Positions 1 through 43,991 of a stretch of 43,991 bases of DNA are shown one piece after another. How positions within the stretch are numbered: position 1 is the first letter of the stretch; each line of letters opens with the position of its first letter. The position numbers were made by a program, and so were the translations under genes. The stretch is from a virus. Under the pieces are notes generated by a model that saw only the letters and a list, made by a program, of their open reading frames with translations, had not been told where the DNA came from and ran no database searches. The DNA is taken from the IMG/VR virus record IMGVR_UViG_3300023196_000043, positions 1-43,991 of that record, one strand, 5' to 3'.

Positions 1-2
1 TG

Positions 3-2186
3 TTTGAACGTGGGTTTGATTTGCTAGGCTTAAAGCTAGAGCAAGGTTCAGAACCGTTTGAGGGCGCATGCACAGCAGTTCACCCACTATTAATTGAGTC
101 GGCTGTTAAGTTTCAGTCGAAGGCTTCACAGGAACTCTTTCCTGCAAGTGGCCCAGTTAAGGCAAATATTCTCGGTACTGCTACTCCTGAAAAACAGATG
201 CAAGCTAATCGTGTTGAAAACTTTATGAACTATCAAGTTACTGAACAGATGCCTGAATACTTTGAAGAGTTTGAACGGATGCTTTTCCATCTACCGTTAA
301 TTGGTTCTGCATTTAAAAAGATTTATTATAGTTCTACACTCAAGCGGCCTGTCTCGGAGTTTATTCCGATTGACCAGTTTTATGTGTCTTACTATGCAAC
401 TGATCTTCGTAATGCTGATAGATACACACATGTAATCTATCGTAGCCCTGTAGATATTCAAAAAGATATCAATGCAGGAGTTTATCAAGATGTCGATCTT
501 CCTACTCCTTCTCAGTCTGGCATTACTTCGTTTGCCGAGAAGATTGATACTATTCTTGGTTTTAATCCTGATTATGATAATGATCCTCAGTATGTTCTAC
601 TGGAGCAGCATTGCTTCCTAGACATTGAGGACGAAGGTGAAGCCCTTCCATATATTGTAACTGTTGAGCAAGATTCTCGACAGGTACTTAGTATTCGTAG
701 AAACTATGAACAAAACGATCCTAACCGCCAGAAGCGGAGTCACTTTGTTCATTACAGGTTCGTTCCAGGATTTGGTTTCTACGGTCTTGGTTTAATCCAC
801 TTTCTTGGTAATCTGACAATGAGCGCGACGGCTGCAATGCGGTCCCTTATAGATGCGGGTCAGTTTGCCAATCTTCCAGGTGGTTTTAAAGCCAAGGGTG
901 TCAGGATGGTCGGAGACAATGATCCGATTAGCCCTGGAGAGTTCAAAGAGGTTGAAGCAACAGGTATAGATTTATCAAAGGCTATAGTTCCCCTCCCCTA
1001 CAAAGAGCCTTCCTCAACTCTATATCAGATGCTACAGTTTGTAGCTTTGACAGGACAAAAGTTTGCAGATAGCACAGAGCAAGTAATTTCTGATGCTGCC
1101 TCTTATGGACCCGTTGGTACTACTATGGCATTACTTGAAGCAAGCAGCAAGTTTTTCTCTGCTATTCATAAGCGCGTACATAAATCACAGAAGGATGAGC
1201 TACGGATACTGGCAAGTATTAACTATGATTACTTGCCAAACGAATATCCATATGACGTACCGTTTGAGTCACGCAGTATTTTCCGTGCAGACTTTGATGG
1301 TCGCGTAGATATTATTCCAGTATCTGATCCTAACATTCCATCCAATGCCCATCGTATGATGCTGGCAAACATGGCACTGCAAATGGCGCAGCAGTCGCCA
1401 CCTGGAATGTTTAACCTAGAAGCACTTAACAGAACTATTCTACATGCGGCTAACATGCCTAACCTAGAACAGATACTGCCGCCAAAAATTGAACCTCAAC
1501 CTATGGACCCTGTGTCTGATATTATGGCTGCAACTAAAGGTATTCCTATTGCAGCGTTTGCAGGACAGAACCATGATGCACATATTCAAACTAAGATGGC
1601 ATATCTACAAGACCCTATGAATGGTGCTAATCCTGTTATGGCTAGACTACGGCCTGTATTAGAAGCTAACATTCAGGAACATTCTGTAATGAAGTATCAG
1701 GAACAGGTTTCTGGTGTAACGCAACAGCTAATGCAACAGGCAGGACCAGAGGCAGCACAGAACCCACAGGTAATTGAAATGATTACCGCGCAAGCTGCAC
1801 AGCAAGTTCTTAATGCTAATCAGGCTATGGGCATGGCACAGTCTCCAGAGCAACAGTTGGTTGCGCTTGAGCAAGCCAAGGTTGAACTTGAGAAACAAAA
1901 GATTGATAAGGATACAGCTATTTCAGCGGCTGATATGGAACTTAAAAATAAGAAACTTGAGCTTGAAGAAAACGATCAGATCATTAGCATGTTGAAAACA
2001 AATGCTACTGATAACTTCAAGAGAGAAAAAGCTGAACTAGATCGTAACAGTAAACAAGATATCAAAGCTCTTGAAGCCCTCACGCAGTTAGCTATTGAGG
2101 GTGAAAAGCAGCAAGGTAAAGAAAAAGAAAATACAGTAAAGGAAATCTTTGATTTTCTTAAACAGTTTCAAGGAGACAAACAATGA
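3..2186 (+). CDS. portal protein, N-terminus cut by window edge
   Basis: Forms the dodecameric ring at the capsid vertex through which DNA is packaged and ejected. The reading frame is open to the left edge, so the true start lies outside the window; the visible part is about 727 residues. The N-terminal part resembles portal proteins of podovirus-like marine phages, with the run FEGACTAVHPLLIESAVKFQ near residues 24-43. The last 200 residues are Gln/Glu/Lys-rich and probably form a long helix or coiled coil, as in the P22-type barrel. Its place just ahead of scaffold and capsid genes fits. The large terminase usually lies just upstream and is presumably outside the window. Assignment is by family resemblance and position. 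Confidence 0.85.
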   Translation, partial: FERGFDLLGLKLEQGSEPFEGACTAVHPLLIESAVKFQSKASQELFPASGPVKANILGTATPEKQMQANRVENFMNYQVTEQMPEYFEEFERMLFHLPLIGSAFKKIYYSSTLKRPVSEFIPIDQFYVSYYATDLRNADRYTHVIYRSPVDIQKDINAGVYQDVDLPTPSQSGITSFAEKIDTILGFNPDYDNDPQYVLLEQHCFLDIEDEGEALPYIVTVEQDSRQVLSIRRNYEQNDPNRQKRSHFVHYRFVPGFGFYGLGLIHFLGNLTMSATAAMRSLIDAGQFANLPGGFKAKGVRMVGDNDPISPGEFKEVEATGIDLSKAIVPLPYKEPSSTLYQMLQFVALTGQKFADSTEQVISDAASYGPVGTTMALLEASSKFFSAIHKRVHKSQKDELRILASINYDYLPNEYPYDVPFESRSIFRADFDGRVDIIPVSDPNIPSNAHRMMLANMALQMAQQSPPGMFNLEALNRTILHAANMPNLEQILPPKIEPQPMDPVSDIMAATKGIPIAAFAGQNHDAHIQTKMAYLQDPMNGANPVMARLRPVLEANIQEHSVMKYQEQVSGVTQQLMQQAGPEAAQNPQVIEMITAQAAQQVLNANQAMGMAQSPEQQLVALEQAKVELEKQKIDKDTAISAADMELKNKKLELEENDQIISMLKTNATDNFKREKAELDRNSKQDIKALEALTQLAIEGEKQQGKEKENTVKEIFDFLKQFQGDKQ

Positions 2187-2395
2187 TGACAAAAGGAAAA
2201 GGATATCCTGAACACGTAAAGTCTGATGTTAAGAGCGTGACAGGCGGTTATCCTACACATGTACCAAATTCCAATCCTGAGACGTTTGGTAATATGGTAG
2301 ACGAGGAATCGTTTGGTAGTCGCACCAATCGTAGTGTTCTAGGTAAGTTCGATGATTTTTCATACAAAGTTCCAGGACCAGCTAAACTAAAGTAA
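2183..2395 (+). CDS. hypothetical protein, 70 aa
   Basis: Not recognised. It overlaps the portal stop (ATGATG), with AAGGAG about 8 bases upstream of the first ATG. The protein is Gly/Pro/Lys-rich and low in hydrophobics, so probably small and flexible. It carries two similar YP-x-HV segments (YPEHV, YPTHV) near residues 8 and 24. It lies between portal and co-chaperonin and is likely co-translated with the portal. Confidence 0.7.
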   Translation: MMTKGKGYPEHVKSDVKSVTGGYPTHVPNSNPETFGNMVDEESFGSRTNRSVLGKFDDFSYKVPGPAKLK

Positions 2396-2589
2396 TGAAT
2401 ATCTGGGACGAGTTTATTCAAACACTCAACGAAGAAATTAATAAGTTAAGAGTAGCACTTGGTCATGGCAGTGCAGGTAGTTATGCTGAATATACACAGA
2501 TGGTAGGCAACCTATCTGGACTTGAATGGGCAAGAGATAATTTAACCGATATCGTAAAGAAACGTATATACGACGAAGAAGAGGAGTAA
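2395..2589 (+). CDS. hypothetical protein, 64 aa
   Basis: Not recognised. It starts at the TAATG junction with the preceding gene. The sequence looks mostly helical, with an acidic tail (DEEEE) and no membrane segment. Helical proteins of this size near portal genes sometimes act in head assembly, but nothing here shows that. It ends two bases before the co-chaperonin gene, so the two are probably coupled. Confidence 0.7.
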   Translation: MNIWDEFIQTLNEEINKLRVALGHGSAGSYAEYTQMVGNLSGLEWARDNLTDIVKKRIYDEEEE

Positions 2590-2590
2590 A

Positions 2591-3019
2591 ATGCAACAGG
2601 TAAATTTAGGCAATGCCATTAAAAATGATATGTGGATTACAGACCCCATTGAACAACCTGATCCAGATGTGCTGCCAGCACTTCCAGGTTTTCATGTTTT
2701 AATTCGCCCTGTGTCAGTTAAGTCATTGACAAAAGGCGGTATTATTATTCCAGACTCTACCAAGGACGACATGTCCTATCTAACAACAATTGGTAAGGTT
2801 TTAAGTCTTGGCGATCTTGCCTATGCAGATGAAGAAAAGTTTTCAACAGGTGCATGGTGTAATGTAGGAGACTATGTTTGCTACGGTAAACATGCAGGAA
2901 CTAAGTTATTTTACAAAGGTGTAAGGCTTATTCTTTTGTTTGATGACCAAATTATGCTTCGTGTAGAAGACCCAACTGATCTTGATCCTACATTTAATCT
3001 AGGGACAGCATCAGCTTAA
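2591..3019 (+). CDS. GroES-like co-chaperonin (Cpn10)
   Basis: Likely caps the host GroEL chamber to help fold a phage protein, most plausibly the capsid protein, comparable in role to T4 gp31. The Cpn10 fold is visible from about residue 33 to 126. A start strand (FHVLIRP) is followed by a mobile loop at 44-56 containing GGIII, equivalent to the GroEL-binding hydrophobic tripeptide. Then come IGKVLSLGD, a GDYVCYGKHAGTKL segment around 93-106 and the closing strand ILLFDDQIMLRV. At 142 aa it is longer than bacterial GroES (about 97) because of about 30 extra N-terminal and about 15 C-terminal residues. It sits directly before the scaffold/capsid unit. Confidence 0.88.
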   Translation: MQQVNLGNAIKNDMWITDPIEQPDPDVLPALPGFHVLIRPVSVKSLTKGGIIIPDSTKDDMSYLTTIGKVLSLGDLAYADEEKFSTGAWCNVGDYVCYGKHAGTKLFYKGVRLILLFDDQIMLRVEDPTDLDPTFNLGTASA

Positions 3020-3020
3020 T

Positions 3021-3049
3021 TTGTAGATATAACAATACTATGGTATAAT
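3021..3049 (+). promoter_or_regulatory. sigma70-type promoter before the scaffold gene
   Basis: TTGTAG at 3021-3026 and a perfect TATAAT at 3044-3049 are separated by exactly 17 bases. It lies in the 85-base gap between the co-chaperonin and scaffold genes, with expected transcript start near 3056. It would give the scaffold-capsid unit its own transcript by host polymerase. Seen by motif only. Confidence 0.65.
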
Positions 3050-3070
3050 ATATTTATTTAATCGTTAAAT

Positions 3071-3090
3071 CGTTTGTTTCGTAAACAACG
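3071..3090 (+). promoter_or_regulatory. leader hairpin upstream of scaffold gene
   Basis: Bases 3071-3074 pair with 3087-3090 and 3076-3079 pair with 3083-3086, with one bulged T at 3075 and a three-base loop. It lies about 15 bases into the transcript expected from the 3021 promoter and just upstream of the scaffold ribosome binding site (GGGAAAGAG). No T-run follows, so it is not a terminator. It may stabilise the mRNA. Confidence 0.4.
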
Positions 3091-3104
3091 GGAAAGAGAA
3101 TGTA

Positions 3105-4067
3105 ATGGAAGATAAAGAAGTATGGAACGATGTAGAAGTTCCGAATGTCGAGACAGAAAGTAAGGTTGAATATGAAATCGAAACTGAAGAAACTATGGAA
3201 CAAGCTGCTAACTCTGCTCCGTCTCAAAAAGAAGGAAGAGAAGAAGCCAGCCAAAAAGCAAAAGAAGGCGAAGCGCCAAAAGAATTAGAAGGCGTAGAAA
3301 CCTCTGGCGCTCAGAAACGTATTCGCCAGTTGATTCGTCAACGTAAAGAGCGTGACGAACAGATTCAGTCTCTCATCCAAAAAAATGAGGAACTAGAAAC
3401 TAACCTCAGAACAAAAAGTTCAGAAGTACAAGAGATTAATAAACTAAGTCTTGATGCTTCTGAAAAGCAGTTGAAAGATAAACTAGAACTAGCACAAGCT
3501 GCATACATGGAAGCATTTGAAAACGGTGAAAAGGAAAAGCTCCTTCAAGCTCAGATTATGCTTAACGATGCACAAGGTGATCTAAAAAATGTTTCTAGTG
3601 CTAAAAGTAATTACGAGGCAGCTTCTGTAAAGCAGCCCGTACAGCAACAGCAAGTTGCACCAAGATCAGCCGCTACTGATCCTAAAGCAGAACAGTGGGC
3701 GTCAGAAAACGAATGGTTTGGAAATAACAATGTTATGACCGCTGCCGCACTTGCTATCGATGCTGAACTAAAAAATGAAGGTTACGATCCTAATGATAAC
3801 GAGTTTTATCAGGAAATCAGTAACCGCATGAAACAGTCCTTCCCTCAACAGTTTGGGGAAGATGTGCAACGTAAGCAGGAAACTTCGTCAAATCCTGCTC
3901 AAGTGGTTTCGGGGGGATCGCGTTCACCCTCATCCAGTTCTAAAAAGGTTAAGCTATCTCAAGAAGATATTCGCCTAGCCCAGAAATGGAATATTCCACT
4001 TGAAAAGTATGCCGCCGAAAAGCTCAAAGTAAATGGGGCTGACGGTGATTATACTACCATTAAATAG
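3105..4067 (+). CDS. capsid scaffolding protein
   Basis: Probable internal scaffold that shapes the procapsid and then leaves or is degraded. The first 80 residues are very acidic (E-rich). Residues about 70-180 are Lys/Glu/Gln-rich with coiled-coil character, a Gln-rich linker follows, and the C-terminus is basic (SKKVKLSQEDIR), which in P22-type scaffolds contacts the coat protein. The size (320 aa) and position two genes before the decoration and coat proteins fit. No sequence motif is diagnostic, so the call rests on composition and order. Confidence 0.75.
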   Translation: MEDKEVWNDVEVPNVETESKVEYEIETEETMEQAANSAPSQKEGREEASQKAKEGEAPKELEGVETSGAQKRIRQLIRQRKERDEQIQSLIQKNEELETNLRTKSSEVQEINKLSLDASEKQLKDKLELAQAAYMEAFENGEKEKLLQAQIMLNDAQGDLKNVSSAKSNYEAASVKQPVQQQQVAPRSAATDPKAEQWASENEWFGNNNVMTAAALAIDAELKNEGYDPNDNEFYQEISNRMKQSFPQQFGEDVQRKQETSSNPAQVVSGGSRSPSSSSKKVKLSQEDIRLAQKWNIPLEKYAAEKLKVNGADGDYTTIK

Positions 4068-4084
4068 TAGCGCGGAGATATATT

Positions 4085-4576
4085 ATGAACACACGAAATG
4101 AAACACGTAGTAGTCAACTTAGAGAGAACAATACTCAGGAAGAAGAATACACCTTTGAAGAGCCAAATGCTTTAGATATTCCAGATCATGTGCAAGCACG
4201 ATTTGATGCTGAAGGAATGGCTTTACGTTGGATACGAATCTCCATCAAAGGCACAGATGACATCTCAAATGTAGGTAAGAAACTACAAGAGGGATGGGTT
4301 TTCGTAACTCCTGATGAAGTTCCTGAAATGTCGATTACATCCTTCGTAAGGGAAGATGGTCGTTACCAAGGCACAGTCTGTCGTGGGGATTTAGCGTTGG
4401 CAAAGATGCCAGCAGGAAAGGTAGCGGCTAAACGGAAATTCTATCGAAATAAAGCTAATGATATGATGGATGCAGTAAATGCACAGCTAATGAATAGCTC
4501 AGATTCTCGTATGCCAATTTCCAACAATAGTAAAACTACAGTAACAAAAGGACGTAGGCCCAATTTTCAGGGTTGA
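4085..4576 (+). CDS. hypothetical head-region protein, 163 aa
   Basis: Not recognised with certainty. It has an acidic N-terminus, then a compact central part with W-rich segments (LRWIRISIKG, EGWVFVTPDEVPEM) around residues 48-80, and a basic, Ser/Asn-rich tail. Comparable proteins lie between scaffold and capsid genes in other marine podovirus-like phages, so a head-assembly role is inferred. It is preceded by GGAGATAT about 6 bases before the ATG. Confidence 0.65.
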   Translation: MNTRNETRSSQLRENNTQEEEYTFEEPNALDIPDHVQARFDAEGMALRWIRISIKGTDDISNVGKKLQEGWVFVTPDEVPEMSITSFVREDGRYQGTVCRGDLALAKMPAGKVAAKRKFYRNKANDMMDAVNAQLMNSSDSRMPISNNSKTTVTKGRRPNFQG

Positions 4577-4602
4577 CGTTTTTATAACCAAGGAGATGAA
4601 AC

Positions 4603-5217
4603 ATGTCTACTACTAAAGCATTTCGTGGTTTTATCCCTGCTCGTAAGAAGGGCGGTTCTTATAACAATGAGGCCGTCACTGATATGATTACGCTTACCTC
4701 TACAGGTCAGGCGCAATCACCTAGTAACAACATTTTCACAGGCGATCCCGTCGTACTTCCAGGTGCGAACTTTGCGACGATCTCGCCCTTTATTGCTGCT
4801 ACCTTGAAGCCTTCGGGCGTTTTCATGGGTTGCCAGTATGTTGAAAATGGCGAACAGAAGTTTGCTCGTTACTGGAATGGCGGGATTTCTGCTACGGATA
4901 TTAAATTCTTTGTCATTACTGATCCAGATCAGACCTATTACATTCAGTGTTCTTTGACGCTTTCTGCTGCTGAAGCGGCTATTGTCAGGAACTACAATGT
5001 GACGGTCAGTTCTACTGCTAGTTCAGGCAGCACGGTAACTGGTCAGTCCAGCTACTACTTGCTTGCGGCTACTGGTGCTGAAACCGAGCTTGCTGCTCGT
5101 GTTGTCGGTCGCGCTCAGTATCCTGACGAAGGTAACAATGATGCCTATCCAATTGTCGAAGTTTGGCTTAACACCCATCGGGATCGTTATGTCACTGCTA
5201 CGGCTTCAACGGCTTAA
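4603..5217 (+). CDS. putative head decoration or minor capsid protein
   Basis: A 204-aa protein with a basic N-terminus (FIPARKKGGSY), a predominantly beta-strand, Ser/Thr/Ala-rich body and no membrane segment. It lies directly before the coat gene and shares its higher GC content, with codons such as CGC, GCG and TCG that are rarer in neighbours. That suggests selection for high expression. A strong AAGGAGATG ribosome site precedes the start. Function inferred from order and expression signals. Confidence 0.6.
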   Translation: MSTTKAFRGFIPARKKGGSYNNEAVTDMITLTSTGQAQSPSNNIFTGDPVVLPGANFATISPFIAATLKPSGVFMGCQYVENGEQKFARYWNGGISATDIKFFVITDPDQTYYIQCSLTLSAAEAAIVRNYNVTVSSTASSGSTVTGQSSYYLLAATGAETELAARVVGRAQYPDEGNNDAYPIVEVWLNTHRDRYVTATASTA

Positions 5218-5234
5218 TTAGGGAGGACTAAATT

Positions 5235-6152
5235 ATGGCTATTAATAGAGCTAGTATTGCAAAAGAACTCCTTCCAGGTTTGAACGCCGTTTTTGGAATG
5301 GAGTATGGAGAGGTTAATAACGAACACGAACCTCTTTATGAAATTGAAAACTCTGACCGTGCGTTTGAGGAAGAAGTACTATTCACTGGGTTTGGCTCTG
5401 CGCCGACCAAGGGTGAGGGTGCTGCTGTTTCCTATGACGATGCACAGGAAAGTTACACTGCCCGTTATACGGCTGAAACTGTTGCTCTTGCTTTCGCAGT
5501 TACGGAAGAAGCAATGGAAGACAACCTGTATGACACGTTTGCCAAGCTTCGTGCGCGCGGTCTCGCTCGTGCGATGGCAAATACCAAGCAGGTCAAGGCG
5601 GCTGCGCTTTACAACAATGGTTTCACTGATACCATTGGTGACGGCGCTGCGTTTTTCTCTGCTGCTCATCCGACCATTTCTGATGGTAATCAGTCTAACC
5701 TTTTGGGTGCTGCCGATCTTTCGGAAGCCACTCTTGAGACTGCTCTGACCGCTATTCAGAAGATCAAGGATGATCGTGGTATTCTGATTGGTGCGAGTGC
5801 GATCTCGCTGCATGTTCCCGTTGATTCGTGGGCCATTGCAGATCGTGTTCTCAGCTCTCCTGGAAATACGCAGACGAGTGCGGCAGATGCCAACCCGAAT
5901 ACGAACGCGATTAACGCGACCCGTCATTTGGGTATGGTTCCTGAAGGCTACTACATCAATCGTCGGTTTACCGACACTGATGCGTGGTTTGTCAAGACGG
6001 ATGCACCGAACGGCACGAAGATGTTTGTTCGTTCTCCGCTTCAGACGAAGATGGAACCTGACTTCGACACTGGCAACATTCGATTCAAAGCCCGTGAGCG
6101 TTATAGCTTCGGTGTTTCGGATTGGCGTGGCTGGTTCGGTAGTGCTGGTTAA
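5235..6152 (+). CDS. major capsid protein
   Basis: Main shell subunit, 305 aa. The opening (SIAKELLPGLNAVFGMEYGE) and the acidic loop-like stretch that follows match head proteins of the HK97-fold class seen in marine podovirus-like phages; the C-terminal half has long strands (FVRSPLQTKMEPDFDTGNIR). A GGGAGGAC ribosome site lies upstream. Codon use is GC-richer than the surrounding tail genes, consistent with very strong expression, and an intrinsic terminator follows directly. No maturation-protease gene is seen nearby. Confidence 0.88.
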   Translation: MAINRASIAKELLPGLNAVFGMEYGEVNNEHEPLYEIENSDRAFEEEVLFTGFGSAPTKGEGAAVSYDDAQESYTARYTAETVALAFAVTEEAMEDNLYDTFAKLRARGLARAMANTKQVKAAALYNNGFTDTIGDGAAFFSAAHPTISDGNQSNLLGAADLSEATLETALTAIQKIKDDRGILIGASAISLHVPVDSWAIADRVLSSPGNTQTSAADANPNTNAINATRHLGMVPEGYYINRRFTDTDAWFVKTDAPNGTKMFVRSPLQTKMEPDFDTGNIRFKARERYSFGVSDWRGWFGSAG

Positions 6153-6158
6153 TTAAGC

Positions 6159-6204
6159 TAGAAGGGGAGAGTAGCTTAATGCTGCTCTCTCTTTCTACTT
6201 TTTT
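6159..6204 (+). terminator. intrinsic terminator after the capsid gene
   Basis: Bases 6159-6175 pair with 6181-6197 over 17 positions (three are G-U wobbles) around a five-base TTAAT loop, followed by six Ts at 6199-6204. It starts seven bases after the capsid stop codon. It should end most scaffold-capsid transcripts and let only part of them continue into the tail genes. Confidence 0.88.
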
Positions 6205-6222
6205 CTAATAAAGGAAATAAAT

Positions 6223-6582
6223 ATGGCTACAAATATTAAAGTTGCCCAGAACGTAAGCAGTGATGGTGCCATTATTACAGGGTTTAGGTACGTAGACAGC
6301 AACCTTACTGTTGGAGCAAACGGTGGTGGTCCTATTCCTCAGACAACCCGTATTATGGCTATCCATACATATGCTACTCTTGCTGGTGAAATTGTTATTA
6401 CTGGTTCTAATCAAATTACTAACAAGACTGCAAAGGGTACAGCCATCCGCTACAGAGTGGGTGCAACGGATTCAAATGACCAGTACATTGGAGATATGGG
6501 TGTAGGTGTTTTTGGCGTACTTAGTGTTGCCAACTCAGGCACTGGCACCATGACTCCTACGATTACTCTATATGTAGGCTAA
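6223..6582 (+). CDS. hypothetical virion protein, 119 aa
   Basis: Not recognised. The body is Gly/Thr/Ile-rich and looks like a small beta-sandwich, with no signal peptide or membrane segment. It is the first gene beyond the capsid terminator, with AAAGGA seven bases upstream of the ATG. It ends one base before the adaptor gene. A small head-decoration or head-closure role is possible but unproven. Confidence 0.6.
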   Translation: MATNIKVAQNVSSDGAIITGFRYVDSNLTVGANGGGPIPQTTRIMAIHTYATLAGEIVITGSNQITNKTAKGTAIRYRVGATDSNDQYIGDMGVGVFGVLSVANSGTGTMTPTITLYVG

Positions 6583-6583
6583 C

Positions 6584-7279
6584 ATGCCTTCTTACGCTTA
6601 TTTAAAAACTGACATTATTAATACAACTGAAAATGATTCGACAGAGTTTGAGGATCAGATTCCTAAGTTGATTGAAAAAACAGAGCTACGTCTTACTAAA
6701 GACTTAGACGATGTTGGTTTAGATGAGTATAGTGCTATTACATTTACAGCAGCTAATGCTAGTGTTGCACTTAATGACAGGGTTCGTATTGTTCGTAATG
6801 TAAACTATACAACAAGTGTCAGTGTAACTGGTGTAGCAGCCGCTTCAAAAGTAAATCTACTTCAAAGAACTTATGAATACGCTACAGACTATTGGCCTGT
6901 TGCTACATCTACGGGAACTCCCCGATACTATTCACGTAAAACAAATGGTTCTATTTTTGTAGTACCTACACCTACATCTACTTTGTCAGGTATAGTACAA
7001 ACAGCGTCACGACCACTAGCTCTTGCTTCTGCAACAGGTACAAGTGTGACAACTTCAAATTATTATAGTGAATATTGCTACGATGCTTTATTTTATGGTT
7101 GTCTTTTAGAGGCAACTATGTATATGAAAGATTGGAATACACTTCCAGTTTGGCAACAGCAGTATGAAAGCGCAATCACAACACTTAGAAATCAGGCTCG
7201 TAGAACTCGTCAAGATGATATGGAAGTTGCTGGCAGTCCTGCTGGTGGGCCTAATCCAATTATACAAGGAGCAAGTTAA
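6584..7279 (+). CDS. head-tail adaptor protein
   Basis: A 231-aa protein that probably binds beneath the portal to form the connector. The N-terminal helical part (FEDQIPKLIEKTELRLTKDL, residues 22-41) and the later YCYDALFYGCLLEATMYMKD helix around 160-180 resemble adaptors of the phage Su10/P22 gp4 type. Its stop overlaps the next start (TTAATGG). A second adaptor-like protein is at 10490-11164; which one contacts the portal cannot be told from sequence. Confidence 0.6.
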   Translation: MPSYAYLKTDIINTTENDSTEFEDQIPKLIEKTELRLTKDLDDVGLDEYSAITFTAANASVALNDRVRIVRNVNYTTSVSVTGVAAASKVNLLQRTYEYATDYWPVATSTGTPRYYSRKTNGSIFVVPTPTSTLSGIVQTASRPLALASATGTSVTTSNYYSEYCYDALFYGCLLEATMYMKDWNTLPVWQQQYESAITTLRNQARRTRQDDMEVAGSPAGGPNPIIQGAS

Positions 7280-7890
7280 TGGTTAAATCAGTAGGAAAAA
7301 AAGTATCTAGAATGGGTGGTTCCAAAGGAAGTGCCGCTGTAGCTGGTGGTGGAGGTAAACCACTTACAGGAAGAATGACAGATAAAAAATTAGAACAACT
7401 TAAAAATGCAGATAATTATGAAAGTCGTCCTATTTGGGCAAAAGATATAAGCGAAAAAGAATTTAGACAGATTATTGGTGCGCCGACATACGACAAAGAA
7501 GGTGTTTTGCGTCATCAGAAACGCGGTGGTAAGGTAATGAATCGTAAGGCAGGTGGCCGTCTTAAAACTGTTTCTGCTGATAACAAAGGTCTTACTAAAC
7601 TTCCTACAAAAGTACGGAATAATATGGGATATGCTAAAGACGGTGGTAAGGTAAGCGATACTAAAGATACTAAAAATGCAAAGCCAAAGCCTAAACCGCC
7701 TGTTACTGATTCTACTAATCCTGAAACAGGTGCTACTCGCGGATCAGGTGCGCCAATGGTGCCTGTTAAAAAAATGGGTGGCGGTAAAGTAATGAAGTAT
7801 AAAAAAGGCGGCATGGTTTATATGAAAAATGGTGGCGTTGTAAAAGCTTCTAAAGATGGTGATGATCTTGTATCTTCATGTTATGACTGA
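7279..7890 (+). CDS. basic Gly-Lys repeat protein, 203 aa
   Basis: Low-complexity basic protein without a recognised domain. It repeats a short K-x-GG-[KRM]-[VL] motif: RGGKVM and AGGRLK near residues 77-90, DGGKVS near 116, GGGKVMKYKKGGMV and NGGVVK near 173-196. The ending is SSCYD. Similar motifs recur in other proteins of this window (8317, 9072, 21833 genes). It is the first member of a run of Lys-rich genes. A DNA-binding or virion-core role is inferred from composition only. Confidence 0.65.
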   Translation: MVKSVGKKVSRMGGSKGSAAVAGGGGKPLTGRMTDKKLEQLKNADNYESRPIWAKDISEKEFRQIIGAPTYDKEGVLRHQKRGGKVMNRKAGGRLKTVSADNKGLTKLPTKVRNNMGYAKDGGKVSDTKDTKNAKPKPKPPVTDSTNPETGATRGSGAPMVPVKKMGGGKVMKYKKGGMVYMKNGGVVKASKDGDDLVSSCYD

Positions 7891-8120
7891 TGGCTACAAG
7901 TCGTTCTAGTATTAGACAGCAAGTTACTAAAGGTGGTCGAAAGAAAAAGAAAAAGAAACCGCCGCTTGGTTCTGGTAAACGATTTAAACAAACAGTTTCT
8001 AAATTAAAAAAACGTGGGGCTAAGAACCCTAAAGCTTTAGCAGCATACATTGGAAGAAAAAAGTACGGTGCTAAAAAATTTGCTGCAATGGCTGCAAAAG
8101 GAAGAAGGAGAAAAGCATGA
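7890..8120 (+). CDS. very basic small protein, 76 aa
   Basis: About 40% Lys/Arg. It has a GRKKKKKKPP patch near residue 12 and a C-terminal block (KNPKALAAYIGRKKYGAKKF) that I know as a recurring segment in marine phage small proteins. The start overlaps the previous stop (TGATG). No globular core is visible. It may bind DNA or RNA in the virion or the infected cell; the sequence gives charge, not function. Confidence 0.65.
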   Translation: MATSRSSIRQQVTKGGRKKKKKKPPLGSGKRFKQTVSKLKKRGAKNPKALAAYIGRKKYGAKKFAAMAAKGRRRKA

Positions 8121-8314
8121 GAAATAATTATCTAAGAGGACCGCATACTCTGTTGAAGTATCCTCCTGACCTTGATGCAATTAATGGTAAGCCTACTGGT
8201 CAGGGTTATGGTGCAGCACGTAAGGGTCCAGATGTTAAAGGTCCGCCACAGGACGTTACAGTTGATTATTCTGTAGATGAACAAGTTGTTTATACGGAAA
8301 AAGCTGGAGAGTAG
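8117..8314 (+). CDS. hypothetical protein, 65 aa
   Basis: Not recognised. It overlaps the previous gene by four bases (ATGA). The first half is Pro/Gly-rich and ends in GQGYGAARKGPDVKG, and the last 20 residues are acidic. The GYGAARKG piece resembles the end of the next protein (LRGYGAVRKG), which hints at a shared short binding motif in this gene cluster. Confidence 0.6.
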   Translation: MRNNYLRGPHTLLKYPPDLDAINGKPTGQGYGAARKGPDVKGPPQDVTVDYSVDEQVVYTEKAGE

Positions 8315-8316
8315 GT

Positions 8317-9066
8317 ATGGCTAAACTTCCTAAAAGACCTCCGCGTCCTAAAGGTACTGTTATAGGTGATCCTAATGTAACTGGTGGTGGAGGTATTGAG
8401 CCTCCTAAAGGAAGTCGTTTTGTAGGTAAAAGTCGAAGAGGTCGTCCTAAAGCTTCTGCTGCGGATAAAGCCGCTGCAAAATATCATGGACTAACTCTTA
8501 AAGCATGGAAAGAAGCAGGTAAGCCATCTATTCCTAAAAAGGAATCAAGCGATACCCCTCGTGGTTCAGATGCTCCACCTTTAACTAGAGCGCAAAAAGC
8601 TGAACTTAAAAGATTAATGGCTGCACAAGCTAGAGAAATGAAGGTAGAAAATCGTAAAGTTCCTGATGCTAGACGAACAACTACAACTACTGGTAATCCT
8701 TTTGTCGAAAAAGGTAGAGAAGTTGAAGGTGGAGTTAATACTTTTCTTCTTTCTAAAGAACTGCCTCCTACTGACATTTCTCCTGAAGCATTAAAAAGAG
8801 GTATTGAAACAGGAATGTTATACATTGATAAAAATGGTGTAGTAAGATCAACAGGAAAGTATGCTTCAGGAGCAGATGTAACAGGACGAATGATGCGAAA
8901 CACTGACGAAATTGCGCCGACCGAATCTGAAATTATGAAAATGGGTGGTTTTGAAATTCGTAAAGTTGGTGGTTCTGTAAAAAAGAAAAAGAAGAAAAAG
9001 AAAAAAACTAGAGCAGTTGGAGTAGGTAAGGCTCTTCGTGGTTATGGCGCTGTTCGTAAAGGTTAA
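8317..9066 (+). CDS. basic low-complexity protein, 249 aa
   Basis: No recognised domain. It is Lys/Arg/Pro-rich, with an N-terminal KLPKRPPRPKG tract, a helical Ala/Lys segment near 85-115, the motif MGGFEIRKVGGSV near 208-220, and an unbroken run of ten lysines (224-233). The ending is ALRGYGAVRKG. A nearly identical ending style occurs in the two flanking genes. Likely a virion-associated or nucleic-acid-binding protein by charge, but this is inference. Confidence 0.62.
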   Translation: MAKLPKRPPRPKGTVIGDPNVTGGGGIEPPKGSRFVGKSRRGRPKASAADKAAAKYHGLTLKAWKEAGKPSIPKKESSDTPRGSDAPPLTRAQKAELKRLMAAQAREMKVENRKVPDARRTTTTTGNPFVEKGREVEGGVNTFLLSKELPPTDISPEALKRGIETGMLYIDKNGVVRSTGKYASGADVTGRMMRNTDEIAPTESEIMKMGGFEIRKVGGSVKKKKKKKKKTRAVGVGKALRGYGAVRKG

Positions 9067-9071
9067 ATATA

Positions 9072-9446
9072 ATGGCTATCGATAGAAAAAAACTTATTAC
9101 TGAATTAAGAAAGTTACGGATGTCAGGACTAACTGAAACAAGCAGTCCTAGAATGGCAGAGTTAAGACGAGCATTAGAAAAAGCTGATGATCCTTTACAA
9201 TATGAAAAACCAACTACAAGTAAGTTAAAAACATCGTTAGCAGATTTAGGTACAAAAAGTCCTTTAGGTGGTAAAGTAAGAACGTCGCCTAAAAAAACAA
9301 CAGGCAATCCTTACAACATGGCTGCTTCTTATACCAAGCTTCCAGGGGTTATGATGAAAAAAGGTGGAAGATTAAAAGTTAAAAAAACTAAAGGTCGTAA
9401 ACGTGCAGCTTTAAGAGGACATCGTGCAGAACTTAAAGGTGGATAA
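9072..9446 (+). CDS. basic protein, 124 aa
   Basis: No recognised domain. The N-terminal 55 residues look like two amphipathic helices (KKLITELRKLRMSGL, RMAELRRALEKA). The tail is strongly basic with the KKGGRLKV motif and the ending AALRGHRAELKGG, related to endings in neighbouring genes. The last eight bases overlap the GTG start of the next small gene. Confidence 0.62.
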   Translation: MAIDRKKLITELRKLRMSGLTETSSPRMAELRRALEKADDPLQYEKPTTSKLKTSLADLGTKSPLGGKVRTSPKKTTGNPYNMAASYTKLPGVMMKKGGRLKVKKTKGRKRAALRGHRAELKGG

Positions 9447-9585
9447 TGTTTCTTACGAAGTAGAAATAAACTGGGATATAAAACGTCCAGTAAAAACTAA
9501 CTATAAAAATTGGGACGAGTACTGGTTAGCACTTTGTAATTATTTGCTAGAAAAATATAAGAACACTTATTGTAGGAAAAAATAA
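9439..9585 (+). CDS. hypothetical protein, 48 aa, GTG start
   Basis: Small gene filling what would otherwise be a 138-base gap. It begins with GTG inside the end of the previous gene, with AAAGGTG just before it, and its TAA overlaps the next ATG (TAATG). Unlike its neighbours it is not Lys-dominated: three Trp, five Tyr and two Cys (NWDEYWLALCNYLLEKY near residues 23-39) suggest a small helical core. No family recognised; the tight overlaps at both ends are the main support. Confidence 0.5.
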   Translation: MDNVSYEVEINWDIKRPVKTNYKNWDEYWLALCNYLLEKYKNTYCRKK

Positions 9586-9926
9586 TGTCTTTAACTGATT
9601 CAGAAAAAAATAAACTGAAACGCTATAAGTTAAGTGGCTTAAATAAACCAAAGCGCACACCGCAACATCCTACTAAAAAAGCTGTGGTTGCTGTGCGTGA
9701 TAAAGGTCGTATTAAAATTATTCGTTTTGGCGATCAGAAAATGGGACATAATTATTCTCCCGAAGCACGTAAGTCTTTTAAGGCTAGACATGGTAAGAAC
9801 ATTGCCAAGGGAAAAACAAGTGCAGCTTTTTGGGCTAATAAAGTTTTTTGGGCTGGTCCTAGCGGTTCTAAAAAAAGACCACCTAAGTCTCAGAAGTATG
9901 TTCGTGGTATAAAGAAAAGAGGTTGA
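9585..9926 (+). CDS. conserved basic phage protein, 113 aa
   Basis: Belongs to a family that recurs in marine phages and some other aquatic viruses, of unknown function. The recognisable parts are SGLNKPKRTPQHPTKK near residues 17-32, KIIRFGDQKMG near 44-54, and KSFKARHGKNIAKGKTSAAF followed by WANKVFW near 64-90. The conserved RH, W and the IRFG strand point to a small folded nucleic-acid-binding-like domain rather than mere low complexity. It may belong to a DUF6321-type family, but I am not certain of the number. Confidence 0.65.
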   Translation: MSLTDSEKNKLKRYKLSGLNKPKRTPQHPTKKAVVAVRDKGRIKIIRFGDQKMGHNYSPEARKSFKARHGKNIAKGKTSAAFWANKVFWAGPSGSKKRPPKSQKYVRGIKKRG

Positions 9927-9927
9927 T

Positions 9928-10080
9928 ATGAAAAAGGCAGTAGATGCTCCTAAAGGTTTTCACTGGATGAAGTCTGGTAAAGGTTTTAAGCTTATGAAAA
10001 ATCCTCGTGGTGGATACGCTCCTCATAAGGGTGCTTCCAAAAAAGCAAGCTTTGAAGTTCAAAAAGTACATAAAGCTTAG
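9928..10080 (+). CDS. hypothetical basic protein, 50 aa
   Basis: Small Lys/Gly-rich protein (KGFHWMKSGKGFKLMKNPRG near residues 9-28), starting directly after the previous stop (TGATATG). It continues the basic-protein run and shares its composition. No domain recognised; the tight packing between two co-oriented genes supports it. Confidence 0.55.
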   Translation: MKKAVDAPKGFHWMKSGKGFKLMKNPRGGYAPHKGASKKASFEVQKVHKA

Positions 10081-10088
10081 AGTTACTG

Positions 10089-10490
10089 ATGGCAGTAAAA
10101 CGTAAAGGCGGTACAGCTACCAAGCGTGACCCTGCTAAGTGGGCTAGAGCAAAGGCTAGGGCTAAAGCCAAGATGGGTGGTAAACACTCTGCTAGAGCTA
10201 TGCAGCTTGCTGTTAAATACTATAAAGATTCTGGTGGTAGTTACAAAGGTAAAAAGAAAAAAAGCAATAAACTTTCAAAGTGGAGTAAGCAAAAATGGCG
10301 CACGAAATCAGGGAAACCAAGCAAGAAGACGGGAGAAAGATACCTTCCAGAAAAAGCAATCAAAGCCCTGTCGTCAAAAGAATATGCTGCGACCACGAAA
10401 GCAAAGAGAAAATCGACTGCTGCGGGGAAGCAATACTCAAAACAACCGAAGCGAATTGCGCGTAAGGTTAAAAGATATAGGAAAACATAA
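10089..10490 (+). CDS. very basic protein with W-rich core, 133 aa
   Basis: The N-terminal half is Ala/Lys/Arg-rich with a helix (HSARAMQLAVKYYKDSGG). The C-terminal half (LSKWSKQKWRTKSGKPSK, then GERYLPEKAIKALS and KQPKRIARKVKRYR) resembles small basic domains, DUF5872-like, seen in marine phages and large DNA viruses. The GC content rises in the second half (10290-10460). The stop overlaps the next start (ATAATGG). Nucleic-acid binding is a fair inference, not shown. Confidence 0.62.
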   Translation: MAVKRKGGTATKRDPAKWARAKARAKAKMGGKHSARAMQLAVKYYKDSGGSYKGKKKKSNKLSKWSKQKWRTKSGKPSKKTGERYLPEKAIKALSSKEYAATTKAKRKSTAAGKQYSKQPKRIARKVKRYRKT

Positions 10491-11164
10491 TGGCTGTATC
10501 GGGTACATATAATTTTAATCTTGACATTGACGAGGTTATTCAGGAAGCAATGGAAATGATTGGGGGTGAAGATACTCTCGGTCACGAGCCAGCATCTGCG
10601 CGTCGTTCTATAAATATTATGTTGAAGGATTGGCAAAACCGTGGTATACTATTATGGAGTACTGGTGTATCTTCTTTAACTGTAACGGCTTCCACTACTG
10701 CTTATGATCTTTCTTCTACAACTATTGATGCTCTTGAAGTAGTGTTAAATAGAGACAGCACAGACTTACAGTTACAGCGTGTTTCTCCTGAAGAGTATTT
10801 ACTAATACCCAATAAAACACAGACAGGCCGACCATCACAGTATTCTATTCGTAGAGGTCGTGATAATCCTACATTATCTCTTTGGCCTATTCCAGATAAT
10901 TCTACAGACATTCTTAAAATAGAAACAATTAGCGAACTGCAAGATGTTAATAAGTCAGCAGAGCAAAACGCTGATTTACCTAAAAGATTTTTTCCTTGCC
11001 TAACAGCAGGGCTATCTTACTATATGTCCATGAAGCGACCTTTAGTTCCTTCTGAACGTATTAATATGTTAAAGGTTAATTATGAAGAAACATTAGCTAG
11101 AGCTATGCGAGAGGACCGCGAACGATCTAGTATGTTTGTTCGACCCAAACTTGGTTATGTTTAA
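10490..11164 (+). CDS. second adaptor / P22 gp4-like tail accessory protein
   Basis: A 224-aa protein resembling P22 gp4-type head-tail connectors. It has an N-terminal helix (IDEVIQEAMEMIGGED), then RRSINIMLKDWQNRGILLWS near residues 38-57, strands in the middle (YSIRRGRDNPTLSLWPIPDN) and a C-terminal helical pair (PERINMLKVNYEETLARAMREDRE region). The related 6584 gene lies on the other side of the basic cassette. Likely part of the connector between portal and tail nozzle. Confidence 0.65.
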   Translation: MAVSGTYNFNLDIDEVIQEAMEMIGGEDTLGHEPASARRSINIMLKDWQNRGILLWSTGVSSLTVTASTTAYDLSSTTIDALEVVLNRDSTDLQLQRVSPEEYLLIPNKTQTGRPSQYSIRRGRDNPTLSLWPIPDNSTDILKIETISELQDVNKSAEQNADLPKRFFPCLTAGLSYYMSMKRPLVPSERINMLKVNYEETLARAMREDRERSSMFVRPKLGYV

Positions 11165-11166
11165 TT

Positions 11167-11313
11167 ATGGAACATATAATACAAGCATGGCCTGTATTTT
11201 TAGGAATAATTACTTTAATTATTATACTAGCTAAAATGCACGGTGATATAGAAATTATAAAAGAAAAAGTAAAGACCTTGTTTGATCTTTGGAATAAAAG
11301 TAATGGCAAGTAA
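11167..11313 (+). CDS. small single-pass membrane protein, 48 aa
   Basis: Begins two bases after the adaptor stop. Residues about 8-22 form one hydrophobic segment (WPVFLGIITLIIILA), followed by a charged amphipathic helix. It overlaps the next gene by 11 bases. Its layout (short outside end, one membrane pass, cytoplasmic helix) is that of small holin-like or antiholin-like proteins and resembles the 29037 gene. The function is not shown. Confidence 0.5.
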   Translation: MEHIIQAWPVFLGIITLIIILAKMHGDIEIIKEKVKTLFDLWNKSNGK

Positions 11314-11578
11314 TAAAAACGCACTAGCTATGTGCGACATCTGTGGGTTTGTATATCCTCACAGAATTATGCAAGAAAATAGTTATGGACTTATTGTTTG
11401 TCCAGAAGATTTTGAGGGTAACTTTGATTTGAAAAATCACCCGCAAAATCACATTCCTGATGTTCGGGATAACCCTGCGATACGTAATCCTAGACCTGAC
11501 ACAGGTGGCAGAAATTTAACATGGGATCAAGTAGCAACCACTTGGGATTCAACAGATGAGTATTGGCAACTAATATGA
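11303..11578 (+). CDS. small zinc-ribbon-like virion protein, 91 aa
   Basis: Starts at the ATG at 11303, because the in-frame TTG upstream lies inside the preceding small gene. CDICGFVYPH near residues 10-19 and CPEDF near 31-35 give a CxxC...C arrangement like the small 'C-x-x-C-G' proteins found beside adaptor genes in many podovirus-like phages. The fourth zinc ligand may be a His. The C-terminus is Asn/Pro/Trp-rich. Role likely structural or assembly. Its TGA overlaps the fibre start (ATGA). Confidence 0.6.
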   Translation: MASNKNALAMCDICGFVYPHRIMQENSYGLIVCPEDFEGNFDLKNHPQNHIPDVRDNPAIRNPRPDTGGRNLTWDQVATTWDSTDEYWQLI

Positions 11579-14181
11579 CAGACTTAACAGGAAAACTAAT
11601 TTCAGGAACATATAAGCAGTTATTGCTTATTAATAGTAGCACCACAAACGAGGGTGTTAGTACTTCTTCTGTGTATGTTCAAACAGGTGATGGAACTAAT
11701 ACTGCGCTAAAGGTTGCTACGAATAAAGTTATTGCTCAGACTGCGTTTCTTGTAGATGGTACAGCAACAGTTAAAAATAATTTAATTGTTGGTAACAATG
11801 TATGTGCCTCTGCTTACTATGGTGACGGTTCTAATCTTACAGGACTGACAGCTAGTGTTGGTGGAGATATTTGTGTTAGTTCAATTACGGTAGCTGGTGG
11901 AGCTAATGTTGGTGGTAGCCTAGTTGTAAAAGGTGACACATCTGTAAGCGGTGATCTAAACATTGGAACAAATGCTTCTATTGGTGGCACACTAGTACAG
12001 ACAGGTGTGGCTACGTTTGCTACGCATGTAACGATTGCTGGTAATGCAATTATCGAAGGTGACGTATCTGTTAGCGGCCAGCTTGATGTAAATGAAAATG
12101 TATCAGTAGGTGGCACTCTTGCAGTTACTGGCACGGCTGCTTTTACAAGTAAATCTACATTTAATAATGATGTATCAGTTAGCGGTAGAATAGATACTGC
12201 TTCTTCAGTATCAGTTGGTTCAGTGCTTAATGTAACAGGTGTTGCTAACTTTGCAACTGATGTGTGTATTAGCGGTAATGCTAATGTAGTTGGTAATGTA
12301 ACGGCTGCATTTTTCTATGGTGATGGTCGCAACCTTACAAATGTAGAAGCAGAATTAGGTGTAGCAGATAATATTTCTGTATCAGGTTTTCTTAATGTTG
12401 GTGGTAATGTTTCTATTACTGGAACACTGGTTGTTAATGATGCTGTATCTATTAGTGCAAATGCTGTTATTAATGGAACTCTTACAGTTGCGGGAGCAGT
12501 TAGTCTTGCATCTACATTAAGTGTAGGTAGCAATGCAACTTTCTTAGCTGATAGCACGTTTAAAACAAACGTATCAGTTAGCGGTAATACTAATCTTGGT
12601 GGTACAGTAACTATTGGTGGAGCAGTTAGTCTTGCATCTACATTAAGTGTAGGCGGCGTAGCTAACTTTGCAGATACTGTTACTATCGCTGGTGCAGTTA
12701 GCCTAGCTTCAACGCTTAGTGTTGGTGGTGCAGTTAATCTTGCATCAACAGCTACAGTTGTAGGAGCGGCAACATTTAAGGACGATGTATCAGTTAGTGG
12801 TAACACTAATCTTGGTGGTACTGTTACAGTTGGTGGAGCAGTTAGTCTAGCTTCTAGTCTTAGTGTAGGCGGTGTAGCTAACTTTGCAGACACGGTAACT
12901 ATAGCAGGGGCTGTAAGCCTAGCTTCTACACTTAGCGTAGGGGGTGCTACTAACTTTGCAACAACGGTTACAGTTGTAGGAACTGGTACATTTAAAAGTC
13001 ATGTATCTGTAAGTGGTAATTTAGATGTAGCGGGAAATGTCTCTGTTGGCGGCACGGTATTTGCTACTGGAGGAATTACATTTGATGGTGACATTTCTGT
13101 TAGTGGTGATTTAAATGTTGGTGGTACGCTTACAGTAGCAGGAGCTACAAGCCTTAATAGCACACTTAGTGTAGGTGGAGCAACCAATCTACTCAGCACA
13201 GTTACGGTTGCTGGCAATGCTGGTTTCTTAGGCAGTGTGCGCGTAAGTGGTGCAACATCTGTAAGCAATGCAAATGTAGGTGGCACACTAACCGTAGCAG
13301 GAGCCGTCAGCCTAGCTTCAACTTTAAGTGTAGGTGGTGCAGCTAACTTTGCTTCAACGGTTACAGTGGCAGGGGTAGGCATCTTTAAAGATGCAGTATC
13401 TGTAAGTGGTAATTTAGATGTAGCAGGGAATGTCTCTGTTGGTGGAACTATATTTGCTACTGGCGGTATTACATTTGATGGAGACATTTCAGTAAGTGGC
13501 GATGTAAATATTGGCGGCACACTAACAGTTGGTGGGGCAACAAGTTTAGCATCTACATTAAGTGTTGGTGGCGCTACTAATTTACTTGATACAGTTACAG
13601 TTGCTGGCAATGCTGGTTTTCTTGGAACAGTACGAGTTAGCGGAGCAACTTCAGTAAGTAATGCTAATGTAGGTGGTACTCTTACAGTTGCAGGAGCAGT
13701 TAGCTTGGCATCTACTCTTAGTGTAGGTGGAGCAACTAACTTGTTAAGCACAGCAACTATTACAGGTAATTCAGGATTTCTTGGTACTGTTCGTGTAAGT
13801 GGTAATGTATCTCTTGAAGGACAGTTACAACTTACAGAGTCGGCAGCGGCTGCTGTTGAAACAACGGCAATTAATGGCATTACTTCTGTATCTCTTAACT
13901 TTGGTACTGCACAAAATTTCTTTACTTCTGTTACTGCTGCACATACTCTTGCTAGACCTACCAATGCTAGAGTAGGACAAGTTGGCAGTATCTTCTTGCA
14001 TCAGCAAGGAGGTAGTGGGACAGTATCGTATAATGCTTGTTGGAACTTTATTGGTGGTACAGCACCTACGTTCTCAACTACTGATGATGCTGTAGATAGA
14101 CTAGATTATATTATTCTTTCTGTATCAAGTGATGGCACTGCTGAAAATATTCAAGCTGTTATGACACAAGCTTATAGTTAA
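11575..14181 (+). CDS. repetitive tail fibre protein, 868 aa
   Basis: Long fibre built almost entirely of short repeats. I start it at 11575 because that ATG overlaps the previous stop (ATGA); a TTG at 11563 is also in frame. Residues about 80-760 repeat Val-Ser-Val-Ser-Gly, Gly-Gly-Thr-Leu-Thr-Val and Ser-Thr-Leu-Ser-Val-Gly-Gly units of about 12 residues, typical of a triple-stranded beta-helix shaft. YGDGSNLTG and YGDGRNLTN mark two junctions (near 84 and 247). The last 90 residues form a separate tip domain shared with the 17437 gene. It probably makes the host-contact shaft. Confidence 0.85.
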   Translation: MTDLTGKLISGTYKQLLLINSSTTNEGVSTSSVYVQTGDGTNTALKVATNKVIAQTAFLVDGTATVKNNLIVGNNVCASAYYGDGSNLTGLTASVGGDICVSSITVAGGANVGGSLVVKGDTSVSGDLNIGTNASIGGTLVQTGVATFATHVTIAGNAIIEGDVSVSGQLDVNENVSVGGTLAVTGTAAFTSKSTFNNDVSVSGRIDTASSVSVGSVLNVTGVANFATDVCISGNANVVGNVTAAFFYGDGRNLTNVEAELGVADNISVSGFLNVGGNVSITGTLVVNDAVSISANAVINGTLTVAGAVSLASTLSVGSNATFLADSTFKTNVSVSGNTNLGGTVTIGGAVSLASTLSVGGVANFADTVTIAGAVSLASTLSVGGAVNLASTATVVGAATFKDDVSVSGNTNLGGTVTVGGAVSLASSLSVGGVANFADTVTIAGAVSLASTLSVGGATNFATTVTVVGTGTFKSHVSVSGNLDVAGNVSVGGTVFATGGITFDGDISVSGDLNVGGTLTVAGATSLNSTLSVGGATNLLSTVTVAGNAGFLGSVRVSGATSVSNANVGGTLTVAGAVSLASTLSVGGAANFASTVTVAGVGIFKDAVSVSGNLDVAGNVSVGGTIFATGGITFDGDISVSGDVNIGGTLTVGGATSLASTLSVGGATNLLDTVTVAGNAGFLGTVRVSGATSVSNANVGGTLTVAGAVSLASTLSVGGATNLLSTATITGNSGFLGTVRVSGNVSLEGQLQLTESAAAAVETTAINGITSVSLNFGTAQNFFTSVTAAHTLARPTNARVGQVGSIFLHQQGGSGTVSYNACWNFIGGTAPTFSTTDDAVDRLDYIILSVSSDGTAENIQAVMTQAYS
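12571..13760 (+). repeat. tandem coding repeats in the fibre shaft
   Basis: Related units begin at 12571, 12787 and 13003, a period of exactly 216 bases (72 codons). A longer 393-base unit (131 codons) then begins at 12991 and again at 13384. Protein copies are nearly identical while many third codon positions differ, so the copies are old or under selection to lose DNA identity. Confidence 0.8.
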
Positions 14182-14192
14182 AGGACTATTAA

Positions 14193-16577
14193 ATGGTTTT
14201 TCAAAACATAATGATGGGTGCAAGTGGGCAATCAACTGGCTATAACATTGGTCAATCAATTAGATTTACAATGGGAGATAGTGCCTATTTAACTAGAACA
14301 CCTAGCAGTGCGTCTAATCGCCGTACATGGACATTTAGTTTTTGGTGGAAAGTAAACACCTTTGCTAGTGGTACTAGCGGTGGATACAGAATACTGCAAG
14401 CTGGTAGCACAGAGTTTGGGTGGTCTGATAGTGATGATAAATTATACTTTATTGATGGTAGTACATTAAGAGCAACTACTCAAGTTTTTCGTGATCCTAC
14501 AGCATGGCAGCATATTGTTTTGGCTGTTGATACTACAGATACTACGGCAGGAGACCGTGTTAAAATTTACATTAATGGTGTACAAGTTACCAGTTTTTCT
14601 ACTTCAAGTGATCCAAGTGAAAACTTTGAATTTGATGTTAATGATGCTGTAGCGCAAAATATTGGTAAAGAAGGTAGTAATTATATTGATGCTTATATAG
14701 CTGAAATGTATTTAATTGACGGAACACAAGCAGCCCCAACAGCTTTTGGAGAGTTTGATGATAATGGAGTATGGAGACCAATAGAATACTCAGGCAGTTT
14801 TGGAACGAATGGTTTTCATATTGATGGCCGTGATAGTTCTGATTTAGGAGACGACGAATCAGGTAATGGTAACGATTTTACATCATCAGGATTAGCAGCG
14901 GCAGATCAAGTTAGTGATAGTCCAACATTAAATTATCCTACAATTAGTAGAGTTGATTTTCAAACAGGAAGTAATGTTACACTAACAGACGGCAATTTAA
15001 ACTTTGCTAATGCTAACAGTGGTTCCGCTAATGATGCTAGAGCTACTTTTGGTCTTACTAGTGGTAAGTGGTATTGGGAAGTAGAGGCAGATTCGCTTGG
15101 ACAGTCAGGAGTTAATCGTGAGTTTATTGGAATTGTTGGAACTGAGTTTGATATAACTGCTGGATCAGCAGGAGAAAACTTTTCTGCTGATAGTACAGGA
15201 TACGCTTTTGCAACAACAGGTCAAAAAATTAATAATAATAGTGCTGCTTCTTATGGTAGTGCTTTTACAGCAGGACAGTATATTGGTGTTGCTCTTGATT
15301 TGGATAATGGTAAAATTTACTGGAGCATTAATGGAACTTTCCAAAACTCTGGCGATCCTGCGGGAGGAACTGGCGAAGCATACTCTAGTATTTCAGGAAC
15401 ATTTGCCCCTGCTGTTGCGGTTGACTATGGTACAGGAACAAGTAGATTAATTGCTAACTTTGGTCAGTCAGCTTTTCAAAATAATCCGCCATCAGGATTT
15501 AAAGCAATAAACTCTGCTAATTTACCTGCTCCTGATATTATTGATGGAACAGCACATTTTAACGCAACAGCCTATACAGGTAATGGATCAAGTGGTCACT
15601 CAATTACTAATGATGCAAACTCTGGTAATTTTCAACCTGATATGTTGCTTATCGGTCCTAGATCAAATGGCGATAATCATGTAATGTGGGATGTAGCTAG
15701 AGGGGTAACCTCACGAATTTATACTAATAAAAGCGATGCTCAAGATACCGATGGTACGGCACTGCTTACGTTTGAAGCAAACGGATTTGATCTTGACACG
15801 ACTGACCCTAACTATAACGGATCGGGTAGGACGTATGTTGGATGGCAGTGGAAAGCTCAAGGCGGTGCAGGATCATCTAATACAGACGGATCAATTAATA
15901 CTACCACTACATCATTAAACTCTACATCCAAATTTTCTATATCAACTTATACAGGAACAGGCTCTAATGCTACTATTGGACATGGGTTAGGAGTTGTGCC
16001 AACAGTTGTTTGGATTAAACGTAGAGACAGTTCGAGTGGTTGGGCTGTATATCATTCAGGTTTGGCTAGTACATCTAAATATTTAGTTCTTAATACTACT
16101 AATGCAGAAGCTTCTTCATCTAATTATTGGAATACTACAGCACCTACGTCCAGTGTTATTAGTATTGGAACGGACAACGCTGTTAATGCTTCAAGTGGAA
16201 CTTATGTTGCATATGCTTTTGCAGAAGTTGAGGGATATAGTAAATTTTCAAAGTTTACAGGTAATGGTAGTACTGATGGTGCTTTTATTTATACTGGTTT
16301 TAAACCAGCTTGTGTTATTATAAAAAGATTTAATAGCACTGGTGATTGGGTTATTATTGATAATCAACGAGTAGGATATAATCCTGATAATAATGATCTT
16401 GATATAAATAATAATGACAGTGAAGGTACAAATGATTACATAGATATTTTAGCTAATGGGTTTAAATGTCGTAGTAGTGATTCAAATGTAAACGCAGATG
16501 GTAGTACTTATGTTGTCATGGCTTTTGCTGAAATGCCTTTTGGTGGTGCAGATATATCTGTAGCAACAGCCCGATAA
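14193..16577 (+). CDS. tail protein with LamG-like and SPRY domains, 794 aa
   Basis: Probable receptor-binding or adhesion protein. Residues about 35-190 look like a LamG/concanavalin-type beta sandwich (WTFSFWWKVN, WQHIVLAVDTTD, VKIYINGVQV). Residues about 275-425 match a SPRY/B30.2 domain (GKWYWEVEAD, GQYIGVALDLDNGKIYWSIN, NFGQSAFQNNPPSGFKAI). From about 450 to the end come repeats known from marine phage tail proteins (TYTGNGS..., YVAYAFAEVEGYSKF, a second YTGFKPACVIIKR block). Three adhesion modules in a row suggest sugar or protein binding at the host surface. No catalytic residues recognised. Confidence 0.75.
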   Translation: MVFQNIMMGASGQSTGYNIGQSIRFTMGDSAYLTRTPSSASNRRTWTFSFWWKVNTFASGTSGGYRILQAGSTEFGWSDSDDKLYFIDGSTLRATTQVFRDPTAWQHIVLAVDTTDTTAGDRVKIYINGVQVTSFSTSSDPSENFEFDVNDAVAQNIGKEGSNYIDAYIAEMYLIDGTQAAPTAFGEFDDNGVWRPIEYSGSFGTNGFHIDGRDSSDLGDDESGNGNDFTSSGLAAADQVSDSPTLNYPTISRVDFQTGSNVTLTDGNLNFANANSGSANDARATFGLTSGKWYWEVEADSLGQSGVNREFIGIVGTEFDITAGSAGENFSADSTGYAFATTGQKINNNSAASYGSAFTAGQYIGVALDLDNGKIYWSINGTFQNSGDPAGGTGEAYSSISGTFAPAVAVDYGTGTSRLIANFGQSAFQNNPPSGFKAINSANLPAPDIIDGTAHFNATAYTGNGSSGHSITNDANSGNFQPDMLLIGPRSNGDNHVMWDVARGVTSRIYTNKSDAQDTDGTALLTFEANGFDLDTTDPNYNGSGRTYVGWQWKAQGGAGSSNTDGSINTTTTSLNSTSKFSISTYTGTGSNATIGHGLGVVPTVVWIKRRDSSSGWAVYHSGLASTSKYLVLNTTNAEASSSNYWNTTAPTSSVISIGTDNAVNASSGTYVAYAFAEVEGYSKFSKFTGNGSTDGAFIYTGFKPACVIIKRFNSTGDWVIIDNQRVGYNPDNNDLDINNNDSEGTNDYIDILANGFKCRSSDSNVNADGSTYVVMAFAEMPFGGADISVATAR

Positions 16578-16589
16578 GGAGAATAAACT

Positions 16590-17138
16590 ATGTGGGTATA
16601 TAATAATAGCAGAGTAATTAAAGAAGGTCAAGCATGGACTGATGATAATGGTGTTCAGCATCCTAGTAATTGGATGGTCTGGTCTTCTGATGAAAAAGCT
16701 GCTATGAGTTTGTCTAAAGTTATGGTGCAAGAAAAACCTGATGAAAAATTTTATAGAGTTAGTGGTCCTAACTTAAATGGAGAATGGACTGTAGTAGAAC
16801 GTCCTATAAATGATACACCTTTTACTGATAGTGATGGTAACGAAAGAATTGAACTAGGTCTTAAAACAGAGTATATTGCTGATATAAAAAAAATACAGGG
16901 TAGTTTTTTATCACAAACTGATTGGGCATATATTCGTAAAGCAGATAATGATACAGCTATACCATCTGATATACAGACCTATAGAAATGCTGTTCGTTCA
17001 GCAGCGGAAACTATTGAAACAAAAATTACAAACTGTTCTACAATGGATGAGTTTCAAGCATTGTTTGTAGCACCTGTAGATAGTAATGGAACTCCTACAG
17101 GTAATGCTCCAATATATGATTGGCCTGAAAGTATTTAG
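16590..17138 (+). CDS. tail fibre assembly / tail chaperone-like protein
   Basis: A 182-aa protein. The C-terminal third (residues about 110-150) has LSQTDWAYIRKADNDTAI followed by YRNAVR, the pattern seen in the C-terminus of phage tail-assembly chaperones (SDW...D.pl...W..YR..LR). The N-terminal part has YNNSRVIKEGQAWTDDNGVQ, a small beta domain common in these proteins. It sits between two fibre-type genes, where it may help fold or trimerise them. Starts after GGAG with a suitable spacer. Confidence 0.6.
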   Translation: MWVYNNSRVIKEGQAWTDDNGVQHPSNWMVWSSDEKAAMSLSKVMVQEKPDEKFYRVSGPNLNGEWTVVERPINDTPFTDSDGNERIELGLKTEYIADIKKIQGSFLSQTDWAYIRKADNDTAIPSDIQTYRNAVRSAAETIETKITNCSTMDEFQALFVAPVDSNGTPTGNAPIYDWPESI

Positions 17139-17435
17139 ATGAAATTTATATTGACATATATTCTAATAACTTTGTGGCTTGTATTTCCAGTATCGGCACA
17201 ACAGCTTTTTTGTTTTAATGAAGATGCTCAAGATATTGAAGAGAGTATACTAAAATATAATGAAGAATTTGTTATGTCAGGAGTAACTACGGCAGGAACT
17301 CCTATTACTGTTTATAGAGGTAAGGATACTTTTACAATTCTTTTTTTTACCCCTGATGGAAAAATTTGTACTGGAGCTAATCATACAGGAACTATAATTC
17401 CAAAATTAAAACTTAACAACGAAAAAGGTACGTAA
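17139..17435 (+). CDS. small exported protein with signal peptide, 98 aa
   Basis: Residues 1-20 form a classical signal peptide: MK, a hydrophobic core (FILTYILITLWLVFP) and a VSA cleavage site before QQ. The mature part is about 78 residues and mainly beta. It holds Cys25 and Cys77, which could form a disulfide in the periplasm. No family recognised. The gene starts directly after the chaperone-like stop (TAGATG). An exported protein inside the tail cluster could act on the envelope, in lysis, or in superinfection exclusion; none of these is shown. Confidence 0.65.
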   Translation: MKFILTYILITLWLVFPVSAQQLFCFNEDAQDIEESILKYNEEFVMSGVTTAGTPITVYRGKDTFTILFFTPDGKICTGANHTGTIIPKLKLNNEKGT

Positions 17436-17436
17436 T

Positions 17437-18366
17437 ATGGCCTCAACTTATACAACAAACATTAGGCTGACAAAACAAGGTGATGGTGATAATCCTAATA
17501 CTTGGGGTCAAGTTCTTAATGACGGTGTTATCAGTCTTGTTGATGATGCTATCGCTGGCTATACGACAGTAAGTTTGGGCAGTGCGGCAACCGTTACGCT
17601 TTCAGAAAACCAAGGAACAGGAGATCAGTCTAGGTCTGCGATCATACAGTTTTCTGGATCAATAGGAACTGCTCACACATCTATCTTTGTTTTAATTCCT
17701 AACAATTCAAAAACCTATGCAATTAGAAACGCAGTATCAACTAACGCTTCAAGCAATGCAGTTATTCTAAGAGTTGCTGGTAATACTGGAGTAACTGTTC
17801 CTAATAGTGGTAATAGTTATTTCTTCACTAATGGCACATCTGTTTTTCAACTAGACTCTACTGGTCTAGGACTAGGAACTGCTGCTGTACGTAATGTTGG
17901 TGTATGTACTACAGATGTTCCTGATACATCTCTTGCAGATATTCGTTATGTAAAGGTATCTGCTACGGATACTATCACTGCTGCTAAAACATTTAATGCA
18001 ACTGTAGCCTATGGCGACTCTGCAATGATTAAAGTATCTAGTGCTGTAAAGTCCTTCATTACAACTTTGACTGATGCAGCTTCTGTTGCTTCAGATGCTA
18101 ATGATGGTAATATTTTCTTGGTAACTCTTGGTGGTAATAGAACCTTGGCTGCTCCGAGTAACATGGGCGCTGGTCAAACAGGACACTACTATTTAATTCA
18201 AGATGCTACTGGTGGTAGAACAGTTAGCTTTAACTCTGTATTTAAATTTTCTGGTGGCACCGTTCCTACTGCAACTTCTGCTTCTGGTTCTTGTGATATT
18301 CTTTTCTATACCGCAAGAAGTGCTACTACAATTGATGCAGTAATGCTTAAAAATATGACTCGCTAA
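17437..18366 (+). CDS. tail fibre protein, 309 aa
   Basis: The N-terminus (TNIRLTKQGDGDNPNTWGQV, then LVDDAIAGYTTVSLG near residues 30-48) is the standard opening of a fibre class found in marine phages, probably the tail-attachment part. The middle is strand-rich with an 'ADIRYVKVSATDTIT' segment near 168. The C-terminal 80 residues match the tip domain of the 11575 fibre: GQTGHYYLIQ, GGRTVSFNSVFKFSGGTVPT, then the ending VMLKNMTR. The two fibres may assemble together or share a tip partner. Confidence 0.75.
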   Translation: MASTYTTNIRLTKQGDGDNPNTWGQVLNDGVISLVDDAIAGYTTVSLGSAATVTLSENQGTGDQSRSAIIQFSGSIGTAHTSIFVLIPNNSKTYAIRNAVSTNASSNAVILRVAGNTGVTVPNSGNSYFFTNGTSVFQLDSTGLGLGTAAVRNVGVCTTDVPDTSLADIRYVKVSATDTITAAKTFNATVAYGDSAMIKVSSAVKSFITTLTDAASVASDANDGNIFLVTLGGNRTLAAPSNMGAGQTGHYYLIQDATGGRTVSFNSVFKFSGGTVPTATSASGSCDILFYTARSATTIDAVMLKNMTR

Positions 18367-20534
18367 TGACAAGTAAGCTTGCAAAGTTTGAGTTTCAGCA
18401 AGGGTTTCATAGAGAAACCACACAGTTTGCTGAAGGTGACAAATGGTTTGATGGGAACCGTGTACGTTTTCGTGCGCGTAAACCTGAAAACATGCGAGGT
18501 TATGAGACTAGAGTAAGCACAGTCTTTGATGGTTCTGCTAGAGATTTAAGGGCTTACCGTGATTCAGATAGAATTGCTCGTGCAGTTTTTGGCACACCCG
18601 ATAAACTTTATGAAATGAACGGAGACCAGATATATGATATTACTCCTATTACTTCTACTGTAACTTTAGCTGGTGTTTTTGGAACAAGTGTAGGACAAAC
18701 AAGAGTATGTGTATCTGATACAGCACATGGAAGAACGGCAGGTGACTATGTATACTTTACTTCTGCTTCTGTTTTTGGTGGCAATGTTAGTCTAACAGGA
18801 AACGTCTATCCAATTGCTTCTGTTGCTAGTGCTAATGTGTATACATTTAATGTAACAGCGGCAGCGGGTGCTACGTCTGCTGCAACTGGAGATGCAACAT
18901 TTAACTACTACATTCCTACGGGTGCTTCAGTGGCTACCAAAGGTCTTGGTTACTCGGCTGCTATATATAATGCAACTGCACCAACTTCAGTAGGAATCAG
19001 TAAGATTACAACAACTGGTAGTAATGCACTTGTTACAGTTTCAACTGATGCAGCGCATGGCGGTTCGGCTGGAGACTTTGTAGTTTTTCAGCCAGCCAAT
19101 ACTAGCGTTACCCCTGCTACAGTAGGAGGTAACTTAATACTGTCTAAGCCCTTTATTGTAAACGCTGCTGGAACTACGGTAAGTGTTGGCGGTCCTCAGT
19201 TTCCAATTGTATCTGTAGCAAGTACACAGATTATTGTAAGTGTGCAGACAGCAGCTAGTGCAAGTGGAGATGTAACAACTGATATTAATATGACTGCTTT
19301 GATTTATCAACAGAGCAGTGGCAGAGGTTGGAATGTTGCATCTTCTGTTGATGCTAGTGATATTAACTTAACTTTAGCTAACTGGAGTATTGATAACTGG
19401 GGTGAGGATATTGTTGCAAATAGAAAAGGCAGTAATATTTTCTTTTTTGACAGTGATGCAAGTACAACACCTGAACGAGCAACAACTGTTACAACGTCAC
19501 CCATTAGTGTAAACTCTGTTATTGTGTCTCCTAATGATAGACACTTAGTTGCTTTGGGGTGTAACTCATATGTAGCAACTGCAACTATTAGTGGTCCTTT
19601 TGATCCTATGTTGGTGCGCTGGTCAGACCAAGATGACAGAACAAATTGGGTTCCGTCTCTTAGTACAACTGCTGGTGAAGTTGTTCTAACAGATGGTACA
19701 GAAATTGTAGGTGCAGTAAGATCAAAAAATGCTATTAACATTTGGACTGATAACTCACTATGGACAATGAGCTTTGCAGGGCCACCCTTTGTTTTTAACT
19801 TTGAGCAAGTAGGCTCTAACTGTGGGTTGGTTGGGCAACATGCGTGTATAGATTACAATGGTGTTACATACTGGATGGGCAGCGATAACTTCTATTCCTT
19901 TGCTGGTCAGGTAGAAACATTAGACTGTACTGTAAGAAGATTTATTTTTGATAGATTAAATCAAAGCTACACCGATAAAGTATTTGCTGGAATTAACTCT
20001 GAGTTCAAAGAAATTATTTGGCTATATGCTTCTAAGGATAGTACTGAGTGTGATAGCTATGTTATCTTTTCTCCTGATGAAGGGTACTGGGTCTATGGGG
20101 ATATGATCTTTACTACCTTTGCAGATAGAGAAGTGTTTGGTAATACAATTACAACTGGTGCTACGGTTGGTGGTAACTTGATATACAACAATGAACCAAC
20201 TGATGTCTTTACTGCAAATGGTGAAACACTAACATCCTTTGTTGAGTCAGGTGATTTTGATATTGAGGATGGTAATGCTTTGATGTATATGAGCAGACTT
20301 ATTCCTGATTTTGATTTAAGCGGTGGTAAAATTAAACTAAAACTTATTACTAAACAGTTTCCAGAAAGTACGGAAAAAACTACAAAAGAATTTGATGTGA
20401 CAGAAACAACTCAAAAAGTTGATTTAAGGTCAAGAGGAAGGCAAGGGGTAGTAAGGGTATCTTGTGATTCAAATAATGCTAGTTGGAGATGGGGATCAAT
20501 TCGACTAGCAGTCCAAGGTGATGGTGAAAGATAA
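18366..20534 (+). CDS. P22 gp10-like tail / DNA-stabilisation protein, 722 aa
   Basis: Probably the tail nozzle or hub that closes the packaged head. The opening (FEFQQGFHRETTQFAEGDKW, then GNRVRFRARKPENMRGYE) is characteristic of this family in podovirus-like phages. The later part has SDQDDRTNWVPSLSTTAGEV near 419-438, TDNSLWTMSF near 465, and MSRLIPDFDLSGG near 642-654, consistent with a beta-propeller-like platform. The overlap of one base with the fibre gene before it (TAATGA) supports co-translation. Family assignment by resemblance; T7 gp12-like nozzles are the alternative. Confidence 0.72.
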   Translation: MTSKLAKFEFQQGFHRETTQFAEGDKWFDGNRVRFRARKPENMRGYETRVSTVFDGSARDLRAYRDSDRIARAVFGTPDKLYEMNGDQIYDITPITSTVTLAGVFGTSVGQTRVCVSDTAHGRTAGDYVYFTSASVFGGNVSLTGNVYPIASVASANVYTFNVTAAAGATSAATGDATFNYYIPTGASVATKGLGYSAAIYNATAPTSVGISKITTTGSNALVTVSTDAAHGGSAGDFVVFQPANTSVTPATVGGNLILSKPFIVNAAGTTVSVGGPQFPIVSVASTQIIVSVQTAASASGDVTTDINMTALIYQQSSGRGWNVASSVDASDINLTLANWSIDNWGEDIVANRKGSNIFFFDSDASTTPERATTVTTSPISVNSVIVSPNDRHLVALGCNSYVATATISGPFDPMLVRWSDQDDRTNWVPSLSTTAGEVVLTDGTEIVGAVRSKNAINIWTDNSLWTMSFAGPPFVFNFEQVGSNCGLVGQHACIDYNGVTYWMGSDNFYSFAGQVETLDCTVRRFIFDRLNQSYTDKVFAGINSEFKEIIWLYASKDSTECDSYVIFSPDEGYWVYGDMIFTTFADREVFGNTITTGATVGGNLIYNNEPTDVFTANGETLTSFVESGDFDIEDGNALMYMSRLIPDFDLSGGKIKLKLITKQFPESTEKTTKEFDVTETTQKVDLRSRGRQGVVRVSCDSNNASWRWGSIRLAVQGDGER

Positions 20535-20809
20535 TGGCAAGATATCCTACTTTATTTAAAAGAAGATATTTTAAAGACCCTATTGAAATGTATAGTAGTA
20601 TTCAAAGATGGGGATCAGTTTTAGTACAAGAGCTAAATACAAGAGACCTACAAGAAAATAGTAAACCATCTACAAATATTTATACTGTTGTTACAGTAAC
20701 AGAAATTGGTAGACCAAGAAAAGGTGACATAGCATATTCAGCAAGCTCTGGTAAGTTTAAAGGATATGTTAGTTTAGGAGCAGAGACATCATGGCAAAAT
20801 CTGAATTAG
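20534..20809 (+). CDS. hypothetical conserved phage protein, 91 aa
   Basis: Small protein with a basic N-terminus and the tail segment GDIAYSASSGKFKGYVSLGA near residues 64-83. That segment occurs in many marine phage proteins placed after nozzle genes and looks like a small beta unit that might cap or link tail parts. Its stop lies 19 bases inside the next gene. Function unknown. Confidence 0.65.
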   Translation: MARYPTLFKRRYFKDPIEMYSSIQRWGSVLVQELNTRDLQENSKPSTNIYTVVTVTEIGRPRKGDIAYSASSGKFKGYVSLGAETSWQNLN

Positions 20810-20994
20810 ATAAGCATTTCAATTTAGTTAATGCTAGTACATATTTTGGAAACCTTAATACAGGTCGATTTGTTGATCCGACTAGGCACCATCTTAATCA
20901 AAAGCATGAAGCATTTGGGAATATGAAAAAAGTAAAGTATAATAGTACTGACTATGTATATTCTCCTGAATCAGACTATGGACAAAATAAATGA
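20791..20994 (+). CDS. hypothetical protein, 67 aa
   Basis: Not recognised. Polar protein rich in Asn, Tyr, His and Lys, without membrane segment. It overlaps the previous gene by 19 bases and the next by four (ATGA), so its translation is coupled at both ends. Its place right before ejection proteins suggests a minor virion or assembly factor. Confidence 0.6.
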   Translation: MAKSELDKHFNLVNASTYFGNLNTGRFVDPTRHHLNQKHEAFGNMKKVKYNSTDYVYSPESDYGQNK

Positions 20995-21830
20995 ATATGC
21001 CAATAAACAGACCTGACCAAGCTATGAAGTTTAGAGACATGGCACGTAAAGAGCCTATAGATGCTATGAGTGCAATGAAAAAACCACAGCTTATTCCTAC
21101 AAATCCTCAAGGAATGGTTAGTCCTGCAAGAAGCATGTCTAATCCAATGCTTCCGCAGCAAGCTCCTGCACAGTCTGGATTAGCTGCTGCACCAATGAAT
21201 ACACAGGCTCCTATTCCTGTTCCTGTGCCTATGTCAGGTAGAAATATAGCAGAGAGGGATGTAAAACAAAATGTAAATGAAATTCTTACTGCTACTCTGC
21301 CTGATGGAGATTCACTAGCTGCTAAAGCATTGGAGGTTTTAACTAAAAATTCAGGGGTAGACATTACTGAAGCAGTAGAAACACAATATAGTTTAGCTAG
21401 CACTGAAGCAGCACAACCATTTATGCAAATGGCAACAATGGAAGACGCTGATCCTATGCAATTTAATGCTAGGTATGGTGGCGGTATTATGGGACTGAAG
21501 GCTGGTGGAGAGTTTTCTGGTCAAGTTCCTGGAGATGGTGGGGGTATGGAAGATAATGTGTATATGCCTATTGTTGAACGAGCTATGGGAGAACAAGCAG
21601 GTACACTTGATAATCCTAAACAAGTAGGAACATTGGCGGTTAGTCCGTCTGAGTATGTAATAGATAGTTATACAATGGCAGCATTAGGAAATGGTAATGC
21701 AGATGAAGGGGCAGATATCATGGACAATGTTGTAAAAGATATTAGAAAAGATGCTTATGGAAATACTAAACAGCCTAATGAAATTGATGGCTTGGCTTCC
21801 TTGACATCTTCAATAAATGAGAGGACATAA
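20991..21830 (+). CDS. virion-region protein with conserved 'EYVI...LGNG' module, 279 aa
   Basis: The first 80 residues are Met/Pro/Gln-rich and disordered-looking. Residues about 165-260 contain a module I recognise from many marine phage proteins: GLKAGGEFSGQVPGDGGGMEDNVYM split by a short linker, then SPSEYVIDSYTMAALGNGNAD, then GADIMDNVVKDIR. Its function is unknown. The gene lies next to the ejection proteins, and an internal-virion role is possible. The GLKAGG motif echoes the K-x-GG motifs of the basic cassette. Confidence 0.6.
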   Translation: MNMPINRPDQAMKFRDMARKEPIDAMSAMKKPQLIPTNPQGMVSPARSMSNPMLPQQAPAQSGLAAAPMNTQAPIPVPVPMSGRNIAERDVKQNVNEILTATLPDGDSLAAKALEVLTKNSGVDITEAVETQYSLASTEAAQPFMQMATMEDADPMQFNARYGGGIMGLKAGGEFSGQVPGDGGGMEDNVYMPIVERAMGEQAGTLDNPKQVGTLAVSPSEYVIDSYTMAALGNGNADEGADIMDNVVKDIRKDAYGNTKQPNEIDGLASLTSSINERT

Positions 21831-21832
21831 CA

Positions 21833-24175
21833 ATGGGTTTTCTATCTTCACTTTTTGGTAGTAAAAGCAGCACACCAGCTACTACTACACAAATTACAAC
21901 AAGCAAACTACCTCCTGAAATTGCTCCTCAAGTTGAAGAGATTGCAAAAGAAGCAAAGCGTCTTTATGATGAGCGCATAGCTGAAGGTTATGTTCCTTAT
22001 GAAGGTGCAACTATTGCTCCGTTTACACCTGACGAACTTTCTTCTCAAGAAGGAATTAGGAGTCTTATCGGAACTGCTGCTCCTCTTCAGCAAGAAGCTT
22101 TAGGAATTACCCGTCAGGGTGGTGAGCGTTTTACAGGCGATGTGGCTCAAGAGTATATGAACCCTTATCAACAGGCAGTAATTGATATTGAAAAACGTGA
22201 GTCACAAGAAGATTTTGAAGGTAGAATTTTACCTGCATTTGAAGCACAGGCAGTAGGTGCTGGAGGTATGAGCGGTCTTGGCTCACGCGCTGGAGTACAA
22301 GCTGCATTGTTGGGTGAATCACAAGCAAGACGCCTTGGAGACATTCAAGCTAAAGGATTGCGTGATGCGTACACTAAAGCACAGCAAGATTTTACTGCAC
22401 AAAAAATTAGAGAGCGTCAGCAAGCACAAGATTTAGAAAGACTTGGGCCAGCTATGTTTGCTTCTGGTATAGCAGAGCAAGGAGCCTTACAGCAAGTAGG
22501 TGAACAACGTAGAGACTTGGCACAGGAAGCTTTAGACGAAGCTTATTTTAGATTTCTTGAGGAGCGAAGCGAACCACAGGCTGCTCTTGCACAGTATTCA
22601 GGGACTGTTTTTGCAAACCCGCTTACTGGTATGCCGCAAACAACTTCTACTGGCACTCAAAGAGCAGCAACACCTAGCACAGGTTCTCAGTTACTTGGTC
22701 TTGGTTTGCAAGCAGCTAACATTTATGGTATGGGTGGTGGCTTTGGTCCTGCTGGATTTAGTATGGGTAGTTTATTTAAGTCTGCTAAAGGCGGTAAAGT
22801 TGAAGAAGGTTTGTCTGGTGTAGTATATAGGCAAGCGGCTGGTGCTGTAGGTGTTCCTGATATGGGACTTGGCCCTGTTCCTGAAGAAGAAGCTGAAAAA
22901 ATTACAGAACAGTTAGATGCTGCATTGGCTCGTGAAGATGCTGCACAAGTTCGTGAAGATACTGCACAAGTTCCTGAAGATACTCAACCTGCTGGAATAC
23001 AAAATTTTTTTTCAAGATTAAATCCTACAATGGGTAGTGATGTAAGAGGCTTGGCTAGTGTTCTAGGTAATGTAGGAGAAATGACACCACAAGAACTACA
23101 ACAAATAAGAGATGAAGGGCTGCAAAAAATTAGAAATGAAATGAGAACAGGTCAGAGAGAAAGAAAAGATATGCTTGCCTCTCAAAGACTTTTTCAAGAT
23201 ACTTCAGCAGCGGCTGAGTTTGCTGATATGGAAGATTTAGTTCGCGGTCCTAAAGGATACTCAGGAAGTCTTGGGCAATCTTTAATTACCAATGCTATAC
23301 GTCAACTGGCTAACCCTAACATAAGTATTGCGAGTGCTTTAGCAGACCCTACAGGAGTAGAAAAATACAAAGCTTCTCAAGATAAAATTAATAGTGCAGT
23401 TATTGACTTACGTAAAACTAGAAATGCTAGAAACAGAGCTATGAGAGCAGGTCGATCTAAAGAAGACCTAGCTGCATTTGATAAAAGTATTGCTGATAAA
23501 CTAGCAATTATTAAACAAGAAGCTGTTACTGCTGAAGATGTAGGAAAGCAAAGAGGCAAATATCAAACAGCAGTTTTAAAACAAGCTGATGAAATTAGTA
23601 AAATTATTAAACGATTTGCTGATGCAACTGCTGCTGATCTTGCTGCTCGTAAAGATAAAAGTTTAAAACCTCAAGATTTAAATAAATATTTAGATGATAT
23701 TAGAGATAAAGTTTTACTGGCTAGTGAGTATAGATGGGATGCGGCTTCAGAAACTTATAAAAGCGGCAACGAAGCACTTACAGGTGAAAGATTAGCTAGT
23801 GTAATAGATGCTGTTGATACAGCACAAAGACAATGGTTTGATATGCTTCAAGACACAGACAATGTAGAAGATGCTCTTAAAGCTTTTGTTGGTCTTGATG
23901 TTCAGGCGGCTCTTGATAGTAGCCGTGCATATCATTTGTCTAGAACTAGCAAAGATTTTCAAATACTAGGAGATGTGCCTAGAAATGCTTGGAATGAGAT
24001 AGTTGTAACCCTTAGAGAAGACCCAAATGCAAAAGAGCGCCAAGCGACGATTGGTGGTATTCTTAAAGACTATGATCCAAATTTTGCAACAAGTTCTGCT
24101 GCTGAAAAAGAGAAAAGAATTAGCGATGCAGAAAAATGGTTTAGTGATATTTTTCAATTTGGTAAAACAAAGTAA
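21833..24175 (+). CDS. probable ejection / internal virion protein, 780 aa
   Basis: Large, mainly helical and Gln/Ala/Arg-rich. The N-terminus (MGFLSSLFGSK) and the first 230 residues (YMNPYQQAVIDIEKRE near 106-121, GAGGMSGLGSRAGVQAAL near 141) match internal virion proteins of marine podovirus-like phages. A Gly/Phe-rich stretch (GLGLQAANIYGMGGGFGPAG near 287-306) precedes FKSAKGGKV. Near 363-385 a short tandem repeat (AREDAAQV, REDTAQV, PEDT) is seen. It is expected to enter or line the envelope channel during DNA ejection, by analogy with T7 gp15/gp16. No enzyme motif seen. Confidence 0.68.
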   Translation: MGFLSSLFGSKSSTPATTTQITTSKLPPEIAPQVEEIAKEAKRLYDERIAEGYVPYEGATIAPFTPDELSSQEGIRSLIGTAAPLQQEALGITRQGGERFTGDVAQEYMNPYQQAVIDIEKRESQEDFEGRILPAFEAQAVGAGGMSGLGSRAGVQAALLGESQARRLGDIQAKGLRDAYTKAQQDFTAQKIRERQQAQDLERLGPAMFASGIAEQGALQQVGEQRRDLAQEALDEAYFRFLEERSEPQAALAQYSGTVFANPLTGMPQTTSTGTQRAATPSTGSQLLGLGLQAANIYGMGGGFGPAGFSMGSLFKSAKGGKVEEGLSGVVYRQAAGAVGVPDMGLGPVPEEEAEKITEQLDAALAREDAAQVREDTAQVPEDTQPAGIQNFFSRLNPTMGSDVRGLASVLGNVGEMTPQELQQIRDEGLQKIRNEMRTGQRERKDMLASQRLFQDTSAAAEFADMEDLVRGPKGYSGSLGQSLITNAIRQLANPNISIASALADPTGVEKYKASQDKINSAVIDLRKTRNARNRAMRAGRSKEDLAAFDKSIADKLAIIKQEAVTAEDVGKQRGKYQTAVLKQADEISKIIKRFADATAADLAARKDKSLKPQDLNKYLDDIRDKVLLASEYRWDAASETYKSGNEALTGERLASVIDAVDTAQRQWFDMLQDTDNVEDALKAFVGLDVQAALDSSRAYHLSRTSKDFQILGDVPRNAWNEIVVTLREDPNAKERQATIGGILKDYDPNFATSSAAEKEKRISDAEKWFSDIFQFGKTK

Positions 24176-24192
24176 TAAGATTAAAATTTAAA

Positions 24193-27100
24193 ATGACTAC
24201 TATAAAAAAACTTAGTCCTGAAGAAATGTCAGAAATATTTGGAACACCTGTTCCTGATACTGCTGCTCCTTCTCCTGTAGTTCCTGTGCAAGAAACTCAA
24301 GAAGAAAAAAAAGAAACTCCTATTAGTAGTAGCACTATAAAAAAACTTAGTCCTGAAGAAATGTCAGAAATATTTGGAACACCTGTTTCTGGTACTTCTG
24401 CTACTGCTGTTGCACCTACTGATGATCCAAATATTTTTGGAACTGGTGCATTAAGCTTGGTTGGAAATAGAGCTAGTTTAGTTGAACAGAAAAAAGTACC
24501 TACCTCTGAGCGTAGGCTTGCTGTGCCAATTGTTCCAGAAGAAGAAGAAAAAGAGGAACTTCCACCTTTACCCGATGTTGATCCAGCGGTAGACGATCCT
24601 GCACTTGTAGAAGAAACAGAGTTTCCTGCTGCATTTGGTACGGGTAGTTTGTTGGTGCAATCTGGTACAAGTAGACAAAATGTGCAGCAAATGCGGGACA
24701 TCCCAACTTCTGAAGAAGCAGAAGACATTCCTTTTGATGTAAGATTTACTACCAATCAACTACAAAATCAAAGTATCACTACTACTAATGGTCCTCCAGA
24801 AAATTATAATGTAGAAGATAAGGACGGTAATCTTGTAGGTTATAGTGCTGGTAAAGAATGGTTATTTCTTGCTGATAATTTATGGAAAATTTCAAACAAC
24901 GGAGAAAGTTTTCCAGATAACTATACAGATAAAATGAAAGCTGATTGGCTAATGAAACGTGCCTCACAGGTAGGCAATAGTTTTTTTGAGCTAGGAGATA
25001 CTATTTTAAAAAATAAAGATACTGATTTATATAGAAATATGTTAGGTATTGATCTTGATAAAAGTAATGTAAGTGTAGAAGATCAGTTATATTTGTGGGG
25101 AAAAACTCTTCAAATGTATGACAACACTCGTGGCAGTGGACGTACTGCTCGGTATGCCTTACAGGCTATAGCTCTTGATCCTGTTAGTTGGGTAGGTTTA
25201 ATAGTTAGTGGAGGATTTAGACTTTTAGCAAAAGTTGTTGGATTAAAAACTATAGGTAATTTACCATTAAATTATATTAAAAACCAACTAACTAAAAACT
25301 TAACTAAAAAAGGATTTACACAAAAACAGATCGATGAAGCTCTTGAGTTTGGATCAAGTTCTACAATCTCTAAAAATGTTTTAGAAAATTCTGTTAATCA
25401 GGTATCTAGATTAGGACCAGTAAAAGGGGCGGCGGTTGCAGCAACCTATACTGGCGGCTATGATCTTTTAGACCAAACACTTAGAGTGCAAACAAATCTT
25501 CAAGATGAGATTAATTTAGGACAAGTTGCTAAATCAGCAGCAATTGGTTTAGTAGCTACTCCGCTTGCTGCTATAGCTCCTTTACCTACGGTTAGGGCTG
25601 CTACAAAAAAACTAGCTAGACAACAAGATGAAGCTGCTAGGTTTGTTGGTCCTAAACTTCCTAGTGAAAAAGTAATTATAGAACCTAATCCAAAAGATGT
25701 AGCGGCTAAAGGTGCAAAAAATTTACCTCAAAGAAATATTATTATTGAAGGGCTAGGTAATGTTAATAGCTGGCTTGGAAGAGGACTGCGTGAAACAGCA
25801 GGTCTTCCTGATCGTATGGCAGCAGCAGCTAGAAAACTTAATAGACCTAAAATTTATTCTCAAATGCGACTGCTTAATAAAGAACTAGACAAAGCAGTTA
25901 AAAATAAAAATGTTAATGCGGACGATATAACTGAGTATATGGAAACAGGTGAGCTACCTAAAAATCCTAAAGGCACTGAACTAGATACTGAGATTACTGA
26001 TGTTATTGATAGATATAGAAAAACTATTTATGATAATCAAGAAGAACTTAGTAATCTTGCTGGACTAAACGGAGACGCTAAATTAGGTAGTCAATATACT
26101 TATGATCCAAAAACAGGTAAGGGAACAATTTATTATACAAGAAGTTATCAGGCAGCTTACGATCCTAGGTTTGTAGAGATAATAGATAGAGCATTGAAGG
26201 GTAAATCTGTTGTTGCAATAACTGGCCCTGAAAAACGGCGAAAGTCAAAAGTTCTTGATGCAATTGATGCTGGTCGATCTTTTTATAAGCAACAACTTTT
26301 AGAAGGTCTTGGAGGTAAAAATAAAGGATTACGTCTTTCAGATGAAAATGCTTTAGATGAAGCACAGATTCAAGCTCTTCAAAAAGACCCTGACAGTTTA
26401 TTTTTAAATGCTAATCAGCAAGCAGAAATTGATGGTCAACTTAAAGCTTTTGTTAATCATGTGTCTCATGCTGAAGACGGTCTTGGAATAGAAAGCTGGC
26501 TTAATGCTACGACACACACAGATAATATATCAAAAGTTTTAAGAAAGCGCAATGAACAACTTGATCCTAAACTTAGAAAGTTATTAGGTGAAACTACCGA
26601 TCCATTTGAAAAGTTAAGAGAAACTTTAAAAAATCAAAACGATACTATAGCTCGTGCTAGATATATTCGTGATTTAGATTCTTATTTAAAAGAAGTTGCT
26701 GCTCGTGATCCTGATTCTAGGTATATTGAAGTATCAGGAATTTTACCATTTAATCTTGGTCCTAAAAAAAGAATAGCTGTAACTTCGAGGCCATCACTAG
26801 AAGGAACTAAAGCATTAGAAGACTATGCTCAACGACTGCTAGGTTCTGGCAGGGCTGGTAAATCTGATTTAATGAAAGATTTATATACAAGTTCAAATAT
26901 GTTTAAATTAATTGATAATAATATCAATTTGCTTAATCGTAGTAGTACAAGTAAACTAATGAGAGTCTTACAAGGCATAGCTAGTTTTGGTCAGGCAAGT
27001 CAAACTTTGTTTGATGTTCCTTCAGCTTATATGTTAAATACAATAGGTATGCTACAGGGTCTAGGTATTAACGGTGTATTTTTACAGCCTGTTAAAACAT

Positions 27101-29031
27101 TTAGAAATACTGGTAAGACTGCCCTAATGTTTTATAGATCAGTAAAAAATAATAATCGTGAAGCTTTAGAGCTTTTTGATTTTCTTAGAGAAAGTGGAGT
27201 TGTTGAAGCTGGTATTGTAGCAGAACCTATCATTAGAAATGTTGCATTTATGGATAGCCCTGCTCAACTACTAACTCCTAAAGGTATTTTAAAAGGAGGG
27301 ATGGCAGCTTATAGAAAAGGTATTGTAGGTTTAGGTAAGGCGTATGGTGCAACAGATGCTTTTGGTAAAACTATTTTATTTTTTAATGAGTTGGATGGAC
27401 TTAAAAAAGCTTTTCCTGATTTACCAGAAGACGAGCTTCGTAAACTAGCTGCTAAAAGAACAACCGATAACTTCTGGACGTACAGCAGGGCTGCTCCTAT
27501 AGCTAGAGAAATTGCTCGTGTTCCTGTAATAGGTAACTATGTATTGTTTCCCAGTGAAGGAATACGTGTGCATAAAAATCTTATTAAGACTGCTGCAACA
27601 GATGTTGTGCAGGGTCTTTCAAGAGCGCAAAGAGGCGAGGCTGGCGGTATTGCACAAACACAAATGGGTCTGCGGCGCGTTGCAGGATTAACTGCTATGG
27701 GTTATGGAATGAGTTCGTTTGTAGAATCCAATAATGAAGGACGCGGAGTTTTTGGTAAAACAGAAGAAGTTATAAATGCTCTAATGCCAAGTTATTATAA
27801 AGATAAACTAAGATTTTATCTTGATCCCTTGCCACCACAAATTACAGAAGAAGGAACAAACTTTAATCGTTTTGTAAGAGCGGCTGCAAATTTTGTAAAC
27901 AGCGATAAGCAACAAAACTCTCCCGCTATTAAAGAAAATGACGATGGCGACATTGTTGTGCGTCTTCTTGTTAGTCCACAGTTTGATGCTTTTTCTGTTA
28001 CAAGAGAACCAGCAAGAATAGTAATGCAGTTGCTTGGAAATATAATTTCTGGTAAAGATATTAATGCAGATAATTATGCAGATAGAATGGAACAGGCAAT
28101 GAAAGATTTGCTAGGTACATATTTATCTCCCAAATTTGTAGCAGATGCAGTGTTAGATATTTTCAGCGGAAGTCAAAAAATCTTTGATCCTCTGTATGAA
28201 AAAACAGACAAAGAAAATATAGATAATATCTTTGAAGCAATTCTTAAAAGCAATATAGTTCCAGGTGCAAGGGATACAATAACAAGGGCAAAGGAAGCTT
28301 TAGCTGCAACTGATCCTGTAAGGCTAAAACAACTTAAAGATGAGCGTGCAGTTGAAAATTTTGGGATGCCTGTATCTATGGACGATTTTTTTACTTGGAT
28401 AACTACAGGTATGCGTGTTCAAAATATGTCTATAAATAGACAAATATCATTTAAAACATATCAAGATTTAAATCGTATTGGTATGACCGCTAAAAACTTT
28501 AGAAATTATTTAAGGCGTTTGCCAGCAGAAAGGTACACACCAGAAACAGAAACTGGAATCCTTGAAGAGTATGGAAAAATGCAAGTTCGTAGATTTGAAC
28601 TACTGCAAGAGCTTGGTACAAATGTAGCTAAGTATAAATCTTTATCTTATGAAGATAAAAGAGGAAAGGACCAAGAATATGGTGATAGAATCTGGAAAGA
28701 TTTAGATTCTCTTCTTAGAAGTAGCAAAGGAGAAGATTTAAAATTAGTAGGATTAACTGGTAGCAATGTATTAAAACCTAAAGACTACGTAGATACTTAT
28801 AAAGACTTTCTTAAAGAAGGACTATTTATGCCTGATAGTTTATCCTCTGGTACAGTAGAAGGAACTATGTTTATGGACGCTACTCAAACAATTCCTAATG
28901 AGTTTAGAGGTCCATTAATGAGTAAATTAAATAGACTTGACTCTGAACTTAGAGGGTTAGAAATTCAAGGAACTGACCCTCAAGAAATAGAAGAAATTAT
29001 AACTAACTTTATTCAAGAAAATCAGGAGTAA
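24193..29031 (+). CDS. giant internal virion / ejection protein, 1612 aa
   Basis: The longest gene, 11% of the window. Residues 3-20 and 48-65 are the same 18-residue peptide (TIKKLSPEEMSEIFGTPV), and FGTG units recur near 80 and 149, each followed about 20 residues on by a PTSE tetrapeptide; this N-terminal 180 residues looks unfolded. Next come mostly helical regions, with possible membrane-active stretches near 330-345 (DPVSWVGLIVSGGF) and 450-465. No transglycosylase or protease motif is recognised. Size and place before the lysis genes fit T7 gp16-type ejection proteins. Function inferred. Confidence 0.7.
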   Translation: MTTIKKLSPEEMSEIFGTPVPDTAAPSPVVPVQETQEEKKETPISSSTIKKLSPEEMSEIFGTPVSGTSATAVAPTDDPNIFGTGALSLVGNRASLVEQKKVPTSERRLAVPIVPEEEEKEELPPLPDVDPAVDDPALVEETEFPAAFGTGSLLVQSGTSRQNVQQMRDIPTSEEAEDIPFDVRFTTNQLQNQSITTTNGPPENYNVEDKDGNLVGYSAGKEWLFLADNLWKISNNGESFPDNYTDKMKADWLMKRASQVGNSFFELGDTILKNKDTDLYRNMLGIDLDKSNVSVEDQLYLWGKTLQMYDNTRGSGRTARYALQAIALDPVSWVGLIVSGGFRLLAKVVGLKTIGNLPLNYIKNQLTKNLTKKGFTQKQIDEALEFGSSSTISKNVLENSVNQVSRLGPVKGAAVAATYTGGYDLLDQTLRVQTNLQDEINLGQVAKSAAIGLVATPLAAIAPLPTVRAATKKLARQQDEAARFVGPKLPSEKVIIEPNPKDVAAKGAKNLPQRNIIIEGLGNVNSWLGRGLRETAGLPDRMAAAARKLNRPKIYSQMRLLNKELDKAVKNKNVNADDITEYMETGELPKNPKGTELDTEITDVIDRYRKTIYDNQEELSNLAGLNGDAKLGSQYTYDPKTGKGTIYYTRSYQAAYDPRFVEIIDRALKGKSVVAITGPEKRRKSKVLDAIDAGRSFYKQQLLEGLGGKNKGLRLSDENALDEAQIQALQKDPDSLFLNANQQAEIDGQLKAFVNHVSHAEDGLGIESWLNATTHTDNISKVLRKRNEQLDPKLRKLLGETTDPFEKLRETLKNQNDTIARARYIRDLDSYLKEVAARDPDSRYIEVSGILPFNLGPKKRIAVTSRPSLEGTKALEDYAQRLLGSGRAGKSDLMKDLYTSSNMFKLIDNNINLLNRSSTSKLMRVLQGIASFGQASQTLFDVPSAYMLNTIGMLQGLGINGVFLQPVKTFRNTGKTALMFYRSVKNNNREALELFDFLRESGVVEAGIVAEPIIRNVAFMDSPAQLLTPKGILKGGMAAYRKGIVGLGKAYGATDAFGKTILFFNELDGLKKAFPDLPEDELRKLAAKRTTDNFWTYSRAAPIAREIARVPVIGNYVLFPSEGIRVHKNLIKTAATDVVQGLSRAQRGEAGGIAQTQMGLRRVAGLTAMGYGMSSFVESNNEGRGVFGKTEEVINALMPSYYKDKLRFYLDPLPPQITEEGTNFNRFVRAAANFVNSDKQQNSPAIKENDDGDIVVRLLVSPQFDAFSVTREPARIVMQLLGNIISGKDINADNYADRMEQAMKDLLGTYLSPKFVADAVLDIFSGSQKIFDPLYEKTDKENIDNIFEAILKSNIVPGARDTITRAKEALAATDPVRLKQLKDERAVENFGMPVSMDDFFTWITTGMRVQNMSINRQISFKTYQDLNRIGMTAKNFRNYLRRLPAERYTPETETGILEEYGKMQVRRFELLQELGTNVAKYKSLSYEDKRGKDQEYGDRIWKDLDSLLRSSKGEDLKLVGLTGSNVLKPKDYVDTYKDFLKEGLFMPDSLSSGTVEGTMFMDATQTIPNEFRGPLMSKLNRLDSELRGLEIQGTDPQEIEEIITNFIQENQE
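24199..24252 (+). repeat. 54-bp perfect direct repeat, copy 1
   Basis: Identical to 24334-24387 over 54 bases, in frame, 135 bases apart. It encodes an 18-residue acidic peptide at the N-terminus of the giant virion protein. No synonymous differences exist, so the duplication is recent or held by gene conversion. Confidence 0.9.
24334..24387 (+). repeat. 54-bp perfect direct repeat, copy 2
   Basis: Second copy of the repeat at 24199-24252, encoding the same SPEEMSEIFGTP-containing peptide. The flanking bases differ on both sides, which sets the 54-base limit. Confidence 0.9.
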
Positions 29032-29036
29032 TTAAA

Positions 29037-29282
29037 ATGCCTAACGATCCCACTATGATTTGGAACGCAATACTAAGTATAGCATGTGGCTCATTTGTAT
29101 GGTGGGTGCGTGGCATCAGCCAACAAGTACAAGATACCAAGCGACGTATCGCTGACACACGAGAAGAAGCAGCTAAGACCTACGCTACTAAGAAAGAAGT
29201 AGATCAAGACCTAAATAAAATTATGAGTAGGTTTGATAGGCTTGAGGCCAAGCTGGATTCTTTTTTACTAAAGGTTAAATAA
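29037..29282 (+). CDS. membrane-anchored coiled-coil protein, 81 aa (holin/spanin-like)
   Basis: One hydrophobic segment (residues about 8-24, IWNAILSIACGSFVWWV) is followed by a charged coiled coil to the end. The layout is that of small lysis-associated membrane proteins and it is coupled to the endolysin by a one-base overlap (TAATGA). It could be a pinholin-like protein, an antiholin or an inner-membrane spanin-like subunit. The - strand holin at 30212 is a better holin candidate, so this one may be an accessory. Confidence 0.6.
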   Translation: MPNDPTMIWNAILSIACGSFVWWVRGISQQVQDTKRRIADTREEAAKTYATKKEVDQDLNKIMSRFDRLEAKLDSFLLKVK

Positions 29283-29662
29283 TGATAGACAATCCATTTT
29301 TTAGTATTAAAGAACTAGCCTGTAAAGGCACTGACCTATGTGACATGAGTGATGTCTTTATGGAAAAGCTTATTGCAGTCCGTAAGAAGTTTAACACTCC
29401 TATGATTATCACCTCTGGATACAGACACCCTGCTCACAACTCAGCTATCAATGGCGCACCTAACTCACCACATGTGTATGGTCGTGCTGTAGATGTAGCA
29501 GTACATGGTAAAGATGCCTATCGATTAATACGTATTGCTATAGAGTTTGGTATGACAGGGATAGGGGTATCCCAAAGAGGGCCAATTGAAAATAGATTTA
29601 TCCATTTAGATGATATGCCTAACGGAGAACACCCAAGGCCGTGGGTCTGGAGTTATAAATAA
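29282..29662 (+). CDS. endolysin, M15 family zinc peptidase
   Basis: Cuts peptide crosslinks of peptidoglycan to release progeny. A 126-aa protein with the Peptidase_M15 (VanY/D-Ala-D-Ala carboxypeptidase-like) zinc site: His64 and Asp71 in SPHVYGRAVDV and His108 in RFIHLDD. The preceding SGYRHPAHNSAIN (45-57) is the usual family landmark. It has no signal peptide, so it needs a holin to reach the wall. Last gene of the + block, next to the 81-aa membrane protein. Confidence 0.88.
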   Translation: MIDNPFFSIKELACKGTDLCDMSDVFMEKLIAVRKKFNTPMIITSGYRHPAHNSAINGAPNSPHVYGRAVDVAVHGKDAYRLIRIAIEFGMTGIGVSQRGPIENRFIHLDDMPNGEHPRPWVWSYK

Positions 29663-29718
29663 AGTTAAATCTACGCTATGGGGGTAGAGAGCGCCGTACA
29701 GAGCATGTAGCTTATTTC

Positions 29719-29734
29719 GGTAGGGTTACCTACC
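29719..29734. other. small hairpin at the convergence of the two gene blocks
   Basis: Six bases at 29719-29724 pair with 29729-29734 around a GTTA loop. The 67-base gap between endolysin and small terminase holds little else; there is no T-run on either strand, so if it ends transcription it would need Rho or another factor. Confidence 0.3.
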
Positions 29735-30209
29735 CAACAGCCTCCAACGGCTCTCCTGACGCATCCTCGGCAGCGTTTTCTTCCGTTTCAAAGAACAAAT
29801 CTGCATAATCTGTTTTAGACAGTAGGTCAATGACTTTTTCTTGGCCTAATGTATTAAGGCATCCTACAATTGCAGTCTCTAGTGACTCTTGATCTTTCGG
29901 TACACCAGTATCCGCATTAGCTCCCCTAACACGCCCCAATAATTCAAGTGCTTTAATGGCACTGTTAGTATGTCCATTGGTGGCAGCGTAGCTATATTGT
30001 TTTTCAATCTCTTCAATAACATTTACATTAGTTTCTAGTTCGTTCTCTAATGTGTGAACTCGTTCTACTACTTCGTCTATCTGTAGTAATCTATAGCCTT
30101 GGTTATATGCTGACTTATCTGAGTACCCTGCTGCCTTTGCAGCTTCGGTAGCATTGCGGTGCAGCACATATGCCTGTGCAAACTTTTCCTGTTTTTGATT
30201 TAGTGGCAT
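29730..30209 (-). CDS. terminase small subunit
   Basis: Recognises the packaging site and loads DNA onto the large terminase. A 159-aa protein. Its N-terminal segment (LNQKQEKFAQAYVLHRNATE then AAKAAGYSDKSAYNQGYRLL) is the helix-turn-helix of the Terminase_2 family, followed by a helical core (residues 45-105) and an acidic tail (ETEENAAEDASGEPLEA). It is on the strand opposite to the portal and capsid genes and lies last in the - block, far from the (unseen) large subunit. Confidence 0.85.
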   Translation of the reverse strand: MPLNQKQEKFAQAYVLHRNATEAAKAAGYSDKSAYNQGYRLLQIDEVVERVHTLENELETNVNVIEEIEKQYSYAATNGHTNSAIKALELLGRVRGANADTGVPKDQESLETAIVGCLNTLGQEKVIDLLSKTDYADLFFETEENAAEDASGEPLEAVG

Positions 30210-30211
30210 TG

Positions 30212-30616
30212 TTATTTCTTCATGTTGTTACGAGCAACGCCCTTCCACTTTTCTGCTGTACGCATACCGCCAAGGCCAAGCAGCGAGAGCAGGAGCGTCA
30301 TCAAAGCTTGTGTGTCTAGTGTGGGAAGAGTAACTACTGGATACCAGATAGCCAATCCCCAACTTGCAATGGGTGCAAAGATAAACTGCCATGCCAGTGC
30401 AAAGCAACATACCCACATGATAGCTGGTCTAGCTCCGCTTACAAACACAGAGGGGTGCTTGGCCTGTTCAATGTTAGCTTGTGCTTGCGCCATATCTAAC
30501 GCAATAATCTGACTTTTAAGTTCGGACTCTAGCTTAACACGTAGGTCTTTGTCTTCAACAAACTTATCAAGAACCTTACCAGCTACTCCGACAACTGAAT
30601 CTACAATTCCAATCAT
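30212..30616 (-). CDS. holin, GTA/3TM type
   Basis: A 134-aa protein with an N-terminal helical region and then two to three membrane segments: IMWVCCFALAWQFIFAPIAS (near 65-84), continuing into GLAIW, and ALMTLLLSLLGLGGM (about 104-118) before TAEKWKG. The R-P-x-I-M-W start and the GG-R-x-x-E-K-x-K-G end match the three-TM holin family found in gene transfer agents and marine phages. It makes the membrane lesion that lets the M15 endolysin reach the wall. Overlaps the methyltransferase stop (ATGA). Confidence 0.78.
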   Translation of the reverse strand: MIGIVDSVVGVAGKVLDKFVEDKDLRVKLESELKSQIIALDMAQAQANIEQAKHPSVFVSGARPAIMWVCCFALAWQFIFAPIASWGLAIWYPVVTLPTLDTQALMTLLLSLLGLGGMRTAEKWKGVARNNMKK

Positions 30617-31365
30617 GCTATTGTTCCATCCTTCTTTTTAAGACTTGTTACTTGGGGGTACATTTCAACTCTGTATCCTTCAACAATAAGATTATCTTCT
30701 TCGTCGGGTGTGTCAAAGAAAAGATATATTTTTATATCAGGATACTTACGTGACATATCAGCAAAAAAGTTTAGCCATGCCCTTGGTTTAAAAACAGAAA
30801 TGTGAACATTCGTACCATCTGCAAACTTTTTTAGTGCGGGTACACAGGCAATGTTAAAGAACACCATCTTACCAGCATAAGAAAGAACCTCTTCTAACAC
30901 CCAGAACAAGTCGGTCTCTGGTACATGCTCCATAACATCAGTACATATTACAGCATCAAAGGTTCCCTTCTGCCACTCGTCAGGAAGAACTGAATAAGGC
31001 TTGTAACCTGGATCGTAAAGGTGAAAAGAGTCGAGATTCCAAAGCTCTCCGAGAGGCTTGTCAATTTCATTTGTTAGCTTTGTGTATTTGTCTGTGTATA
31101 GTATACCCTTTCCTGCACCATAGTCTAGCAGATTGATGCAGTCATTTTTTTCTAGGTAACTTCCAATAATATCTACATATTTGAGAAGGCTTTTGCCATT
31201 AAACATTCCTTCAGCAGACTCGTGCATAACTTTATACTCAGACAAAAGTTCTTGATATTTTTCTGATGCGTTATGTTTATTATACTCAGTAGTATACTCT
31301 ATCTCTCGGTCGGGAACATGGCCCCACTGAGAAATTTTTGTATCTACCCAATTATCATCAGCCAT
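30613..31365 (-). CDS. class I SAM-dependent methyltransferase
   Basis: A 250-aa protein starting at the ATG at 31365, which has AAGGAT seven bases upstream; an earlier in-frame ATG lies deep in the previous gene. Motif I is LLDYGAGKG at about 79-87, the acidic motif follows near 120-130, and motif IV is ICTDVMEHVP near 138-147, typical of Methyltransf_11/23-like enzymes. The substrate is not evident. It overlaps the three-domain glycan protein by eight bases and so probably works in the same pathway, for example methylating a sugar. Confidence 0.82.
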   Translation of the reverse strand: MADDNWVDTKISQWGHVPDREIEYTTEYNKHNASEKYQELLSEYKVMHESAEGMFNGKSLLKYVDIIGSYLEKNDCINLLDYGAGKGILYTDKYTKLTNEIDKPLGELWNLDSFHLYDPGYKPYSVLPDEWQKGTFDAVICTDVMEHVPETDLFWVLEEVLSYAGKMVFFNIACVPALKKFADGTNVHISVFKPRAWLNFFADMSRKYPDIKIYLFFDTPDEEDNLIVEGYRVEMYPQVTSLKKKDGTIA

Positions 31366-33742
31366 TATAGTAATCCTTAAATTTAGGGCGGTCATCCCGC
31401 TTCTGATTTATTTTCCAGAGATCAGCTACCATTGTGTTTTCTCCATGAAAATCTAGCACACCATCCATGCCCTGATCTGCAAAAACTTTTTCACAGTCTT
31501 GAGCCATAGCTAGCAGTTCACCTGTAGTCCAATATGTTTTTTCTTCAACATTAACTTCAATGTACTTAGGCTTTGGTACTTCGCCACCCTCTACATCACC
31601 TGTTGTTTCTGTTTTTTCTTTATCTGATGGCTCTTCTCTGCAACAGTCGAAGCCCCACAGATGTATATTTCTAAAGCCCATCGTATGAAACACTCCAATA
31701 GACCGCATTGCTGCACAAGTACCGCCAGTAATAAGCGTAGCTCCTTGCGGAATACCAAGGCTATCTTCTACCTTAACTTGCTGATTGACAATCTCTTTGC
31801 CTTGCTCATGCTCCTGCCTAAGTGAGTCAGTATAGGCATGCCAGCCATATATAGAAGCTTTCTTTTCTAGAAGAAACTCAGTAACAGATGGGTCGGTCAT
31901 AGATGCTACAAAAAACTTTGTGCTTGTGTCAAGATTTTCAAACAAAGTTTGTCGAATAATGTTGTGTGTACTTTTACCTGTAATAGGTCTAGGGTCCAGT
32001 ACTACACAGCCCCACGGCTTAATACCATTGGCAAGTAGGTGAGGATAGGCATGTTTAACTGTTAGTACTTTAGCATCAGGATGCTCGTGTAAAAATCTTT
32101 TAAGTGCTTGATAGTCTAGGTATGGCCCTGCTGAAACAACAACTCCTGTTTCTTTGTGGGCAGGGTGCTTTGTAACCCATTGGTTGTCGCCAATAAGCTT
32201 CATGTTAGTTTGAATGTTGTTATTAATATACTCTCGCGGCACAGAGTCACGCGGGTTTACAATAATAGGAACACGCTTGAGAGTATCTGGCACATCTTCT
32301 AGGTTTTCGTTATTAAGAATAACTGCTAGATGCGTATGCCCACCGTCAGCTACTCTGTCACCAGAGGGAAGCACATACTTTCTGACTATACTCCGATCAT
32401 CGAATGTGGTCCAACCGCCTTCAATCTCAGGAGTTTTCTCCATCTTCTTAGTAGCCACGCCATCAAAAATCTTCTTAATGCCCTGCGCTTTTTCATCTGG
32501 TATTTTGTCATCGTCGTCCTTTGTAAAGTAATGATCCATAACAACTACTGGAACATCTTTTAAATGCTGATACTCAATCTCTACTGTTTCTTTGCTATTG
32601 CCGCTACCAATCAAAGCAAAGTTAATTTTTTCTTTATTAGTTGATGTAGTTTTAAAGTACATAGATAGGGTATCTCGCACATTCCCTTTAACTAAATCAA
32701 ATGAAAAGTCTTTGCCCTTGTTCTTCTGCATATGCTCTCTAAACTCATTGAGCCTATTCTCAACTGCCAACATTTTATTATGTGGCTTGGCATTGAACTC
32801 TACCTCATCTGTCTCAGACGTAGCATCTTCAAACAAATCAAAGCCAACATAATGCACAGTATCTGTATTGTCAAACGCTGCAAGAGCCATTTCAATAGCA
32901 CGGCCAGCGTTCCAAGTTCCTGTTTCAAGAATAGTAGAAGGCTTATAGAACCTAATTAGGTCTGCAAGTTGGCGATACCTGTTGGGAAGAATATCTGGAG
33001 ATGTTTCAGTATCAGATAGCTGAAGTATTCTGTTACCATCTTTGTCTCTAAGAGCAGCACTTTTTTTATCTCTAAGACAAGCAAACAAAGCATTGATGTA
33101 AGACTTTTCATTAGAAAGTTCTTCGTATCGCATACCATGTGCAACATAAATAGTACGCAGTCTATTAAGAATAAATGTATCGTGCCACTCTCTGTAGTTT
33201 AGAAACTCACCTGAGATAAACGCGCCTCTAAAATCTCCTAACAAGTCTACTGATGTCTGCCTAGATAAATTAAAGGCCATTAGATATTCTGTATTTCTAA
33301 GACAAAGCATATCAACCTTGTCTTCTTCGTCTGGGAACAGCTTGTCTAGTTCCTTGGCAGTAATTTTTTTCTTAGCTATAACATCAGGATCAATCCAAAC
33401 CATCCATGCGTCTGCATTATTAAACGCACACTCAGTCAGGGCAAGAACGCGAGGCAAGAACTTATGTGGGTTTAGGATATCCTGATAAGGAATCTGTCCA
33501 CCTTCAGTGCCATCATGTTCCTTATACTCTTCTAAGAATTTTGAATAATCTTCTAGAGTTTCTAGGTTATGATAGAAAATGTTTGGTGCTTGTGGCAGGG
33601 AGTACTTACTAATATCTATCTGATAATAATAGCAATGAAATTCAAAGCTTGGTTCCCAAATTTCTTTAAATTGATTTAATACTGTATTGGCTGTTTGATT
33701 TAAAATGTCTTCATTAAAACAAGTTACAATTTTATATTTCAT
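31358..33742 (-). CDS. three-domain protein: glycosyltransferase, methyltransferase-like, DUF115/MptE-like
   Basis: 794 aa if started at 33742, where ATG overlaps the stop of the GT8-like gene by 11 bases (upstream ATGs at 33754 and 33805 are less likely). Residues 1-230 are GT-A-like with a WIDPD acidic motif at 117-121. Residues about 255-430 are a Rossmann methyltransferase-like domain (ILETGTWNAG at 271-280). Residues about 530-740 resemble DUF115/MptE-like domains (VVVSAGPYLD, LTVKHAYPHLLANGIKPWG, then GGTCAAMRSIGVFHTMGFRN and LWGFDC) found in Maf-type flagellin glycosylation proteins. Likely builds or modifies a surface glycan; target unknown. Confidence 0.75.
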   Translation of the reverse strand: MKYKIVTCFNEDILNQTANTVLNQFKEIWEPSFEFHCYYYQIDISKYSLPQAPNIFYHNLETLEDYSKFLEEYKEHDGTEGGQIPYQDILNPHKFLPRVLALTECAFNNADAWMVWIDPDVIAKKKITAKELDKLFPDEEDKVDMLCLRNTEYLMAFNLSRQTSVDLLGDFRGAFISGEFLNYREWHDTFILNRLRTIYVAHGMRYEELSNEKSYINALFACLRDKKSAALRDKDGNRILQLSDTETSPDILPNRYRQLADLIRFYKPSTILETGTWNAGRAIEMALAAFDNTDTVHYVGFDLFEDATSETDEVEFNAKPHNKMLAVENRLNEFREHMQKNKGKDFSFDLVKGNVRDTLSMYFKTTSTNKEKINFALIGSGNSKETVEIEYQHLKDVPVVVMDHYFTKDDDDKIPDEKAQGIKKIFDGVATKKMEKTPEIEGGWTTFDDRSIVRKYVLPSGDRVADGGHTHLAVILNNENLEDVPDTLKRVPIIVNPRDSVPREYINNNIQTNMKLIGDNQWVTKHPAHKETGVVVSAGPYLDYQALKRFLHEHPDAKVLTVKHAYPHLLANGIKPWGCVVLDPRPITGKSTHNIIRQTLFENLDTSTKFFVASMTDPSVTEFLLEKKASIYGWHAYTDSLRQEHEQGKEIVNQQVKVEDSLGIPQGATLITGGTCAAMRSIGVFHTMGFRNIHLWGFDCCREEPSDKEKTETTGDVEGGEVPKPKYIEVNVEEKTYWTTGELLAMAQDCEKVFADQGMDGVLDFHGENTMVADLWKINQKRDDRPKFKDYYNG

Positions 33743-34511
33743 TAGTAAGTCCATGTAAGAGTAAGTAAGAGTAATCCATATTCCACTCGGCAGCGTACTG
33801 ACCATCTATGGATCGACGGCATTGCCAATCCTTAAACCAAGGACCACCAGTAGTAAAGTGTACGTTACGTGCCTCAAGGTCTTCAGGAGAGTGGTTGTCT
33901 AGCCAATTCCAATCCTCAGTAATCTTACCAATATCTGAAGCCTTGTCTGATAACCAGCCAAACTTATGTAGCCATGAGCCTGAGTTAGAATTAATTTCGT
34001 TTACTGTTAGCTTCTGATGTGCAGGATGTCCACAGTTCCATAACACAAAGCTCGACCAGTTTTTTCTAAAGTAATTTTCTTGTAGCTTACCATCCATCTT
34101 ATGTGTATCTTTAGGCGCGTAGTCATGCTGCACACAGAACAAAGGATAGAAGTCTGAATAATCTTGTGTTGTATAGTCCTCGAACAGTTCGATAATATCT
34201 GTTCTCATATACATATCACTGTCCATATACAAAGCCCATCCTTCATACATGTTAAGTGCTGGAACTAAGAACCGAGTGAAGCTAAAGTCTGTAGAGAATG
34301 GTCGCCCATCCTTGCTGTCAATAAACTGATCGTCTACAATATCAAACTGCCTATAGTATAGACCCATGCGTTCCATTGTAGGTCTCTTGATAGGTAAGAT
34401 TCTAATAGGCTCTGATGCTGTTCGCTCTATAGAAAACTTACATACATCATAAGCTGTCTGTTCGCGTGGATCGTATCCTATGTATACAGTAAATGGTAAT
34501 TTTTTAGCCAT
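33732..34511 (-). CDS. GT8-like glycosyltransferase
   Basis: A 259-aa GT-A-fold transferase: the opening strand VYIGYDPRE, FTRFLVPALNMYEGWALYMD near 78-97 with the metal-binding D97-S-D99, and the late motif VHFTTGGPWF near 216-225, which corresponds to the H-x-x-G-x-x-K/P-W region of glycogenin/GT8 enzymes. It transfers a sugar from a nucleotide sugar to an unknown acceptor. Its Shine-Dalgarno candidate AAAGGAT (34552-34558) is separated from the start by a hairpin. Confidence 0.8.
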   Translation of the reverse strand: MAKKLPFTVYIGYDPREQTAYDVCKFSIERTASEPIRILPIKRPTMERMGLYYRQFDIVDDQFIDSKDGRPFSTDFSFTRFLVPALNMYEGWALYMDSDMYMRTDIIELFEDYTTQDYSDFYPLFCVQHDYAPKDTHKMDGKLQENYFRKNWSSFVLWNCGHPAHQKLTVNEINSNSGSWLHKFGWLSDKASDIGKITEDWNWLDNHSPEDLEARNVHFTTGGPWFKDWQCRRSIDGQYAAEWNMDYSYLLLHGLTNEI

Positions 34512-34519
34512 ATAAATAG

Positions 34520-34551
34520 TTGTAGAGAGGAAGCTACAACCCCCTCTCTAC
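34520..34551 (-). promoter_or_regulatory. alternative hairpins between SD and start of the GT8-like gene
   Basis: Bases 34522-34530 pair perfectly with 34543-34551 (nine pairs, 12-base loop). A competing stem pairs 34520-34525 with 34534-34539 (six pairs, eight-base loop). They share bases, so only one forms at a time. The long stem would place AAAGGAT at 34552-34558 ten to eleven bases from the ATG; without it the distance is about 40. No U-run follows, so a terminator role is unlikely. Confidence 0.55.
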
Positions 34552-34560
34552 ATCCTTTCC

Positions 34561-34971
34561 TTAGTTAATTTTAATAGTCTTGGGTTGCTTTTCTTTTGGA
34601 ACTTCTCTTTGAAGAGACAAAGTTAAAATACCATTCATAAGTTTAGAATCAACAACTTCCATATGCTCACTCATCTTAAACCTTTTATAGAAATCTCTTT
34701 CTGCAATACCGTTGTATAAGTTTTCAGTTTTATTTTTTGTATCTCTGCTACCTTTGATAGAAACTAAACCATCTTCAAAGGTAATTGATAATTCTTCTTT
34801 AGTAAATCCTGCTACAGCAAGACTTAATTTAAAATTATTATCGTCAATCTTGGTAATGTTATGTGGTGGATAGTTACTACTAAACTGATCTTTGATATTT
34901 TCCAGTTCCTGAAATAAAGAATCAAACCCAATTGCATAGTTACTTAATACTGTTCTTGTAATATTTGGCAT
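34561..34971 (-). CDS. small heat-shock protein (HSP20 / alpha-crystallin)
   Basis: ATP-independent chaperone of 136 aa. I place the start at 34971, with AAAGGAG about 10 bases upstream; an in-frame ATG at 35010 falls inside the leader. The alpha-crystallin domain spans about 40-130: AGFTKEELSITFEDGLVSIK near 56-75, then RDFYKRFKM, then NGILTLSL. The C-terminus KTIKIN carries the I-x-I motif used in oligomer assembly. It has its own promoter, so it is probably made at a high level to protect folding phage or host proteins. Confidence 0.9.
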   Translation of the reverse strand: MPNITRTVLSNYAIGFDSLFQELENIKDQFSSNYPPHNITKIDDNNFKLSLAVAGFTKEELSITFEDGLVSIKGSRDTKNKTENLYNGIAERDFYKRFKMSEHMEVVDSKLMNGILTLSLQREVPKEKQPKTIKIN

Positions 34972-34998
34972 AATATTTTTCTCCTTTGGCGAGTTAGT

Positions 34999-35020
34999 GA
35001 AGCCCCACAATGGCAGCTTC
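34999..35020 (-). promoter_or_regulatory. 5'-terminal hairpin of the hsp20 transcript
   Basis: Five bases at 34999-35003 pair with 35016-35020, and three inner bases (35005-35007) pair with 35011-35013. Given the promoter at 35027-35055, transcription should start near 35020, so the mRNA would begin with this stem, about 10 bases before the AAAGGAG. It may protect the 5' end; a temperature-sensing role is conceivable but not shown. Confidence 0.4.
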
Positions 35021-35026
35021 TTATAT

Positions 35027-35055
35027 ATTATATATTATTTTTTTACAATATGCAA
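35027..35055 (-). promoter_or_regulatory. sigma70-type promoter for hsp20
   Basis: On the - strand TTGCAT (35055-35050) and a perfect TATAAT (35032-35027) are separated by 17 bases, in the 92-base gap between ribonucleotide reductase and hsp20. The spacer is AT-rich with a seven-A run. It lets hsp20 and the glycan/lysis genes be transcribed separately from the replication genes. Confidence 0.65.
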
Positions 35056-35063
35056 GTCTTTTT

Positions 35064-36746
35064 TTATACTCCGCACACTCCACCACTACCACTAATGTCG
35101 CAGATGTCATGTGTCTGTACGTTGTCCTCAAACTCTTCGCCTAGTTTTTCTACAGCTTCAGCATAGGGGACAACAGTAAGAGGCTGACCACCACGGCATC
35201 CATCGGGGAAGCAAGTGAAACCACGTAGTCTGTGAGCATACTTAGCCAACGTCTGTGCAAAATCCTCTACACCGTCTTCGTTGTTGTCCTCTGTACCCCA
35301 TGCAGGAAGGTTAATAGTACTAGAGATAGACATATCTACATACTCCTGCACGTTAGCCTGAAAGCTTAGACGCCGTTCATAGTCAGTAGCAAGATCAATA
35401 GCAGACTCAATCTTGTCTGGCTTGGCACCATACAGATCAATCATCTCTTGTGCTGCGCTATCTACCACGTATTGATAGTGCCACTTTTTAGATTTGAGGT
35501 AGCGGCGTTTATATGCGACTGCAAATATAGGCTCAACACCTGTGGAAGTTCCAGCCAGAATACCGATTGTTCCAGTAGGCGCGATAGCTCTAACTGCTGC
35601 TGGTCGTGAAACTGATAGCTCCTTTGAAAAGTCTCTTGCAACTTTGTCGGATTCTGCTTCATAAACTTTAAGCCAGCGGTGCATTTCTGGAGTAGTTTCA
35701 TATCGGTGACCGCGCTGGATAAGCCATTCGTGAAGCCCCATGAGGCCAAGCCCAAGCCGCCTGTTCTTTTCTCTAACAAGACGAATCTTATCATAAGGTA
35801 GTTGTGCGCGTAGGGTTCCGCACAGGAGAAACTTGGTTGCGAGTTGGACAACATCTTTGAGTTGGCCGAGGTCATCAATCCTAGCAAAGTTAAGACTGCC
35901 AAGATTACAAACATCACTATCATCTTCAGACGTAACTTCCGTACAGGCATTACGCAACGTCTCATTTTCTTTCTCGAAGAAGTTGAAGCTAAACCCTGGT
36001 TCCGCAGTTCTAAGAGCCTGACGTACATTATACCTAAAGACATCTCCTATATCTCCTGTCTCCCAATAGTTAAGTAACCAATCAGTATCATAGTTAACAC
36101 TGATGTTTGTCATATCAAGAGGACAGGGAAAGTCAAAGTCGTCTTGCTTAACATCAAAGTAAGTTTGGCCTGTCTTACCAACAGGCATGTCTGCCCAGTT
36201 CTTTGCATTAAGAAAAGGCATAATATCAGCGTGCTGATGATTAAGAGATGCGTAGATAGCACTACGTCTGCTACCACCCTGCATAACCCTGCGACCAATC
36301 TCGTTAATCATTTGCATCTTGGGTATAGGTCCACTGGCTGTGCCGCCTGTACCTTTTAGTGACGCACCCTCACCACGATACACAGAATAATCAATGCCAA
36401 TGCCGCCACCTGTCATCAAGCAGGACTCAGACTTCCATGATAAGTCAGCCCAATCTTCTCTGGTATCCTCTTCAGCGCGTAGCAGATAGCAGTTATTAAA
36501 AAACTTTTTCTCTCTACCAGCATAATATAGATATCTACCACCTGGAAGAAAGCGAAGATTAGACATATGGTCTATCAGTTCGTCCTTCTCATCACGAGTA
36601 AGATAGCTCTGACACACATCCTCAACCAGAGTACATGCCAGTTCGTGCATAGTCTCCGCTCCTGTGTGTGAGTACTTAGTATTAAAAATGTCCTCGCTGA
36701 ACTTAGACCTGAACTGTGGGTTTCGATTTGATTTAAACATAGACAT
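35064..36746 (-). CDS. ribonucleotide reductase, probably class II (B12-dependent)
   Basis: Makes deoxynucleotides for phage replication. A 560-aa protein. The catalytic site N266-A-C268-T-E270 is present, with partner cysteines C86 (NNCYLL) and C280 (VCNLGSLNF). A GGGIGIDYS segment is at 113-121 and APTGTIGI lies in the C-terminal half. C549 and C558 at the C-terminus could pass electrons in. There is no ATP-cone and no small-subunit (nrdB) or activase gene nearby, which favours the adenosylcobalamin class. AGGGGA lies just before the ATG. The class call is family knowledge plus context. Confidence 0.8.
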   Translation of the reverse strand: MSMFKSNRNPQFRSKFSEDIFNTKYSHTGAETMHELACTLVEDVCQSYLTRDEKDELIDHMSNLRFLPGGRYLYYAGREKKFFNNCYLLRAEEDTREDWADLSWKSESCLMTGGGIGIDYSVYRGEGASLKGTGGTASGPIPKMQMINEIGRRVMQGGSRRSAIYASLNHQHADIMPFLNAKNWADMPVGKTGQTYFDVKQDDFDFPCPLDMTNISVNYDTDWLLNYWETGDIGDVFRYNVRQALRTAEPGFSFNFFEKENETLRNACTEVTSEDDSDVCNLGSLNFARIDDLGQLKDVVQLATKFLLCGTLRAQLPYDKIRLVREKNRRLGLGLMGLHEWLIQRGHRYETTPEMHRWLKVYEAESDKVARDFSKELSVSRPAAVRAIAPTGTIGILAGTSTGVEPIFAVAYKRRYLKSKKWHYQYVVDSAAQEMIDLYGAKPDKIESAIDLATDYERRLSFQANVQEYVDMSISSTINLPAWGTEDNNEDGVEDFAQTLAKYAHRLRGFTCFPDGCRGGQPLTVVPYAEAVEKLGEEFEDNVQTHDICDISGSGGVCGV

Positions 36747-36764
36747 ACACTTCCCCTTTTACTT

Positions 36765-37070
36765 CTACTTGTTATAATATAATTCTAAGATTAACTCCGC
36801 ATAGTGTATAGCTTTTCTGATGTCTTTCTCTCCCTCTCCTTTAGCACGGTGGCGAGTGATATACTTTACCACGTTACCCTCAAAGTAGTCAAGGCTATTG
36901 GCATGAATATATTCTACTGGTTGGATGCCACAATCTTTGTAATGATTTCCCCCAACCTGCTTGGTTAGGGTATTGGTTTCTTCTCTACTTTTTCTTTGTT
37001 TTCTAAACTGTCTTAGATAGTAATCGTCTGGCCCTTCGTTAGAGGAGTAAGCTGATTCTTCTTCTGACAT
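36765..37070 (-). CDS. DUF3310 protein, 101 aa
   Basis: Matches the DUF3310 family (pattern V-G-G-N-H-Y-K, here KQVGGNHYKDCGIQPVEYIH near 37-56, then EGNVVKYITRHRAKGEGEKD near 64-83, then KAIHYAELILELY). The family is widespread in phages and sometimes labelled nucleotide kinase-like, but its function is not established. The first 30 residues are acidic and low-complexity. Overlaps the next upstream gene by 32 bases and sits beside ribonucleotide reductase, fitting nucleotide metabolism. Confidence 0.82.
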   Translation of the reverse strand: MSEEESAYSSNEGPDDYYLRQFRKQRKSREETNTLTKQVGGNHYKDCGIQPVEYIHANSLDYFEGNVVKYITRHRAKGEGEKDIRKAIHYAELILELYYNK

Positions 37071-37362
37071 TTTCTTGATCTCCTGTGTCTATAACTTTTA
37101 AAGCAAAGCTTCGTACCTTGCGTGGCTCAAGTCCTGCATAGGTACAGACAGTATCAAAGTCGTCGGCTGTAACACCAATAGAAGCAAAGAACCAAGCCCG
37201 TGCTTGATCCCTTTCCAAGGTAATACTGCTTGCCTCTTCTTCTCGTTCAACCTTGAGCAAGTCTAGCAACGCCTGTAAGATAACAGATATATATAAAACT
37301 TTGTGTGGGTTCTTATTTACTTGATCGTATAAAGATTCAATAAGCTCTTCATTCATCTTCAT
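37039..37362 (-). CDS. hypothetical conserved protein, 107 aa
   Basis: Mostly helical. The C-terminal segment ARAWFFASIGVTADDFDTVC followed by TYAGLEPRKVR (residues about 54-84) recurs in marine phage proteins and looks like a small helix-turn-helix-type fold. Function unknown. It overlaps the GIY-YIG gene by 14 bases and the DUF3310 gene by 32, so all three are translated together. Confidence 0.6.
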   Translation of the reverse strand: MKMNEELIESLYDQVNKNPHKVLYISVILQALLDLLKVEREEEASSITLERDQARAWFFASIGVTADDFDTVCTYAGLEPRKVRSFALKVIDTGDQENVRRRISLLL

Positions 37363-37747
37363 TAAAGTCCTGTACTGGTCTGTAGAACTTACCGCCTATC
37401 CAGTTGTTATAGTAGGCTGGCTCGTCCGTTCCTTCTAGTTTTGCAGTAAGGACATGTCGTATAACTTGGTGGTAACACTCATAATACTTTAAGCTTCGTT
37501 TGTTTTTAAACTGTCCTAAGATTTTAAATTTAAAAGTATCCTTACCAAACTTATCTATGTCTTCTTTAAGATGTTTGCTAGAACCAGCATAGACTTTCCA
37601 GTTAGATTCTTTTTTCTTTTTACCTTTACGATAAGTCCAGTACTGCTTGCACCCTATGTAAGCCTTCTTAGTTTTTGTGTTGGTGATGCAGTATACAAAA
37701 CCAAAATACTTTTGTATGTCTAGCTTCCTATCGTAGTCCCAGTGCAT
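37349..37747 (-). CDS. GIY-YIG nuclease
   Basis: A 132-aa protein made mostly of the GIY-YIG domain: FGFVYCITN at 16-24 is the GIY position, KKAYIGCKQYW at 28-38 is the YIG position (degenerate first motif FVY). The WKVYAGSSKHLKEDIDKFGK segment lies near 50-69, followed by FKFKILGQF, and a Glu is provided near 90. It starts directly after the exonuclease stop (TAAATG). It could be a homing-type endonuclease without an intron or a DNA-processing enzyme; no gene is split here. Confidence 0.82.
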   Translation of the reverse strand: MHWDYDRKLDIQKYFGFVYCITNTKTKKAYIGCKQYWTYRKGKKKKESNWKVYAGSSKHLKEDIDKFGKDTFKFKILGQFKNKRSLKYYECYHQVIRHVLTAKLEGTDEPAYYNNWIGGKFYRPVQDFNEDE

Positions 37748-38611
37748 TTAGTAATGGACTTCCTCTACGTCTGGCGTCTTTGCCACCTTAACCAGATGTC
37801 TTTTGCCCGACGCATATTTAAATGTACGTAAGCCTCTGCCCTCATTTGCATCACTCCAACACTCTCTATTATGGCGACAATACACACAACCAATATGAAG
37901 ACGCATGTTACCAGACTTACCATCAGGAACAGCAGGATAGCACCTATCAGGGATTGCGGCTTCCTTCGCAACCATTTGCTTGAGTTTCTTAATTCTTTCT
38001 TTGGCATTTATCATCTCCATTGAGTGTACTCTAGACAAACAAATCTCTCCTGTTGATTTATCTATCACAAGAAAGCCAGCCTCATCTAGTCCATTGGCCT
38101 GTGCATACGCAGAGATTTGTGCAATGTAACCAAAGGGATCATCGTTTACTAAATCGTTACGCCTAAACTTATCAAAGCTTCTACCTGATGCACTCTTACA
38201 ATCAATAAGCACACCATCAATCAGTGAATCCTGATGGCCCTTAACACCTTCAATAGTAAGTTCTTTCTGCTGATCTGTAACCTTGTGTCCAGATATAGAC
38301 GCACACAACAGCAGCAGTTCCTCTAAAATATATCCATACAAAAACTTAATTCGTGTGCTAGGTTTCAAGTAATCTTCAGTTGTTTCCACTCTTGAATCAT
38401 ACCATAGCTGTCTATCGGGTTTGCCAATAGCTGAGAGGCGTAGTGCTGTGCGATCTTTAGGAGACTCATACATAAATGTTTTTATATGTACTTTTAGCAT
38501 CTCACCAAAGGTATCAATGTGCTTGTCTACTTCTGCCTCATCCATATCAATAGGATCAAAGGTAAATAAATTATAAATATCCTCGACTAATGTATCTATT
38601 GTTTTTGTCAT
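37748..38611 (-). CDS. RecB/Cas4-like PD-(D/E)XK exonuclease with probable Fe-S cluster
   Basis: A 287-aa nuclease, probably the 5'-end resecting enzyme for host DNA breakdown or recombination in place of T7 gp6. Catalytic pattern: H126 and D128 in VKGHQDSLID, D137-C-K139 in LIDCKSAS, and Q165 in QISAYA. Four cysteines (C224, C242, C245, C251; the last three in GCVYCRHNRECW) match the iron-sulfur site of Cas4/AddB-type nucleases. Its only clear Shine-Dalgarno sequence is upstream of a hairpin that ends seven bases before the ATG. Confidence 0.82.
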   Translation of the reverse strand: MTKTIDTLVEDIYNLFTFDPIDMDEAEVDKHIDTFGEMLKVHIKTFMYESPKDRTALRLSAIGKPDRQLWYDSRVETTEDYLKPSTRIKFLYGYILEELLLLCASISGHKVTDQQKELTIEGVKGHQDSLIDGVLIDCKSASGRSFDKFRRNDLVNDDPFGYIAQISAYAQANGLDEAGFLVIDKSTGEICLSRVHSMEMINAKERIKKLKQMVAKEAAIPDRCYPAVPDGKSGNMRLHIGCVYCRHNRECWSDANEGRGLRTFKYASGKRHLVKVAKTPDVEEVHY

Positions 38612-38650
38612 AAAAATTAGAGGGGTATCTAAATTAATAGATACCCCTCT
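38612..38650 (-). terminator. 12-bp hairpin after ssb; terminator-like and SD-bridging
   Basis: Bases 38619-38630 pair perfectly with 38639-38650 around an eight-base loop. In the - direction the stem is followed by AA and five Ts (38616-38612), then directly by the exonuclease ATG. It looks like a Rho-independent terminator for ssb. It also lies between AAAGGAG (38652-38658) and the ATG, so that the folded stem leaves only eight bases between them. Confidence 0.75.
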
Positions 38651-38662
38651 TCTCCTTTCAAA

Positions 38663-39169
38663 CTACGAAGCGAGGGGGAAGTCTACCGCTTCTTCATTCG
38701 TGTATCCATCAGGGACCACATCAAAGTCAGGACCGTTGCTTGTATACTCAACAAGTTCACGAACCTGTAGGGAGTCAAGATATCCTTTGACGCCTTCCTT
38801 ACCACCAAAGGTCCATGCTTTAGGATATGCTTTAGCACATACCTTAGAACCATTGCCAATTAGTGTATTAGCAGGGAAAGGATTACGTTGTGCATCCACT
38901 ACTCGAATACTTCTGGGATCACCGTTATAGGTTGTAGTGAATTGCTTGAGTGTAACAAAGTTACCACGCTTATCATCTGGCTTTTCTGCTGATACATTCT
39001 TAACAGTCAGCCCGACATCCTGTGCAATCTTTAAATTATCAGGATCAAGATTACAAATATCAATAGTGTACTCAGGCTTCTCTGGGTTGATCGTGTTAGG
39101 CTCAAACACCTTTGCCCAGTAAGCTTCACCAGTGATAAAGATAGGGTCTGCGTAATTTTCGTTAGCCAT
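38663..39169 (-). CDS. single-stranded DNA-binding protein, T7 gp2.5-like
   Basis: Coats single-stranded DNA at the replication fork. A 168-aa protein with an OB-fold pattern (TGEAYWAKVFEPNTINPEKP near 14-33, then VTLKQFTTTYNGDPRSIRVV and GSKVCAKAYPKAWTFGGKEG) and a short acidic tail (NEEAVDFPLAS) of the kind gp2.5 uses to contact polymerase and helicase. AAGGAG precedes the ATG, and a near-consensus promoter is upstream. Confidence 0.82.
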   Translation of the reverse strand: MANENYADPIFITGEAYWAKVFEPNTINPEKPEYTIDICNLDPDNLKIAQDVGLTVKNVSAEKPDDKRGNFVTLKQFTTTYNGDPRSIRVVDAQRNPFPANTLIGNGSKVCAKAYPKAWTFGGKEGVKGYLDSLQVRELVEYTSNGPDFDVVPDGYTNEEAVDFPLAS

Positions 39170-39230
39170 TTTATTTTCTCCTTGAGTTTCTAAATTTAGT
39201 TTCTATCTTGTCTACTACACAAGAACACAC

Positions 39231-39259
39231 ATTATAACATGTGGTATCTTATAAGTCAA
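39231..39259 (-). promoter_or_regulatory. sigma70-type promoter for ssb
   Basis: On the - strand TTGACT (39259-39254) and a perfect TATAAT (39236-39231) are 17 bases apart. The -35 overlaps the stop of the upstream nuclease gene. The distance to the ssb ATG is about 60 bases. It is the strongest promoter match in the window. Confidence 0.75.
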
Positions 39260-39759
39260 CAATCTTTGTCAATTAATTTGTACTCTACTTCTTTCATCAA
39301 GTCATTAACTGATACTTGAGTTAGTAGGTCGTCTCTTCCTCTTCGGCTGTAGAATTTATACTTAGCATCTGAGGCTCGTTCTACGTCTATATTCTCTACT
39401 TTTTTAAACGCAAATTCTTTTAACCTTTTTCTATTAATCATAAGAAAATCTGTGTTTCTTTCAAAGGCAATCTCGTCTGCCTCTCCATGTAACCACCCAA
39501 AAGCGCCACGGACATTTACAAACTCAATCCATAGCCACTCGTTATTTACTTTATTATCTGAGCGGTTAGTTTTCTTCTGAGCTTTAACATCAACAGAGAA
39601 AAATTTATTTTCTTTACTATTTACTAGATGAAAGTCTATGTGCTTCTTAATGTTCTCCTCTTTCGTTGCATCATAAACGTGCCATCCTAAATCTTCCATT
39701 GATTGTTTAAATAAATCTTCTGCTTTCTTGCCTACGGAATACTCTCGGGCGTAAGACAT
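39256..39759 (-). CDS. PD-(D/E)XK endonuclease-like protein, 167 aa
   Basis: Has the minimal nuclease core: E14 in KKAEDLF, D42 in KKHIDFHL, and D57-V-K59 in FSVDVKAQ, with the following helix/strand order. This is the pattern of Holliday-junction resolvases and small restriction-type nucleases. Its place among SSB, polymerase and primase suggests a role like T7 endonuclease I (gp3), though I see no direct match to it. The start overlaps the HTH stop (TAATG). Confidence 0.65.
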   Translation of the reverse strand: MSYAREYSVGKKAEDLFKQSMEDLGWHVYDATKEENIKKHIDFHLVNSKENKFFSVDVKAQKKTNRSDNKVNNEWLWIEFVNVRGAFGWLHGEADEIAFERNTDFLMINRKRLKEFAFKKVENIDVERASDAKYKFYSRRGRDDLLTQVSVNDLMKEVEYKLIDKDC

Positions 39760-39962
39760 TACGCTACTAGACGATAGCGAGTGTACGCATCACCGTCTGG
39801 GGTCATTGCCTTGACTGCTTCAATAACATATCCCTTCTGACGTAGGCGAGAGATAGCGGCGGTAAGGTTCTCACACCAGCCTCTTTCAATAGCCGTCTTA
39901 CGGGTTACTCTCATGCCCTTCTTCAAGGCACGAAGGATTTTGTTATCTACTGATTTTGTCAT
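39759..39962 (-). CDS. small helix-turn-helix protein, 67 aa
   Basis: The start is set at 39962, with GGAG six bases upstream; a longer frame to 40019 would begin inside the promoter. Residues about 8-55 (ILRALKKGMRVTRKTAIERG and AISRLRQKGYVIEAV) form a winged-helix-like HTH of the kind seen in small phage regulators. It is the first gene after a strong promoter and a long palindrome, so it could autoregulate that promoter. The end is basic/aromatic (YTRYRLVA). Confidence 0.65.
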   Translation of the reverse strand: MTKSVDNKILRALKKGMRVTRKTAIERGWCENLTAAISRLRQKGYVIEAVKAMTPDGDAYTRYRLVA

Positions 39963-39990
39963 GTTGTTCTCCATTGTGATTGGTTTGTGT

Positions 39991-40019
39991 ATGGTACTAC
40001 AAGCAAGCAGGGATGTCAA
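39991..40019 (-). promoter_or_regulatory. sigma70-type promoter for the HTH-nuclease unit
   Basis: On the - strand a perfect TTGACA (40019-40014) is followed after 17 bases by TACCAT (39996-39991), four of six -10 matches. Located just beyond the polymerase stop and directly adjoining the palindrome at 40021-40071. Confidence 0.6.
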
Positions 40020-40020
40020 C

Positions 40021-40071
40021 CTAATAAGTAACTACTGCTTACGTAGTAAGCTAAGTAGTAGTTACTATTAG
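40021..40071. other. 51-base near-perfect palindrome at the polymerase end
   Basis: Arms: 40021-40025 with 40067-40071, 40027-40036 with 40057-40066, 40037-40042 with 40046-40051 (loop 40043-40045), with one bulged base at 40026 and a five-base bulge at 40052-40056. It covers the polymerase stop codon and abuts the -35 box of the HTH promoter. No T-run is present. It could be an operator, an RNA-processing site or a factor-dependent terminator. Confidence 0.75.
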
Positions 40072-41699
40072 TGGGTCTCTGCCCATGTCTTGCCTACTTT
40101 ATATTGCGAGTCAAGTGGACACACAACAGATAGGTTACGAGACGTATTTAAGATAGCCTCTTTAGTTATTCTACAGAAATTAAGAGTATCTTTTACACTA
40201 ACTTCAAACTGATACTCATCGTGAATAGATGCAACAAGTTTAGCATCTACTCCTCTTTCATTTATTATCCTAGTTATTTGAACTAACCATTCTTTACAAA
40301 TGATTGCTCCTGCACCTTGCAGTAAAGTATTTAGTGCAGCATGTTCTGATCTAATTTTTAGATGTCTACCATCCAAACCTAAGATAGAACCTGTTGTTGC
40401 AGCCTCAGTAACTTGGTTGCGTAGTCTTTTAAGGGCTGGCATATTACCTAAGAACCTTTCTATAAGTTCTCTTCCCTGTGCAGACCCGCCACCAACAACC
40501 TTACCAATCTTGGCAGCACCAGCACCATATAAAAATGCGTAGATAAATGTCTTTGCTTGGTCTCTATTGGTTAGCCCTGCCATCTTCATGTTGGCTGTAT
40601 GTACGTCACCATTTACTACTTCATTAATGTACGCTTTGTCTTGCATGTAATGTGCAAGACAGCGTAGCTCTAATCCAGAAGCATCTGTACCTATTAGATT
40701 GTACTTTTCTGGATCAGAGATAGTCCACAGCGATCTAAACTCTTTGCCATAAGGACTGTAAGAAGCAGGAACTTGAGCCATGTTAGGACTGTTGTGAGCC
40801 ATACGGCCCGTCACAGTTTTGAGCGTCATTACCCTGCCTCTAACCTTCTCGTCGTCGTGGCACTCTTTGATCCACGACTTTAACATTCCTGTACGCTTCT
40901 GTAGCAAAAAGAACCTACTAAACATCTGAGCTTCAGGCATTTTGATATGGCTTAATGTTTCTTCATTAACAATAATATTGCCTTTGTCTGTGTGATGTTT
41001 AGGTTCCCAACCTTTCTCCATCAGTCTTTCTGCAATCTGTTTACGTGAAGCTATGTTAAATGGAATGTACTTTACTTTTGTTTTTAGTTGTAACTCTTTT
41101 GGTGGAAACATCTCAGTAGCTTTAGCAATCAAGATATCCTCTTCCTCTTGCAACTCAGACAGTAACAGCATGGCACCACGAAGGTTAAGTGTGAAGCCAT
41201 TCTTTTCCTGCTGATCTACAATTGCACGTACACAGTTCTCTAGTCTTTTACTTTTACTAGAAAACTTAGCACCTTCTTTATCAAGATACTGTGCAACCTT
41301 ATGTGTAAGCCTAACGTCCTGCTTACAGTACTCTAGCATTTCAGGTGTGTAGTATTCAAACTCCTGAAACTCTATCTTTGCAAACTCCAGTTGCTCACCC
41401 CATGCTTTGAGGGAGTGACCGCCTTCTCTGATTGGGTTATACAACTGAGATTCAATGAGGGTGTCACGGATTTGACGTAGCTGTATTGTAGAACCTGTTA
41501 GTCTGTTCAAGACAGGTGCATCAAAGCTAATGCCATTGTGCATTATAAATTGTTCTACATTCTTAGACCACGCTGCAAACTCGCGACACTCCTCACCTAC
41601 CCATGACCACTCAGTACCGTTGTCATAGTCTCTGGCTACGATGCAGTGGATAACTGTAGCATCAATAGCATCTGTTTCAATATCTACAATAGCTTTCAT
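40068..41699 (-). CDS. DNA polymerase, family A (T7 gp5-like), 543 aa
   Basis: Replicative polymerase with proofreading. 3'-5' exonuclease: D6 and E8 in VDIETD, D60 in NGISFDAPVL, D128 in CKQDVRLT. Polymerase: motif A GTDASGLELR with D339, motif B R379...K383-TFI-Y387...Y391, motif C SIHDEYQ with D494 and E495. Y387 takes the place of T7 Tyr526 (E. coli Phe762). At 543 aa it is about 160 residues shorter than T7 gp5, so the thioredoxin-binding insertion is probably absent. The ATG overlaps no stop but lies two bases after the primase stop. Confidence 0.95.
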   Translation of the reverse strand: MKAIVDIETDAIDATVIHCIVARDYDNGTEWSWVGEECREFAAWSKNVEQFIMHNGISFDAPVLNRLTGSTIQLRQIRDTLIESQLYNPIREGGHSLKAWGEQLEFAKIEFQEFEYYTPEMLEYCKQDVRLTHKVAQYLDKEGAKFSSKSKRLENCVRAIVDQQEKNGFTLNLRGAMLLLSELQEEEDILIAKATEMFPPKELQLKTKVKYIPFNIASRKQIAERLMEKGWEPKHHTDKGNIIVNEETLSHIKMPEAQMFSRFFLLQKRTGMLKSWIKECHDDEKVRGRVMTLKTVTGRMAHNSPNMAQVPASYSPYGKEFRSLWTISDPEKYNLIGTDASGLELRCLAHYMQDKAYINEVVNGDVHTANMKMAGLTNRDQAKTFIYAFLYGAGAAKIGKVVGGGSAQGRELIERFLGNMPALKRLRNQVTEAATTGSILGLDGRHLKIRSEHAALNTLLQGAGAIICKEWLVQITRIINERGVDAKLVASIHDEYQFEVSVKDTLNFCRITKEAILNTSRNLSVVCPLDSQYKVGKTWAETH

Positions 41700-41701
41700 A
41701 T

Positions 41702-43360
41702 CTAGAAAGGAATATCCTGATTGTCTTCATTTTCAACAAAAGGATTATCAATCTGTGTCATGCGACCTGTTTGATTATCATAATGAAGATGTGTAGCTAT
41801 CCCTGTGTCTCCTGTATATCTGTTCTTTAGAATACGTAGTGTAGTTGTATTAGCTTCTACTGGATCATCAGCCTGTTGATTGCGCTCCAAGGCTATTACG
41901 CTATCACTTAGATGAGCGATAGATGCTGACCCACGTAGATGCGATAGGCTCACCTCACGGCCATCCTCATGCCCCTTGTCACCTGATGGGCGACGTAGGT
42001 GACTGACCAGCAGCAAGCCAATGCCTGTCTCTTCAACAAGAGAGCGTAGCTTGGTCATAAGAATATCAATAGACTTACGCTCATCTCCATTGTCCTCTTG
42101 CCCAGAGACAAGGATAGATAGATGGTCGAGGAACACCCACTTGCAATCCAAAGCTTTTGCCATGTACCGTACACGATCCAGTATCTCGTCGTTAGAGATA
42201 GAACCAAAGTGATCGAAGGCAAAGAACCTACCCGTTCCTACCGTTTTTTCCTGCCAATCATTTAGTTGTTCCTGTGTAAACTGATCTCTGATCTCCTTAA
42301 TATATAGTCGAGCGTTAGCCTCAACAGACATAATGTTAAAGGCAGTGCTTCGGATACTCTCTTCCAAAGCTAGTACACCAATGTTCGCTTTAGTGTTGCC
42401 CATAATGTAGTGCATCAGTTCTCTGATGATGCTGCTCTTACCCATGCCAGCACCGCTAGTGAACGTGACTAACTCACCTGTACGCATACCGTATGTCTTC
42501 TCATTAAGCTTGGACCAAGGGTAGGCCACAGTCTCAAAGTACGCTTCGTCGTACAGCGAAGAACCAAGATCACTAAGATTAATAATTCCTGCTGGTGTAT
42601 AGGATTTAGCAGCCCACCATGTATCTACAAACTTTTGTCGTTGATTTGTTTTTAGATACTCATTGGCATCCTTCATATCAAGGGTGACAATCTTACACTT
42701 GTTAGGCTCGAACAGTTGGGCAACCTTAGTGGCTGCTTCTTTGCCTTCTTTGTCATTATCAAAACATAATACAACGCTGTCATACATATTAAGAAAGTCA
42801 AACTGTTCCTTACAGTTTTTAACTGCTGCCCCTGCACCATTCTTTAGTGAGACTACAGGCCACTTTGATCCGAGCAGTTCATACGCAGACATAGCATCTA
42901 GTTCACCCTCGCATACGGTAACGTACTTTGCTTTACGAGTAAACAAATGCTGCCCAAACAATCCTGCACCTGACAGGTTGCCTTCAGACCAGAACTTCTT
43001 GTCGGCGGTAGACCTAATCTTTCGACCTATCACCTCGCCATCTGGCCCACGGTAGTCATATAAATGATGTGTGATGTTTGCATTATCTTTAACGACCGAC
43101 GCCCCAAAAAGTTTGGCAGTTTCGGCTGTAATCTTTCGATCACCAAGGTCAGATATAACTGCATTGTCATAGCTGTTCATTGGTTTCCTTTTATCTATTG
43201 CTACTACTGTATTTGTTTGCATACTTATTTCCTCATCGGCTGGTATAAATGCTTCGCATTTGTGACAGTATTGATGGCCGTCTGAATACAATGAGTTGGC
43301 ATCAGAAGACCCACACGCTTCACATGGAAGGTGCCTTACAAAAGTTCCTGTATCTGACAT
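41702..43360 (-). CDS. primase-helicase, T7 gp4-like, 552 aa
   Basis: Bifunctional replication protein. The zinc-binding domain has C13, C16, C32 and C35. The TOPRIM primase has E151 (CEGELDAMS) and D201-x-D203 (CFDNDKEG). The RecA-like helicase begins near 290 with Walker A TSGAGMGKSS (301-310), then Walker B WVFLDHLSILV and the VSHLRRP...HLRGSASIAHLSDSV region (H4). The size fits gp4 (566). It is directly followed by the polymerase gene, its natural partner at the fork. Confidence 0.95.
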   Translation of the reverse strand: MSDTGTFVRHLPCEACGSSDANSLYSDGHQYCHKCEAFIPADEEISMQTNTVVAIDKRKPMNSYDNAVISDLGDRKITAETAKLFGASVVKDNANITHHLYDYRGPDGEVIGRKIRSTADKKFWSEGNLSGAGLFGQHLFTRKAKYVTVCEGELDAMSAYELLGSKWPVVSLKNGAGAAVKNCKEQFDFLNMYDSVVLCFDNDKEGKEAATKVAQLFEPNKCKIVTLDMKDANEYLKTNQRQKFVDTWWAAKSYTPAGIINLSDLGSSLYDEAYFETVAYPWSKLNEKTYGMRTGELVTFTSGAGMGKSSIIRELMHYIMGNTKANIGVLALEESIRSTAFNIMSVEANARLYIKEIRDQFTQEQLNDWQEKTVGTGRFFAFDHFGSISNDEILDRVRYMAKALDCKWVFLDHLSILVSGQEDNGDERKSIDILMTKLRSLVEETGIGLLLVSHLRRPSGDKGHEDGREVSLSHLRGSASIAHLSDSVIALERNQQADDPVEANTTTLRILKNRYTGDTGIATHLHYDNQTGRMTQIDNPFVENEDNQDIPF

Positions 43361-43370
43361 GGGTTACTCG

Positions 43371-43529
43371 CTATTGGAAAACGATTGAGTAAAGATTTTT
43401 ACTATCTATTTTAAGAGCATAACATAATGTGTTACGAAAGTCAAGAGCCTCTATTGCATTTCCTCTTGTATCGAAGGTGTCTACTATAGTTTTTGTTTTT
43501 GTATTCTGTACTTTCCATTTCTTATTCAT
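43371..43529 (-). CDS. hypothetical protein, 52 aa
   Basis: The start is set at the ATG at 43529 because it overlaps the previous stop (TAATG) and has AGAGGT upstream; a GTG at 43556 is the alternative. The protein (KWKVQNTKTKTIVDTFDTRG, then NAIEALDFRNTLCYALKIDS) looks like a small alpha/beta fold. No family recognised. It ends ten bases before the primase-helicase gene. Confidence 0.55.
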   Translation of the reverse strand: MNKKWKVQNTKTKTIVDTFDTRGNAIEALDFRNTLCYALKIDSKNLYSIVFQ

Positions 43530-43708
43530 TACAAAGACCTCTGGTGATTTTGCCACGCATCGCTGAGAAGTTGTTTACGATAGTCTGCTAATTCTTTTTC
43601 AATTTCCACAAGCATTTCTATTTGATTTAAGATGTTCCTTTTTTTAAAGTCTTCTTGCGGTGAAAAGATTAAACCTTTTGAGTATCTAATTACAAATAAC
43701 TGCTCCAT
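43529..43708 (-). CDS. hypothetical protein, 59 aa
   Basis: Small coupled gene between thyX and the 52-aa gene: AGAGGT seven bases before the ATG, and its TAA overlaps the next ATG. Residues about 18-52 form a charged helix (KRNILNQIEMLVEIEKELAD), probably a coiled coil. No family recognised. It fills the whole space that would otherwise be empty. Confidence 0.55.
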   Translation of the reverse strand: MEQLFVIRYSKGLIFSPQEDFKKRNILNQIEMLVEIEKELADYRKQLLSDAWQNHQRSL

Positions 43709-43710
43709 TT

Positions 43711-43989
43711 CTAAACCTCTTGTTGGTTAATTAAAGCGTTCCACGAAATCGGAAACTGTTTGTTTAGTAATCCATTTATTTGCTGCGCTATGATTCTAGT
43801 TTCCAGTTGGGTATCTTCTGCAAGGCGCAGCTTACATACCCTAGCAAAGGCTGCGATGCTACCGCTCCAGTACCATTCAGTATACATACCTTGTGGTAGC
43901 ACAGCCCTAGCTTGTTCTTCACATACTCCTTGGAAAAGTAAAGATTTGTATGCTTCTGTAGCATGGTCTATAGCGTTTTTGTAGATGTT
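43711..43989 (-). CDS. thyX: flavin-dependent thymidylate synthase ThyX, C-terminal part
   Basis: Converts dUMP to dTMP with FAD and methylene-tetrahydrofolate. Only the last 92 residues are in the window; the frame stays open to the right edge. The segment EEQARAVLPQGMYTEWYWSG, the following helix (IAAFARVCKLRL), and AEDTQLETRIIAQQIN match the ThyX C-terminal nucleotide-binding region (A-R-x-x-L-P, L-R, Q-x-E-x-R). The RHR signature would be outside. With the ribonucleotide reductase it gives the phage its own deoxynucleotide supply. Confidence 0.85.
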   Translation of the reverse strand, partial: NIYKNAIDHATEAYKSLLFQGVCEEQARAVLPQGMYTEWYWSGSIAAFARVCKLRLAEDTQLETRIIAQQINGLLNKQFPISWNALINQQEV

Positions 43990-43991
43990 GC

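Follow-up and report, generated by a model that had tools for sequence, protein, structure and literature searches.

Among the closest described systems are the Maf/PseD enzymes (DUF115, Maf_flag10, PDB 5mu5), bacterial proteins that act on flagellin. Maf enzymes act on protein, and CbMaf takes CMP-Neu5Ac and CMP-Kdo (PMC11339370). These enzymes are cytoplasmic and carry, ahead of DUF115, a Rossmann-like N-terminal domain that has been described as degenerate; they contain no GT-A domain. In C. acetobutylicum, CA_C2196 joins a methyltransferase and DUF115 in one chain and lies in a modified-sugar locus with spsE/spsF (PMC4000134). A related fold occurs in the pterin pyrophosphokinase MjHPPK/MptE (PDB 8sd5), a single-domain protein of the archaeal pterin pathway. 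The viral example is A064R of chlorovirus PBCV-1, which combines two glycosyltransferases and a methyltransferase in one chain for the capsid glycan, with a separate methyltransferase, A061L (PMC9614988). A literature search on DUF115 or MptE-like domains in phages returned nothing relevant.

The window, the whole 43,991-nucleotide stretch of viral DNA analysed here, contains a three-domain protein that shares features with each of these systems. The gene, its domains and its neighbours are as follows:

31358..33742, minus strand: three-domain protein P0001, 794 aa, defined by the ORF list, Pfam, AlphaFold2, Foldseek and locus comparison
33038..33742, minus strand: domain 1, GT-A glycosyltransferase fold, residues ~1-235, with a Foldseek GT6 match and a DxD-like WIDPD at 116-120
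32303..33025, minus strand: domain 2, class I SAM methyltransferase fold, COMT/Methyltransf_24-like, residues ~240-480, with altered catalytic motifs IGSGNS and MDHYF
31397..32290, minus strand: domain 3, Maf/DUF115 (PF01973) glycosyltransferase-like, residues ~485-782, Pfam E 5.2e-14, Maf 5mu5 Z 17.6
33732..34511, minus strand: GT8-like glycosyltransferase gene, phrog_28018 family, 3' end overlapping the fusion start
30613..31365, minus strand: class I methyltransferase gene, phrog_24759 (match 6e-24), Methyltransf_23-like
30212..30616, minus strand: holin (GTA_holin_3TM), the next gene downstream, Pfam 3.1e-14
29730..30209, minus strand: terminase small subunit, Pfam 2.9e-15

The fusion ORF starts at 33742 (MKYKIV), its open frame extending beyond this point to 33805, and relatives begin at the same MKYKIV/MSYR position. 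A dN/dS of 0.06-0.16 in each of the three domains, together with their presence in a single ORF at 102 of 102 distinct uncut lineage loci, identifies the fusion as a genuine gene and no chance ORF. Conservation is lowest in domain 1 and highest in domain 3, mean pairwise identity rising from 0.50 in domain 1 to 0.65 in domain 2 and 0.71 in domain 3. The full-length AlphaFold2 model, built from 41 relatives, has a mean pLDDT of 83.5 and a pTM of 0.53, values indicating that the domains are modelled well but their mutual packing poorly. Foldseek matched this model to Maf (E 2.7e-8), COMT-type O-methyltransferases (4e-6) and GT6 galactosyltransferases (~1e-5). PF01973 is the sole above-cut-off Pfam match in the protein, and sequence profile searches of each of the three domains against the PDB gave no significant match, so that the assignments of domains 1 and 2 rest on the fold search. 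The family assignment of the three predicted domains is firm. An earlier sequence-only reading had proposed GT-A, methyltransferase-like and DUF115/MptE-like domains in one chain, and structure prediction, fold search and PF01973 bear this out, with none of the three folds missing. Its placement of ILETGTWNAG at residues 271-280 was correct, and its DUF115-like C-terminal domain (530-740) agrees with the PF01973 match; the WIDPD motif is present, one residue off the proposed 117-121. The strand, which that reading left unstated, is the minus strand.

Compared with the described systems, domain 3 has the same predicted fold as Maf/PseD, of the PF01973 type, and as MjHPPK, and the fusion is likewise predicted to be cytoplasmic, with a Rossmann-like domain ahead of DUF115. 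Unlike Maf, however, the phage protein has a GT-A domain and keeps an intact SAM motif. CA_C2196, likened here by description, is bacterial, has two domains only, and no GT-A domain is reported for it. A064R resembles the fusion in being a three-domain viral chain that begins with GT-A and includes a second glycosyltransferase and a methyltransferase, and in the action of a separate second methyltransferase (A061L) on the same glycan. It differs in its GT-A/GT/methyltransferase order, its families, the absence of DUF115 and its origin in a eukaryotic virus; moreover, its activities are proven, whereas the phage fusion is known from sequence and predicted folds. The best viral structure match is UniProt A0A6J7X5Q0 (uncultured Caudovirales phage, 714 aa; 817 columns, 26% identity), likened to the fusion by that match and annotated merely as a methyltransferase domain containing protein. 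Two-domain methyltransferase+DUF115 proteins and the viral enzyme A064R are already described. What is apparently new is this combination of known enzyme families: a chain that runs GT-A, methyltransferase, Maf, an operon of fixed make-up around it, and a methyltransferase site that has been rebuilt while the SAM motif next to it stays intact.

The cassette is a core part of its lineage, not an optional one. The protein query retrieved 26 viral loci, an alignment at least 247, and domain 3 at least 541. Among 104 distinct domain-3 loci, 102 have all three domains in a single ORF, one runs into a contig end and L096 alone is genuinely split; the fusion is intact in every distinct uncut viral locus of the lineage (102/102). 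Leaving L096 apart, the GT8-like gene precedes the fusion in 97/97 lineage loci where this position is visible, and the methyltransferase gene follows it in 77/77. As these loci had been found via the fusion itself, the locus test was repeated with the neighbouring RNR gene as the anchor, on a sample limited to the 80 closest RNR relatives, so that its outcome holds for this lineage alone. All 52 loci with 1.5 kb or more of downstream sequence had the GT8-like gene and domain 1, and all 29 with 4.5 kb or more had domain 3 too. The stretch after RNR in Roseobacter phages CRP-3 and CRP-212 (RNR 73% identical) lacks the cassette, and tblastn against 50,697 isolated phage records found no relative of the fusion. 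Among uncultured phages the arrangement is not unusual, being fixed in a large and probably marine lineage of them.

Two variations were seen among the loci. In most aligned loci the RNR upstream of the cassette shares 73-96% identity with that of the window; in L024, L092, L093 and L095 it shares only 23-25%, with gene order unchanged and RNR apparently swapped in place for a distant type. The GT8-like gene occurs as a tandem duplicate ahead of the fusion in L055 (2482-3168 and 3210-3992) and L069 (5338-6183 and 6235-7014).

Outside the lineage, related modules occur in split or two-domain form. In the phage contig L096, which was binned with a Myxococcales MAG, GT8-like, GT-A, methyltransferase+MptE and methyltransferase are four separate genes; this split cassette sits between terminase and portal and includes a radical SAM gene. 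Its 4403-6668 segment holds an extra FkbM-like methyltransferase ORF (FkbM by eye) and the radical SAM/SPASM protein. The Rhodospirillaceae MAG G003 carries a methyltransferase+GT-A fusion in reversed order, plus stand-alone copies of each domain. The reversed fusion at L097 (589-2895) follows another methyltransferase-like ORF; its contig, part of a Rhodospirillaceae MAG, is apparently chromosomal. Across 385 genomes of G003's class no fusion was found, and separate or two-domain relatives occurred only in G003 itself. Viral contigs searched for relatives of these two loci yielded one identical contig for L096 and none for L097. Related glycosyltransferase and methyltransferase genes are clustered in CcrColossus, DLP6, Mosig and two Manatee Spring phages. 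In CcrColossus an MptE/sialyltransferase-like gene, a GT8-like gene and a methyltransferase gene adjoin a tail gene, and Stenotrophomonas phage DLP6 has methyltransferase, GT8-like and GT29 sialyltransferase-like genes side by side.

The operon itself had been described from sequence as a complete glycan-modifying unit with overlapping frames near the lysis genes. Reading frames do overlap at both fusion-gene junctions; at the downstream one, the likely methyltransferase start at 31365 (open frame to 31395) overlaps the fusion stop. The neighbours are also broadly as claimed, the cassette adjoining the holin and terminase small subunit genes and not capsid or tail genes. The upstream phrog_28018 family has no named function; the window's GT8-like protein has no Pfam match, and its L096 homologue matches Glyco_transf_8 at E 2.3e-4, just under the Pfam cut-off. 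The three genes form a compact unit, but "complete" goes too far: neither a CMP-sugar synthetase nor NeuB was found in 15 lineage records (44-63 kb, with no completeness estimate), so the donors would have to be supplied by the host. The same 15 records yielded no GtrA flippase, integrase or thymidylate synthase. A clear membrane segment is absent from all three proteins of the cassette, the highest 19-residue hydropathy of the fusion being 1.08.

The fusion may be a cytoplasmic, soluble single-chain glycan-assembly enzyme that uses host-made donors, most likely to glycosylate a virion protein, a proposal that we regard as evenly poised. In its favour are the folds and PF01973, the fixed and core cassette with its overlapping frames, the recurrence of the same modules as neighbouring genes in other phages, the soluble character of the chain, the lack of GtrA, integrase and thymidylate synthase in the 15 records, and a relative of the GT8-like gene near KdsA/KdsB in S-SCSM2R. 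Against it stand the altered motifs of domains 1 and 2 and the position of the operon beside holin and terminase small subunit. We infer the donor sugar, the order of reactions, the methyl transfer and the virion target along the following lines. Domain 3 would most likely transfer a sugar of nonulosonate or Kdo type, taken from a CMP donor that the host makes, this choice of donor being a guess by analogy with fold relatives. Domain 1 would attach a further sugar, and domain 2 would bind SAM and modify a sugar, which its rebuilt active site probably methylates. The fusion and its two operon partners, the GT8-like enzyme and the other methyltransferase, would assemble a short modified glycan in the infected cell's cytoplasm, with a virion protein as the most likely acceptor. 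An acceptor in the cytoplasm fits best, and this location, the action of Maf on protein, the capsid precedent of A064R and the C. acetobutylicum case favour virion glycosylation. Among the targets suggested earlier (host LPS, flagella or the virion), a virion protein is the likeliest. No flagellin was identified among the window ORFs scanned. If the virion reading is true, the fusion is a phage counterpart of chlorovirus A064R, and Maf-type glycosylation, known mainly from flagellin, enters phage biology. Fixation in a large uncultured lineage suggests that the cassette likely does something required in every infection.

The main rival to virion glycosylation is that the same enzyme set alters the host surface (LPS or capsule) during infection, for example to keep freshly released particles off debris or to exclude other phages, which is possible, if rather doubtful. 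It would accord with a GT8-like relative near KdsA/KdsB in the cyanophage S-SCSM2R and with the place of the methyltransferase+DUF115 protein within a bacterial modified-polysaccharide locus (PMC4000134). However, the cassette lacks a membrane segment, is core and not variable, and is accompanied by neither a GtrA flippase nor an integrase in the 15 records, which carry no completeness estimate. Lysogenic conversion is disfavoured by the absence of integrase and GtrA from these records, and DNA modification by that of a thymidylate-synthase-type enzyme.

Within the fusion, active sites were compared across 63 lineage sequences under 95% identity. Domain 1, whose model matches GT6 alpha-1,3-galactosyltransferase-type GT-A enzymes (Foldseek E ~1e-5), has D or E at the first DxD position in 62 of 63 sequences and keeps the second D in only 15, the window protein having WIDPD. 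Its homologues in L096, L097, L103 and L110 carry DAD. Some GT-A enzymes function without DxD, and judged from the residues the catalytic status of domain 1 is uncertain.

Domain 2 superimposes on COMT with a Z of 16.8 over span 240-479 (VIA; rmsd 3.0, 176 aligned). Its SAM motif residues E273, G275, T276, W277, N278, G280 and D302, which cover motif I and the acidic position after strand 2, are invariant in all 63 sequences. In the same 63, DGGHS has become GSGNS or GGGNS, with D replaced by G379 and H by N382, and in 62 of them the DD motif has become DH, D403 being kept and the second D being H404. Homologues in L096, L097 and L108 have the canonical DGGHS, and canonical homologues have Methyltransf_24 matches. 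The methyltransferase-like fold proposed from sequence is thus present, with its SAM motif, and the standard site is not, the metal/catalytic motif being replaced throughout; because the DGGHS and DD motifs are altered, domain 2 is called methyltransferase-like and not a Methyltransf_24 enzyme. With DGGHS lost everywhere and the second DxD residue of domain 1 rarely kept, domains 1 and 2 might not run standard reactions.

These changes bear on the possibility that domain 3 alone is active and that the GT-A and methyltransferase domains now serve for binding or as a scaffold, in the manner of Maf's degenerate Rossmann-like N-terminal domain. The replaced motifs and the gradient of conservation toward domain 3 are in keeping with it, as is the way the Maf part ahead of Maf_flag10 falls on domain 2: the whole-model match spans 236-778 (domains 2 and 3), although an rmsd of 15 makes this superposition a loose one. 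On the other hand, the SAM motif is invariant, the fusion-specific residues G379, N382, T470, H471 and L472 are equally so, and dN/dS is low in every domain, which makes a single active domain unlikely. Invariant SAM motif, invariant fusion-specific residues and low dN/dS together suggest that the activity of domain 2 was changed and not lost, and we read its site as probably rebuilt rather than decayed. The fuller picture is speculative and held with low confidence: a one-chain assembly line in which Maf-type, GT-A and SAM-binding domains, the last with a new catalytic site, attach a modified sugar of nonulosonate or Kdo type to the phage's own virions, and in which domain 2 chemistry may differ from ordinary methyl transfer. 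That the methyltransferase site is changed in every sequence poses a clear biochemical question.

In domain 3, PF01973 matches residues 509-702 with 52.8 bits against a cut-off of 34.6. Taken alone, the domain has the Maf flagellin glycosyltransferase 5mu5 as its nearest solved structure (Z 17.6 over 233 residues), followed by MjHPPK (Z 14.2), SteA (11.7) and GT29/GT42 sialyltransferases (~8); in the full model, MjHPPK reaches a Z of 16.1 over 496-767 (VIA; rmsd 3.2, 197 aligned). That domain 3 is a true MptE-type pterin pyrophosphokinase, for a nucleotide/cofactor pathway or DNA hypermodification, as the Pfam name and the MjHPPK fold match could suggest, is highly improbable given the higher score of Maf, the PseD best match of the L096 homologue (1.6e-6, far under that model's cut-off), the glycan-type enzymes adjoining the fusion and the lack of a thymidylate-synthase-type base modifier in the 15 records. 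Histidines 564, 635 and 766 are invariant in domain 3 and may be candidate catalytic residues.

A tRNA, sought in the window for host prediction, was not found. Other window genes encode an HSP20 (34561-34974, Pfam 3.2e-18), a Cpn10/GroES-like protein (2591-3019, Pfam 5.6e-9) and two distinct SU10_adaptor-like proteins in one structural region (6584-7279 and 10490-11164). A SegE-type GIY-YIG endonuclease (37349-37747, Pfam 3.8e-34) lies near the RNR gene.

Follow-up and report, generated by a model that had tools for sequence, protein, structure and literature searches.

A hairpin held between a Shine-Dalgarno sequence and the exonuclease start codon suggests a split ribosome-binding site in uncultivated marine phages

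Translation of a Cas4-domain exonuclease gene in a group of uncultivated marine phages probably starts at a split ribosome-binding site, in which a folded hairpin lies between the Shine-Dalgarno (SD) sequence and the ATG and is accommodated by the ribosome as in T4 genes 38 and 25 (we put the probability of this reading at about 0.82, on comparative sequence evidence). An earlier note, made from one genome, had proposed that the hairpin draws a distant SD close enough to the ATG to function, in the manner of T4 gene 38, and the comparative evidence for this is strong. The window, by which we mean the whole stretch of DNA analyzed, is the 43,991-nt IMG/VR virus record IMGVR_UViG_3300023196_000043.

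The exonuclease junction in the window

The exonuclease gene follows ssb, and the junction between them consists of the following parts, all on the minus strand:

38663..39169 (-), ssb, Gp2.5-like ssDNA-binding protein gene, upstream of the exonuclease gene (phrog_112, E 5e-14)
38665-38663 (-), ssb stop codon TAG (sequence)
38652..38658 (-), Shine-Dalgarno AAAGGAG (sequence; an SD-like word stands at the same place in relatives)
38619..38650 (-), candidate bridging hairpin, 13-bp perfect stem with 6-nt loop (sequence, fold, covariation)
38650-38638 (-), hairpin 5' arm AGAGGGGTATCTA (sequence), preceded by a single A at 38651
38637-38632 (-), hairpin loop TTAATT (sequence)
38631-38619 (-), hairpin 3' arm TAGATACCCCTCT (sequence)
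38612..38618 (-), spacer AATTTTT from stem to start codon (sequence; distance held in relatives)
37748..38611 (-), Cas4-domain exonuclease gene, start ATG at 38611-38609 (phrog_1990, E 2e-43)

AAAGGAG, the perfect hairpin, AATTTTT and the ATG all stand where the earlier note had placed them, although the stem is 13 bp long, one pair more than the 12 it gave. The SD is indeed too far from the ATG to act linearly, with 40 bases between them (41 had been claimed), and excising the hairpin leaves the predicted eight, which is inside the T4 working range of 5-11 nt. There is no SD in the spacer between hairpin and ATG. The junction RNA folds at -28.9 kcal/mol (z = -4.0), with none of 200 dinucleotide shuffles equally stable, and by our own stem score only four intergenic stems in the window are as strong as this one. 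A search of the window against Rfam matched no known RNA family, and the hairpin holds no ATG, GTG or TTG that could open a leader ORF. The choice of ATG 38611 as the start codon is supported by purifying selection on the N-terminus (pN/pS of 0.28 for codons 2-22, as compared with 0.21 for codons 23-80) and by the form MKxIxTLVEDIY, which is common to many relatives.

Three other features were noted in the surrounding region: a gene for a SegE-like GIY-YIG endonuclease (37349-37747, minus strand), next downstream from the exonuclease gene, a sigma-70-like promoter match upstream of ssb (39231-39259, minus strand; 11 of 12 positions, with TG before the second hexamer), and, just past the downstream end of the DNA polymerase gene, a long near-perfect palindrome (40027-40066).

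At the split site that we propose, the 30S subunit would pair with AAAGGAG just past the ssb stop while the intervening hairpin stays folded and looped out, leaving the exonuclease ATG at an effective spacing of about 8 nt from which it could enter the P site. In the window's folding model, the core pairs have a probability of 1.0, 2.1 kcal/mol suffices to release the SD, and 26 kcal/mol is needed to melt the whole SD-to-start region. As pairing of AAGGAG with the anti-SD yields about -6.5 kcal/mol, binding of the SD would be affordable for a ribosome that leaves the hairpin folded, but hardly for one that has to melt it. We infer that ribosomes initiate across the folded hairpin, and melting the stem would be expected to lower exonuclease synthesis.

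Conservation in related phages

Five protein scans of IMG/VR, together with records of the phage collection, gave 377 loci with 181 distinct upstream regions, 140 of which have ssb directly upstream; no relatives turned up in one scan of bacterial and archaeal genomes. In 138 of the 140 distinct junctions, a count of related sequences and not of independent events, the ssb stop and the exonuclease ATG are separated by a hairpin, and in none of the 138 is there an SD between hairpin and ATG. Under a loose criterion, the stem is preceded by an SD word 4 nt or longer in 133 of 135 hairpin junctions, the exceptions being L143 and L147. Under a strict one (within 15 nt of the stem, stop codon not used), 122 of 138 have an SD-like word. 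A 4-nt word is weak evidence alone, with shuffled flanks yielding one 43% of the time, whereas words of at least 5 nt occur in 69 of the 122 flanks as compared with 12.5% in shuffles. The commonest word is AAGGAG (61 of the 122), and the SD is weak in the GTGAGG clade.

Because early stem boundaries taken from minimum free energy folds had fused the stem with weak pairs between SD and spacer, we used a core-stem definition instead. Stem and ATG lie 6-12 nt apart (sd 1.7) across the 122 strictly scored junctions, and the SD-to-stem distance ranges from -2 to 5 nt, L193 being excluded from both ranges. In that set without L193, the hairpin spans 24 to 71 nt and the ssb stop lies 5 to 50 nt from the stem, while the linear SD-ATG distance across all 122 is 34 to 105 nt. 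At the upper extreme is L193, in which 105 nt separate AAGGAG from the ATG and an insertion has produced an 80-nt loop closed by an intact stem; this insertion falls within 120 nt before the exonuclease ATG and may be an assembly artefact. Neither the sequence nor the length of the loop is conserved across relatives, and the stems include 79 distinct 5' arms. By these comparisons, the conserved feature of the exonuclease junction is its geometry, while hairpin sequence and span vary. With the hairpin excised, spacing in the relatives, counted from the SD register, is 3-16 nt with a median of 11, some of it above the T4 range; in one large clade it reaches 12-16 nt, beyond the E. coli optimum.

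The aligned stems covary strongly. In an alignment of 29 sequences, the window's among them, standard pairs fill 98.9% of pair cells, as compared with 48-65% in slid controls, and double changes occur in 10 of the 13 stem pairs. Covariation in relatives, which the earlier note had put forward as a check, bears the stem out: double-change cells number 63, whereas shuffles give 21.7 and slid controls 3-19. The picture is the same in the ACTT and GTGAGG clades.

In both exceptions among the 140 junctions, L046 and L086 (phage CRP-13), the bridging hairpin has been lost and a direct SD is present. L046, which is nested inside the hairpin-bearing tree, has its stem far upstream and reads GAGGAAGACCG-ATG; CRP-13 has a hairpin upstream and reads AGGAGGAAACA-ATG. 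Phage CRP-9 likewise has its hairpin upstream and uses a direct SD, AAGGATATACA-ATG. Junctions whose hairpin sits away from the ATG have a direct SD, and we found at the exonuclease junction no relative of the kind the earlier note had named as refuting, with the stem lost and no SD close by. Among the other cultured relatives, SIO1, P12053L, ICBM1 and ICBM3 are cases in which the exonuclease start follows a direct AAGGA and ssb was not detected directly upstream, while in HTVC115P the exonuclease gene overlaps pol.

The window contains a second instance of the same arrangement, after the Hsp20 gene:

34509..34558 (-), second SD-hairpin-ATG arrangement in the window: AAAGGA, stem 34552-34521, ACTATTTAT, ATG 34511
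33732-34511 (-), glycosyltransferase-like gene, downstream of the Hsp20 gene (phrog_28018)

Some phage homologues of this phrog_28018-type gene are annotated as glycosyltransferases. The arrangement is kept in 19 close relatives and has no U-tract. Its stem shows limited variation, including, in the relative L390, a U-A pair turned into C-G by way of U-G. The bridging stem is absent from more distant loci: in L401-L407 the start closely follows a direct SD (GAGG, AGGAG or GGAG), and in L409-L412, where the context is unrelated, identity is 43-48% and the start is uncertain, no clear direct SD is seen. Scanning nine related phage contigs revealed no bridged junction beyond those of the exonuclease and post-Hsp20 genes, at a stem threshold that missed some exonuclease hairpins and so possibly weaker cases as well.

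Termination, coupling and other readings

The window hairpin with its AATTTTT is also listed as terminator-like, and the GC-rich stem and U-tract in the window and many relatives resemble an intrinsic (Rho-independent) terminator. They differ from one in that about a third of the junctions have no U-tract, and in that an SD and an ATG stand at held distances on either side. The earlier note had suggested that the hairpin both terminates transcription after ssb and licenses translation of read-through RNA. The U-tract on which this rests is present in the window, and a T-run of at least 4 occurs in 93 of 137 junctions; since the other 44 have no T-run above 3, termination is not the conserved function. 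A terminator role is possible in the subset of junctions with a U-tract. That one hairpin serves twice, ending some transcripts after ssb and bridging the exonuclease start on those that read through, thereby setting the ratio of ssb to exonuclease, is a tentative idea that we consider rather doubtful overall; under it, lineages lacking the U-tract would keep the bridging job alone. Elsewhere in the window, a strong stem followed by a T-run lies just after the major head protein gene (6159-6207, plus strand), and a direct AAGGA precedes the next gene, at 6223. This arrangement is an ordinary terminator-like one.

Translational coupling, in which ribosomes that have finished ssb start anew at the exonuclease ATG, over a stop-to-start path made shorter by the hairpin, is unlikely as the main explanation. 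The ssb stop is upstream of the SD in all junctions, and in the GTGAGG clade the stop and the weak SD almost overlap, as coupling would have it. The stop-to-stem distance varies widely, however, while the SD-to-stem and stem-to-ATG distances are narrow, and it is therefore the position of the SD that is held rather than that of the stop. A mixed mechanism of coupling plus bridge may operate, and coupling to ssb may help in the GTGAGG clade with its weak SD.

It is more improbable still that the hairpin is mainly an intrinsic terminator for ssb, with the exonuclease starting at an AU-rich unstructured site that has no need of the distant SD. Besides the terminator-like sequence and the frequency of T-runs, this can draw on the window's other genes: a direct SD is absent at 16 of 39 gene starts, many of which overlap or abut an upstream stop, and SD-independent starts therefore occur in this phage. 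A terminator, however, needs neither an SD at its 5' foot nor an ATG 6-12 nt after it, and the junctions without a T-run above 3 still keep the stem, the SD and the stem-ATG distance. The appearance of a direct SD wherever the hairpin sits away from the ATG also speaks against it.

We give a slightly lower chance to a repressive switch, in which exonuclease output is controlled by masking of the SD, either by the hairpin or by a protein bound to it, such as the phage SSB. Folding models do allow weak pairing between the SD and the U-rich spacer, and autoregulated replication genes exist in T4 (PMC3014915). Yet the roughly 2 kcal/mol needed to free the SD is below the gain from its pairing with the anti-SD, and the unconserved loop argues against a specific protein site. 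Readthrough of the ssb stop into an SSB-exonuclease fusion is suggested by the window alone, where the stop and the exonuclease ATG share a frame with no stop between them, and as a conserved mechanism we reject it, with the relative frame being random (55, 42 and 41) over 138 ssb-adjacent junctions.

Comparison with T4 and significance

The split site preferred here has its closest counterparts in T4, where mutations destabilizing the intervening structure reduce initiation at genes 38 and 25 (PMC3014915). The structure at gene 38 cuts the spacing from 22 to 5 nt (PMC3014915), and its sequence, TAAGGAGAGGGGCTTCGGCCCTTCTAAATATG, has the same order of parts as the marine junctions: an upstream stop, AAGGAG, one base, a GC-rich hairpin, a short AT-rich spacer and the ATG. 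In contrast to the small T4 hairpin with its UUCG loop, those of the marine phages span 24-71 nt and up to about 100, are often followed by a U-tract, and are conserved over a broad phage group. Gene 25 is alike in that a structure between SD and AUG shortens the spacing, there from 27 to 11 nt (Nivinskas 1999; Malys and Nivinskas 2009, cited in PMC3014915). According to PMC3014915, that structure is kept in close T-even phages and missing in distant ones, and the site was tested in T4 by reporter assays and DMS probing; the marine case concerns other genes in another phage group and is known from sequence comparison. Our literature search, which covered few subscription papers, found nothing on split ribosome-binding sites in this phage group, only the T4 cases.

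While the mechanism is already known, the phage group, the depth of conservation, the size of the hairpins and the presence of two cases in one genome appear to be new. To our knowledge, split ribosome-binding sites have been described for only two genes, both of T4. For annotation, a stem with a U-tract ahead of a gene can be more than a terminator; gene finders that seek a linear SD may misjudge bridged starts. With hairpin sequence, length and loop free to vary at constrained distances from SD and ATG, these more than 100 natural junctions can show what the initiating ribosome tolerates between SD and AUG.
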